DNA of 64,000 nucleotides from Sabellastarte sp. h YS-2021. Its lineage: Eukaryota; Annelida; Polychaeta; Sabellida; Sabellidae. This document shows, in pieces, positions 1 to 64,000 of this stretch. The translations under genes and the position numbers were made by a program. The DNA lies in contig OZ024938.1 in assembly GCA_964017235.1 (NCBI GenBank), positions 56,721,816 to 56,785,815 of the forward strand. Direction: 5' to 3'. The notes beneath the pieces were generated by a model. The model had not been told where the DNA came from. It saw only the letters and a list, made by a program, of their open reading frames with translations, and did not search any database. Every line of letters starts with the position of its first letter. Position 1 is the stretch's first letter.

Positions 1-500
1 AAATATATTTGCAATTATTAAGGTCATCTTTGTGAGAAAGGAAAATAAATAATGATAAACGTGTAGAAAGCTAATTAACTCACGAATTTCATTTCTGAAG
101 TGACATCATTAAAGTCCTAGCTTTCATTCAATTAAAAAGTGGGGCATGTACAGACAACGATTTTTTAGCACACTCTGGTGAATGAAATGGGAACTAAGTA
201 AAACATTTTGTATGTGTGCATTATGAACATACAAGTCCCCAAAGCCAGTTTTTTCTTCTTTTTATATAAGCTATTCATCATCAATATTTTAAAGGAAATA
301 ATGTAAAAATGCATCTTATTTTATAACAGGTAATCTCTGTAAGAGAAAATCCATTGAGTAGTGTAAAAGATACATTAAAAAGATACAGATTCATTTTTGT
401 GATACCCCTGTAAATATTTTCACAGCTTGCAATCCCCAGGGGGTCAGCATCCAGGGGGTGAAAATTGTAAAACTTCTGAGATTTAGCATGTCTTACCATG
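1..500. other. AT-rich intergenic DNA, nothing recognised
   Basis: No ORF with recognisable protein content, no tandem repeat and no clear inverted repeat was seen. It ends in the short GC-rich target sequence used by the hAT-like element that follows. Confidence 0.5.
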
Positions 501-508
501 CTCTCGCG

Positions 509-1545
509 CAGGGTTGTTATGGGAAATACCGCCCTGTCCAATACTTCCCAAGTGGGAAATACCGGGAAATACTCATTTAGACTTCAATATATGTATAAAA
601 TGATGGGAAAAATACCAAAACATACATCTGAAACATCTATTTATTTAGATTAACACATTCTATATAGTACATAATTACAGAATTTCAATTTAATTGAATT
701 TACAGACACTTTTATAAGTAACAACTAAATCATACAACCCCCAAATTGGATCTTTGGGCTTCATGTTGAATGTTTGACAGATTGGCAAATATATAATATA
801 TAAATTTAGTTCTATGCAGTTTCAGAGTTTCAATAAAAATATAATCATAACTATTTTTGATAATGTTTTATCCTTGTAATAAATTCACAACTTATTCTAC
901 TATCACACTTGAATATTATGTATACTGATTAACACTTATGGTATTAAGCCTGTGTCACTGACACTGCTGCCATTTCTTTTAGTTATGTAGAAGTAGAAAA
1001 GGGATTATACTGGCAGCTTTGCCAAAGAGACAACAATGACCAGAGTACAGGACAACTGACCATCACTTTTCAGACAGCTCAATTGGATTTCAAGAGTGTA
1101 CCCATTTCCAGTGTAAGAGGGGATTATAGTTAAAACATTTGTCATCAAAACCTCATCCTCCTTGAAAGAGATTAACAATTGACCATCACTTTTCAGAGGA
1201 GCTCAATTGGATTTCCAGAGTGTACCCATTTAAAAGAGGGAATTATAGTTAAAACATTTCTCATCATCACCTCAATCTATTACATACTTGCAAATTGTTT
1301 CTTCCTTGAAATTTTTAACACCAACCATGGTGCTGACTTTCAAAACCTTAATAGTTTGATATTCTAGCCATTTATTTTCATTAAGTCACTCAATCTTTTT
1401 ATTTATAAATAGTCAGTATCTTCCATTGTTGGGTTAAAAAGGAACTATATTTATAAAAACTGCAGAATTCATATTTCCCGGTAATTCCCGGTATTTCCCA
1501 CTGTCCTGGGAAATACAGTATTTCCCGGGAAATATAACAACCCTG
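509..1545. mobile_element. Non-autonomous hAT-like DNA transposon (1,037 bp)
   Basis: The ends are a perfect 12-bp terminal inverted repeat, CAGGGTTGTTAT, at 509-520 and its complement at 1534-1545. Beyond it the arms keep a GGGAAATAC-rich subterminal region on both sides. An identical 8-bp direct repeat, CTCTCGCG, abuts both ends (501-508 and 1546-1553), the target-site duplication length made by hAT transposases. There is no transposase ORF, so the element would depend on one supplied in trans. The interior is AT-rich and carries a 123-bp tandem duplication. The 8-bp TSD and CAG-type end fit hAT; family placement beyond that is inference. Confidence 0.88.
1054..1275. repeat. 123-bp tandem duplication inside the hAT-like element
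   Basis: The segment starting ACTGACCATCACTTTTCAGA near 1054 recurs near 1177 with the same order of blocks: CTCAATTGGATTTC, AGAGTGTACCCATTT, ATTATAGTTAAAACATTT, then CATCA and CCTCA. The copies differ by point changes and a small indel (CCAGTGTAAGAGGGG versus AAAAGAGGG). Confidence 0.85.
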
Positions 1546-2052
1546 CTCTCGCGAGATGGTCTCACGAGAGAATCATGTTTTTTTTTACAGTTTCTGACAT
1601 TTAGGTAGATATTCTACAGGTGTTCGGTCCAAATAGATCTTTTTAGTAGTGCTGGGAATTGCCTCACATTTTCATGGTCGATTATTCGTCTATTTTTCCG
1701 AGCGATGATCGACCCATAATCGATTTTTACTCCATTATTATTTATTATTTAAAAAACACTTTCCGGGATAAAGTATAGGTCAATTCGGTAAAAAAATAAT
1801 GGTGTTCCGACATTTAGAATCTACCGAAAGTACCTACTTCCTGTAAATATGGCGGTAGACATAAACAAACTTGAAATTCAAGACAAAACTGTCTGTTTAT
1901 TAAGTAAAAATATCTAAAATATTTTTAAAATACGTGGATATTGATATAAATCAGGAAAGGTATGATATAAGCTTAACTAGACCTATGCATCATAGACCGA
2001 TGCAAATTTGTATCCACCGAAAAGACAACTCACCAAAGCCAGTGAACCACTG

Positions 2053-3290
2053 TTTGACCTTGAAGGAGGGGCCCAAGGTCAAATCTAACATCAGAAAATT
2101 CCTAGCCCAAGATTTCGTATGAGTTGGTTTCGTACTGTAAACTTCTAGGATCAATAATAAGCGACTTTTAACTTTGGCTATTCTCGTTTGACCTTGAAGA
2201 AGGGGCCCAAGGTCAAATCCGACCACGCCAGAAGATTCCCAGCCCATGATTTTCTATAGGTTGGTTTACCATCCCAAACCTCTAGGACCAATATTAAGCA
2301 AGTTATAAGCACTTTTAACTTTGGCTGTCCTCATTTGACCTTGAAGAAGGGGCCCAAGGTCAAATCCGACCACACCAGAAGATTCCCAGCCCATGAGTTT
2401 CTATAGGTTGATTTACCATCCCAAACCTCTGGGAGCAATAATAAGCAAGTTATAATAAGCAGTTTTAACTTTGGCTCTCCTTGTTTGACCTTGAAGGAGG
2501 GGCCCAAGGTCAAATCCGACCACACAGAAAGATTCCCAGCCCATGATTTCCTATCTGTTGGTTTACCATCCCAAACCTCTAGGACCAATAATAAGCGAGT
2601 TATAAGCACTTTTAACTTTGGCTATCCTCGTTTGACCTTGAAGGAGGGGCCCAAGGTCAAATCCGACCACACCAGAAGATTCCCAGCCCATCATTTCCTA
2701 ATATGTTGGTTAGTGTTGGTATCGAATAATAATATGTATATCGATATCAAACCATATTTTTGCTTCTGTATCGATCGATATTGAAATATTGGGTCATGGC
2801 TGTTTTCCGAGAAAGAGCTTCCAAACCCTTTCATGAGTTTAGAAGTTTCCCGAAACGTAAACAAATGTGGCGCTTCCGGTTTAGCGGTAAGTGAAATTTG
2901 ACAAAAAATGATAGGAAAACCAATATATTTCTTAACTTTTATACCGGTATGTTATTTACATGGAAAACAGCTTAATTGCATCTATTTAGTAGTATGTTCC
3001 GATATTGATATTGTACCCTACATTATCGATATCAGTATATTTGGCATGGATCGATAAATATTTCAATAGCGATAAACAATACCAGCACTAATGTTGGTTT
3101 ACCATCCCAAACCTGTAGGACCAATAATAAGCGAGTTATAAGCACTTTTAGCTTTGGCTATCCTCGTTTGACCTTGAAGGAGGGGTCCAAGGTCAATTCT
3201 GACAACATCAGAAGATTCGCAGCACATGATTTCCTATAGGTTGGTTTCACATTGTAAACCTCTAGGACCAATAATAAGGGAGATATAGGC
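2053..3290. repeat. ~147-bp tandem array with paired TGACCTT…AAGGTCA sites
   Basis: Units begin with TTTGACCTTGAAGNAGGGG near 2053, 2187, 2334, 2484, 2631 and 3167; the gap before the last is the inserted element at 2711-3090. Each unit continues through AGATTCCCAGCCCATGATTT, CCATCCCAAACCTCTAGGA and CAATAATAAGCGAGTTATAA. Each has an inverted pair TGACCTTGAAG / CCCAAGGTCA around a GGGGCCC core, so it carries two nuclear-receptor-type half-sites. Small ORFs across the array on both strands are repeat artefacts. Confidence 0.9.
2711..3090. mobile_element. 380-bp hAT-like MITE nested in the 147-bp array
   Basis: Ends are TAGTGTTGGTATCG at 2711 and, on the opposite strand, TAGTGCTGGTATTG ending at 3090. 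An exact 8-bp direct repeat, ATGTTGGT, flanks it at 2703-2710 and 3091-3098, and removing the element restores a normal unit of the surrounding array. The interior is rich in ATCGATAT-type steps on both sides, so the transcript or single strand could fold. It is younger than the element at 1647-3769 that hosts it. Confidence 0.9.
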
Positions 3291-3777
3291 ACTTTTAAAG
3301 TCGGTTATGTGGGTAACTTCGGCACTTCGTGGATGACCTTGAATTAAGTGCTTCAAGGTTAAATGTGTGCAAGGTTGTAGAGGACATGTATATCTGTTAT
3401 ACATATCACCTATGAAGAGATTCAACCTTCTACCTATGAGAAACAGCCAGTAGGAAAATGTCAATTATTTTCAAAGAAATGCCCATGGCGGCCATCTTGT
3501 TTTTCAGAATGAGGCTATTTTCCTTCCCAGAGAAGCTTAATTACCCCCCAATGAAGATATCCTGCAAATAGCTGCTGTCGTTTTCCTCTTAGAGCGTTAA
3601 CGGCGAAAATCTCTCTACGCGCGGCGGCGTAGCAAACGCTAAACCAAAGTATCCATCGGATGCTTCCGGTGGATACAATAACCGATCATTAGAAAACGTC
3701 AGTGACCGACTGCGATTCTACACTCTCACCGACGATTAATCGACAATACGTCTAATCGCCACACCACTAGTTTTTAG

Positions 3778-4021
3778 CATACTTTATTTCCTTTTTTGAA
3801 GTTTTGTAGACATGGGCCATACATGTCAATACAAGAAATTCATCTAAAATCCTTTTTAAAATAGACGGAAGAATTGTAAAGCCATCAAAAGATTATTTAT
3901 TTAGAGATATATAAAACGCTTCCAAAACGGAAAGTACCAAAAACTGACCACCCAAAACTGCCAAAATTCTGCCGATTTGTATTTGGCCGATTCTTTCTCT
4001 TACAAAATATTATCAGAAAAC
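3778..4021. other. Intergenic spacer, nothing recognised
   Basis: AT-rich stretch between two mobile elements; no repeat or credible coding sequence seen. Confidence 0.4.
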
Positions 4022-4023
4022 TA

Positions 4024-4240
4024 CTGGTTGGCCAGTGAATTTCGTCACCCCAGTGAAGTTCGTCACCTGCCGTAAAAACACTCAAGGACATGCAATATTC
4101 ACATTTAAATAAATGGAATAGCTTCTTTCAACAGCAAGGTATTCATATATTCCATAACTGGACAATAAAAATTCTTCAATATTGTCATAAAATGCAGGTG
4201 ACGAACTTCACTGGGGTGACGAACTTCACTGGCTGAGCAG
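4024..4240. mobile_element. Tc1/mariner-like MITE, 217 bp
   Basis: The element is bounded by TA dinucleotides (4022-4023 and 4241-4242). It has ~45-bp inverted arms: each starts CTG, reads through GCCAGTGAA and TTCGTCACCCCAGTGAAG, and ends TTCGTCACCTGC. Each arm contains the CAGTGAA(G/T)TTCGTCAC block twice, so the ends are also internally repeated. Two relatives lie side by side at 10727-10941 and 10944-11141. No coding capacity. TA duplication points to the Tc1/mariner superfamily. Confidence 0.87.
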
Positions 4241-4242
4241 TA

Positions 4243-4750
4243 GATGAGATTTCGTGACCTACTATTTTCTATTAATATTGATTACTTTGACGCAACATTA
4301 TTCATTATTTGACATTAATACTAATTTGCGGATATCTCGTGATCACAAGATGCACGTAAATCAGTGTACAGTACTGAGTACACACGTACAAAGCAAGACA
4401 AGTGCGCGATAATACAATGCTTTACTGAAATAAACAAAAACAACCCAAGAAACTTATACAAGTTAAGCACAATTGTAATTTTAATAGCATATATACACAT
4501 TACATAGTAATAGCGGCTGTTTTTCCAGGATCCAATGCTTTTTGGTTAATATTAACATTTTGTGACCCGTGGATTCGGCCGGATGTTTTCACCGGAACTT
4601 AAGCTGCCCGGTGCCTTATAAAACCCGGACTACCGGAGGTGCTATGCAGGGGTGCGATGGGTGATGTAAGATATAATACTTTAAAACTACAGAACTCACG
4701 GCCATAGCACCCAAGTTATTAATGTTCGTGAGAAAATATGAGGATCATAA
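4243..4750. other. Intergenic DNA between MITEs
   Basis: AT-rich, with a GC-richer patch around 4560-4660. No credible gene, tandem repeat or paired termini were recognised. Confidence 0.4.
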
Positions 4751-4752
4751 TA

Positions 4753-5211
4753 GAGAGGTTTAGTGTTACATTTTGGCCATCAAAACCTTAAACGCAAACA
4801 TATTTACGTCAGCATTAGATGTGTATCAGATGACTTTTAAGGTTTTTGGGGTCAATTACGTTACGTTTTACACGTAAAGGCTGGATTATTTACGTTCACT
4901 CACCCCTATCTATTTTGTTTAAAAACTACACACTCCAAATAAATATGCCAAAACCCCATAGGCAGATAAATATGTACACCACGTTTTGGTCAGGTTTCAG
5001 TTCATTATATTTTCCCATATGAATACAAGAGGTCTGTTTACAAATGATGCTTCTTTTTTATCACATCAAAGAAACTACGTTGACCTGCACTCTTTCATAT
5101 GGACGTATTGCTAAACCTTTATTTTACAAACGCATCCACTTCAAACCTAACGTATCTCTTAAGGAAATTATTTAACGTTGCGTGCCTTGTAAACGTTGTA
5201 CTAAACCTCTC
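4753..5211. mobile_element. TA-flanked MITE, 459 bp
   Basis: A perfect 12-bp terminal inverted repeat (GAGAGGTTTAGT at the left, ACTAAACCTCTC at the right) is flanked by TA on both sides (4751-4752 and 5212-5213). The interior has several ACGTNA/TTACGT blocks and no ORF. TA target duplication suggests Tc1/mariner, but the TIR is short and the family is not identified. Confidence 0.75.
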
Positions 5212-5245
5212 TAATAAATAAAACTCGCCAAACCCTCTGTAGCAC

Positions 5246-5795
5246 CAGGGGTCGATTTCACAAAAGGACTTAGCCCAGACTTAGAATTAAATTGAAGACT
5301 TTTGTCTTAAAATGAGGCTAAGTCTGTGATCTTAGACTTGGAGGATTTCACAGAGCTGCTAAGTCAAGGCTTTAGCTAAGTCTACCCAAGAGTGGGCTTA
5401 ACTTTTGTAAACAAAGGCTTAAATATGGCCGCCATATATTTTTCTCACTTCAAAATTTGAAATGCTTGAAAACAAAGAATAAATATATAGAACACCTCCC
5501 TAAATTATTCTTTGGACATGTCTGTGTGATTATAAGGTTTCCCATTTAAAAATACAACATTTTTTCAAAGATAAAATGAGATAAACAAGGGATATATGTT
5601 ACCTCTAAAATATTTTCAGGAGAAATAAAGGGTCACATGACACAGAAAACCACTGTGGTTATATGACAAGCTTGGACTTCGCTAAGTCACCCTTTGTGAA
5701 ATATATTTAAGTCCAGGACTTGGCAAAGACAAATGACTCAGATTTAAATCCCTGACTTAGCCTAAGTCTGAGACCCTTTGTGAAACCGGCCCCAG
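5246..5795. mobile_element. Inverted-repeat element with GGGGYCGRTTTCACAAA ends
   Basis: The left end reads CAGGGGTCGATTTCACAAAAGG. The right end, on the other strand, reads TGGGGCCGGTTTCACAAAGGG. Subterminal regions are also inverted relatives (GACTTAGCC…AGACTTAG against CTTAGCCTAAGTC), and short AGACTTAG/CTAAGTC motifs repeat throughout. No coding sequence. A convincing TSD was not found; TAGCACCA occurs on both sides but not symmetrically, so the ends are approximate. Confidence 0.65.
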
Positions 5796-5973
5796 TAGTT
5801 CTATAGCACCACAAGTGATCCAGGAGTTCTTGAGTTTAATATAAATAAAAATAAATTCCAGGGGTGGGGGTGTAGGGGGCGTGGGTAGGGATAAAAAGCC
5901 CCTGACAAAGATTTCAAACTCTGAAAAGGCGGGGGGGAGGGGCTGTAGGGGGGCGGCACTGATTTGGGACGGT
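5796..5973. other. Spacer with purine-rich G-runs
   Basis: It contains GGGGTGGGGG and GGCGGGGGGGAGGGGC runs at about 5861-5955 and a copy of TGATTTGGGACGG just before the next element. No gene seen. Confidence 0.45.
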
Positions 5974-6734
5974 CATCAATTTGGGACACTTTTTACTTTT
6001 ACCGATAACAAACGGTTTGCTTGACTTAACAGCACAAACAATGAATTTAAGAAGTATTACCTCATTTTTAAATGTGATTTTATCCCACTAGTACTGTACA
6101 TTTAGCATTTATATGTGACATTTTATAGAAAAGAAAATTCCACACATTCCCAATTTACACCACATGGAAAATGTCCTTGTGTTATCATCAAAGTATGAGG
6201 TTGGTCCAAATTAACAACCACTAAATATTGTTGTCATATCTTCTATCTGGACACATTAAATTAATTTTGAGTGCTTTATAGTTATTGTACATAAGGCTGT
6301 TGCTGCTCTAGTTGACTATACCATACTTTTCCAATATGACGGCCAAAATTCTTGTCTCCAATAAAGTAGTTTTATAATAAATGTCTGTTCTGGGTTATTT
6401 TATACAACTCCTATGGCTCATACATGACAAAAGTCAAGTCACATGTTTGTTTTCTATTTACAAAAATTTGGGGGCCAGTGAAAGTGTATGTCTTAATTCA
6501 GTGGATTGTAATTTGGAGGTGTCCCAGAAGTGTCCCAAATCAATGACCCTTTGTTTTGGGTAGAACATACTGTTTTGTCTAATTTTGGCTTGTACAAACA
6601 TAGAAAAAGACAAAATGATTAGCACATAATGAAATGTTGGTGCTTTTCTGTTTATTAATATATATGAAACTGCACTTTTATGTTGAAAAGTGGCAAAAAC
6701 GGTAAAAACAGAATAAAACTGTCCCAAATTGATG
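5974..6734. mobile_element. Candidate inverted-repeat element with CATCAATTTGGGACA ends
   Basis: A perfect 15-bp inverted repeat, CATCAATTTGGGACA at 5974-5988, is matched by its complement at 6720-6734. TTTTTAC/ACCG-type sequence also recurs inside each end. A second, offset pair exists: CACTGATTTGGGAC at 5958 and its near-complement GTCCCAAATCAATG near 6532. No transposase ORF and no clear TSD, so the class is unknown. Confidence 0.55.
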
Positions 6735-7418
6735 TTTCGAGTGCTAGTTGGTCTGCAGATTCGGAAGTCCTGCAGATTTGATTATATCCCACCCGGGAAA
6801 GTTGTGTAGTCTGGTTTCCACCGGCCCTACTCTGCAATGGACCAATCCATAGGCCACGCCCACTTCCTGGTTTACGGTATTTTAGTTGTCTCCATGTCAG
6901 GCCTTGTCTGACAAACAAATGGCGAAAATGGCGGGAAATGAAACGTAAACATTGGGTATTTCAGGATATAAGAGAAATAACACGTATTTTAAATGATTGG
7001 ATGTAGCATATAATTAGAAATTATATAATAAAGTATATTTGCTTTATTGTGACAAAAATTATAAAATAAATAAATAAACAATTTATTGATCAAAACAAAT
7101 CCTCGTGCATTGCAGTAAAATGTAAACAATGGCAGCTTGGGGACATATATATACATTTCAGACATTTTAAAGTAGGTAGGATTGACGATATAATTTTTTT
7201 ATGAAATTACACTGTGGTTTCTTTTTGTTCCATTGTCAGAAAGCAATAATATTTACAAATATGTCCCTAAAAATGGCCACGTTTTTGTGATTCAAAATGG
7301 CGCCGATGAAAATCGGAGGAAATGATTGGTTGTTGCCATTGTAGTAAACAGGATATATGCCGATTTGCGGTATTTTGATTGACACCGTGGACACCATCTT
7401 GGGTGCAACGCTTCCGTT
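6735..7418. other. Spacer holding two separated pieces of a small MITE
   Basis: No gene recognised. Near 6806-6840 lies GTAGTCTGGTTTCC…CTACTCTGCAATGG and near 7391-7419 lies ACCATCTTGGGTGCAACGC…. In the compact MITE at 9860-9952 (opposite strand) these blocks sit close together in the same order, so this may be a related copy split by about 550 bp. Short ORFs across 7236-7581 overlap on both strands and show no family resemblance. Confidence 0.4.
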
Positions 7419-8139
7419 AGACGGGAACCAGCCACCTTTAACAATAAAGGGACTGGTATCGGCCACGATGGCCTTGACATACATCATTGCTAGCCATCAT
7501 TATCGGGAAATCTCGATCATTATTTTAATTGCTTATATGCTTTTTGTATGTATTTACAACATTTTAAACATTTATTATTGAAATTATAACATCAAATATT
7601 GTGAATTAAACTTTAAAATATTTTGAAATGACAATAATGTTTAGAAGCAAATACATGTTTGGGTGATAATAGAAGATCGACAGCACTTAAACTGGCATCC
7701 TCACGCGGGATTGCTTTTCCTCGAAAACAAACCCTCACAGAAACCGCGAGGAATGCTGGGAGTAAACAAAGAACTACTTTTCAACAAGGAAGTGATTTCC
7801 GTATCATGAAAAATGCTCAAAATAAATGTTTTCTGTCATAACACATAGCCTTCTTAATTTTTCTAACAAACATACATATGGATCTATAGACTAGTGATTT
7901 TTTACCCTGAAAATGTTACTTAAAGTGTTGTTTCTAGTCTTCTTACATGGGCGAAAATGGAGTTTTTAAACCAGTAATTATGCTACGATTTTTAATATGG
8001 TGATCCGTGGATTTTTCTTGCTGTTAAACCTGTATAATTGCTTTGAAGATTGTCACAAATAATTTTTCAAAGTAAAATAAATTTTATGAATGTAAATTTA
8101 CGTATATTTGTTCCCAAAATTCATTACAATTTGCTACAA

Positions 8140-9640
8140 TGCTGAAAAAAAAACATTGATAATGCATGAGAGTAATAAAAATTAATGAAAAAAAAAATAA
8201 CATTAAAAGACGTTTTAACAATAATAATGATTAATTTCAATTCTGTGTGTACATTTAACAAATGCTTTGTAGGATTTTGAAAATTATTAATATTATTTAT
8301 TTTATTATTTATTTATTTTATTTTTTTTATTTTTATTTTATTTTTTTTTTTGCATTGGAATTATAATTTTTAACAACCAAGGATTATATACAAAAATGTT
8401 ACTTTCAGTATGTATTCTGAAAATGATCTTTTAGCATTTTTTATTTTGTAAAAATAACATTTGTTTAAGCATTTAAAAAAATTAGTACAGTGATAAGCCC
8501 GACTTACACAACAACCCCAGATGCCAGAGTTTTTTTTTACATTTTTGTACTGGTTGGCTGAGATGCTCATTAACCAGCATACATTAGCTCTGGGTTATAA
8601 TTTTTTTTTAAAATATTACCAATCAAAGTGTAATTGGGCTTGGAACCACAATGAAATTTAAATTTTTCAAGTATATTTAAAACATAGATATGTAACATAA
8701 AAATTAATATATAAAGCAGCAATAAATTAACATAAAACATAGAATTAGCTTAGTTACTGAAAATTAAACATATCTCACATTCTCTTAAATAATAAAAAAA
8801 TCTCATGCTTCTTCATTCAACTGCGATGTCTTGTCATTATAGATAGATACCAAGTGTTGTAAGCTTTAAAATGGTATATTAGTAAAATATATTTTAGAAT
8901 GGAAATTCATTAAAATTTACTAGAAAGCTGCAAAAATTATTGACAATAAATGAGAATAATAAAAAATAACATTGAAGATATTTTATTAATAATAGTAATA
9001 ATAATAATGGTTTATTTCAATTCGTATCTATACATGCAAAAATTTAACAAATTCTTTATAGAATTAAAAAAATTATTAATATAATTTTTATTATTTATTT
9101 TATTTCATTTTTTTGTTTTTTGTTTTGTTTTGCTTTGAAATTATATGACAACTAAGTAATATATACAAAAAACGTCAACAGTAATAAATGAAATACACAA
9201 AAAAGCTGTATGGAATTATGCTAAAAATTAAACATAAATAGCAAAAAGATGTCTCATAAAAATTTCAACACAATACAAAATGCAATAATTAAGGTTTCTA
9301 AAAATTATTTAATAGTTTGCCTGCAACATTTTAGCCAAGCATCAATTTCCGATAATATTTTCCATATGCTTATAGTTGATTCTCTTAAGTTAGAATTTAT
9401 TATAGGTTACATTATTGTATACAGACATCTAAAATATTTGTTTCCAGTATAAAATATGCATGTCCAGTGTAGAGGATATCAGATTTTGTTGAAGTTAGAT
9501 AAGGAAAAATATTTACACGACTAGGTAACTTGTGACCAAAAATTCACGTTTTCTCTCCACTTAAATGGCATGAGTAACCACCATATATAGATGCTACGTG
9601 TTGTAAGCTTTAAAATGGTGTATTACTTGTCAAAATCGAG
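8140..9640. repeat. Imperfect ~750-790-bp tandem duplication, AT-rich
   Basis: Two blocks recur in the same order. The first, near 8150-8400 and again near 8935-9175, runs from a TGANAATAAT core through GGTTTATTTCAATTC-like sequence and a T-rich tract to ATTATA…ACAACYAAG…TATATACAAAAA. The second, near 8848-8885 and 9592-9630, contains GTGTTGTAAGCTTTAAAATGG. Copies are diverged. A small 67-codon ORF at 9249-9452 looks like chance. Confidence 0.65.
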
Positions 9641-9859
9641 CAAAAAGTAACATTTTTATGAATTTTCAAACTACTTTATATGATTGCTGAAGAGAAAAAA
9701 AATCTTTTTAAAAACTATTCTTGTTCGCGTATTAACACAGTAAAGTGGCGCGTAGGTATACAACGGGCCATAGCCACGACGGTTTCTGAGAGAGATCTTT
9801 TTTCGAGAGGAAAAAGTCTCGCGAGAGAATGTTAAACTGGTTCACGTTTTTAGTTAGGG

Positions 9860-9952
9860 AACTACGGAAGCGTAGTACCCAAGATGGTGGGCGATACCCG
9901 ACCCTATATTGCAGAGTAGGGTCGGCGGAAACCAGACTACGCTTCCGTAGTT
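9860..9952. mobile_element. 93-bp palindromic MITE
   Basis: A perfect 17-bp inverted repeat, AACTACGGAAGCGTAGT, lies at both ends (9860-9876 and 9936-9952), with an additional inner pair, ACCCGACCCTA against TAGGGTCGG (9896-9924). The transcript could form a near-complete hairpin. It sits at the inner edge of the right arm of the 7419-10141 element. No unambiguous TSD. Confidence 0.75.
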
Positions 9953-10141
9953 AGTTTAAGTGATCTTCTATTATCACCCAAAACATGTTTTGCTTCTAAA
10001 GATTATTGTCATTCCAAAATATTTTTAAGTTTAATTCACAATATTTGATGTTTAAAATGTTTTAAATACATAATTTTATCTCGATAATGACAGCTGGCCG
10101 ATCCCAGTCCCTTTATTGTTAAAGGTGGCTCGTTCCCGTCT

Positions 10142-10485
10142 ATATTTCATCTTCATCGAGACGTCCATTTTATAAAAATATTGTTAGGAAACTACAGGGG
10201 AGATCTGTGTCCTTGTAGATCTAGTGGTGCGATAGAGGTGCGATCCGGGAAAAAATCCGGTTCCGAATGTGCCCCCTCCCATGAATAGAGCCAAACGCCA
10301 TATTATGGTTTGGTTTATGATATGGTTACTAATATATCAATTTTCATACCAAACATCAACATCTTATAATGTACACCCCAATTTTGCACAAAAACGGTCA
10401 GTACCCTACTGCTGTTATTGTGATTCTGCTTTTGGAAAATTGGTTAAATCTTGCGACCTAAACAAGCAGTATTTTGCCAATATCC
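10142..10485. other. Spacer, no recognised gene
   Basis: A small open frame runs from 10269 into the next element (to 10529). Its product resembles nothing I recognise and it crosses the transposon boundary at 10491, so it is not called as a gene. Confidence 0.4.
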
Positions 10486-10726
10486 TCGATGGTAGACGTG
10501 GCTACCACGGCTCTACGTTACTTGCATGAACTGGAGATTTGCAAAAAATCTTTTTCTATCGAATAAAACTTGAAAAAAAAATGACTGAAAATGGTTTAAT
10601 ATAATTAGAAACAGTTGATATTAGCCAAGGACACAACAAATACGATATGTGTACAAAATATATGCTATTTTACACAGCTTTATAATAATATTTTCAAATT
10701 TTTGGAGAAATGGTCCAAAAACCATA

Positions 10727-10941
10727 CTGCTCAGCTACCCAAGCTCGTCGCCTACCCAAGTTCGTCACCCACCTTAAAAATTATTAAGGATAAGCAGTAT
10801 TGATACCAAAACAAATAGAATACATACTTATAATGATAATGTACAATTGTACAAGGATAGATAATTGTGAAGAGGGTTTTATATTGTCAAAAAATGCAAG
10901 TGACGAACTTGGGTAGGCGACAAACTTGGGTAGCTGAGTAG
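10727..10941. mobile_element. TA-flanked MITE, variant with CTACCCAAG arms
   Basis: Bounded by TA at 10725-10726 and 10942-10943. Arms start CTGCTCAGCTACCCAAG and end with its complement, each carrying two CTACCCAAG(C/T)TCGTC blocks. It matches the 4024-4240 element in layout and interior (ATATTGTCAAAAAATGC), but the arm block CCAGTGAAG is replaced by CTACCCAAG on both sides. The paired change suggests a subfamily, not random decay. Confidence 0.85.
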
Positions 10942-10943
10942 TA

Positions 10944-11141
10944 CTGCTCAGCCAGTGAAGTTCATCACCTGCGTTTTATGACAATATTAAAGAGTGTTTA
11001 CTGTCCAGGTATGGCATATATGTATACTTTGCCGTTTAAAAAGATATTCCATTTATTTAAATGTAAATATTGCCTGTCCTTGAGCGTTTTTATGGCAGGT
11101 GACGAACTTCACTGGGGTGACGAAATTCACTGGCCGACCAG
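10944..11141. mobile_element. TA-flanked MITE, CCAGTGAAG type, abutting the previous one
   Basis: Starts CTGCTCAGCCAGTGAAG immediately after the TA that ends the preceding MITE and ends CACTGGCCGACCAG before TA at 11142-11143. It is in the opposite orientation to the 4024-4240 copy: internal blocks GCGTTTTATGACAATATT, TATTCCATTTATTTAAATG and CCTTGAGCGTTTTTA appear here in reverse complement. One left arm repeat block is missing. Confidence 0.85.
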
Positions 11142-11351
11142 TAGCAAATCAGGAAATGTCATTCATTTTTTGTCAAACATGTTTCCATATTGACTGATTG
11201 AAGAAAATGAAACAAAATATTTGTGGGAACAGTTATGTGTACACATTTGTATGCTATTTGTGTTTCATGCAAATCTCCAGTTCTATGTGGGATCGTGCCA
11301 CGGCTTTACACGCAAGTAAAGTAGAGCCAAGGTAACCACGTCTACCTCGAT

Positions 11352-11810
11352 GGAGTCAGAAACATGCAATATTTTATTCTGTGCTTTCTCATTTTGCCAT
11401 TACAACGGGTGGCATCAGAAACATATGCAATATCTTATTCTGTGCATTGTCATTTTGCAATTACAATGGGTGGAACCAGAAATATCCCCTATCTTATTCT
11501 GTGCATTGTCATTTTGCCATTACAACATGTGGAATCAGAAATAGCCAATATCTTATTCTGTGTGTTGCCATTTTGCCATTACAATGGGTGGGATCATAAA
11601 TATCCAATATCTTATTCTGTGCGTTGTCATTTTGCCATTACAACGGGTGGAATCAGAAACATGCAATATCTTATTCTGTGCGTTTTCATTTTGCCATTAC
11701 AACGAGTGGAATCAGAAATATCTTACTCTGTGCGTTGCCCTTTTGCTGTTACAATGGATGGAATCACAAATATCAAATATCTTTTTCTGTGCATTGTCAT
11801 TTTGTCATCC
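11352..11810. repeat. 59-bp minisatellite, about eight copies
   Basis: TTATTCTGTGC starts or its variants fall near 11374, 11434, 11493, 11552, 11611, 11670, 11722 and 11781. Each unit continues with TTGTCATTTTGCCATTACAA, YGGGTGGAATCAGAAA and a short variable link. One unit is ~7 bp shorter. Since 59 is not a multiple of three, one stop-free unit reads open in all three forward frames, which produces three overlapping, meaningless ORFs. The last unit joins the DIRS pseudogene directly. Confidence 0.92.
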
Positions 11811-11815
11811 CAAAG

Positions 11816-13600
11816 ACCACAGTATCCAACTCTACAGACTCCTCAAACAAAGGTTGGGGCACTCAATTAGATCAAAGTTCTACGAAGGGTCTGTGGTCAG
11901 ACCAGAAAAAAAGGCTACACATAAACATTCTAGAGTTGAAGGCGGTCTCCCTGGCCCTTCAAAGCTTCAAAGACCAGTGCCAGAACCAAACAGTGCTAGT
12001 TGCAACGGACAACTCAACAGTGGTAGCCTACATAAACAAGGAGGAACTCACTCAGCAGAGATGTGCGCTCTCCTGTGGAAGATCATGACATGGTGTCATC
12101 GCTATCACATAACATTAAAAGCCAGACACATTCCAGGGTGTCTGAATGTGACGGCCGACCTCCTGTCCAGGTTGAACCAAGTGCAGTCAAGAGAATGGTC
12201 ACTGCATCCGCAGGTGTTAAAACAGATCTGCCAAAAGTGGTTCACTCCTCATGTAGATCTATTTGCCACTCATCTGAACCACAAACTTCCACTGTACGTA
12301 TCTCCAGTCCCAGACCCAAGTGCTTGGGACATAAATGCTCTGAACTTAAACTGGTCGGGTCTCACTGCCTATGCTTCTCCTCCGACGGCTCTCCTTCACA
12401 GGGTGATCCAAAAAATCAGGCATTGCCTCGTCATCATAATAGCCCCAGGCTGGCCAGGGATGCCCTGGTTTTGGGACCTAGTACAGCTCTCAACAGAGAT
12501 CCCACTGCAACTTCCAGTGTCAGAAACTCTTCCCAAACAGTCCCACAATTATGTGTTGCACAGCAATCCACAGCATCTCAACCTCCACGCCTGGTGTCTA
12601 GGAGTGGACAGCTCCAAGAACAAGGCTTCTCTGGACGTGGCAGAGAGAATTGCTGCCCGTCAGAGGTCATCACCAAGGACCATCTACAAGTCAAAGTGGG
12701 CACTATTTGAGAAATGGTGCAGAGAAAATTCGGTGGATTTCTCCACTCCATCTGTGAAATATATCTCAGACTTTTTCATGTACCTGTACCAAGATCTAAA
12801 CAGGCGCCCCTCCACCATTGATGTTTACAGGACAGCCATTGTTGACACTTTGGGCCCAGCGGGCCACCAAATTACACAAAGTTTAGACCTTCACAGGTAA
12901 CTCTCCAGTTTTCACAGGGATCATCCAAAAAGTTCCAGGAATCTTCCAAAATGGAACCTCTCTGTTGTTCTCAATGAGCTCACAAAAGCGCCCTTTGAGC
13001 CTATGAAAGACACAGACCTCAAACATCTTACTCTCAAAACTGTTTTCTTGCTAGCTCTGGCCTCCGGCAAGCGCCGCAGGGAAATCCATGCCTAGGTTGC
13101 AAACAAAGTATCTAATCTAGGCCAATGTGAAAAGGTTGCCTTGTTCCCGTCTTCAGATTTCATAGCCAAAAACCAACTAGCAAGAGAAGGTTCTCAAAGT
13201 GTGTGACTATTCCTGCTTTGTCTACCATTGTAGATAGACAATTCAAAGAAGACAGGACCGTGTGTCTGGTGCGGGCCTTGTACTATTTGGATCGAACCAA
13301 AGACCTGAGAATGTCTCGATCCCTCCTTTTCATCTCCTTCAAGAAAGGACACACCTCGGACATCAGACCCGCTACTCTTTCTTCTTGGTTGAAACAAACC
13401 ATTCTACTTTGTTATAAACAAGCAGACCAACAAGCCTTGGACTTGGTTGAAGTTAAAGCACATGACATTAAGGCCTTCGTGGCCTCTGAGGCCTTTTACG
13501 GTGGGGTATCGGTGGACCAAATCATCCAAGCGTGTCACTGGAAAGCTAACACTTTTTTACCTAAAAGACCTTACTTGGTCAGACAACAAACAACAGTATG
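11816..13600 (+). pseudogene. DIRS-type retrotransposon RNase H / tyrosine recombinase, decayed
   Basis: In the intact family this region encodes the RNase H that removes RNA from the cDNA hybrid and the tyrosine recombinase (YR) that integrates the circular DNA. RNase H motifs are visible: TDSSNKGWG near 11834, ILELKAVSLAL near 11930, ATDNSTVVAYINK near 12004 and ARHIPG with VTADLLSRL near 12123-12170. The family linker follows (HVDLFATHLNHKLPL; IAPGWPGMPWFWDL), then the SAM-like YR N-domain (PSTIDVYRTAI near 12812) and YR box I (LASGKRRREIHA ending at 13092). The C-terminal part lies at 13203-13600. Breaks: a frameshift near 12045, in-frame stops at 12898 and 13093, another frame change before 13203 and one near the end that splits the FYLKDL block holding the catalytic tyrosine. 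The usual HxxR box reads HDIK. No reverse transcriptase part is present. It cannot be active. Confidence 0.9.
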
Positions 13601-13676
13601 TACCTGGGACCAGTAGTAGCGGCACAACAAGTCCTAGTCCCTTCCCCTCAGCATACTCATCTTCGGGAAGAAAACA

Positions 13677-13722
13677 GGGGGGGGGGGGGGGGGGGGGGGG
13701 GGAGGGGGGGGGGGGAGGGGGG
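13677..13722 (+). other. Long G-tract
   Basis: 26 G, A, 12 G, A, 6 G. It could form G-quadruplexes and is a likely polymerase-slippage or assembly trouble spot. It lies just 3' of the DIRS recombinase remnant; another DIRS element here also has a G-run 3' of its recombinase (33364-33373). The glycine-rich ORFs across it are artefacts. Confidence 0.9.
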
Positions 13723-13909
13723 CACACCCGCGGCAGCCAAGTCTTCAGGAGTCTATTCCAGGGTCCAGGTATTGGTTTCCTCTCCAGATGTTTATGGTAA
13801 GGTCTCTTTATATTTTTAACTGTATAATGTATTTAGTGTTTGCCAGTGTACCAAAATGTCATATTTAGGGTGGCAAAATTGATGAGATTCAAGCCTAGGG
13901 CTGTATTAT
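13723..13909. other. Spacer between DIRS remnant and nested repeat complex
   Basis: Unrecognised sequence with no credible coding or repeat structure. Confidence 0.4.
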
Positions 13910-14094
13910 TATATCCCCAGACGAAAGTCGGGGATATATTGGATTCAGGTCCGTCGCGCCGCCGCCGCCGTAGAAATTTCCTTGTGGATGCGATAACTCA
14001 AAAACGGATTAATATTTTTTTTTCAAACTTGGTACACATGTTAAGGATGCCCAAAGGAAGATCCCTATTTTAAGGTGACCTTAAACTCCCAATA

Positions 14095-15780
14095 ATAAAG
14101 AACTTATGGCCACCTTAAGGTCAGAAATTGCACTTTTGGCCACTTAGAGCCCTCTAGGTCACAAACTATGAGGCTTATCTGCCTCAAATTTTACCTGAGA
14201 ACACATTAATATATTCTTAGTACATGTGCCGAAAATCAAGACTTTAAGTTGAGGAGAAAATTGTCTTTGAGGCCCATAAAGACCCCACTTAGGACTTTTT
14301 TCCTATATTTTTAACTTATTTTGCCCTATAATTTGGACGTGGTAATTCTGATGAGTCTCAAACTGCACTAGATGTAACTCTTATATGTAATCCTTGTCTG
14401 TGAAAAATTTAAAGGCTGTAGGTTTACCTGTTAGGCCGACTTAAGATCTCAAAATTGCCCACAGAGACCCAATTTATGGACTTTTTGCCATCTTCAAGCA
14501 CTGTAGCTTTCAAACTATGTCTCTCATCTAAGTGAAATATAATCTGAGAATATATCAATATGTTTTTCTTGTATGTACTCCAAAATTTAGGCCTTTAATA
14601 GACATTTAACCCATGTATGAGGACCATAAACACCCACCCGAGTGACCCTTTTAAGACATTTTTCACATATTTTGCTCTGTAACTTGGAAATGGTAAGTCT
14701 GAGAAGTTTCAAACTGTATTAGATATATATTCTATGTGTAATGTTAGTATGTAACAGATTTTAAGTCTGAAGCTTTAATTTGAAGGTCAAATTGAGGTCT
14801 CTGACGGGCTCCCAAAGACCCAATATATGGACTTTTTGCCACCTTTAAGCCCTGTGACTGTTAAACTATGTTATTGATGGAGCTGAAATCCCATCTGGGA
14901 ATGCATTATTATGTCCTTTTTACATGTGCCGAAAATCAAGGCTTTAAGTAGACATTTAACCTGTGTTTGAGGACCATAAATCCCCACCCGAGTGACCGTT
15001 TTTAGACATTTTTCACATATTTTGCCCTGTAACTTGGAAATGGTAAGTCTGAGAAGTTTCAAACTGTATTAGATACATATTCTATGTGTAATCTTAGTAT
15101 GTGACAAATTTTAAGTCTGAAGATTTAATTTGAAGGCCACATTGAGGTCTCTAAAAGGCCCCATAGAGACCCAATATTTGGACTTTTTGCCAGTTTTAAG
15201 GCCCATGACTGTTAAACTATGTGACTGATAGAGCTGAAATCTCATCTGGGAATACATTATTATGTTCTTTTTACATGTGCCAAAAATTAAGGCTTCAAGT
15301 AGACGTTTAAACTGTGTATGAGGACCATTAACACCCACCCGAGTAACCGTTTTAAGACATTTTTCACATATTTTGCTCTGTAACTTGGAAATGGTGAGTC
15401 TGAGAAGTTTCAAACTTTATTATTAGATACATATTCTATGTGTAGTCTTAGTATGTAGCAGATTTTAAGTCTGATGCTTTAATTTGAAGGCCACATCGAG
15501 ATCTCTAAAAGGCCCACAGAGACCCAATATTTGGACTTTTTGCCACCTTTAAGCCCTGTGACTGTTAAACTATGTGATTGATTGAGCTGAAATCCCATCT
15601 GGGAATGCATTATTATGTCCTTTTCACATGTGCCAAAAATCAAGGCTTTTAGTAGACATTTAACCTGTGTATGAGGGCCATAGACACTTGCCCAAGTGAC
15701 CTTTTTTGACATTTTTTTCTGTATTTTGCCCTGTTATTTGGAAATGCTTAGTGTGACAAATCTTAAACTGTATTATATAT
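14095..15780. repeat. ~352-bp tandem array, about 4.8 copies
   Basis: The marker CTTTTTGCCA recurs near 14481, 14832, 15183 and 15536, giving a 351-353-bp period. Units share AGCTGAAATCYCATCTGGGA, CATTATTATGTYCTTTTTAC, AACTTGGAAATGGTRAGTCT and GAGACCCAATAT. The first unit is more diverged than the later three, which are close to one another. The array is cut off by the insertion at 15787. Confidence 0.9.
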
Positions 15781-15873
15781 AATTTTTACCCCACAGCCCT
15801 TAATGGCTGTTGGGGTATTGTTTTCACCCATGGTGTCAGGATGGTCGGGCGGGCGGGCGGCGGGAAATAGTTT

Positions 15874-16845
15874 GTCCGGGCTGTATCTCAGAAACCGTAA
15901 GGTGTAGGAAGTTGATACTTGGTAGGGACATTGGTTAGGGGGTGTAGCTGTGCAACGTCATGGTCTGACCTTGATTTGACCTTTGACCTTGCCGTAGTGA
16001 CCTTGAGTTTGAAAATCTTGTCCGGGCTATATCTCGGAAACTGTAAGGTGTAGGAAGTTGATACTTGGTAGGGACATTGGTTAGGGGGTGTAGTCGTGCA
16101 ACGTCATAGTCTGACCTTGATTTGACTTTTGACCTTGCCGTAGTGACCTTGACCTATAAAATCTTGTCCGGGCTATATCTCGGAAACCGTAAGGTGTAGG
16201 AAGTTGATACTTGGTAGGGATATTGGTTAGGGGGTGTAGGTGTGCAACGTCATGGTCTGACCTTGATTTGACCTTTGACCTTGCCGTAGTGACCTTGACC
16301 TATAAAATGTCCGGGCTATATCTCGGAAACTGTAAGGCTTGGGAAGTTGATATTTGGTAGAGACATTGGTTAGGGGGTGTAGGTGTGCAACGTCATGGTG
16401 TGACCTTGATTTGACCTTTGACCTTGCCGTAGTGACCTTGACCTATAAAATGTTGTCCGGGCTATATCTCAGAAACCGTAAGGTGTAGGAAGTTGATACG
16501 TGGTACGGATATTGGTTAGGGGGTGTAGGTGTGCAACGTCATGGTCTGACCTTGATTTGACCTTTAACCTTGCTGTAGTGACCTTGACCTATAAAATCTT
16601 GTCCGGGCTTTATCTCGGAGACTGTTAGGTGCAGGAAGTTGATATTTGGTAGAGACATTGGCTAGGGGGTGTAGGTGTGCAGCATCATGGTGTGACCTTG
16701 ATTTGACCTTTGGCCTTGCCATAGTGACCTTGACCTATAAAATCGTCAGGGCTGTATCTCGGAAACCGTAAGGTGTAGGAAGTTGATACTTGGTAGGGAC
16801 ATTGGTTATTGGCTATAGGTGTGTATTATCATGGTGTGACCTTAA
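15874..16845. repeat. 146-bp tandem array carrying DR1-type half-site pairs
   Basis: GTCCGGGCT-type starts fall at 15874, 16020, 16166, 16309, 16455, 16601 and 16745. Each unit contains TATCTCGGAAACCGTAAGG, AAGTTGATACTTGGTAGGG, ATTGGTTAGGGGGTGTAGG and a cluster of AGGTCA half-sites on the minus strand. TGACCTTTGACCT (a perfect direct repeat with 1-bp spacing) is intact at 15977-15989, 16269-16281 and 16412-16424 and mutated in other units. TGACCTTGACCT (adjacent half-sites) also occurs in most units. Diverged relatives lie at 26630-26830 and 34560-34866. Confidence 0.92.
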
Positions 16846-17199
16846 TTAAGCGTCCCGCAAGGGACGCTTGTTTGTGTATGGGAGAGCTTCAGGCTCCGCC
16901 GGCTCCGCATTTTGTTTTCCTTATAACTCTGTAACCGTTAGGCGGATTCTTTTCAAATTTGGCAGGTTTAGGCAGTAACCTTGGGGAATTTTTTTGAATA
17001 TGCTGCAGTGACATTTCAACCAATCAGAGAGGTCACATGACCAAAAATGTCTTTTTTCGATGGGGAAGCTTGTCCGGATGATAACTTGAAAGGAATTTTA
17101 TCAATTCACCTGAAACTTGGCAAATACATTCATTCTATTAAAATCTGGAAATCATTAGATTTTGGCATTGATTGGTCAAGAAATGGCCGAGTAATTAAT

Positions 17200-17838
17200 G
17201 ATTAATTAATCATTATGAATTTTCCAAATAAGGAAAACACAAAAATGCTTATATCTCGAAAACCGTGCTAGATAGAGCAATTTCGACGAAATTTTTGACC
17301 CGCAGGGTATCTCTGCGGAGTAGTTTTCCCAATTTTCAAAAAAATTTTGTCTCACCCAAAATGGCGGCCATTTTGAATTTTCGAAATTTTCGCAAAAATT
17401 GCAAAACACAAAAATGCTTATATCTCAAAAACCGTGCTAGATAGAGCAATTTCGACAAAATTTTTGACCCGCAGGTATCTCTGCAGAGTAGCCATGCCAA
17501 TTTTCAAACAAAAAATTTCTCGCAAAAAATGGCGGCCATTTTGAATTTTCCAATTTTTCGCAAAATTGCAAAACACAAAAATGCTTATATCTCGAAAACC
17601 GTGCTAGATAGAGCGATTTCGACGAAATTTTTGACCCACAGGGTATCTCTGCAGAGTAGCCATGCCAATTTTCAAAAAAATTTTGTCTTGCCAAAAATGG
17701 CGGCCATTTTGAATTTTCGAATTTTTGCGCAAAAATTGCAAAACACAGAAATGCTAATATTTCGAAAACCGTGCTACATAGAGCGATTTCGACGAAATTT
17801 TTTATCTTCAGGGTATCTCTGCAGAGCAGCTATCTGAA
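17200..17838. repeat. ~167-bp tandem repeat, left block
   Basis: GGCCATTTTGAATTTTC recurs near 17367, 17534 and 17702. Each unit has AAAACACAAAAATGCTTATA, TCTCGAAAACCGTGCTAGAT and GGTATCTCTGCAGAGTAG. More copies of the same unit appear at 19680-19935, on the other side of the 133-bp array. Confidence 0.9.
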
Positions 17839-17839
17839 A

Positions 17840-19580
17840 GAGCTTTCACTTGGTGAAGTTTCAGACCCATAGCTAATTGCTCACCTACTCAAAAAGAGTA
17901 AATGCGAATTACCTCTAAAAGTATTGCAGATGGCCAATTTTTCTCAAATAACTCATTCACCTACTTTTGGAAGAGCTTTCACATGGTGAAGTTTCAGACC
18001 CATAGCCAATTACTCACCTACTCAAAATGAGTAAATGCGAATTATCTCTAAAAGTATTGCAGATAGCCAATTTTTCTCAAATAACTCATTCACCTACTTT
18101 TGGGAGAGCTTTCACATGGTGAAGTTTCAGACCCATAGCTAATTATTTACCTACTCAAAATGAGTAAATGCTAATTATCTGTAAAAGTATTGCGGATACC
18201 CAATTTTTATCAAATAACTCATTCATCTACTTGTGGGAGAGCTTTCACATGGTGAAGTTTCAGACCCCATAGCTAATTACTCACCTACTCAAAATGAGTA
18301 AATGCGAATTATCTCTAAAAGTATTGCAGATAGCCAATTTTTCTCAAATAAATCATTCACCTACTTTTGGGAGAGCTTTCACTTGGTGAAGTTTCAGACC
18401 CATAGCTAATTACTCACCTACTCAAAATGAGTAAATGCGAATTATCTCTAAAAGTATTGCAGATAGCCAATTTTTCTCAAATAACTCATTCACCTACTTT
18501 TGGGAGAGCTTTCACTCCGTGAAGTTTCAGACCCATAGCTAATTACTCACCTACTCAAAATGAGTAAATGCGAATTATCTCTAAAAGTATTGCAGATAGC
18601 CAATTTTTGTCAAATTAATCATTCACCTACTTTTGGGAGAGCTTTCACTTGGTGAAGTTTCAGACCCATAGCTAATTACTCGTCTACTCAAAATGAGTAA
18701 ATGAGAATTATCTCTAAAAGTATTGCAGATAGCCAATTTTTCTCAAATAACTCATTCACCTACTTTTGGGAGAGCTTTCACTTGGTGAAGTTTCAGACCC
18801 ATAGCTAATTACTCACCTACTCAAAATAAGTAAATGCGAATTATCTCTAAAAGTATTGCAGATAGCCAATTTTTCTCAAATAACTCATTCACCTACTTTT
18901 GGCAGAGCTTTCACTTGGTGAAGTTTCAGACCCATAGCTAATTATTCACCTACTCAAAATGAGTAAATGTGAATTATCTCTAAAAGTATTGCAGATAGCC
19001 AATTTTTCTCAAATAACTCATTCACCTACTTTTGGGAGAGCTTTCACTCTGTGAAGTTTCAGACCCATAGCTATTTATTCACCTACTCAAAATGAGTAAA
19101 TGCTAATTATCTGTAAAAGTATTGCGGATACCCAATTTTTATCAAATACTCATTCATCTACTTGTGGGAGAGCTTTCACATGGTGAAGTTTCAGACCCAT
19201 AGCTAATTACTCACCTACTCAAAATGAGTAAATGCGAATTATCTCTAAAAGTATTGCAGATAGCCAATTTTTCTCAAATAACTCATTCACCTACTTTTGG
19301 GAGAGCTTTCACTTGGTGAAGTTTCAGACCCATAGATAATTATTCACCTACTCAAAATGAGTAAATGTGAATTATCTCTTAATAGTATTGCAGATAGCCA
19401 ATTTTTCTCAAATAACTCATTCACCTACTTTTGGGAGAGCTTTCACTTGGTGAAGTTTCAGACCCATAGATAATTATTCACCTACTCAAAATGAGTAAAT
19501 GTGAATTATCTCTTAATAGTATTGCAGATAGCCAATTTTTCTCAAATAACTCATTCACCTACTTTTGGAAGACCTTTCAC
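17840..19580. repeat. 133-bp tandem array, about 13 copies
   Basis: GAGCTTTCAC lies at 17840, 17973, 18106, 18239, 18373, 18506, 18639, 18772, 18905, 19038, 19170, 19303 and 19436, with a degenerate last start near 19570. Units read through GTGAAGTTTCAGACCCATAG, CACCTACTCAAAATGAGTAA, TCTCTAAAAGTATTGCAGAT and TAACTCATTCACCTAC. Units at 18106-18238 and 19038-19169 share the same variants (TGCTAATTATCTGTAAAAG, TGCGGATACCC), hinting at a multi-unit duplication. Confidence 0.95.
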
Positions 19581-19679
19581 ACACGAAAATGAAAAATTGT
19601 GAATGTCTCGGAAAAGCTATTTCTTCTGCTTTAATGCTCGGCGGGAGATACACACCACGGCAGTGGTGTTGACAAAAAT

Positions 19680-19935
19680 TTTTGTCTCCCCAAAATGGTG
19701 GCCATTTTGAATTTTCAAAGTTTTTGCAAAACACAAAAATGCTTATATCTTGAAAACCGTGCTATATGGAGCGAACTCAACAAAATTTTGGACCTGCTGG
19801 GTATCTCTGCAGAGTAGCCATGCCAATTTTCAAAATATTTTTGTCTCGCCAAATATAGCGGACATTTTTAATTTTTTTATTTTTTGCAAAACACAAAAAT
19901 GCTTATATCTTGAAAACCGTGCTAGATAGAGCAGA
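19680..19935. repeat. ~167-bp repeat, right block
   Basis: One and a half more units of the 17200-17838 family, recognisable by TGGCCATTTTGAATTTTC, AAAAATGCTTATATCTTGAA and GGTATCTCTGCAGAGTAGCC. The 133-bp array therefore sits inside, and probably amplified within, a 167-bp array. Confidence 0.85.
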
Positions 19936-20075
19936 CTGCGCTGACTTTGGTTGCCACAACAGTATAAGGCTAGAAACGAAGCATTTTCTTAATACTTTAG
20001 CACTCATCTTTATATCCTTTTCGGGACGCTTGTTTTTGCATACATTATCTTTTTTTTTTGCGAGCGATCCTCTAG

Positions 20076-20112
20076 TTTGACCTTTTACCTTGCCGTAGTG
20101 ACCTTGACCTTT
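20076..20112. repeat. Resumed tail of the interrupted 146-bp unit
   Basis: TTGACCTTTTACCTTGCC followed by GTAGTGACCTTGACC continues the unit broken at 16845. Confidence 0.88.
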
Positions 20113-20629
20113 AAAATCTTGTTGCACCTTTGGGTCTGTCTTTTGATACAGATTAAGCAAAAGTCATATTAGAATTTATTAAGAATTTTACTTTCATAAC
20201 TTCCCATTGTAAGAGATAGAATTTCATCAAGTGAGCCGCAGATTTTACTCCAACACCACACATAAGCATTCATTAAATGTATTACCACTTCTGTATGCAT
20301 GGTAATATTCAAACCATCTAAACCATAATTCGGAAATGCAGATGTATATAAAGAGTGTTGAATTTTAGTTTACTGATTAATGCTGTCATCTTGTCATTGA
20401 ATTTAATACTTCATCTTTATACGCATTATCTTTCTTTTAAACATTATTTCTCCATTTAAACATTGTTTGGACCTTTATATAACTGACAGTGCTCTGAAAG
20501 TATCCTGAAGTTTGTACTGGTACAGTACTTCTATATCTCATGGTGTTGAAAATATTTCCCAAGGCTGTGGGGTACGGGTATCTCTGATGCTATTTTTTTG
20601 TTTGTTGTGTATGCCCCCCAAAAAGTTTC

Positions 20630-20755
20630 AGTTCTGTAGTTTAATTGCTAAGGTCTCTTTAACAATTGTAAAATGCCCACAGAGACCCAATTTATGGATA
20701 TTATGCCACTTTAAAGCCCTGTAACTGTCAAACTATGTGGCTCATAGAGCTGAAA
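20630..20755. repeat. Resumed partial 352-bp unit
   Basis: GCCCACAGAGACCCAATTTA, a GCCACTTTAAAGCCCTGTAA block, TCAAACTATG and AGAGCTGAAAT match, in order, the array that stopped at 15780, most closely its first unit near 14450-14530. Confidence 0.8.
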
Positions 20756-20760
20756 TCTTT

Positions 20761-21311
20761 GAATTTTTCAAAGAAAGTGCCTGTCTATTTAAATTTTGAA
20801 TATTAATAATGTTATGGCTATCTTAGGCTTTTAAGAACTTATTTTTGTGTGTTATCTCTCTGCTTGCTGAGTTTTTAACTTTTTAATATGAAACTGGTTA
20901 AACATATTCAAGTAGGCAAAATGGACACTGTTATTTTGTGGTGAGCTTTAAGGCCCAAATATTAATGAAATTATAGCCTTATGTAGTAAAAATAGGGGAT
21001 TTTTAACCCTCAACTAGCCCAGTTTTATTCAACTTGCCTTAATACAGTTACGAACAGTTACGAACTCATTTCAATTGATAATCACATACTTAAAATTCTC
21101 AATTCTGAATTATTATTATAAATCTGTTCTTGTCGTTTGATAATTTATATTTAATTCTGGAGGTATATAATCTTCCTGTTGGACATTCCTTATTTATATA
21201 TTTGATTTTATTTTAGTGATAAGATTAACTGAGCTTTTTGTATTTGATTACCCCTTTTATATTATAAGTGTTTGTTTACCATTTGTGCTGCAGCACTCCA
21301 TCTCTTTGTAG
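20761..21311. other. AT-rich intergenic DNA, nothing recognised
   Basis: No paired termini, tandem repeat or plausible coding sequence. Confidence 0.4.
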
Positions 21312-21450
21312 TCCCACCCCCCATCCCCCACCCACCTCTGGGACCTCCAGCTATTGAGTGACACTAAATAAACAAAGGTATACAGATCTTCTGTAATAGT
21401 GAGAGAGGTGTGGAGAAGGGGAGAGAGGTGGGGTGGGGGTGGGAGGTGGT
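21312..21450. repeat. Imperfect inverted C-rich / G-rich tract pair
   Basis: CCCACCCCCCATCCCCCACC at about 21313-21332 faces GAGGTGGGGTGGGGGTGGGA at about 21424-21443, ~90 bp apart. The two could pair, and each could alternatively form a G-quadruplex or i-motif on the appropriate strand. Confidence 0.65.
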
Positions 21451-21630
21451 GTTTGCTTCATTATCTAATTATCTAAGACAAAGGGAGTCAGAACTGAGAT
21501 TGTGTCACATATTTAGGTTGCATATATATGGACCACATATATAGGAATTGAGGAAATGAATAACTGAAAAACAATGCAAATTCTAAAAATAATGTAATAA
21601 AATAATAATATAAATAATATGTGATTTTTA

Positions 21631-21943
21631 AATAATATTTTATTTGTGAACAAATATAGAAACAGAGATACGCTTTTGGAATTATGAATTTAGAATGGAC
21701 ATTCAATCATCAATCATTTAAATACTTTGAAAATAGGTTCAGAGTTACCCTTTGCAGGAAGATTGAAAAGTATGATGAGTTGAGTTAAAAATAATATTTT
21801 ATTTGTCAACAAATATAGAAACAGATATGCTCTTTTGAGATTATTAATTTAGAATGGACATTCAATCATCAATCATTTAAATACTTTGAAAATAGGTTCA
21901 GAGTTATCATTGCAGGAAGATTGAAAATATGATCTGTTGAGTT
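21631..21943. repeat. 158-bp tandem duplication
   Basis: Copies start at 21631 and 21789 (AAATAATATTTTATTTGTNA). They share GAATGGACATTCAATCATCA, ATCATTTAAATACTTTGAAA and TGCAGGAAGATTGAAAA, with few substitutions and a couple of 1-2-bp indels. Confidence 0.92.
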
Positions 21944-22350
21944 ATGTATTCGACGTCTGGGGATACACCATCTTCCTTGGGAAGATATAAACTTAGTAGA
22001 TTGATGTGCTGAAGTTCATATAACTTTTCCCAATATTTATGGCATGCAACAAATGGATTAAATAAAAAATTCCCAATCAAAACGTGTGGCGTGAGTGATG
22101 ACCTGTCTGGGGATATTTTGGCGCCGAGTTGGCCCAATCTAGTTATAACAATGGGGCCCTTAGGGGCTACTACCTTGAGTGAGCTCGGCTGCACTCTCTT
22201 CTTTCAAAACATCCAGACAGTACCCATACTCTCATTCATTAAATTTCAGTTTTTGGCTACTTGCAGACCCGACTTTAGAACTGGGGCTCAGTAACTGGGA
22301 CTTAAACTGGTAATTTGGCAATAGTTTGGTATATTTTTAAATTCTAAATT
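21944..22350. other. Unrecognised DNA
   Basis: A 95-codon frame on the minus strand (21907-22194) and a 67-codon frame on the plus strand overlap here; neither resembles a known family. The minus frame runs into the 158-bp duplication, which argues against a gene. Confidence 0.35.
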
Positions 22351-22665
22351 CAAGAAAAATGGACAACATTCTTCCAGTCTCAGCTGTAATCCTGCCACCG
22401 GGTGGTTGAATTCAGCATTCAGTCCCACATGGTAAGCTATTGTAGCGCAATAAAATTGAAAATTTTAATTACTTAAATGTAGCTTTAATAAGCTACAAGC
22501 TTACCTTGTGGGACTGAAGAAAGTCCCACCCTGCCTCCCCGCTGTATTTCAGCTGAGGGGGTATGGGCTAAATTTACCACGAGAGAAGGATGAACTACCA
22601 AACGACACTACTATGGTACACACTAAACCATGGACTCGGCCAAATCCAAACGTCCATTTTTCTTG
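22351..22665. repeat. Inverted-repeat region around a DIRS-like terminal palindrome
   Basis: A 14-bp perfect inverted repeat, CAAGAAAAATGGAC (22351-22364) and its complement (22652-22665), encloses the palindrome at 22418-22518. The layout is similar to the larger structure at 27839-28246, where inverted arms also flank a terminal palindrome. Confidence 0.55.
22418..22518. repeat. 101-bp palindromic unit, probable DIRS-like terminal repeat
   Basis: It starts TTCAGTCCCACATGGTAAGC and ends with GCTTACCTTGTGGGACTGAA, a 20-bp inverted repeat with few mismatches. The centre holds GCGCAATAAAATTGAAAATTTT, which closely matches the centre of the DIRS-associated palindromes at 27689, 27998 and 33583 although the arms are entirely different. 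A half copy in opposite orientation is at 22703-22762. Confidence 0.65.
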
Positions 22666-22702
22666 ATCGTTACCTGGAGTCCTGCGGCCTCCCGAGTTAG
22701 CA

Positions 22703-22762
22703 TTCAGTTCCACATGGTAAGCTTGTAGCTACATTTAAGTAACTAAAATTTTCAAATTTAGA
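22703..22762. repeat. Half copy of the 101-bp palindrome, inverted
   Basis: TTCAGTTCCACATGGTAAGC, then TTGTAGCTACATTTAAGTAA and CTAAAATTTTCAAATTT, is the reverse complement of the right half of 22418-22518 lacking a short TTTAATAAGC step. It stops within the core. Confidence 0.75.
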
Positions 22763-24335
22763 ATGTTGGAAGCATTTTCAGATCATTCATCAAAAATTAC
22801 ATATGCATATGAAAGTTCAATTTCTGTATAAAAAAAAAAGATGCGTCTGAACAAGGTTACATGGCATATTCAGTCATTTTCTGGCTGTTTTTTCAAGATT
22901 TTCACAACTGTTGCCATTATTTTTCACTGGACAACTCTCGTAAAAAGTACTAGCCTTGACGTCACAGGTTCATGACAATGTAAACAAACTCTATCATTTT
23001 GGTACGACTTTTAATGCATACATATATACTTAAAAGATTGCATTATCTGTTTTTATGAAGTTTATTTGTTTATAAGACACCATTCTTTCACAGTAAGTTT
23101 CTGAAATAGCCTTGAGAACATTTTTCATATTTGTTTCAGATAAAAAATTATTTAGAGAGGTATCAAGCAAGTTGGATAAAAATCACAAAACAATGCAACC
23201 AGGTTCAACTCTGAGATGAGTTTTGATAGTTATTTTTTCAATGTCTTTAGAACTGGGCCTCATGCAAGGATAATCATATCTGTTCCCCAAATTAGTTCAG
23301 AACTTTCCCATGAAAACTGTAAACAATGCTGCTTTCATAGTATACATAATGTGTGTAGCCATCTACAGTGTATACTGTTGATCCAGCAAACACAATTCCT
23401 TTTTTCTTGGTCTCAACAAAGGCTTAAATTGAGAAGAAAATGTTACAACTAATTTCCAAAACTTACAATTATCCAAATTTAAGGTCAAGAAGTACTGAAC
23501 TACTTACTATATAGCTTAAGGAAAACCCATTATATACTGAATTATTTCATGAACTGATAATATAAAAGTTAGAACTTAAGGATTCTTTCAGAATAAATTC
23601 AATAAATTTGACTAGAACAGCATACTTTTATAAATGATTTAAGCAAATGAAAACAAAAAATTGCATATTTTGATTTCACTTTACATCATACCTTATCTTG
23701 ATAGAAGTACCAGTGATTAAAGGCAAAAAACAGTATCCAGTATATTTTAATGGCAACTTTTGAATTTGTCAACAGATTCTTAGTTTTATGTAAATATCTA
23801 ACTTGTGAAAGGCTACTTAAAAGGTTTAAAAACCTTGAAAAAATGGGAGGAGGCAATATCTCGTACAGATGTTTACGCTTTCTGCATTCCAAGACAAGCC
23901 TACTTATGATATGTCTGTGTTTGTTAGAACTGTTAGTGCCTTAGTGGTTTAAAATTAAGTAAAACTTGAAAAAAACACAGCATCTGGGAAAAATAAAGGC
24001 TAGTGAGTTTTTTTCTGGCAAAGAAACATGTTATCTTCCTTCAGTTTGTAAATATATACATTATATCTCCAACTAAACAGAACTTCGCTATGAACCTCTG
24101 ACGTCGTCAATCATCTGCTATGAGAAGAACAATATGTCAGCTTTTTACTCCACTTCGTGTTATTTATTTTTTTAATGCTATTTATGGCTCTTGTACCATA
24201 TATTTCTTAAAATAAACCACATTTTCATTCTTATAGGTTGTTTGTCTTATTAAGTTAACTTCACAATTTTTGTGAAAAATGTTTCCAATGACCTTTAAAT
24301 ATGTTTTTAACCTACTTTTTACAGCTAAACAGTAA
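22763..24335. other. AT-rich intergenic DNA, nothing recognised
   Basis: Only short overlapping frames on both strands; no repeats or element termini noticed over about 1.6 kb. This is the longest stretch of the window that looks like ordinary unique sequence. Confidence 0.4.
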
Positions 24336-24339
24336 CCTT

Positions 24340-24835
24340 GTTATTGTATCCACCGGATAAGTTCTTATAACTCGCTTATTATTGGTCCTAGAGGTTTGGG
24401 ATGGTAAACCAACCGATAGGAAATCATGGGCTGGGAATCTTTTGGTGTGGTCGGATTTGACCTTGGACCCCTCCTTCAAGGTCAAACGAGGATAGCCAAA
24501 GTTAAAACTGCTTATAACTCGCTTATTATCAGTCCTAGAGGTTTGGGATGGTAAACCAACATATAGGAAATCATGGGCTGGGAATCTTTTGGTGTGCTTA
24601 GATTTGACCTTTGGGCCCTCTTTCAAGGTCAAACGAGGATAGTCAAACTTAAAAGTGCTTATAACTTGCTATTATTGATCCTAGAGGTTTACAATGCGAA
24701 ACTAACTCACACAAAATCTTTGGCTAGGAATCTTCTGATGTTAGATTTGACCTTTGGTCCCTCCTTCAAGGTCAAACGTTGGTTCACTGGCTATGGTGAG
24801 ATGTCTTTCCGATGTGTAGGTCTAGTTTTTCCTAT
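24340..24835 (-). mobile_element. Rearranged internal copy of the 1647-3769 element
   Basis: Three units of the ~147-bp repeat lie in reverse orientation (TCCTTCAAGGTCAAACG near 24472, 24621 and 24762). On the right come the single-copy sequence next to the array at ~1975-2050 (TTCACTGGCTNTGGTGAG, GTAGGTCTAGTT) and on the left GTTATTGTATCCACCGG, found near 3669-3684. Large deletions and missing TIRs make it a non-mobile fragment. Confidence 0.85.
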
Positions 24836-24895
24836 TTTATAATTTTACGCGTGTGGCTATACCTTTTGTAGTAGTCGCATTAGAACAAAAAGAAT

Positions 24896-25081
24896 ATGGA
24901 TAAAAGTATGGAGAAGTATAAAGATTGAACATTGGATGAGTTGAAGTTGGAGCTGAGGGTAGGAAAAGTGAAAGTAACTGGGAAAAGGAAGGACCTAGTT
25001 AAAAGGTATGTTTATTATGAAAAATTGGAAAAGGTTAGTTCTGTAACATGGTCCACCATGCGCATGTATTTGTTTTCATGC
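24896..25081 (+). pseudogene. SAP-domain-like exon fragment with an early stop
   Basis: From ATG at 24896 the frame reads MDKSMEKYKD, a TGA stop at 24926, then TLDELKLELRVGKVKVTGKR, KDLVKRY and on to TGA at 25079-25081. The middle resembles the SAP motif, a short helix-turn-helix DNA-binding module in chromatin and transposon-related proteins (leucine-rich helix, a basic Gly turn, then K-x-D-L-x-x-R). The stop lies where SAP proteins often have tryptophan, so a single TGG-to-TGA change would explain it. A plausible 5' splice donor, AAAAG|GTATGT, follows the motif near 25006, so this could be one exon of a dead gene. At about 30 informative residues the call is tentative. Confidence 0.45.
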
Positions 25082-25421
25082 AGGTTTGACTGATCGCCAC
25101 CACTGCTGGATTATGGTGTTCTTTGAATAACTTCATTAACTTAAACAAAGTACGATGGCCCCTATCTAATAAAGGAAATACTCTAATATTTCAACAACCA
25201 GCTTTCCATAGTGACCTTAACCTTTCATAAATTGTCTCCATTGTACTACAATTTGCAGTTTGTGTGCATTTGTTACATAGCTTGGAAAGATTAAGAACAG
25301 TTTCTGAGATATAAAAGTGATGTTTAAAATTTGTATCTGTTCTTATTCAAAATAAATTAAGTGTAATCCCAGACTGAGAGGCCTGGGTTTGATTCCCAGT
25401 GATGTGTAAATTAAGACATCA

Positions 25422-25724
25422 TAGCTCAGTGATTGAGCACTCAGTCGGGGTGTTTGAACATGCAAGATCTGATGAGGAGAGAGAAATTGAAAGTAATTGC
25501 TTTCCTGGTTAAAAGAAAAGTGTTAAGACACTCACCTCCAACCTCTTGAGGTCTGCGGATCAACCCACAGTCCTAATGTTGAGAACTTGGTAGTTGGTTA
25601 CCAATGGTGACAGTTTACAGTACAGAACTTTGACCAAGTCTATGTGTTGTTTTCTTTTGCCCATAAAACCACCCATTGTGGTATGACCTATGCGATTTTG
25701 AAAGCAATGTTAAACAAGCAATCA
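25422..25724 (+). mobile_element. tRNA-derived SINE
   Basis: An RNA polymerase III A-box-like sequence, TAGCTCAGTGATTGAG (25422-25437), is followed ~27 bp later by a degenerate B box, GGTGTTTGAACATGC (25449-25463). The body runs ~250 bp and ends GCAATGTTAAACAAGCAATC, similar to the conserved GTTAAAC-ACCAA/CAATC tails of mollusc SINEs. Just upstream, GGGTTTGATTCCC (25385-25397) is a better B box without an A box, so an earlier tRNA-like head may have been truncated or the element is dimeric. No flanking TSD was identified. Confidence 0.68.
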
Positions 25725-26540
25725 GTGCCTGTAAATAGGCTCCATGTCAGCTGACTTTGTGTTTGAGCTATAGAGTGCAAGTCTTAAGTAGACAAAACAA
25801 TGTCTCAAATAGGTATTGCTCAGCTATGCAATGAGGTCCTGGCCTACAATTTTATTATGTTAGAGCTGACCCAAAAGTAGGTGAATAACATATTTGAACA
25901 AAATACTCTCAATGCAATACTTTTCACATTATAAGTGATTTGCTGCAAGAATTTATGTATTTTAGTGCATTAAAATTATTTTGAAAATTCATAAAACGCT
26001 AAAAAATATCCAGGCCTGATATTCACACAAGGGAATCTACTTGTACATATATGCAAGATATGAGAGAAATCCCTTCGATAGTGAATGAGAAAATGGTGAT
26101 AAAGTGTTGAAATTTTCACATTTTGGGTGAGGTACCTCTCTTCTAATGGCTCTGGGGAACAAACAGACATGTCTGTATGCCTTAAACAATTTACCATCCC
26201 AGATAAATAATGAATCTTATAAAAGTAAAAGCATGTCTCTGGGCCTTATACCTTTGGAGGAAAACACCCTAGAGTGCCATAATGCCTTAATAATGAAAAC
26301 CAAAATAAGTAACTTGGGATTGCAAAATTGTTTTGACTGGGGTCTATCCTCCTCCACTATGCTTGTGGGGGTTCCTCCAGGTTTGTGTGGATCTGCTCCA
26401 CATAGTGGGTGAAAAGTCTTTTCTTCGATTTCATATTTTGTATATTCATATTCACATTCCATTTGTGTTGTTTATTTCACATGTTCTTTACGTTGATGTT
26501 GTAACTAAATTATACTGGTGTTCTTGTAATTACATATAGG
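25725..26540. other. Intergenic DNA, nothing recognised
   Basis: Overlapping 70-90-codon frames on opposite strands near 25976-26539 have no recognisable content. No repeats seen. Confidence 0.4.
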
Positions 26541-26634
26541 TTTCAACACCATGAGATAGAGATATGAGAAATATGGCAAACTCAAGGTTTCAACACCATG
26601 AGATAGAGATATGAGAAATATGGCAAACTCAAGG
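26541..26634. repeat. Exact 47-bp tandem duplication
   Basis: TTTCAACACCATGAGATAGA…ATGGCAAACTCAAGG at 26541-26587 is repeated without change at 26588-26634, so the duplication is recent. A reverse-complement relative of its start (TCTCATGGTGTTGAAAATAT) lies near 20536. Confidence 0.95.
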
Positions 26635-26830
26635 TCACTGTGACAAGGTCAAATCAAAATCAAACCATGATATTGCATACCTACACCTCCTAACCAATGA
26701 CCCTACCATGTATCAACCTACTCCACTTTACAGTTTACACGATATATCCCATACAAGATTTTCAAACTCCAGGTCACTCTGACAAGGTCAAAGGAAAAAT
26801 TAAGGTCACACCATGACCTGGTCATGTCAT
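26630..26830 (-). repeat. Diverged reverse copy of the 146-bp DR1-bearing repeat
   Basis: On the minus strand it shows TGACCTTGTCAGAGTGACCT, TATCGTGTAAACTGTAAAG, TTGATACATGGTAGGGTC, ATTGGTTAGGAGGTGTAGG and a clustered set of AGGTCA half-sites, the same order as the units at 15874-16845. About 1.5 units. Confidence 0.8.
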
Positions 26831-27084
26831 ACGCATTCAACGATGGAGGAATTGTGTTTTCAACACCAGTTTTCATGAGAAGAAGACGAGCATTTATTAC
26901 GCTAGGCCCATTTTTACTGGCTAGAAGAAATCCAGCAAACTCGTCTGTTGGCCTGAAGAAATTATATGACAAGTGGCCACAGAAATCTGCGAGTTTTTGA
27001 AGTGCCGGTCATGTGACTTCACAGATCTCTATACAACTACTGGCAAGCAGATCCCCAAAGTGTGATTGGTTCAGCTGTCAAGAA
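26831..27084. other. Spacer, no recognised gene
   Basis: Includes the end of an 84-codon minus-strand frame without recognisable content. Confidence 0.35.
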
Positions 27085-27230
27085 GTGAAGAGTTTTACCA
27101 GTACCAGTTCTGTTCAGACTACCGGTGGGGACCCCTAGTGATGAGTTTTGCCGGTACCAGTCTGTTCAGACTATCGGTGTGGTCCCCTGTTAGCTAGCAA
27201 GAAGAGAGGGTGTGTTTTACCGGTACCAGT
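27085..27230. repeat. ~50-bp tandem repeat with ACCGGT motifs
   Basis: GAGTTTTACCAGTACCAGTT…CAGACTACCGGTGGGGACCC is followed by GAGTTTTGCCGGTACCAGTC…CAGACTATCGGTGTGGTCCC and a partial third GTGTTTTACCGGTACCAGTT. ACCGGT-rich sequence of this kind continues into the DIRS element that follows. Confidence 0.8.
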
Positions 27231-27239
27231 TGCGGGGGA

Positions 27240-27688
27240 ATCACTGATTGGTCCAAGGTGGCCCAACATGCCTGGTTCTGGGATCTCTTGATTATGTCAA
27301 GTCAGATTCCTTGGTAGCTTTCCAACCTCCTCTCTCAACCATTCAATCAGACTCCTCACAGGAATCTGTCAAAATTAGATCTGCGTGCATGGCTCCTAGA
27401 GCCTCAGCAACCAAGGAGCAGGGCTTCTCTGAAGCAGTGGCAGCAGGAATTGAGGCTCCTCAAGAGGATCAACCAGATCAGTCATTGCTGACAACTGGGT
27501 AATTCACCAATAAATTTCAGCATGATGAGAATCTTGCTTGTCTCTTGGACAGTTCACAGAGACAGACCTAAGGGTCGGAGGGACATCCCCTCCTGGAACC
27601 TCCCCAGAGGGAATTTTCTTATCATTTGTGAGTTCACCTAAGTCCCTAGTAACTTAACCTCCGACCAAGCGGTAGTTATTCAGCAATT
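27240..27688 (+). pseudogene. DIRS-type element, 3' fragment with internal deletion
   Basis: It opens with a decayed GWPNMPWFWDL-type linker (TGGCCCAACATGCCTGGTTC) between RNase H and recombinase, continues through a LRAWLLEP-like block near 27380 and the HRDRPKGRRDIPSWNLP block near 27553-27605, then jumps to the element's non-coding 3' end (CCCTAGTAACTTA…GGTAGTTATTCAGCAATT). The recombinase core is missing: the coding part breaks off right after that block, within a few bases of GAATTTTCTTATC. In-frame stops and frameshifts are present. The same 3' end lies in order at 33505-33582. Confidence 0.82.
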
Positions 27689-27777
27689 ATCCATTGGATA
27701 GGATGTATTAACGCAATAAAATTGCAACTTTAATAAGTAAATTAAATTTTTATAAGTTAATACCCTATCCAATGGAC
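27689..27777 (+). repeat. DIRS terminal palindrome, copy 1 (forward)
   Basis: An 89-bp unit with inverted ends TCCATTGGATAGG and CCTATCCAATGGA, and ACGCAATAAAATTGCAACTT in its asymmetric centre. It closes the truncated DIRS copy at 27240-27688, just as the 33583-33670 copy closes the longer element. Confidence 0.85.
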
Positions 27778-27838
27778 AGGCAAGGCCCTACCAACCGACC
27801 CCGGTACCAGCTTACTAGGGGTCTAAATCTGTTTAGAC

Positions 27839-28246
27839 AACGAAAAAGATGAACTGACGTCACTCTGTCTAGACAGGAAGCAAGTATGATGCGCCACCTA
27901 GTGAATGCACACTACTGACCGGTCCTGCCGGTATTATATACAGGACGTCTTTTTCTGGCATTTGGCAGGACCGGTCGCGCCAACCGGTAAAGCAAGTGTC
28001 CATTGGATAGGGTATTAACTTATAAAAATTTAATTTACTTATTAAATTTGCAATTTTATTGCGTTGATACATCCTATCCAATGGACAATTGCTAAACCGG
28101 TCGGCGCAGACCGGCCCGCCAAACGTCAGAAAAAGACGTCCTGTGTTGCCACCGGCTGGCCGGTCCGTAGTACTGTGCACTCCCCAGATGGCGCCTCGTA
28201 CTTCCTTCCTGTCTAGACAACCTGATGTCATAGCATCTTTTTCGTT
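27839..28246. repeat. 408-bp palindrome centred on a DIRS terminal repeat
   Basis: Arms 27839-27997 and 28087-28246 are inverted copies (AACGAAAAAGATG; GTCTAGACAGGAAG; ACAGGACGTCTTTTTCTG; GACCGGT; then AGCAANTGTCCATTGG), diverged by ~20-25% as judged by eye. The centre is the 89-bp terminal unit. It looks like two DIRS 5' ends meeting head to head and sharing one terminal repeat. A cruciform is possible. Confidence 0.82.
27998..28086 (-). repeat. DIRS terminal palindrome, copy 2 (reverse)
   Basis: The reverse complement of the units at 27689 and 33583, with GTCCATTGGATAGGGTATTA at its left and CCTATCCAATGGAC at its right. Its inverted orientation relative to the 33583 copy is what DIRS inverted terminal repeats require. 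Confidence 0.85.
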
Positions 28247-28721
28247 TGGCGCGTGTACTGTGCAGATGTGTTTTCAACATCTCCAGATTTGTTTAAGGAA
28301 AAGTGTGCTTTATGACGGATTTTCAACCTTATATGTGGATATTTTCAGTGTAGAAGTGTTTTCTACTAATCAAGCACGGATATACATTTATAAATCTGCT
28401 GGAAACGCTCCCTAGCTGACTCAATTTAGTGTTGACGATAGGGCAGTAATCTACGAGAAATATGAAGGCAGCCTTTTTTCTAGTTTCCTCCCATTCAACA
28501 ATTGTGTTGTTAGGGGCAGATCGACAATATTTAGAAATATAATGAATATACTTACAAGGTATTTTTATCCGTGTTTTTTGTTTGAATGTACCTGCTGTAA
28601 CCTTCCAGCTACAATCACCATAGAAACGTCTTTTCTAGTACTACAATACACAGGAAACTTCAGTCTACATAGTTTTGAACACTGTAAAGAAGGAATTCCC
28701 CAAGCAAGATGCATTCTTCAG

Positions 28722-29650
28722 CTTCAGAGCGCACTGGTACCGACTTCTCTGCTGTATAGAATCAGTCACACCAGCCTAGGTCGAGTATATAGTGTTTTTT
28801 CATCAGAAGCAAGAGATGAATTCTTCAGATTTCTTCAGAGCACACTGGTCCAGACATCTTTGCTGTAACGCATTAGTCGACCGGCAAGCTCGTATTCAGC
28901 CGACCTCACCTAGTATTTACATAGAAGAAACTTCATCTTATCACTCTCAGTCCCACCCTTGTGGACCCGGCACTTGTGTCGGTAGTAAGGGCAGTGGATG
29001 GCCAGGACACTGGTTTGAGTGCACAGCCGGCTGAGCATCCAACTTCAGACCGGCATCGACCAGGACTTTCATCTTCAGAGCACACTGGTCCAGGCTTCTC
29101 TGTTTTTAAGCTTCAGCCGACCGGCCAGCTCAAAAGAACGCGACCTCTGACGTCATATCCAGTCAGCCAATCGCGTGTCCTTCCGACCAATCACGAAGCA
29201 GGTCACGTGTCTTTCAGAACTCACGTCTACTGTGATCCCAGTCCCTGCTTTGCAGACCCGACCTTGTTGTTGGTAGTGGGGTTTTGTGGACTGTAAAGTT
29301 GCTGGTAAGGCATCACACAAAGAACGCGAATACTGACATCATCTCCAGTTAGCCAATCGTGTGTCTTTCCGACCAAATCCCGAAGCTGGTCACATGTTTT
29401 CACCGACCAGGAAGGTCGGAACTGCGTTCTTCACAACTTACGTCTACTGTGATACCAGTCCCTCTCTCATGGACTGGCCTTCGATGTCGGTAGTGGGGTT
29501 TGTGGATTAACAGAATACTGCGCATTTGCATGTTTAAGTATCACAAAAGAACGCGACAACTGACGAGCTCCAACCAGCCAATCGCGTGTCTTTCCGACCA
29601 GCAGGCTGGTCACGTGACACACCGAACACCAAGTGTTTCTAAAAATAGTT
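28722..29650. repeat. Repeated blocks in the DIRS 5' region
   Basis: CTTCAGAGCNCACTGGTMC recurs near 28722, 28833 and 29073. A longer unit starting AAAGAACGCG recurs near 29133, 29319 and 29546 with CAGCCAATCGCGTGTC, TTTCCGACCA, GGTCACGTG and, in the first two, ACGTCTACTGTGAT-CCAGTCCC and GTAGTGGGGTTT. The unit length varies (about 187 and 227 bp). CCAAT and CACGTG/ACGTCA-type motifs recur in each, as expected of a duplicated promoter-like region, but promoter function is inference. Confidence 0.75.
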
Positions 29651-29746
29651 CACAAGGGCTTTCCCAGCAACTGTCAAACCTACAAATAAGAAGTGCGATT
29701 AAAGAAATACTTTAATTAATGGAGGAAACCTACAGCAAGCTGAAAT

Positions 29747-29985
29747 CAACAACTGGTTACAGTGTACCGGCTGGTTCTGGCTACACAGCCTTGTACACTT
29801 GCTTTAACAACTGGTTACAGAGTGTACCGGCTGGTACTGGCTACACAGCCTTGTACACTTGCTTTAACAACTGGTTACAGAGTGTACCGACCAGTACCTG
29901 CTACACAGTCTTGTACTCTTGCTTCAACAACTGGTTACAGAGTGTACCGGCCGATACTGGCTATACAGCCTGGTACACTTTAGCA
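29747..29985 (+). repeat. 60-bp minisatellite, four in-frame copies
   Basis: CAACTGGTTACAGNGTACCG, then GCTGGTACTGGCTACACAGC and CTTGTACACTTGCTTTAA form a 60-bp unit near 29750, 29808, 29868 and 29928 (first copy 2 bp short). Because 60 is a multiple of three, a 132-codon frame (29719-30117) encodes a 20-residue repeat (NNWLQSVPAGTGYTALYTCF). It lies where a DIRS gag might start, but nothing in it resembles gag and a stop-free repeat unit alone explains the frame. Confidence 0.88.
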
Positions 29986-30579
29986 ATTGGCTACATATGG
30001 CTTCAACCTACCGGTTACAAGTCTACCGACAGGGTACTGCCTACACAGTCCTTACTGTACAGTGCTTCACCCAACTGGTTACATAAGCTGGCTAAATATA
30101 GACCAGTGGCTGTGTAAATGCGTTGGTGACCCCAGCCTGCCAATTTTTTGCCGGTTACAGAGAATTACTGTTTACAGTAAATTACAGGTTATGGAGACCT
30201 GGTACCGGGCAGAGTTGCCCAAGGTAAATTTGGTTACAAAAAAAAAATGGTGGTCGATAGTCAACAAGTTTTTCATTACATCCGGCCAGGGGTCAGCCAT
30301 CTCACGAGTGACAGTTACTGTGTACCTTGCAGGATGCTGACCCGTGGGCAAAGAGTCTGTTAAATGTGAAAAGTTGTCTCAGCCTCACCGGACCGGACCA
30401 CAGCAAGAACAGCGAGACTGTTTACTTGGATCATTTTCATCGGACCGGACCAGTGTCCGGAGGGACAGGAAATGTTGGTCAGGCTGTCAAATGTCTCAAG
30501 GTGGCACACATCTGCCTGTAGGGTCCAGACTAAATACATATTGGGAACTTGCGAAGCTTTAGGGCCTGGACCCTAGGTA

Positions 30580-31250
30580 GTACAAGTGTTAAAGGAGGGC
30601 TACACTCCCTTTCCAGTCAAGACCAAGCTTGACAAGGCCACCCATATTATCAGCTGCTGTGTGCATCCTCACAGAAACCTTTCTTGGTTCCAAAACCACG
30701 CAACTCTTGGAGACCTATACATAGGTCTGAGCAAACCAAACCTTTCAGAGACCATCAGGACCAGTGGGTTACCTCAATAGGTTTCAAGAACTCCTACTTC
30801 TATATGCTAATGCAGGAACTTTTCATGAAATATTGAGTTTTCATGTCCAGGGTCGGACATACCAGTTCAAAGCACTGTCTTTCGGTGTGCCCACTGCACC
30901 CATGGAGCTCACTATAGTAGCAAAGGAGTTGAAACTGATGGCCATGCACAAGGGTATAAGAATCCACCAGTACCTAGATGACTGGTTGGTGAAAGCCACA
31001 TCCCACCAGGTGTGTCTCCGGCATACACAAGATCTAGTGAAAATATGCCAAGAATAAGGTTGGCTGGTGAATTTAGAAAATCGGAACTGGAGCCAAGCAG
31101 GCCTTCGACCTTGTAGGTTACCAGTTTGACCTCATGGCCGGTCGAGTCCGACCTACACTGGACTGTTGGCAGAACCTTCAGGACAAATACTATAAATACT
31201 GTCACTGCCGGCCTGTCCGGTCCAGCAGTTCATGTCTCTGATAGGTTTAA
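30580..31250 (+). pseudogene. DIRS reverse transcriptase, decayed
   Basis: The enzyme would copy the element's RNA into DNA. Recognisable blocks are VQVLKEGYTPFP near 30583, the C-PHRN block near 30660, an LVPKP-like stretch near 30690, FHVQGRTYQFKALSFGVPTAPMEL from about 30838, and KGIRIHQYLDDWLVKA with the catalytic YLDD at 30971-30982. AGRVRPT-like and QNLQD-type sequence follows near 31140-31180. The longest open piece is 30764-31057; stops and frame changes break it before (30777) and after (31055), and part of the palm upstream is missing or scrambled. The related copy at 35226 covers only the C-terminal end. Confidence 0.88.
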
Positions 31251-31367
31251 TAACAGCCACAGGAAAGCAAGTTCACCCAGGCTGACTTCATAGGAGAACA
31301 GCTGGAGGGTACCGGAGTCACTAGAAAAGGTGATTCCAATATTGAGATTCTTGCACCCACATTTACA

Positions 31368-31931
31368 ATGGTGGCTGCAAGAGAACAATGTCCTTACAGG
31401 CCAACCATTACACCCAATAAAACATGCTCTGCAATCTTTACAGATGCATCAAAAGAAGGGTGGGGCGCTTGCATAAACGAACGCACTGCAAGAGGCACCT
31501 GGTCCCTTCCGGGAAGTAAGTTGCATATCTATTACTTAGAACTCAAGGCAGTCTTTCTAGCCTTACAAGAGTCCCAAGACCTCTGCATACACAAAATAGT
31601 AATTGTAGAGACAGACAACACCACAGTGGTGTCATACATAAACAAGGAAGGAGGCAGGAAGTCGGGCCCACTTGGGGCTCTACTATGGAGAATCTTGACC
31701 TGGTGCACCAGAAATCAAGTGACTCCCAAAGCCCGACACATTCCAGGCCTTCTGAGTGTGGTAGCAGACAAGCAAGCTATCTGGGCTAGGCCAGACCATC
31801 TAAATAGTGGTCTCTCCTTCAGGAGGTCTTCCAAGCAATATATGCAGCAGGTGGCATTGGCCTCAAATAGATCTAGGGGCCACAGGCTCAACAACAAGTT
31901 GCCTTTGTATCTCCGGCATCAGATTCCCTGA
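31368..31931 (+). pseudogene. DIRS RNase H and start of linker
   Basis: RNase H would remove the RNA strand during cDNA synthesis. All four acidic active-site positions are present: D in FTDASKEGWG (~31437), E in LELKAVFLAL (~31537), D in ETDNTTVVSYINK (~31611) and D in VVADKQ (~31759). After the last block the reading frame drifts away from the expected LSRL sequence (KQAIWARP), and the linker resumes in another frame from 31940 (MDALSLPWEDLEAYAFPP). The frame is open for 187 codons, unusually well preserved compared with the rest of this element. Confidence 0.9.
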
Positions 31932-31939
31932 CCACAGCA

Positions 31940-33140
31940 GTGGATGCACTAAGTCTGCCATGGGAGGATCTGGAGGCATATGCCTTCCCACCACCAACCA
32001 TCTTGGGCAAAGTGGTTGTAGGGCTCCCCACGCAAAAGAATCATTCTGATTGCTCTGGGTTGGCTCAACATGCCTTGGCTTTGGGACCCAGTGACCATGT
32101 CGAGTCAGATCCTACTGAGCATGGCCTTCTTGCCCAACCTGTTAACACAGCTTTCAATCAGATCCCTCACAGAAATCTGACAAACCTAAATCTCCATGCA
32201 TGGCTCCTAGAGCCACATCATTCAAGGAGCAGGGTTTTTCTGAAGCAGTGAACCAGTTTTATTTTACAAATTGGTGCCTCACTAATCAGGTGGACTTCAG
32301 GGCACCCCCCTGTAAAGTCAGTTGCTGACTTCCTTATGTACCTATTTAGGACTGGAAGCTACAGCCCAGCATCATTGATGGTTACAGGTCAGCCATTGCT
32401 GATAAACTGGGAAATTCACCCTTCAACATCAGCAAGGACAAAATCTCGCTCGTCTCCTGGATAGCCTCCACAGAGACAGACCCAAAGAGGGAATCCCCCC
32501 CTGGAACCTCTCACTGGTCTTGCACCAGCTGACTAAGGCTCCATTTGACCCAATCAAGGGATCCTCCTTGAAGCATTTGTCCTTCAAGATGGTTTTCCTC
32601 TTGCCTCTTGGGTCAGGCAAGTGCAGAAGTGAGATTCATGCTTGGCAAAGCAGGACTATTAGACACCAATCGGATTGATCAAAGGTGTCCCTGTGTATCC
32701 ATCACCCAGCCTTCTTTCCAAGAATCAGCTGGCCCAAGAGGGTCCAGACAGTGTGGCCCCAGTGGTTATACCAGCCCTGGCCCCAACTCTGGATAGGTCC
32801 CTCAAGTCTGACAGGTCCCTTTTTCAGGTTAGAGCACTGCGCTCCTCTTTGGAGAGGGCCTCAGACCTCTGAATAAGGAGGTGGTTTTGTCTCCTTTAGG
32901 AAAGGTTTCGACAAAGACACCTCACCTGCCTCTATCTACTCTTGGATCAAGCAGAATGTGATCCTATGTTATGAGCTCTCTGACCAGGAGGCCCACCCTT
33001 TACATCAGGTTAAAAGCCCATGATGTCAGGGCCTTTGCTGCTCCTAAGGTCTTCCAGTCGGGAGTTTCCTTAGATCCATTTTTGTCAGCCTGCCACTGAA
33101 GTCACATAATATTTTCACACAGTGCTTTCTGAAGGGTGTG
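31940..33140 (+). pseudogene. DIRS linker and tyrosine recombinase, decayed
   Basis: The linker (ALSLPWEDLEAYAFPP, an APGWPNMPW-like block, LNLHAWLLEP) runs from 31940. The recombinase shows the N-domain PSIIDGYRSAIADKLGNSP near 32368, box I GSGKCRSEIHAW near 32610, RKGFDKDTSPASIYSWIKQN near 32900, and a HDVRAF-like box II near 33018 reached only after a frameshift. The active-site region CH*…SHNIFTQCFLKG (33091-33136) has TGA where the family has Trp, and the residue at the catalytic tyrosine position reads Phe. It could not cut or join DNA even if translated. Confidence 0.88.
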
Positions 33141-33582
33141 GCTTGGGCTGACTAAGAGCTGTACCAATTGAGCTTGGTGTTGGGCTGCTCAGCAGAACCA
33201 CAAGTGGCCCTTAGATTGAGGAGATTTGTATATATGTACATAATGTAACAGTTCTACAAGCACACAGTATAAAATGTGATGTGCTTCCTTCGGGAGGTTT
33301 ATTGGCTTTCTGGGACTGAATTCATCCCTCTCTTCCCCTACCTCAGAGCAGGTCTGTTAAAAAGGGGGGGGGGCGACGTCGGTATAGCCCCCGGGTAACC
33401 GGCTGTTGGCAACCGACCAAGGTCTTACAGGGTTTCCTGACCTTAGGGTCAACCCGGGCCTGGGCCTATAGGTCTCCTGACGAAGTCAGCCTAGACTGTA
33501 GGTTAAAATTTGCTATTACTTGTGAGTTCACATAAGTCCCTAGTAACTTACCCGCTGACCAAGTGGTAGTTATTCAGCAATT

Positions 33583-33670
33583 GTCCATTGGATAGGATGT
33601 ATTAACACAATAAAATTGCAAATTTAATAAGTAAATTAAATTTTTATAAGTTAATACCCTATCCAATGGA
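33583..33670 (+). repeat. DIRS terminal palindrome, copy 3 (forward)
   Basis: GTCCATTGGATAGGATGTAT, ACACAATAAAATTGCAAATT and CCCTATCCAATGGA: the same unit and orientation as 27689-27777, preceded by the same GGTAGTTATTCAGCAATTG. It marks the 3' end of the long DIRS element. Confidence 0.87.
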
Positions 33671-34440
33671 TTTGTGTTTTTCCCTTATATCTCCTTTATT
33701 CTTGCTTTTAGAGTTTTAGAATGTATTAAGAGGTATTGGGACACCATATGTGAAGAGTCTAGATAGCCGGTCAGATTTACCCCTGACCCCCAACCCCTTA
33801 TTGGTCAAACTGGAGTCATAAAATAGCCCATTATGTGTTTTTGCCTTAAATCTACTTTATTCTTGCTTTTACAGCTTTAGAATGTATTAAGAGGTATTGA
33901 GAGACCTTATGTGACGAGTCTAGATAGCTGGTCAGATTTACACCCTGACCCTCCCTTCTGGGTCAAACTGGGGTCATAAAATAGCCGGTTTTGTGTTTTT
34001 GCCTTATATCTACTTTATTCTTGCTTTTAGAGCTTCAGAATGTATTAACAGGTCCTGGAAAACCTTATGTGAAGAGTCTAGATAGCGTTTACCTCCTGAC
34101 CCCCCCATTATGGGTCAAACTGGGGTCATAAAAAAGCCGATTTTGTGTTTTTGCCTCATATGTCCTTTGGATTTTTGCTTTTACAGCTTTAGAATGTAAT
34201 AAGGGGTAGTTAGAATTCATGGAGAGTCTAGGTAGCTGGTCAAATTAGCCCTCTGTCTCCCTCTTATGAGTCACACTGGGGTCATAAAATATCAATTTTC
34301 CTGTTTTTGCCTCATACCTTCTTTATTATTTGTTTTACAGCTTTACAATTTTTAAGAGGTATTGGAAAACCATACGCGGGGAGTCTTAATAGCTGGTCAC
34401 AGTGGGGTCATAGATTGCAATTTCTACTTTAATATTTCAA
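33671..34440. repeat. ~158-bp tandem repeat, five diverged copies
   Basis: Units start near TTGTGTTTTTGCC at about 33671, 33832, 33990, 34142 and 34299. They share CTTTATTCTTGCTTTTA, AGNTTTAGAATGTATTAAGA, GAAGAGTCTAGATAGC and CTGGGGTCATAAAATAGCC. Divergence rises towards the right end. The array starts directly at the DIRS 3' terminus, so the DIRS element may have inserted into or beside it. Confidence 0.88.
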
Positions 34441-34559
34441 TATTTATAATGTCATTATCTTAATGTTATTTTCATATATTAGTGCAAAGGGTGTAACTTT
34501 TTGAAATTGCACTCATGACTTATACATACTATTAAAGCAGGCAAACTACATTCCTAGTA

Positions 34560-34866
34560 AGACCTGTAGTATGACCTTGCCATACTGACCCTCGTTTGAA
34601 AATCTTTTCTGGCTATATCTCTTAAAGCAAAAGTTGTAGGATATTGATACTTGGTATGGACATTGGTTCGTGGGTTTAGGTGTGCAATGTCCTGATGTGA
34701 CCTTGCTTTGACCTTGCTGTAGTGACCTTGATCTTTAAATCTTTTCCGGGCTGTATCTCGGAAACTGTAAGGTGTAGGAAGTTGAAACAGAGTAGGGATA
34801 TTGGTTGAAGGGTGTAGGTGTGCAACACAACATGTAACCTTGATTTAAGCTTTGACCTTGCTGTAG
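34560..34866 (+). repeat. Diverged copy of the 146-bp DR1-bearing repeat
   Basis: About two units: GACCTTGCTTTGACCTTGCT, GTAGTGACCTTGA, GGGCTGTATCTCGGAAACTG, TAAGGTGTAGGAAGTTGA and GGTGTAGGTGTGCAAC, in the same order as 15874-16845 and in the same orientation. Confidence 0.88.
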
Positions 34867-35034
34867 TGATCTTCTTGTCTGGGCCATATCCTAGGAACAG
34901 TAAGGAGTAGAAAGTTTATTCTTGGGTATGGGTAGCTTTGTGTAGCTTTGTGATCTTCTTGTCTGGGCCATATCCTAGGAACAGTAAGGAGTAGAAAGTT
35001 TATTCTTGGGTATGGGTAGCTTTGTGTAGCTTTG
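34867..35034. repeat. Exact 84-bp tandem duplication
   Basis: TGATCTTCTTGTCTGGGCCA…GTGTAGCTTTG occurs at 34867-34950 and again, identically, at 34951-35034. It is a variant of the adjoining 146-bp family (GGGCCATATCCTAGGAACAG corresponds to GGGCTGTATCTCGGAAACTG). Identity implies a recent event, or an assembly duplication. Confidence 0.95.
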
Positions 35035-35225
35035 AAGTGATATTTTTAATCAAATCCCCAAAGGGAAGCCATCTTGAACCTATCACAAACCTATCTCTTT
35101 ATACTATCCTAATCTTTTTTTATCACTGACCCGTATGTTTCGGATTGAGATGGCTTCTTTTGACATTGTATTACTTTCAGAGAGAGAATTAGATTCACTA
35201 TTTTCAAATCTTTTCATACTTCACT

Positions 35226-36685
35226 GCCAGTTTGACCTCAGGGCCGGTCGGGTCCGACCGACACCGGACCGTTGGCAGAACCTTCAGGACAAAATACTAG
35301 AAATACTATCACTACCGGCTTGTCCGGTCCAGCAGTATACGTCTCTGATAGGTTTACTAACAGCCACAGAAAAGCAAGTTCATCTAGGCCGACTGCACAT
35401 GATACCATACAGTGGCATCTCAAAAACAACTGGAGGGTACCAGAGTCACTAGAAAAGGTGCTTCCAATTCCCAGGTCCCTATTGCCTGGTGTGCCCGGTC
35501 CGGCAGTTCATGTCCCTCATAGGACTTCTAACAGCCACAGAAAAACAAGTCCACCTAGGTCGACTTCATATGAGACCCATACAGTGGCACTTAAAGAACA
35601 ACTGGAGGGTTCCAGAATCACTAGAAAAGGTGATACCGTCCCCAGGTTGTTCCACCCTCACTTACAATGGTGGCTAAAAGAAGACAATGTTCTCACAGGT
35701 CAACCATTACACCCACTAAAACATGCTCTGCAAATATTTACAGACGCATCAAAAGAAGGGTGGGGCACTCACTTAAATGAACACACTGCAAGAGGGTCCT
35801 GGTCACTTCAAGAAAGCAAGCTGTATATAAACTATCTGGAACTAAAAGCAGTCTTTCTAGCTTTGAAAGAGTTTCAAGACCTCTACAAGATAGTACTTGT
35901 GGCAACTGACAACACTACAGTAGTGTCGTACATAAACAAGGAAGGAGGCATGAGGTCGGGCCGACTTTGTGCCCTACTGTGCAGAATCTTGACCTGGTGT
36001 ACCAGGAAGCAAGTGACTCTCAAAGCCTGACACATTCCAGGCCGGCTGAAAGTGGTAGCAGACAAGCTATCCAGACTAGGCCAGACCATTCAAACAAAGT
36101 GCTCTCTCCTTCCAGAGGTATTCCAAGCAATATGCAGCAGGTGGCACCGGCCTCAAATAGACCTATTTGCCATGAGGTTCAACAAGTTGCCTCTGTTTGT
36201 GTCACCGGTACTGGATCCCCTAGCCACAGCAGTGGATGCACTCAGTCTGCCATGGGAAGATCAGGACGCATATGCCTTCCCTCCAGCAGCCATCTTGGGC
36301 AAAGTGGTGGAGAAGTTGCAGGACTCCCCATGCAAGAGAATCATTCTGATTGCTCCAGGGTGGCCCAATATGCCTTGGTTTTGGGACCTAGTGGCCATGT
36401 CCAGTCATATCCCATTGAGCCTGCCTTTCTTACCCAACCTGTAAGAAATCTGAGGCCGTGGCAGCAAGAATTGAGGCTCCTCAAAGGGGATCAACCAGAT
36501 CAGTCTATGAAGCAAACTAGACCATTTTTACAAAGTGGTGCATCACTAATCAGGTGGACTTTATGGCACCCCCTGTAAAGTCAGTTGTTGACTTCCTTAT
36601 GTACCTATTTAAGGACAGGAAGCTACAACCCAGCACTATTGATGGTTACAGGTCAGCCATTGCTGATAAACTGGCAAACTCACCC
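35226..36685 (+). pseudogene. Third DIRS copy: RT end, RNase H, linker, start of recombinase
   Basis: It begins mid-element with CQFDLRAGRVRPTPDRWQNL (end of the RT region), contains a tandem duplication at ~35300-35650, then RNase H blocks FTDASKEGWG (~35737), LELKAVFLAL (~35837), ATDNTTVVSYINK (~35902) and VVADKLSRL (~36052), linker DLFAMRFNKLPLFVSP (~36160) and IAPGWPNMPWFWDL (~36352), and the recombinase N-domain LQPSTIDGYRSAIADKLANSP (~36622-36685). TGA at 36028-36030 replaces the Arg of the KARHIPG block (CGA to TGA). The sequence stops abruptly at 36685, where the satellite begins. No 5' or 3' terminal palindrome is present. Confidence 0.9.
35300..35650. repeat. ~175-bp tandem duplication inside DIRS copy 3
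   Basis: The stretch encoding CPVQQYTSLIGLLTATEKQV, HLGRLHM and VPESLEK is repeated as CPVRQFMSLIGLLTATEKQV, HLGRLHM and VPESLEK, with substitutions between copies. The other DIRS copy (31200-31330) has this stretch once, so the duplication is specific to copy 3 or its lineage. Confidence 0.88.
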
Positions 36686-37008
36686 GTCATAGGCCCCAAA
36701 GAAATTGAAATTTTTAAAGTGTCCCTCGAGTTGGCCAGCTCAATACAAATTCATTCTCTGATATACATTGAGTTTCCTGTGAAAATTTCAGCCAGATTGA
36801 CCAACTTTAAGGGGTGTTTTGGGCTGATCTGGCATTTTATGAATCTCTCGCCAACTACACTCCCTTAACCTGCACTTTGGGCTAGATGTGAATTTCTCAA
36901 ACAACACACTATTAAAATTCACTTCAGTGGCGACTCCTGTAGGAAACAATATGGTTTTCAACCTTGAATCTACCTTAATTGAGAATATATCAGCATTTCC
37001 TGATACAG

Positions 37009-37030
37009 CCACCTGTGGCTGTATTTTGGC
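37009..37030. repeat. Perfect 22-bp hairpin present in nearly every module A
   Basis: ATACAGCCAC-CT-GTGGCTGTAT: 10-bp arms and a 2-bp loop, containing a CACCTG E-box-like hexamer. First copy given; it recurs in almost all 46 A modules. It is damaged in single modules, for example at 50395-50413 (GTGGAGTAT), 44096-44115 (GTGACTG) and the GATACAACC units. Confidence 0.9.
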
Positions 37031-39385
37031 CTTCCTGGACCACATATGAGGCATATGACACCACTGTGAAAATTTCAGCCAGATTGACCCACTTTAAGGG
37101 GTGTTTTGGGCTGATTTGGCATTTTATGAATCTCTCGCCAACTACACTCCCTTAACCTGCACTTTGGGCTAGATGTGAATTTCTTAAACAACACACTATT
37201 AAAATTCACTTCAGTGGCGACTCCTGTAGGAAACAATATGGTTTTCAACCTTGAATCTACCTTAATTGAGAATATATCAGCATTTCCTGATACAGCCACC
37301 TGTGGCTGTATTTTGGCCTTCCTGGACCACATATGACGCATATGACACCACTGGTATACCAGATGTAATCTTAAAACCTATGCAATCAGATTTAGTGCAT
37401 GGCAAGTGATTTTTGGGCCAAATTTCAGACTTATAGACCAATATTTTGTACTGGTTTGGGCTGATTTACATCTATTTTTGGCTGTTTTTACAACATTTCT
37501 TGGGTGTAATAATTTCTGATCAGACATGTAATGCTCCAAATGCGCCTAAAATATCCTCAATAATTATTAGAATAAGCATGAAATTAAATGTGGGCTTCAT
37601 ATTGGCAATATTATGATATATTTGACATTTACCACCTGAGGGTGGGTTATAGGGCCCCCCCCCCACACCCCGGAAATTGAAATTTTTAAAGTGTCCCTCG
37701 AGTTGGCCAGCTCAATACAAATTCATTCTCTGATATAAATTGAGTTTCCTGTGAAAATTTCAGCCAGATTGACCCACTTTAAGGGGTGTTTTGGGCTGAT
37801 TTGGCATTTTATGAATCTCTCGCCAACTACACTCCCTTAACCTGCACTTTGGGCTAGATGTGAATTTCTCAAACAACACACTATTAAAATTCACTTCAGT
37901 GGCGACTCCTGTAGGAAACAATATGGTTTTCAACCTTGAATCTACCTTAATTGAGAATATATCAGCATTTCCTGATACAGCCACCTGTGGCTGTATTTTG
38001 GCCTTCCTGGACCACATATGACGCATATGACACCACTGGTATACCAGATGTAATCCTAAAACCTATGCAATCAGATTTAGTGCATGGCAAGTGATTTTGG
38101 GCCAAATTTCAGACTTATAGACCAATATTTTGTACTGGTTTGGGCTGATTTACATCTATTTTTGGCTGTTTTTACAACATTTCTTGGGTGTAATAATTTC
38201 TGATCAGACATGTAATGCTCCAAATGCGCCTAAAATATCCTCAATAATTATTAGAATAAGCATGAAATTAAATGTGGGCTTCATATTGGCAATATTATGA
38301 TATATTTGACATGTACCACCTGAGGGTGGGTCATAGGGCCCCCACACACCCCGGATATTGAAATTTTTAAAGTGTCCCTCGAGTTGGCCAGCTCAATACA
38401 AATTCATTCTCTGATATAAATTGAGTTTCCTGTGAAAATTTCAGCCAGATTGACCCACTTTAAAATATGTGTTTTGGGCTGATTTGGCATTTTATGAATC
38501 TCTCGCCAACTACACTCCCTTAACCTGCACTTTGGGCTAGATGTGAATTTCTCAAACAACACACTATTAAAATTCACTTCAGTGGCGACTCCTGTAGGAA
38601 ACAATATGGTTTTCAACCTTGAATCTACCTTAATTGAGAATATATCAGCATTTCCTGATACAGCCACCTGTGGCTGTATTTTGGCCTTCCTGGACCACAT
38701 ATGACGCATATGACACCACTGGTATACCAGATGTAATCCTAAAACCTATGCAATCAGATTTAGTGCATGACAAGTGATTTTTGGGCTAAATTTCAGACTT
38801 ACAGACCAACATTTTGTACTGGTTTGGGCTGATTTACATCTATTTTTGGCTGTTTTAACAACATTTCTTGGGTGTAATAATTTCTGATCAGACATGTAAT
38901 GCTCCAAATGCGCCTAAAATATCCTCAATAATTATTAGAATAAGCATGAAATTAAATGTGGGCTTCATATATTTGACATTTACCACCTGAAGGTGGGTCA
39001 TAGGCCCCAAAGAAATTGAAATTTTTAAAGTGTCCCTCGAGTTGGCCAGCTCAATACAAATTCATTCTCTGATATACATTGAGTTTCCTGTGAAGATTTC
39101 AGCCAGATTGACCAACTTTAAGGGGTGTTTTGGGCTGATCTGGCATTTTATGAATCTCTCGCCAACTACACTCCCTTAACCTGCACTTTGGGCTAGATGT
39201 GAATTTCTCAAACAACACACTATTAAAATTCACTTCAGTGGCGACTCCTGTAGGAAACAATATGGTTTTCAACCTTGAATCTACCTTAATTGAGAATATA
39301 TCAGCATTTCCTGATACAGCCACCTGTGGCTGTATTTTGGCCTTCCTGGACCACATATGAGGCATATGACACCACTGTGAAAATT

Positions 39386-42300
39386 TCAGCCAGATTGACC
39401 CACTTTAAGGGGTGTTTTGGGCTGATTTGGCATTTTATGAATCTCTCGCCAACTACACTCCCTTAACCTGCACTTTGAGCTAGATGTGAATTTCTCAAAC
39501 AACACACTATTAAAATTCACTTCAGTGGCGACTCCTGTAGGAAACAATATGGTTTTCAACCTTGAATCTACCTTAATTGAGAATATATCAGCATTTCCTG
39601 ATACAGCCACCTGTGGCTGTATTTTGGCCTTCCTGGACCACATATGACACCACTGGTATACCAGATGTAATCCTAAAACCTATGCAATCAGATTTAGTGC
39701 ATGACAAGTGATTTTTGGGCTAAATTTCAGACTTACAGACCAACATTTTGTACTGGTTTGGGCTGATTTACATCTATTTTTGGCTGTTTTAACAACATTT
39801 CTTGGGTGTAATAATTTCTGATCAGACATGTAATGCTCCAAATGCGCCTAAAATATCCTCAATAATTATTAGAATAAGCATGAAATTAAATGTGGGCTTC
39901 ATATATTTGACATTTACCACCTGAAGGTGGGTCATAGGCCCCAAAGAAATTGAAATTTTTAAAGTGTCCCTCGAGTTGGCCAGCTCAATACAAATTCATT
40001 CTCTGATATACATTGAGTTTCCTGTGAAAATTTCAGCCAGATTGACCAACTTTAAGGGGTGTTTTGGGCTGATCTGGCATTTTATGAATCTCTCGCCAAC
40101 TACACTCCCTTAACCTGCACTTTGGGCTAGATGTGAATTTCTCAAACAACACACTATTAAAATTCACTTCAGTGGCGACTCCTGTAGGAAACAATATGGT
40201 TTTCAACCTTGAATCTACCTTAATTGAGAATATATCAGCATTTCCTGATACAGCCACCTGTGGCTGTATTTTGGCCTTCCTGGACCACATATGAGGCATA
40301 TGACACCACTGTGAAAATTTCAGCCAGATTGACCCACTTTAAGGGGTGTTTTGGGCTGATTTGGCATTTTATGAATCTCTCGCCAACTACACTCCCTTAA
40401 CCTGCACTTTGGGCTAGATGTGAATTTCTTAAACAACACACTATTAAAATTCACTTCAGTGGCGACTCCTGTAGGAAACAATATGGTTTTCAACCTTGAA
40501 TCTACCTTAATTGAGAATATATCAGCATTTCCTGATACAGCCACCTGTGGCTGTATTTTGGCCTTCCTGGGCCACATATGACGCATATGACACCACTGGT
40601 ATACCAGATGTAATCCTAAAACCTATGCAATCAGATTTAGTGCATGGCAAGTAATTTTTGGGCCAAATTTCAGACTTATAGACCAATATTTTGTACTGGT
40701 TTGGGCTGATTTACATCTATTTTTGGCTGTTTTTACAACATTTCTTGGGTGTAATAATTTCTGATCAGACATGTAATGCTCCAAATGCGCCTAAAATATC
40801 CTCAATAATTATTAGAATAAGCATGAAATTAAATGTGGACTTCATATTGACAATATTATGATATATTTGACATTTACCACCTGAGGGTGGGTCATAGGGC
40901 CCCCACACACCCCGGATATTGAAATTTTTAAAGTGTCCCTCGAGTTGGCCAGCTCAATACAAATTCATTCTCTGATATAAATTGAGTTTCCTGTGAAAAT
41001 TTCAGCCAGATTGACCCACTTTAAAATATGTGTTTTGGGCTGATTTGGCATTTTATGAATCTCTCGCCAACTACACTCCCTTAACCTGCACTTTGGGCTA
41101 GATGTGAATTTCTCAAACAACACACTATTAAAATTCACTTCAGTGGCGACTCCTGTAGGAAACAATATGGTTTTCAACCTTGAATCTACCTTAATTGAGA
41201 ATATATCAGCATTTCCTGATACAGCCACCTGTGGCTGTATTTTGGCCTTCCTGGACCACATATGAGGCATATGACACCACTGTGAAAATTTCAGCCAGAT
41301 TGACCCACTTTAAGGGGTGTTTTGGGCTGATTTGGCATTTTATGAATCTCTCGCCAACTACACTCCCTTAACCTGCACTTTGGGCTAGATGTGAATTTCT
41401 TAAACAACACACTATTAAAATTCACTTCAGTGGCGACTCCTGTAGGAAACAATATGGTTTTCAACCTTGAATCTACCTTAATTGAGAATATATCAGCATT
41501 TCCTGATACAGCCACCTGTGGCTGTATTTTGGCCTTCCTGGGCCACATATGACGCATATGACACCACTGGTATACCAGATGTAATCCTAAAACCTATGCA
41601 ATCAGATTTAGTGCATGGCAAGTAATTTTTGGGCCAAATTTCAGACTTATAGACCAATATTTTGTACTGGTTTGGGCTGATTTACATCTATTTTTGGCTG
41701 TTTTTACAACATTTCTTGGGTGTAATAATTTCTGATCAGACATGTAATGCTCCAAATGCGCCTAAAATATCCTCAATAATTATTAGAATAAGCATGAAAT
41801 TAAATGTGGACTTCATATTGACAATATTATGATACATTTGACATTTACCACCTGAGGGTGGGTCATAGGGCCCCCACACACCCCGGATATTGAAATTTTT
41901 AAAGTGTCCCTCGAGTTGGCCAGCTCAATACAAATTCATTCTCTGATATAAATTGAGTTTCCTGTGAAAATTTCAGCCAGATTGACCCACTTTAAAATAT
42001 GTGTTTTGGGCTGATTTGGCATTTTATGAATCTCTCGCCAACTACACTCCCTTAACCTGCACTTTGGGCTAGATGTGAATTTCTCAAACAACACACTATT
42101 AAAATTCACTTCAGTGGCGACTCCTGTAGGAAACAATATGGTTTTCAACCTTGAATCTACCTTAATTGAGAATATATCAGCATTTCCTGATACAGCCACC
42201 TGTGGCTGTATTTTGGCCTTCCTGGACCACATATGAGGCATATGACACCACTGTGAAAATTTCAGCCAGATTGACCCACTTTAAGGGGTGTTTTGGGCTG

Positions 42301-45300
42301 ATTTGGCATTTTATGAATCTCTCGCCAACTACACTCCCTTAACCTGCACTTTCAGCTAGATGTGAATTTCTCAAACAACACACTATTAAAATTCACTTCA
42401 GTGGCGACTCCTGTAGGAAACAATATGGTTTTCAACCTTGAATCTACCTTAATTGAGAATATATCAGCATTTCCTGATACAGCCACCTGTGGCTGTATTT
42501 TGGCCTTCCTGGACCACATATGACACCACTGGTATACCAGATGTAATCCTAAAACCTATGCAATCAGATTTAGTGCATGACAAGTGATTTTTGGGCTAAA
42601 TTTCAGACTTACAGACCAACATTTTGTACTGGTTTGGGCTGATTTACATCTATTTTTGGCTGTTTTAACAACATTTCTTGGGTGTAATAATTTCTGATCA
42701 GACATGTAATGCTCCAAATGCGCCTAAAATATCCTCAATAATTATTAGAATAAGCATGAAATTAAATGTGGGCTTCATATATTTGACATTTACCACCTGA
42801 AGGTGGGTCATAGGCCCCAAAGAAATTGAAATTTTTAAAGTGTCCCTCGAGTTGGCCAGCTCAATACAAATTCATTCTCTGATATACATTGAGTTTCCTG
42901 TGAAGATTTCAGCCAGATTGACCAACTTTAAGGGGTGTTTTGGGCTGATTTGGCATTTTATGAATCTCTCGCCAACTACACTCCCTTAACCTGCACTTTG
43001 GGCTAGATGTGAATTTCTCAAACAACACACTATTAAAATTCACTTCAGTGGCGACTCCTGTAGGAAACAATATGGTTTTCAACCTTGAATCTACCTTAAT
43101 TGAGAATATATCAGCATTTCCTGATACAGCCACCTGTGGCTGTATTTTGGCCTTCCTGGACCACATATGAGGCATATGACACCACTGTGAAAATTTCAGC
43201 CAGATTGACCCACTTTAAGGGGTGTTTTGGGCTGATTTGGCATTTTATGAATCTCTCGCCAACTACACTCCCTTAACCTGCACTTTGGGCTAGATGTGAA
43301 TTTCTTAAACAACACACTATTAAAATTCACTTCAGTGGCGACTCCTGTAGGAAACAATATGGTTTTCAACCTTGAATCTACCTTAATTGAGAATATATCA
43401 GCATTTCCTGATACAGCCACCTGTGGCTGTATTTTGGCCTTCCTGGGCCACATATGACGCATATGACACCACTGGTATACCAGATGTAATCCTAAAACCT
43501 ATGCAATCAGATTTAGTGCATGGCAAGTAATTTTTGGGCCAAATTTCAGACTTATAGACCAATATTTTGTACTGGTTTGGGCTGATTTACATCTATTTTT
43601 GGCTGTTTTTACAACATTTCTTGGGTGTAATAATTTCTGATCAGACATGTAATGCTCCAAATGCGCCTAAAATATCCTCAATAATTATTAGAATAAGCAT
43701 GAAATTAAATGTGGACTTCATATTGACAATATTATGATATATTTGACATTTACCACCTGAGGGTGGGTCATAGGGCCCCCACACACCCCGGATATTGAAA
43801 TTTTTAAAGTGTCCCTCGAGTTGGCCAGCTCAATACAAATTCATTCTCTGATATAAATTGAGTTTCCTGTGAAAATTTCAGCCAGATTGACCCACTTTAA
43901 AATATGTGTTTTGGGCTGATTTGGCATTTTATGAATCTCTCGCCAACTACACTCCCTTAACCTGCACTTTGGGCTAGATGTGAATTTCTCAAACAACACA
44001 CTATTAAAATTCACTTCAGTGGCGACTCCTGTAGGAAACAATATGGTTTTCAACCTTGAATCTACCTTAATTGAGAATATATCAGCATTTCCTGATACAG
44101 CCACCTGTGACTGTATTTTGGCCTTCCTGGACCACATATGAGGCATATGACACCACTGTGAAAATTTCAGCCAGATTGACCCACTTTAAGGGGTGTTTTG
44201 GGCTGATTTGGCATTTTATGAATCTCTCGCCAACTACACTCCCTTAACCTGCACTTTGGGCTAGATGTGAATTTCTTAAACAACACACTATTAAAATTCA
44301 CTTCAGTGGCGACTCCTGTAGGAAACAATATGGTTTTCAACCTTGAATCTACCTTAATTGAGAATATATCAGCATTTCCTGATACAGCCACCTGTGGCTG
44401 TATTTTGGCCTTCCTGGGCCACATATGACGCATATGACACCACTGGTATACCAGATGTAATCCTAAAACCTATGCAATCAGATTTAGTGCATGGTAAGTA
44501 ATTTTTGGGCCAAATTTCAGACTTATAGACCAATATTTTGTACTGGTTTGGGCTGATTTACATCTATTTTTGGCTGTTTTTACAACATTTCTTGGGTGTA
44601 ATAATTTCTGATCAGACATGTAATGCTCCAAATGCGCCTAAAATATCCTCAATAATTATTAGAATAAGCATGAAATTAAATGTGGACTTCATATTGACAA
44701 TATTATGATACATTTGACATTTACCACCTGAGGGTGGGTCATAGGGCCCCCACACACCCCGGATATTGAAATTTTTAAAGTGTCCCTCGAGTTGGCCAGC
44801 TCAATACAAATTCATTCTCTGATATAAATTGAGTTTCCTGTGAAAATTTCAGCCAGATTGACCCACTTTAAAATATGTGTTTTGGGCTGATTTGGCATTT
44901 TATGAATCTCTCGCCAACTACACTCCCTTAACCTGCACTTTGGGCTAGATGTGAATTTCTCAAACAACACACTATTAAAATTCACTTCAGTGGCGACTCC
45001 TGTAGGAAACAATATGGTTTTCAACCTTGAATCTACCTTAATTGAGAATATATCAGCATTTCCTGATACAGCCACCTGTGGCTGTATTTTGGCCTTCCTG
45101 GACCACATATGAGGCATATGACACCACTGTGAAAATTTCAGCCAGATTGACCCACTTTAAGGGGTGTTTTGGGCTGATTTGGCATTTTATGAATCTCTCG
45201 CCAACTACACTCCCTTAACCTGCACTTTCAGCTAGATGTGAATTTCTCAAACAACACACTATTAAAATTCACTTCAGTGGCGACTCCTGTAGGAAACAAT

Positions 45301-46753
45301 ATGGTTTTCAACCTTGAATCTACCTTAATTGAGAATATATCAGCATTTCCTGATACAGCCACCTGTGGCTGTATTTTGGCCTTCCTGGACCACATATGAC
45401 ACCACTGGTATACCAGATGTAATCCTAAAACCTATGCAATCAGATTTAGTGCATGACAAGTGATTTTTGGGCTAAATTTCAGACTTACAGACCAACATTT
45501 TGTACTGGTTTGGGCTGATTTACATCTATTTTTGGCTGTTTTAACAACATTTCTTGGGTGTAATAATTTCTGATCAGACATGTAATGCTCCAAATGCGCC
45601 TAAAATATCCTCAATAATTATTAGAATAAGCATGAAATTAAATGTGGGCTTCATATATTTGACATTTACCACCTGAAGGTGGGTCATAGGCCCCAAAGAA
45701 ATTGAAATTTTTAAAGTGTCCCTCGAGTTGGCCAGCTCAATACAAATTCATTCTCTGATATACATTGAGTTTCCTGTGAAGATTTCAGCCAGATTGACCA
45801 ACTTTAAGGGGTGTTTTGGGCTGATCTGGCATTTTATGAATCTCTCGCCAACTACACTCCCTTAACCTGCACTTTGGGCTAGATGTGAATTTCTCAAACA
45901 ACACACTATTAAAATTCACTTCAGTGACGACTCCTGTAGGAAACAATATGGTTTTCAACCTTGAATCTACCTTAATTGAGAATATATCAGCATTTCCTGA
46001 TACAGCCACCTGTGGCTGTATTTTGGCCTTCCTGGACCACATATGAGGCATATGACACCACTGTGAAAATTTCAGCCAGATTGACCCACTTTAAGGGGTG
46101 TTTTGGGCTGATTTGGCATTTTATGAATCTCTCGCCAACTACACTCCCTTAACCTGCACTTTGGGCTAGATGTGAATTTCTTAAACAACACACTATTAAA
46201 ATTCACTTCAGTGGCGACTCCTGTAGGAAACAATATGGTTTTCAACCTTGAATCTACCTTAATTGAGAATATATCAGCATTTCCTGATACAGCCACCTGT
46301 GGCTGTATTTTGGCCTTCCTGGGCCACATATGACGCATATGACACCACTGGTATACCAGATGTAATCCTAAAACCTATGCAATCAGATTTAGTGCATGGC
46401 AAGTAATTTTTGGGCCAAATTTCAGACTTATAGACCAATATTTTGTACTGGTTTGGGCTGATTTACATCTATTTTTGGCTGTTTTTACAACATTTCTTGG
46501 GTGTAATAATTTCTGATCAGACATGTAATGCTCCAAATGCGCCTAAAATATCCTCAATAATTATTAGAATAAGCATGAAATTAAATGTGGACTTCATATT
46601 GACAATATTATGATATATTTGACATTTACCACCTGAGGGTGGGTCATAGGGCCCCCACACACCCCGGATATTGAAATTTTTAAAGTGTCCCTCGAGTTGG
46701 CCAGCTCAATACAAATTCATTCTCTGATATAAATTGAGTTTCCTGTGAAAATT
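39386..46753. repeat. Higher-order repeat of 2,876 bp (AAB-AAB'-AAB)
   Basis: Module starts at 41002, 41291, 41973, 42262, 42909 and 43196 recur at exactly +2,876 (43878, 44167, 44849, 45138, 45785, 46072), and the next is 46754. Spacings are 289, 682, 289, 647, 287 and 682. Private variants recur in step: GATACATTTGAC at 41831 and 44707, TTCAGCTAG at 42350 and 45226. A partial upstream copy runs from about 39386 to 41001. Differences between the two full copies are few (for example GTGACTG at 44106). Confidence 0.93.
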
Positions 46754-49700
46754 TCAGCCAGATTGACCCACTTTAAAATATGTGTTTTGGGCTGATTTGG
46801 CATTTTATGAATCTCTCGCCAACTACACTCCCTTAACCTGCACTTTGGGCTAGATGTGAATTTCTCAAACAACACACTATTAAAATTCACTTCAGTGGCG
46901 ACTCCTGTAGGAAACAATATGGTTTTCAACCTTGAATCTACCTTAATTGAGAATATATCAGCATTTCCTGATACAGCCACCTGTGGCTGTATTTTGGCCT
47001 TCCTGGACCACATATGACGCATATGACACCACTGGTATACCAGATGTAATCTTAAAATCTATGCAATCAGATTTAGTGCATGGCAAGTGATTTTTGGGCC
47101 AAATTTCAGACTTATAGACCAATATTTTGTACTGGTTTGGGCTGATTTACATCTATTTTTGGCTGTTTTTACAACATTTCTTGGGTGTAATAATTTCTGA
47201 TCAGACATGTAATGCTCCAAATGCGGCTAAAATATCCTCAATAATTATTAGAATAAGCATGAAATTAAATGTGGGCTTCATATTGGCAATATTATGATAT
47301 ATTTGACATTTACCACCTGAGGGTGGGTCATAGGGCCCCCCCACACCCCGGAAATTGAAATTTTTAAAGTGTCCCTCGAGTTGGCCAGCTCAATACAAAT
47401 TCATTCTCTGATATAAATTGAGTTTCCTGTGAAAGTTTCAGCCAGATTGACCCACTTTAAGGGGTGTTTTGGGCTGATTTGGCATTTTATGAATCTCTCG
47501 CCAACTACACTCCCTTAACCTGCATTTTGGGCTAGATGTGAATTTCTCAAACAACACACTATTAAAATTCACTTCAGTGGCGACTCCTGTAGGACACAAT
47601 ATGGTTTTCAACCTTGAATCTACCTTAATTGAGAATATATCAGCATGTCCTGATACAGCCACCTGTGGCTGTATTTTGGCCTTCCTGGGCCACATATGAC
47701 GCATATGACACCACTGGTATACCAGATGTAATCCTAAAACCTATGCAATCAGATTTAGTGCATGGCAAGTGATTTTTGGGCCAAATTTCAGACTTATAGA
47801 CCAATATTTTGTACTGGTTTGGGCTGATTTACATCTATTTTTGGCTGTTTTTACAACATTTCTTGGGTGTAATAATTTCTGATCAGACATGTAATGCTCC
47901 AAATGCGCCTAAAATATCCTCAATAATTATTAGAATAAGCATGAAATTAAATGTGGGCTTCATATTGGCAATATTATGATATATTTGACATTTACCACCT
48001 GAGGGTGGGTCATAGGGCCCCCCCACACCCCGGAAATTGAAATTTTTAAAGTGTCCCTCGAGTTGGCCAGCTCAATACAAATTCATTCTCTGATATAAAT
48101 TGAGTTCCCTGTGAAAATTTCAGCCAGATTGACCCACTTTAAGGGGTGTTTTGGGCTGATTTGGCATTTTATGAATCTCTCGCCAACTACACTCCCTTAA
48201 CCTGCACTTTGGGCTAGATGTGAATTTCTCAAACAACACACTATTAAAATTCACTTCAGTGGCGACTCCTGTAGGAAACAATATGGTTTTCAACCTTGAA
48301 TCTACCTTAATTGAGAATATATCAGCATTTCCTGATACAGCCACCTGTGGCTGTATTTTGGCCTTCCTGGGCCACATATGACGCATATGACACCACTGGT
48401 ATACCAGATGTAATCCTAAAACCTATGCAATCAGATTTAGTGCATGGCAAGTGATTTTTGGACCAAATTTCAGACTTATAGACCAATATTTTGTACTGGT
48501 TTGGGCTGATTTACATCTATTTTTGGCTGTTTTTACAACATTTCTTGGGTGTAATAATTTCTGATCAGACATGTAATGCTCCAAATGCGCCTAAAATATC
48601 CTCAATAATTATTAGAATAAGCATGAAATTAAATGTGGGCTTCATATTGGCAATATTATGATATATTTGACATTTACCACCTGAGGGTGGGTCATAGGCC
48701 CCCCCCCCCACCACACCCCGGAAATTGAAATTTTTAAAGTGTCCCTCGAGTTGGCCAGCTCAATACAAATTCATTCTCTGATATAAATTGAGTTTCCTGT
48801 GAAAATTTCAGCCAGATTGACCCACTTTAAGGGGTGTTTTGGGCTGATTTGGCATTTTATGAATCTCTCGCCAACTACACTCCCTTAACCTGCACTTTGG
48901 GCTAGATGTGAATTTCTCAAACAACACACTATTAAAATTCACTTCAGTGGCGACTCCTGTAGGAAACAATATGGTTTTCAACCTTGAATCTACCTTAATT
49001 GAGAATATATCAGCATTTCCTGATACAACCACCTGTGGCTGTATTTTGGCCTTCCTGGACCACATATGACGCATATGACACCACTGGTATACCAGATGTA
49101 ATCCTAAAACCTATGCAATCAGATTTAGTGCATGGCAAGTGATTTTGGGCCAAATTTCAGACTTATAGACCAATATTTTGTACTGGTTTGGGCTGATTTA
49201 CATCTATTTTTGGCTGTTTTTACAACATTTCTTGGGTGTAATAATTTCTGATCAGACATGTAATGCTCCAAATGCGCCTAAAATATCCTCAATAATTATT
49301 AGAATAAGCATGAAATTAAATGTGGGCTTCATATTGGCAATATTATGATATATTTGACATTTACCACCTGAGGGTGGGTCATAGGCCCCCCCCACCACAC
49401 CCCGGAAATTGAAATTTTTAAAGTGTCCCTCGAGTTGGCCAGCTCAATACAAATTCATTCTCTGATATAAATTGAGTTTCCTGTGAAAATTTCAGCCAGA
49501 TTGACCCACTTTAAAATATGTGTTTTGGGATGATTTGGCATTTTATGAATCTCTCGCCAACTACACTCCCTTAACCTGCACTTTGGGCTAGATGTGAATT
49601 TCTCAAACAACACACTATTAAAATTCACTTTAGTGGCGACTCCTGTAGGAAACAATATGGTTTTCAACCTTGAATCTACCTTAATTGAGAATATATCAGC

Positions 49701-52700
49701 ATTTCCTGATACAACCACCTGTGGCTGTATTTTGGCCTTCCTGGACCACATATGACGCATATGACACCACTGGTATACCAGATGTAATCCTAAAACCTAT
49801 GCAATCAGATTTAGTGCATGGCAAGTGATTTTGGGCCAAATTTCAGACTTATAGACCAATATTTTGTACTGGTTTGGGCTGATTTACATCTATTTTTGGC
49901 TGTTTTTACAACATTTCTTGGGTGTAATAATTTCTGATCAGACATGTAATGCTCCAAATGCGCCTAAAATATCCTCAATAATTATTAGAATAAGCATGAA
50001 ATTAAATGTGGGCTTCATATTGGCAATATTATGATATATTTGACATTTACCACCTGAGGGTGGGTCATAGGCCCCCCCCACCACACCCCGGAAATTGAAA
50101 TTTTTAAAGTGTCCCTCGAGTTGGCCAGCTCAATACAAATTCATTCTCTGATATAAATTGAGTTTCCTGTGAAAATTTCAGCCAGATTGACCCACTTTAA
50201 AATATGTGTTTTGGGATGATTTGGCATTTTATGAATCTCTCGCCAACTACACTCCCTTAACCTGCACTTTGGGCTAGATGTGAATTTCTCAAACAACACA
50301 CTATTAAAATTCACTTTAGTGGCGACTCCTGTAGGAAACAATATGGTTTTCAACCTTGAATCTACCTTAATTGAGAATATATCAGCATTTCCTGATACAG
50401 CCACCTGTGGAGTATTTTGGCCTTCCTGGACCACATATGACGCATGTGACACCACTGGTATAGCAGATGTAATCCTAAAACCTATGCAATCAGATTTAGT
50501 GCATGGCAAGTGATTTTTGGGCCAAATTTCAGACTTATAGACCAATATTTTGTACTGGTTTGGGCTGATTTACATCTATCTTTGGCTGTTTTTACAACAT
50601 TTCTTGGGTGTAATAATTTCTGATCAGACATGTAATGCTCCAAATGCGCCTAAAATATCCTCAATAATTATTAGAATAAACATGAAATTAAATGTGGGCT
50701 TCATATTGGCAATATTATGATATATTTGACATTTACCACCTGAGGGTGGGTCATAGGGCCCCCCCACACCCCGGAAATTGAAATTTTTAAAGTGTCCCTC
50801 GAGTTGGCCAGCTCAATACAAATTCATTCTCTGATATAAATTGAGTTTCCTGTGAAAGTTTCAGCCAGATTGACCCACTTTAAGGGGTGTTTTGGGCTGA
50901 TTTGGCATTTTATGAATCTCTCGCCAACTACACTCCCTTAACCTGCACTTTGGGCTAGATGTGAATTTCTCAAACAACACACTATCAAAATTCACTTCAG
51001 TGGCGACTCCTGTAGGAAACAATATGGTTTTCAACCTTGAATCTACCTTAATTGAGAATATATCAGCATTTCCTGATACAGCCACCTGTGGCTGTATTTT
51101 GGCCTTCCTGGACCACATATGACGCATATGACACCACTGGTATACCAGATGTAATCCTAAAACCTATGCAATCAGATTTAGTGCATGGCAAGTGATTTTT
51201 GGGCCAAATTTCAGACTTATAGACCAATATTTTGTACTGGTTTGGGCTGATTTACATCTATTTTTGGCTGTTTTTACAACATTTCTTGGGTGTAATAATT
51301 TCTGATCAGACATGTAATGCTCCAAATGCGGCTAAAATATCCTCAATAATTATTAGAATAAGCATGAAATTAAATGTGGGCTTCATATTGGCAATATTAT
51401 GATATATTTGACATTTACCACCTGAGGGTGGGTCATAGGGCCCCCCCACACCCCGCAAATTGAAATTTTTAAAGTGTCCCTCGAGTTGGCCAGCTCAATA
51501 CAAATTCATTCTCTGATATAAATTGAGTTTCCTGTGAAAATTTCAGCCAGATTGACCCACTTTAAGGGGTGTTTTGGGCTGATTTGGCATTTTATGAATC
51601 TCTCGCCAACTACACTCCCTTAACCTGCACTTTGGGCTAGATGTGAATTTCTCAAACAACACACTATCAAAATTCACTTCAGTGGCGACTCCTGTAGGAA
51701 ACAATATGGTTTTCAACCTTGAATCTACCTTAATTGAGAATATATCAGCATTTCCTGATACAGCCACCTGTGGCTGTATTTTGGCCTTCCTGGACCACAT
51801 ATGACGCATATGACACCACTGGTATACCAGATGTAATCCTAAAACCTATGCAATCAGATTTAGTGCATGGCAAGTGATTTTTGGGCCAAATTTCAGACTT
51901 ATAGACCAATATTTTGTACTGGTTTGGGCTGATTTACATCTATTTTTGGCTGTTTTTACAACATTTCTTGGGTGTAATAATTTCTGATCAGACATGTAAT
52001 GCTCCAAATGCGGCTAAAATATCCTCAATAATTATTAGAATAAGCATGAAATTAAATGTGGGCTTCATATTGGCAATATTATGATATATTTGACATTTAC
52101 CACCTGAGGGTGGGTCATAGGGCCCCCCCACACCCCGGAAATTGAAATTTTTAAAGTGTCCCTCGAGTTGGCCAGCTCAATACAAATTCATTCTCTGATA
52201 TAAATTGAGTTTCCTGTGAAAATTTCAGCCAGATTGACCCACTTTAAGGGGTGTTTTGGGCTGATTTGGCATTTTATGAATCTCTCGCCAACTACACTCC
52301 CTTAACCTGCACTTTGGGCTAGATGTGAATTTCTCAAACAACACACTATTAAAATTCACTTCAGTGGCGACTCCTGTAGGAAACAATATGGTTTTCAACC
52401 TTGAATCTACCTTAATTGAGAATATATCCGCATTTCCTGATACAGCCACCTGTGGCTGTATTTTGGCCTTCCTGGACCACATATGAGGCATATGACACCA
52501 CTGTGAAAATTTCAGCCAGATTGACCCACTTTAAGGGGTGTTTTGGGCTGATTTGGCATTTTATGAATCTCTCGCCAACTACACTCCCCTAACCTGCACT
52601 TTGAGCTAGATGTGAATTTCTCAAACAACACACTATTAAAATTCACTTCAGTGGCGACTCCTGTAGGAAACAATATGGTTTTCAACCTTGAATCTACCTT

Positions 52701-53875
52701 AATTGAGAATATATCAGCATTTCCTGATACAGCCACCTGTGGCTGTATTTTGGCCTTCCTGGACCACATATGACACCACTGGTATACCAGATGTAATCCT
52801 AAAACCTATGCAATCAGATTTAGTGCATGACAAGTGATTTTTGGGCTAAATTTCAGACTTACAGACCAACATTTTGTACTGGTTTGGGCTGATTTACATC
52901 TATTTTTGGCTGTTTTAACAACATTTCTTGGGTGTAATAATTTCTGATCAGACATGTAATGCTCCAAATGCGCCTAGAATATCCTCAATAATTATTAGAA
53001 TAAGCATGAAATTAAATGTGGGCTTCATATTGGCAATATTATGATATATTTGACATTTACCACCTGAGGGTGGGTCATAGGCCCCCCCCCCCCCACCACA
53101 CCCCGGAAATTGAAATTTTTAAAGTGTCCCTCGAGTTGGCCAGCTCAATACAAATTCATTCTCTGATATAAATTGAGTTTCCTGTGAAAATTTCAGCCAG
53201 ATTGACCCACTTTAAGGGGTGTTTTGGGCTGATTTGGCATTTTATGAATCTCTCGCCAACTACACTCCCTTAACCTGCACTTTGGGCTAGATGTGAATTT
53301 CTCAAACAACACACTATTAAAATTCACTTCAGTGGCGACTCCTGTAGGAAACAATATGGTTTTCAACCTTGAATCTACCTTAATTGAGAATATATCAGCA
53401 TTTCCTGATACAGCCACCTGTGGCTGTATTTTGGCCTTCCTGGACCACATATGACGCATGTGACACCACTGGTATAGCAGATGTAATCTTAAAACCTATG
53501 CAATCAGATTTAGTGCATGGCAAGTGATTTTTGGGCCAAATTTCAGACTTATAGACCAATATTTTGTACTGGTTTGAGCTGATTTACATCTATTTTTGGC
53601 TGTTTTTACAACATTTCTTGGGTGTAATAATTTCTGATCAGACATGTAATGCTCCAAATGCGCCTAAAATATCCTCAATAATTATTAGAATAAGCATGAA
53701 ATTAAATGTGGGCTTCATATTGGCAATATTATGATATATTTGACATTTACCACCTGAGGGTGGGTCATAGGGCCCCCCCCACACCCCGGAAATTGAAATT
53801 TTTAAAGTGTCCCTCGAGTTGGCCAGCTCAATACAAATTCATTCTCTGATATAAATTGAGTTCCCTGTGAAAATT

Positions 53876-56800
53876 TCAGCCAGATTGACCTACTTTAAGG
53901 GGTGTTTTGGGCTGATTTGGCATTTTATGAATCTCTCGCCAACTACACTCCCTTAACCTGCACTTTGGGCTAGATGTGAATTTCTCAAACAACACACTAT
54001 CAAAATTCACTTCAGTGGCGACTCCTGTAGGAAACAATATGGTTTTCAACCTTGAATCTACCTTAATTGAGAATATATCATCATTTCCTGATACAGCCAT
54101 CTGTGGCTGTATTTTGGCCTTCCTGGACCACATATGACGCATATGACACCACTGGTATACCAGATGTAATCCTAAAACCTATGCAATCAGATTTAGTGCA
54201 TGGCAAGTGATTTTTGGGCCAAATTTCAGACTTATAGACCAATATTTTGTACTGGTTTGGGCTGATTTACATCTATTTTTGGCTGTTTTTACAACATTTC
54301 TTGGGTGTAATAATTTCTGATCAGACATGTAATGCTCCAAATGCGCCTAAAATATCCTCAATAATTATTAGAATAAACATGAAATTAAATGTGGGCTTCA
54401 TATTGGCAATATTATGATATATTTGACATTTACCACCTGAGGGTGGGTCATAGGGCCCCCCCACACCCCGGAAATTGAAATTTTTAAAGTGTCCCTCGAG
54501 TTGGCCAGCTCAATACAAATTCATTCTCTGATATAAATTGAGTTTCCTGTGAAAGTTTCAGCCAGATTGAGCCACTTTAAGGGGTGTTTTGGGCTGATTT
54601 GGCATTTTATGAATCTCTCGCCAACTACACTCCCTTAACCTGCATTTTGGGCTAGATGTGAATTTCTCAAACAACACACTATTAAAATTCACTTCAGTGG
54701 CGACTCCTGTAGGACACAATATGGTTTTCAACCTTGAATCTACCTTAATTGAGAATATATCAGCATGTCCTGATACAGCCACCTGTGGCTGTATTTTGGC
54801 CTTCCTGGGCCACATATGACGCATATGACACCACTGGTATACCAGATGTAATCCTAAAACCTATGCAATCAGATTTAGTGCATGGCAAGTGATTTTTGGG
54901 CCAAATTTCAGACTTATAGACCAATATTTTGTACTGGTTTGGGCTGATTTACATCTATTTTTGGCTGTTTTTACAACATTTCTTGGGTGTAATAATTTCT
55001 GATCAGACATGTAATGCTCCAAATGCGCCTAAAATATCCTCAATAATTATTAGAATAAGCATGAAATTAAATGTGGGCTTCATATTGGCAATATTATGAT
55101 ATATTTGACATTTACCACCTGAGGGTGGGTCATAGGGCCCCCCCACACCCCGGAAATTGAAATTTTTAAAGTGTCCCTCGAGTTGGCCAGCTCAATACAA
55201 ATTCATTCTCTGATATAAATTGAGTTCCCTGTGAAAATTTCAGCCAGATTGACCCACTTTAAGGGGTGTTTTGGGCTGATTTGGCATTTTATGAATCTCT
55301 CGCCAACTACACTCCCTTAACCTGCACTTTGGGCTAGATGTGAATTTCTCAAACAACACACTATTAAAATTCACTTCAGTGGCGACTCCTGTAGGAAACA
55401 ATATGGTTTTCAACCTTGAATCTACCTTAATTGAGAATATATCAGCATTTCCTGATACAGCCACCTGTGGCTGTATTTTGGCCTTCCTGGGCCACATATG
55501 ACGCATATGACACCACTGGTATACCAGATGTAATCCTAAAACCTATGCAATCAGATTTAGTGCATGGCAAGTGATTTTTGGACCAAATTTCAGACTTATA
55601 GACCAATATTTTGTACTGGTTTGGGCTGATTTACATCTATTTTTGGCTGTTTTTACAACATTTCTTGGGTGTAATAATTTCTGATCAGACATGTAATGCT
55701 CCAAATGCGCCTAAAATATCCTCAATAATTATTAGAATAAGCATGAAATTAAATGTGGGCTTCATATTGGCAATATTATGATATATTTGACATTTACCAC
55801 CTGAGGGTGGGTCATAGGCTCCCCCCCCACCACACCCCGGAAATTGAAATTTTTAAAGTGTCCCTCGAGTTGGCCAGCTCAATACAAATTCATTCTCTGA
55901 TATAAATTGAGTTTCCTGTGAAAATTTCAGCCAGATTGACCCACTTTAAGGGGTGTTTTGGGCTGATTTGGCATTTTATGAATCTCTCGCCAACTACACT
56001 CCCTTAACCTGCACTTTGGGCTAGATGTGAATTTCTCAAACAACACACTATTAAAATTCACTTCAGTGGCGACTCCTGTAGGAAACAATATGGTTTTCAA
56101 CCTTGAATCTACCTTAATTGAGAATATATCAGCATTTCCTGATACAACCACCTGTGGCTGTATTTTGGCCTTCCTGGACCACATATGACGCATATGACAC
56201 CACTGGTATACCAGATGTAATCCTAAAACCTATGCAATCAGATTTAGTGCATGGCAAGTGATTTTGGGCCAAATTTCAGACTTATAGACCAATATTTTGT
56301 ACTGGTTTGGGCTGATTTACATCTATTTTTGGCTGTTTTTACAACATTTCTTGGGTGTAATAATTTCTGATCAGACATGTAATGCTCCAAATGCGCCTAA
56401 AATATCCTCAATAATTATTAGAATAAGCATGAAATTAATTGTGGGCTTCATATTGGCAATATTATGATATATTTGACATTTACCACCTGAGGGTGGGTCA
56501 TAGGGCCCCCACACACCCCGGATATTGAAATTTTTAAAGTGTCCCTCGAGTTGGCCAGCTCAATACAAATTCATTCTCTGATATAAATTGAGTTTCCTGT
56601 GAAAATTTCAGCCAGATTGACCCACTTTAAAATATGTGTTTTGGGATGATTTGGCATTTTATGAATCTCTCGCCAACTACACTCCCTTAACCTGCACTTT
56701 GGGCTAGATGTGAATTTCTCAAACAACACACTATTAAAATTCACTTTAGTGGCGACTCCTGTAGGAAACAATATGGTTTTCAACCTTGAATCTACCTTAA

Positions 56801-59800
56801 TTGAGAATATATCAGCATTTCCTGATACAGCCACCTGTGGCTGTATTTTGGCCTTCCTGGACCACATATGACGCATGTGACACCACTGGTATAGCAGATG
56901 TAATCTTAAAACCTATGCAATCAGATTTAGTGCATGGCAAGTGATTTTTGGGCCAAATTTCAGACTTATAGACCAATATTTTGTACTGGTTTGAGCTGAT
57001 TTACATCTATTTTTGGCTGTTTTTACAACATTTCTTGGGTGTAATAATTTCTGATCAGACATGTAATGCTCCAAATGCGCCTAAAATATCCTCAATAATT
57101 ATTAGAATAAGCATGAAATTAAATGTGGGCTTCATATTGGCAATATTATGATATATTTGACATTTACCACCTGAGGGTGGGTCATAGGGCCCCCCCACAC
57201 CCCGGAAATTGAAATTTTTAAAGTGTCCCTCGAGTTGGCCAGCTCAATACAAATTCATTCTCTGATATAAATTGAGTTCCCTGTGAAAATTTCAGCCAGA
57301 TTGACCCACTTTAAGGGGTGTTTTGGGCTGATTTGGCATTTTATGAATCTCTCGCCAACTACACTCCCTTAACCTGCACTTTGGGCTAGATGTGAATTTC
57401 TCAAACAACACACTATTAAAATTCACTTCAGTGGCGACTCCTGTAGGAAACAATATGGTTTTCAACCTTGAATCTACCTTAATTGAGAATATATCAGCAT
57501 TTCCTGATACAGCCACCTGTGGCTGTATTTTGGCCTTCCTGGGCCACATATGACGCATATGACACCACTGGTATACCAGATGTAATCCTAAAACCTATGC
57601 AATCAGATTTAGTGCATGGCAAGTGATTTTTGGACCAAATTTCAGACTTATAGACCAATATTTTGTACTGGTTTGGGCTGATTTACATCTATTTTTGGCT
57701 GTTTTTACAACATTTCTTGGGTGTAATAATTTCTGATCAGACATGTAATGCTCCAAATGCGCCTAAAATATCCTCAATAATTATTAGAATAAGCATGAAA
57801 TTAAATGTGGGCTTCATATTGGCAATATTATGATATATTTGACATTTACCACCTGAGGGTGGGTCATAGGGCCCCCCCACACCCCGGAAATTGAAATTTT
57901 TAAAGTGTCCCTCGAGTTGGCCAGCTCAATACAAATTCATTCTCTGATATAAATTGAGTTTCCTGTGAAAATTTCAGCCAGATTGACCCAATTTAAGGGG
58001 TGTTTTGGGCTGATTTGGCATTTTATGAATCTCTCGACAACTACACTCCCTTAACCTGCATTTTGGGCTAGATGTGAATTTCTCAAACAACACACTATTA
58101 AAATTCACTTCAGTGGCGACTCCTGTAGGACACAATATGGTTTTCAACCTTAAATCTACCTTAATTGAGAATATATCAGCATGTCCTGATACAGCCACCT
58201 GTGGCTGTATTTTGGCCTTCCTGGGCCACATATGACGCATATGACACCACTGGTATACCAGATGTAATCCTAAAACCTATGCAATCAGATTTAGTGCATG
58301 GCAAGTGATTTTTGGACCAAATTTCAGACTTATAGACCAATATTTTGTACTGGTTTGGGCTGATTTACATCTATTTTTGGCTGTTTTTACAACATTTCTT
58401 GGGTGTAATAATTTCTGATCAGACATGTAATGCTCCAAATGCGCCTAAAATATCCTCAATAATTATTAGAATAAGCATGAAATTAAATGTGGGCTTCATA
58501 TTGGCAATATTATGATATATTTGACATTTACCACCTGAGGGTGGGTCATAGGGCCCCCCCACACCCCGGAAATTGAAATTTTTAAAGTGTCCCTCGAGTT
58601 GGCCAGCTCAATACAAATTCATTCTCTGATATAAATTGAGTTCCCTGTGAAAATTTCAGCCAGATTGACCCACTTTAAGGGGTGTTTTGGGCTGATTTGG
58701 CATTTTATGAATCTCTCGCCAACTACACTCCCTTAACCTGCACTTTGGGCTAGATGTGAATTTCTCAAACAACACACTATCAAAATTCACTTCAGTGGCG
58801 ACTCCTGTAGGAAACAATATGGTTTTCAACCTTGAATCTACCTTAATTGAGAATATATCAGCATTTTCTGATACAGCCACCTGTGGCTGTATTTTGGCCT
58901 TCCTGGACCACATATGACGCATATGACACCACTGGTATACGAGATGTAATCCTAAAACCTATGCAATCAGATTTAGTGCATGGCAAGTGATTTTTGGGCC
59001 AAATTTCAGACCTTTAGACCAATATTTTGTACTGGTTTGGGCTGATTTACATCTATTTTTGGCTGTTTTTACAACATTTCTTGGGTGTAATAATTTCTGA
59101 TCAGACATGTAATGCTCCAAATGCGCCTAAAATATCCTCAATAATTATTAGAATAAGCATGAAATTAAATGTGGGCTTCATATTGGCAATATTATGATAT
59201 ATTTGACATTTACCACCTGAGGGTGGGTCATAGGCTCCCCCCCCACCACACCCCGGAAATTGAAATTTTTAAAGTGTCCCTCGAGTTGGCCAGCTCAATA
59301 CAAATTCATTCTCTGATATAAATTGAGTTTCCTGTGAAAATTTCAGCCAGATTGACCCACTTTAAGGGGTGTTTTGGGCTGATTTGGCATTTTATGAATC
59401 TCTCGCCAACTACACTCCCTTAACCTGCACTTTGGGCTAGATGTGAATTTCTCAAACAACACACTATTAAAATTTACTTCAGTGGCGACTCCTGTAGGAA
59501 ACAATATGGTTTTCAACCTTGAATCTACCTTAATTGAGAATATATCAGCATTTCCTGATACAACCACCTGTGGCTGTATTTTGGCCTTCCTAGACCACAT
59601 ATGACGCATATGACACCACTGGTATACCAGATGTAATCCTAAAACCTATGCAATCAGATTTAGTGCATGGCAAGTGATTTTGGGCCAAATTTCAGACTTA
59701 TAGACCAATATTTTGTACTGGTTTGGGCTGATTTACATCTATTTTTGGCTGTTTTTACAACATTTCTTGGGTGTAATAATTTCTGATCAGACATGTAATG

Positions 59801-62758
59801 CTCCAAATGCGCCTAAAATATCCTCAATAATTATTAGAATAAGCATGAAATTAAATGTGGGCTTCATATTGGCAATATTATGATATATTTGACATTTACC
59901 ACCTGAGGGTGGGTCATAGGGCCCCCACACACCCCGGATATTGAAATTTTTAAAGTGTCCCTCGAGTTGGCCAGCTCAATACAAATTCATTCTCTGATAT
60001 AAATTGAGTTTCCTGTGAAAATTTCAGCCAGATTGACCCACTTTAAAATATGTGTTTTGGGATGATTTGGCATTTTATGAATCTCTCGCCAACTACACTC
60101 CCTTAACCTGCACTTTGGGCTAGATGTGAATTTCTCAAACAACACACTATCAAAATTCACTTCAGTGGCGACTCCTGTAGGAAACAATATGGTTTTCAAC
60201 CTTGAATCTACCTTAATTGAGAATATATCATCATTTCCTGATACAGCCACCTGTGGCTGTATTTTGGCCTTCCTGGACCACATATGACGCATATGACACC
60301 ACTGGTATACGAGATGTAATCCTAAAACCTATGCAATCAGATTTAGTGCATGGCAAGTGATTTTTGGGCCAAATTTCAGACTTATAGACCAATATTTTGT
60401 ACTGGTTTGGGCTGATTTACATCTATTTTTGGCTGTTTTTACAACATTTCTTGGGTGTAATAATTTCTGATCAGACATGTAATGCTCCAAATGCGCCTAA
60501 AATATCCTCAATAATTATTAGAATAAGCATGAAATTAAATGTGGGCTTCATATTGGCAATATTATGATATATTTGACATTTACCACCTGAGGGTGGGTCA
60601 TAGGCCCCCCCCACACCCCGGAAATTGAAATTTTTAAAGTGTCCCTCGAGTTGGCCAGCTCAATACAAATTCATTCTCTGATATAAATTGAGTTTCCTGT
60701 GAAAGTTTCAGCCAGATTGACCCACTTTAAGGGGTGTTTTGGGCTGATTTGGCATTTTATGAATCTCTCGCCAACTACACTCCCTTAACCTGCACTTTGG
60801 GCTAGATGTGAATTTCTCAAACAACACACTATCAAAATTCACTTCAGTGGCGACTCCTGTAGGAAACAATATGGTTTTCAACCTTGAATCTACCTTAATT
60901 GAGAATATATCAGCATTTCCTGATACAGCCACCTGTGGCTGTATTTTGGCCTTCCTGGACCACATATGACGCATATGACACCACTGGTATACCAGATGTA
61001 ATCCTAAAACCTATGCAATCAGATTTAGTGCATGGCAAGTGATTTTTGGGCCAAATTTCAGACTTATAGACCAATATTTTGTACTGGTTTGGGCTGATTT
61101 ACATCTATTTTTGGCTGTTTTTACAACATTTCTTGGGTGTAATAATTTCTGATCAGACATGTAATGCTCCAAATGCGCCTAAAATATCCTCAATAATTAT
61201 TAGAATAAGCATGAAATTAAATGTGGGCTTCATATTGGCAATATTATGATATATTTGACATTTACCACCTGAGGGTGGGTCATAGGGCCCCCCCACACCC
61301 CGGAAATTGAAATTTTTAAAGTGTCCCTCGAGTTGGCCAGCTCAATACAAATTCATTCTCTGATATAAATTGAGTTTCCTGTGAAAATTTCAGCCAGATT
61401 GACCCACTTTAAGGGGTGTTTTGGGCTGATTTGGCATTTTATGAATCTCTCGACAACTACACTCCCTTAACCTGCATTTTGGGCTAGATGTGAATTTCTC
61501 AAACAACACACTATTAAAATTCACTTCAGTGGCGACTCCTGTAGGACACAATATGGTTTTCAACCTTAAATCTACCTTAATTGAGAATATATCAGCATGT
61601 CCTGATACAGCCACCTGTGGCTGTATTTTGGCCTTCCTGGGCCACATATGACGCATATGACACCACTGGTATACCAGATGTAATCCTAAAACCTATGCAA
61701 TCAGATTTAGTGCATGGCAAGTGATTTTTGGGCCAAATTTCAGACTTATAGACCAATATTTTGTACTGGTTTGGGCTGATTTACATCTATTTTTGGCTGT
61801 TTTTACAACATTTCTTGGGTGTAATAATTTCTGATCAGACATGTAATGCTCCAAATGCGCCTAAAATATCCTCAATAATTATTAGAATAAGCATGAAATT
61901 AAATGTGGGCTTCATATTGGCAATATTATGATATATTTGACATTTACCACCTGAGGGTGGGTCATAGGGCCCCCCCACACCCCGGAAATTGAAATTTTTA
62001 AAGTGTCCCTCGAGTTGGCCAGCTCAATACAAATTCATTCTCTGATATAAATTGAGTTCCCTGTGAAAATTTCAGCCAGATTGACCCACTTTAAGGGGTG
62101 TTTTGGGCTGATTTGGCATTTTATGAATCTCTCGCCAACTACACTCCCTTAACCTGCACTTTGGGCTAGATGTGAATTTCTCAAACAACACACTATCAAA
62201 ATTCACTTCAGTGGCGACTCCTGTAGGAAACAATATGGTTTTCAACCTTGAATCTACCTTAATTGAGAATATATCAGCATTTTCTGATACAGCCACCTGT
62301 GGCTGTATTTTGGCCTTCCTGGACCACATATGACGCATATGACACCACTGGTATACGAGATGTAATCCTAAAACCTATGCAATCAGATTTAGTGCATGGC
62401 AAGTGATTTTTGGGCCAAATTTCAGACTTATAGACCAATATTTTGTACTGGTTTGGGCTGATTTACATCTATTTTTGGCTGTTTTTACAACATTTCTTGG
62501 GTGTAATAATTTCTGATCAGACATGTAATGCTCCAAATGCGCCTAAAATATCCTCAATAATTATTAGAATAAGCATGAAATTAAATGTGGGCTTCATATT
62601 GGCAATATTATGATATATTTGACATTTACCACCTGAGGGTGGGACATAGGGCCTCCCCACACCCCGGAAATTGAAATTTTAAAAGAGTCCCTCGAGTTGG
62701 CCAGCTCAATACAAATTCATTCTCTGATATAAATTGAGTTTCCTGTGAAAGTTTCAGC
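53876..62758. repeat. Higher-order repeat of 3,416 bp (five AB units)
   Basis: Module A starts at 55927, 56608, 57292, 57974 and 58656 recur at +3,416 (59343, 60024, 60708, 61390, 62072). Unit lengths are 681, 684, 682, 682 and 687. Diagnostic variants keep order: a GACACAATATGG/CATGTCCTG unit at 57974 and 61390, a TTTTCTGATACAG unit at 58656 and 62072, a GATACAACCACC unit at 55927 and 59343, and an AAAATATGTG unit at 56608 and 60024. An incomplete, partly different copy precedes it from 53876, and a similar block lies near 47438-50177. Confidence 0.85.
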
Positions 62759-64000
62759 CAGATTGACCCACTTTAAGGGGTGTTTTGGGCTGATTTGGCA
62801 TTTTATGAATCTCTCGCCAACTACACTCCCTTAACCTGCACTTTGGGCTAGATGTGAATTTCTCAAACAACACACTATTAAAATTCACTTCAGTGGCGAC
62901 TCCTGTAGGAAACAATATGGTTTTCAACCTTGAATCTACCTTAATTGAGAATATATCAGCATTTCCTGATACAGCCACCTGTGGCTGTATTTTGGCCTTC
63001 CTGGACCACATATGACGCATATGACACCACTGGTATACCAGATGTAATCCTAAAACCTATGCAATCAGATTTAGTGCATGGCAAGTGATTTTTGGGCCAA
63101 ATTTCAGACTTATAGACCAATATTTTGTACTGGTTTGGGCTGATTTACATCTATTTTTGGCTGTTTTTACAACATTTCTTGGGTGTAATAATTTCTGATC
63201 AGACATGTAATGCTCCAAATGCGCCTAAAATATCCTCAATAATTATTAGAATAAGCATGAAATTAAATGTGGGCTTCATATTGGCAATATTATGATATAT
63301 TTGACATTTACCACCTGAGGGTGGGTCATAGGGCCCCCCACACCCCGGAAATTGAAATTTTTAAAGTGTCCCTCGAGTTGGCCAGCTCAATACAAATTCA
63401 TTCTCTGATATAAATTGAGTTTCCTGTGAAAATTTCAGCCATATTGACCCACTTTAAGGGGTGTTTTGGGCTGATTTGGCATTTTATGAATCTCTCGCCA
63501 ACTACACTCCCTTAACCTGCACTTTGGGCTAGATGTGAATTTCTCAAACAACACACTATCAAAATTCACTTCAGTGGCGACTCCTGTAGGAAACAATATG
63601 GTTTTCAACCTTGAATCTACCTTAATTGAGAATATATCAGCATTTCCTGATACAGCCACCTGTGGTTGTATTTTGGCCTTCCTGGACCACATATGACGCA
63701 TATGACACCACTGGTATACCAGATGTAATCCTAAAACCTATGCAATCAGATTTAGTGCATGGCAAGTAATTTTTGGGCCAAATTTCAGACTTATAGACCA
63801 ATATTTTGTACTGGTTTGGGCTGATTTACATCTATTTTTGGCTGTTTTTACAACATTTCTTGGGTGTAATAATTTCTGATCAGACATGTAATGCTCCAAA
63901 TGCGCCTAAAATATCCTCAATAATTATTAGAATAAGCATGAAATTAAATGTGGGCTTCATATTGGCAATATTATGATATATTTGACATTTACCACCTGAG

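Follow-up and report, generated by a model that had tools for sequence, protein, structure and literature searches.

Three nested, satellite-bearing elements of probable non-autonomous Helentron type in the genome of Sabellastarte sp. h

The analysed window of Sabellastarte sp. h, a stretch of 64,000 nucleotides, contains three elements on the forward strand, E1 (13909-22142), E2 (15788-20592) and E3 (16846-20075), of which E1 is split by E2 and E2 in turn by E3. All copies used for comparison stem from the same 1.79-Gb genome. TRF arrays and empty sites bear out the nesting proposed in an initial annotation, that is a 352-bp array interrupted by a 146-bp array, itself interrupted by 167/133-bp arrays; the outermost element had been drawn too short, to 20760, its true end being the CTAG at 22142. 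Each element is headed by a hairpin, as had been proposed, and all three left hairpins fold as single-stranded DNA, with none of 200 shuffles as good in each case. In all three, a GC-rich stretch, read by eye, follows the hairpin and precedes an array core called by TRF.

The outer element, E1, is a HINE, or non-autonomous Helitron2/Helentron element, with a 352-bp array and measures about 3.43 kb without the insert at 15788-20592. Its 5' hairpin (13910-13938; z -4.3) encloses the ATIR ATATCCCCAGAC, which is 12 bp long in the window piece, equalled by none of 1000 shuffles, and 11 bp in copy L034, a length reached by 3 of 1000. A GC-rich, microsatellite-like stretch (13950-13973) and the left part of the central array (14195-15782; TRF period 351 at 14195-15779) follow, and beyond the insert E1 resumes at 20600-20757 with a final partial 352-bp unit, nearly identical in the copies with an empty site. 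The 3' ATIR GTCTGGGGATAT (22105-22116), found by ATIR comparison against shuffles, is succeeded by a palindrome (22118-22137) and the terminal CTAG (22139-22142), the right end reading ...CCCAATCTAG with 22142 as its last base. This palindrome folds weakly (z -1.3 to -1.4), since 19 of 200 shuffles for the window and 21 of 200 for the copy type fold equally well. The 3' end was located in 14 of 20 fetched copies, in all 14 as CTAG followed by TT; 39 other E1 matches begin within 8 bases of the 5' end, and the 5' flank reads T-W-A-T in 38, 40, 35 and 38 of 40 copies at the successive positions. Genome-wide, the hairpin pattern occurs at 7,949 places (reversed-pattern control 0). A minus-strand reading, in which the hairpin would be the 3' end, was dismissed, the ends with CTAG or a palindrome being on the right side.

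E2, a HINE with a 146-bp array, lies within a T-run of E1 near the end of the 352-bp array, and the Ts flanking it (15783-15787 and 20593-20599) are assignable to neither element. Its 5' hairpin with ATIR (15788-15816; z -5.0) is followed by a GC-rich stretch (15845-15864) and the left part of the array (15872-16845; TRF period 146, called to 16847), the last unit of which resumes at 20076-20122, as recognised by its identity to a 146-bp unit and by the empty site. The ATIR comprises 12 bp in the window and L053 pieces (0 of 1000 shuffles equal). The 3' ATIR (20563-20574) and palindrome (20578-20590), both within 20563-20592, were delimited by fetched copies, folding and shuffles; the palindrome is weakened in the window and intact in the other fetched copies (z -3.6). 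An intact E2, copy L053, is 1.88 kb long. The 40 scored matches, taken from 1,882 candidates and including the window, all start at the same base (15788), and the 11 fetched 3' ends agree likewise. The ends lie in T-runs, with T at -5, -2 and -1 in all 31 flanks, at -4 in 29 and at -3 in 28. Places with the hairpin pattern number 14,443 (reversed-pattern control 32).

The innermost HINE, E3, begins with TT, ends with CTAG and sits between TTAA and TTT in the last E2 unit. Its 5' hairpin, AAGCGTCCC-GCAA-GGGACGCTT (16848-16869; z -6.1), precedes a GC-rich stretch of GGCTCCGCC type (16893-16912), variable in length among copies, and the left part of a 167-bp array (17220-17833; TRF period 168 at 17234-17830). 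A 133-bp array (17839-19580; TRF period 133) is lodged inside, beyond which 167-type repeats continue at 19674-19933; a compact E3 in L039 is free of it. The 3' ATIR (20022-20031), a palindrome and the terminal CTAG (20072-20075), together 20022-20075, were defined by copies, folding and shuffles; the palindrome has lost bases in the window, and the copies fold at z -3.5. The ATIR has 10 bp in the window piece (0 of 1000 shuffles equal) and 9 bp in a piece of L074 (1 of 1000), which is one base short, the base being present in the copy. At the 5' end 30 of 40 scored matches start at the first hairpin base and 10 fall short, and all 10 fetched 3' ends agree. The hairpin pattern is found at 8,764 places (reversed-pattern control 0). 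In 16 among about 100 copies listed the hairpin loop is inverted from GCAA to TTGC, and a tree test does not reject these inverted loops as a single clade (p-AU 0.159). The agreement of start positions among the genome copies of all three families supports the earlier view that the hairpins are element boundaries.

Copies free of the respective insert were found at both levels. Four E1 copies without E2 (L034, L036, L037, L038) run uninterrupted from ...TATATATAA directly into TTTTTGTTTGTTGTGTATG, and the window E1 matches L034 at 1849 of 1870 positions to the left and 1519 of 1535 to the right of the insert. In L053, an E2 without E3, GGTGTGACCTTAA is directly joined to TTTGACCTTTTACC, identical to the joined flanks in the window, where E2 agrees with this copy at 296 of the last 300 positions left of E3 and 512 of 517 right of it. 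As the empty sites match the joined flanks, both resumed units belong to split halves, as had been assumed. These are the 146-bp unit at 20076 (20076-20122, 44 of 47 bases identical to a 146-bp unit) and the 352-bp unit near 20630 (20626-20757, 102 of 130 identical to a 352-bp unit). The latter identity of 78% might suggest an unrelated repeat, which was rejected because L003, L005, L006 and L007 share nearly the same last unit, so that this value is normal. Apart from the unassignable Ts, no target-site duplication is present at the empty site of either nested insertion. Interruption by array capture, recombination or assembly error, without any transposition, is extremely improbable for E2 and E3, since the points of interruption fall exactly where dispersed copies end and where the empty sites lie; such capture may instead be the origin of E3's 133-bp array, which lies within the 167-bp one and showed no HINE ends. 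As neither hairpin nor CTAG ends were found there by eye, the 133-bp array was rejected as a fourth HINE, and capture was kept as the alternative. With a probability of about 0.88, the nest arose from successive landings of three different rolling-circle families of non-autonomous Helentron (Helitron2/HINE) type, E1 in the chromosome, E2 in E1 and E3 in E2.

The Helentron-like design put forward in the initial annotation is upheld by the structural marks of Helitron2 and HINEs, as given in the available parts of the literature (Bao and Jurka 2013, PMC3627910; Thomas et al. 2014, PMC4067079; Vojvoda Zeljko et al. 2020, PMC7492417). E1, E2 and E3 all possess a 5' ATIR a few bp from the 5' end (12, 12 and 10 bp), inverted near the 3' end, a 5' hairpin formed by this ATIR and a downstream IR, and a left-flank microsatellite with central tandem repeats. 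The palindrome between 3' ATIR and 3' end is clear in copies of E2 and E3 and weak in E1. Insertion into T-rich or TT sites without duplication applies to E2; in E1 and E3, which enter between TWA and TT, a T/T site is indistinguishable from an A/T site. Of the supposed single superfamily the common design stands, but not a kinship in sequence, which was rejected as no BLAST match exists among the three at 1e-3.

With respect to their termini the elements fall apart, as E1 and E3 run from 5'-TT to CTAG-3' and enter between TWA and TT, whereas E2 has T-run ends. It is therefore conceivable, if rather doubtful, that E1 and E3 belong to a proto-Helentron-like, non-autonomous type (5'-TT, CTAG-3', A/T target) moved by a Rep other than that of E2; proto-Helentron-Pi is described, in the part of the source available, with 5'TT, 3'CTAG and insertion between A and T (PMC4067079). 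CTAG ends and A/T entry indeed count against a plain Helentron reading of E1 and E3, as the Helentrons described in the accessible text target TT. However, ATIRs and a 5' hairpin are present in all three elements but absent from Helitron1 as Bao and Jurka define it, as far as available (PMC3627910), and none of the three has the 5'-TC of Helitron1, the 5' ends being TT (E1, E3) or a T-run (E2). The Helitron1 mark of 3'-CTRR and A/T target is approached by CTAG and TWA/TT in E1 and E3, and E2 differs.

The preferred reading, of three non-autonomous Helentron families, has its counterparts in bivalves. HINEs whose core is a satellite, and the nesting of HINEs in one another, are already in print (PMC7492417, PMC12628747, PMC11136912, in the sections available), and the nest is therefore a further case of this known kind. 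Cg_HINE of Crassostrea gigas (PMC7492417, available part) resembles E1-E3 in its subTIR, complementary IR and microsatellite, in a central satellite-like array, at times two arrays, in a 3' subTIR with palindrome, and in T-rich sites without target-site duplication; there, too, the autonomous partner is unlinked, and some copies lie within other repeats. The likeness is one of description, however: Cg_HINE units average 140-180 bp against 352 bp in E1, CTAG ends and TWA/TT entry set E1 and E3 apart, and the word 'nested' is absent from the available text. Helitron2, DINE-1/HINE and Helentron, as far as the accessible portions go, share the 5' ATIR folding into a 5' hairpin, the 3' ATIR upstream of a 3' hairpin and, with E2, the TT preference (PMC3627910, PMC4067079), from which E1 and E3 differ in joining the ATIR design with the TT...CTAG and A/T ends of proto-Helentron-Pi (PMC4067079). 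In oyster 'shuffled' Helitron/satellite loci elements and arrays likewise lie within other elements (PMC12628747, PMC11136912, in part), whereas here a three-level nest is given with base-pair empty sites and a single-base-pair insertion count. The bivalve Pearl elements CvA, CvE and CvG, with short arrays of about 160 bp, are likened by description as well (PMC7492417, PMC11136912, in part).

None of the 24 Rep-domain matches (PF14214) in the genome was linked to E1, E2 or E3 as a Rep/helicase partner (1.5-kb flanks, 1e-6). Together with the 10 E3 matches short of the first hairpin base, the weak E1 palindrome and the shorter ATIRs of the L034 and L074 pieces, this counts against the preferred reading. 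At 1e-6 the sole matches in these flanks are an E1 lodged within the L012 Rep frame and the E2-like and E3-like stretches that adjoin the broken Rep of L025, and for L015 no E1, E2 or E3 match occurs in 2.5 kb upstream. L012, L014, L015 and L017 form one protein family by eye, with long frames in L014 and L015; in the part read, no ends matching those of the elements were found. A Pfam search of five window frames yielded an RT/RNase H fragment only. We infer that each element would be moved in trans by a Rep/helicase recognising the ATIR ends, which would copy a single strand, starting at the 5' end and stopping at the 3' palindrome, and join it at a short A/T-rich target, a T-run for E2 and TWA/TT for E1 and E3. 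Arrays would then be interrupted because the families are abundant and the target motif is also present in repeat units.

The initial annotation went further and held that such elements repeatedly target the arrays of their relatives. This is borne out in part, by an excess of E3 at a single base pair within the E2 unit, but fewer than 1% of these sites are filled and the wider counts disagree. At this base pair 26 places carry an E3-type 5' end genome-wide, and of 8 sampled 4 are E3 and 4 belong to a further family, E4. Over 3,613 such sites about 1.4 E3 insertions are expected, against 5 seen (P 0.013) or 13 by extrapolation (3e-9); 5 E1 ends stand against 2.1 expected (P 0.058). The site pattern behind the filled fraction shut out sites filled by E1 or E4, and E1 was counted by its own pattern. 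When one family was counted within another, 4 of 20 E1 copies had E3 starting inside (0.34 expected, Poisson 4e-4), the far side of E3 lying beyond the fetched stretch in 3 of the 4, yet none of 28 usable E3 flanks lay in E1. A true preference of the inner elements, with the Rep complex steered to the repeat units of relatives and not to any TWATT or T-run, is only a tentative possibility. It would agree with these excesses, with E2 flanks distinct in 8 of 9 rows (8 sampled and the window) and with new-copy flanks in or abutting E1/E2/E3-like DNA (10 of 98, where random 100-mers give 1.5% and an estimate from counts gives at most 4.6%). Besides the low filling and the conflicting E3 flanks, it is opposed by the whole-library comparison (15 of 98 flanks against 23 of 400 random 100-mers, in 4 of 20 loci) and by the rarity of TNATT sites in the E2 array relative to the average, and selection against insertions elsewhere would likewise enrich repeats for them.

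Fewer events than places would be needed if an E2 carrying E3 were copied as a composite, for which L199, sharing with the window the 52 bp of E2 beside E3, and L073, running on into the same E2 unit, might speak; this support is weak because the intact E2 of L053 has an identical last unit. Such copying is improbable, as E4 and not E3 occupies 4 of the 8 sampled places, 8 of 9 E2 flanks are distinct, and every one of five E3-in-E2 rows has a closer match among E3 copies elsewhere than among its fellow rows. A one-clade test of these rows (p-AU 0.026) pooled E3 and E4 rows with no E4 from elsewhere and therefore says little about E3 alone. The base pair in question is used above the average site rate, for which no reason was found. 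A short motif of the E2 unit, which is suggestive only, outscores every one of 200 shuffles for the E3 left flank and for an 84-bp unit; for the 167-, 352- and 158-bp units 1 to 5 of 200 shuffles score as high, and the motif was not found in the remaining targets. It is an unlikely proposition that several Helentron families without kinship in sequence have a target preference in common, by which they are steered to single base pairs of each other's satellite units (E1, E3 and E4 in the E2 unit), and that in one family or more the terminal hairpin turns its loop from GCAA to TTGC during or after transposition, which would be the vestige of a fold-back or cruciform step in the rolling-circle cycle at the 5' end.

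The locus shows, at base-pair resolution and with natural empty sites, a case in which rolling-circle elements that bear satellites have inserted into one another. With about 31,000 hairpin places of three families in one genome, target choice and array breakage become testable by sequence alone, and inversion of the hairpin loop makes the 5'-end step of Helentron transposition accessible in the same way. Should target choice and loop inversion both fail, the three elements would still be a well-defined addition to the HINE families.

The limits of the three nested elements, namely the outer E1 with its 352-bp array, E2 (146-bp array, within E1) and E3 (167/133-bp arrays, within E2), were set by copies elsewhere in the genome (1.786 Gb, 647 contigs searched); tandem arrays with periods of 351, 146, 168 and 133 were detected in the window by TRF. 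E1 extends over 13909-22142 with TTATATCCCC as 5' end and CCCAATCTAG as 3' end. The latter was located in 14 of 20 fetched copies, in 14/14 as CTAG followed by TT, and was absent or beyond the fetched stretch in the remaining six. Two of the 20 (L038, L046) break off at the E1 position corresponding to window 20935. The proposal of the initial annotation that hairpins lie at element boundaries was borne out, as 40/40 scored E2 matches started at 15788 and 30/40 scored E3 matches at the first hairpin base. E2 (15788-20592) ends in GATGCTATTTT (11/11 fetched ends), and E3 (16846-20075) has the 5' end TTAAGCGTCCC and a 3' end of CTAG followed by TT (10/10 fetched ends). Genome-wide, the 5' hairpin pattern of E1 was found at 7,949 places (one mismatch; reversed control 0), that of E2 and close kin at 14,443 (one mismatch; control 32) and that of E3 at 8,764 (two mismatches; control 0).

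The E2 site is uninterrupted in four E1 copies and the E3 site in the intact E2 of locus L053, and since these empty sites equal the joined flanks of the window, the resumed units are split halves, as had been supposed. For E3 the match is exact if TT...CTAG was inserted between A and T, but the cut may also lie between T and T, Ts being on both sides. E2 is flanked by five Ts on the left and seven on the right, with five in the empty site, and its exact cut is thereby ambiguous. The two E1 halves showed 98.9% and 99.0% identity to a single other copy, and the E2 stretches compared 98.7% and 99.0%, likewise to a single other copy; with identities of 98.7-99.0% to single copies, the copies are therefore young. 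Within the 167-bp array of E3 lies the 133-bp array (17839-19580), where no HINE-type ends were seen; the compact E3 copy in L039 is devoid of it.

In Helitron2 the 5' ATIR, an end repeat recurring inverted near the other end, folds as the 5' hairpin, and the 3' ATIR lies just upstream of the 3' hairpin (excerpts of PMC3627910). HINEs, the non-autonomous Helentron/Helitron2 elements, are described as having an additional microsatellite and central tandem repeats, preferring T-rich sites and producing no TSD (excerpts of PMC7492417, PMC4067079). E1, E2 and E3 show the marks of such elements, and the suspected Helentron-like design was thereby corroborated: ATIRs measure 12, 12 and 10 bp, respectively, 5' hairpins, a GC-rich stretch and arrays are present in all three, and 3' palindromes occur in E2 and E3 copies, with a weak one in E1, those of the window's own E2 and E3 being damaged. 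The ends TT...CTAG and the target TWA|TT of E1 and E3 (C replaces W in 4/28 E3 flanks) resemble the TT...CTAG ends and A|T target reported for proto-Helentron-Pi (excerpt of PMC4067079), whereas ordinary Helentrons have T-run ends, like E2. Short arrays of 147, 158 and 84 bp (2052-2711, 3093-3308, 24359-24778, 33671-34399, 34848-35047) could form the central part of further families of this kind. A reverse-transcriptase/RNase H fragment (RVT_3, E 1.5e-7) was found at 31254-31931, and a satellite block extends from 36777 to the window's end at 64000, with TRF rows every ~684 bp, 22-bp sub-repeats and, in part, 287-bp duplicated segments.

A profile search of the genome for the Rep domain PF14214 gave 24 matches, none of them linked to E1, E2 or E3 as autonomous partner in the flanks read. 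In L012 an E1 copy lies inside the Rep frame of a Helitron-like element, just after HRGSPHLHC (HLH motif), and in L025 a broken Rep domain is adjoined by E2-like and E3-like stretches. In L015 an open frame spans 2,245 codons, with no E1-E3 ends in the 2.5 kb upstream. Cg_HINE of the oyster is likewise without a linked autonomous partner in the excerpt of PMC7492417.

Insertion into relatives' arrays was assessed on 101 left flanks (40 E1, 31 E2, 30 E3) by matching them to E1-E3, to the 147, 158 and 84-bp units of the window and to the large satellite. Matches touching the junction numbered five for E1, eight for E2 and four for E3, the E2 and E3 totals each counting the window's own nest; two E3 rows (L158, L159) are misoriented and one E1 row (L150) is weakly placed. 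Flanks in 147- or 158-type arrays were those of E1 in L140, L143 and L151, E2 in L118 and E3 in L166. Counted among E2's eight is L125, where an E2 copy starts right after an E2-like 3' end, as head-to-tail neighbours. Without the window's three flanks, 15/98 matched versus 23/400 random 100-mers (from 20 loci of 2 kb, 4/20 giving matches), and against E1-E3 alone 10/98 (two at 72.6 and 73.3% identity) versus 6/400. The binomial chance of 10/98 is 2e-6 at 1.5% background and 0.013 at 4.5%, the background ceiling being 4.6% if each hairpin represents a full-length element. E3 begins inside 4/20 E1 copies, its far side being fetched only in L039, where ~0.54 kb of E1 beside the insertion is missing, and 2/20 E1 copies sit in E2 with both sides seen. 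None of 28 usable E3 flanks lay in E1, so that the E1-side (4/20) and E3-side (0/28) counts, both from top-identity picks, disagree.

Use of a single base of the E2 unit was also counted. The unit's site CATGGTGTGACCTTAAT occurs 3,613 times genome-wide, by a pattern that excludes sites filled by E1 or by E4, a family sharing its first 11 bp (the TTAAGCGTCCC terminus) with E3 and differing in the remainder (L192, L193, L194, L198). The junction with a AAGCGTCCC-type 5' end falls precisely on this base in 26 places, and that with an E1 end in five, L050 included. Eight of the 26 were sampled and yielded four E4 and four E3, the window being a fifth E3; the E2 flanks at nine places comprised eight distinct ones, L199 being the same as the window. 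Among the matches listed, E3 was present in 0 of ~100 CATGGTGTGACCTTAAT sites, with <1 expected from the 26-place count. For 3,613 sites, copy number and target motif predict ~1.4 E3 and 2.1 E1; the sites at risk are somewhat more than 3,613, as the 26- and 5-place patterns make no CATG demand. The E3 excess has P 0.013 for the five seen and 3e-9 for 13 by extrapolation; for E1, P is 0.058. Three families (E1, E3, E4) thus use one E2-unit base, which is used above average by E3-type ends, yet rarely in absolute terms. Repeated targeting of relatives' arrays, as initially suggested, is supported in part by the E3-type excess at this base, although filled sites are rare and the broad counts disagree. 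In L044 and L139, E1 lies ~94 bp into E4-like sequence at an identical place.

In 16 of ~100 E3 places listed, counted by eye, the 5' hairpin (16848-16869 in the window) has its 4-nt loop reversed (TTGC 14, TTGT 2; others GCAA 76, ACAA 7, GTAA 1), and TTGT and ACAA may be products of CpG decay of TTGC and GCAA. A tree of ten reversed and ten other listed copies, four E3 from E1 loci and the window was poorly resolved; four changes are needed and a single clade was not rejected (p 0.159). The loop aside, the reversed copy L178 and the window show no difference across 299 columns of the E3 left flank. No inverted hairpin was found among ~100 E1 matches listed, and E2 is uninformative because its loop is nearly palindromic. 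The match found in the literature on hairpin-loop inversion concerns, by its title, Tc1-Mariner elements. Nested Helitron parts and arrays have already been described in the oyster (excerpts of PMC12628747, PMC11136912), and the E1-E3 nest therefore joins a known kind; the two openings raised here are site preference and hairpin-loop inversion.
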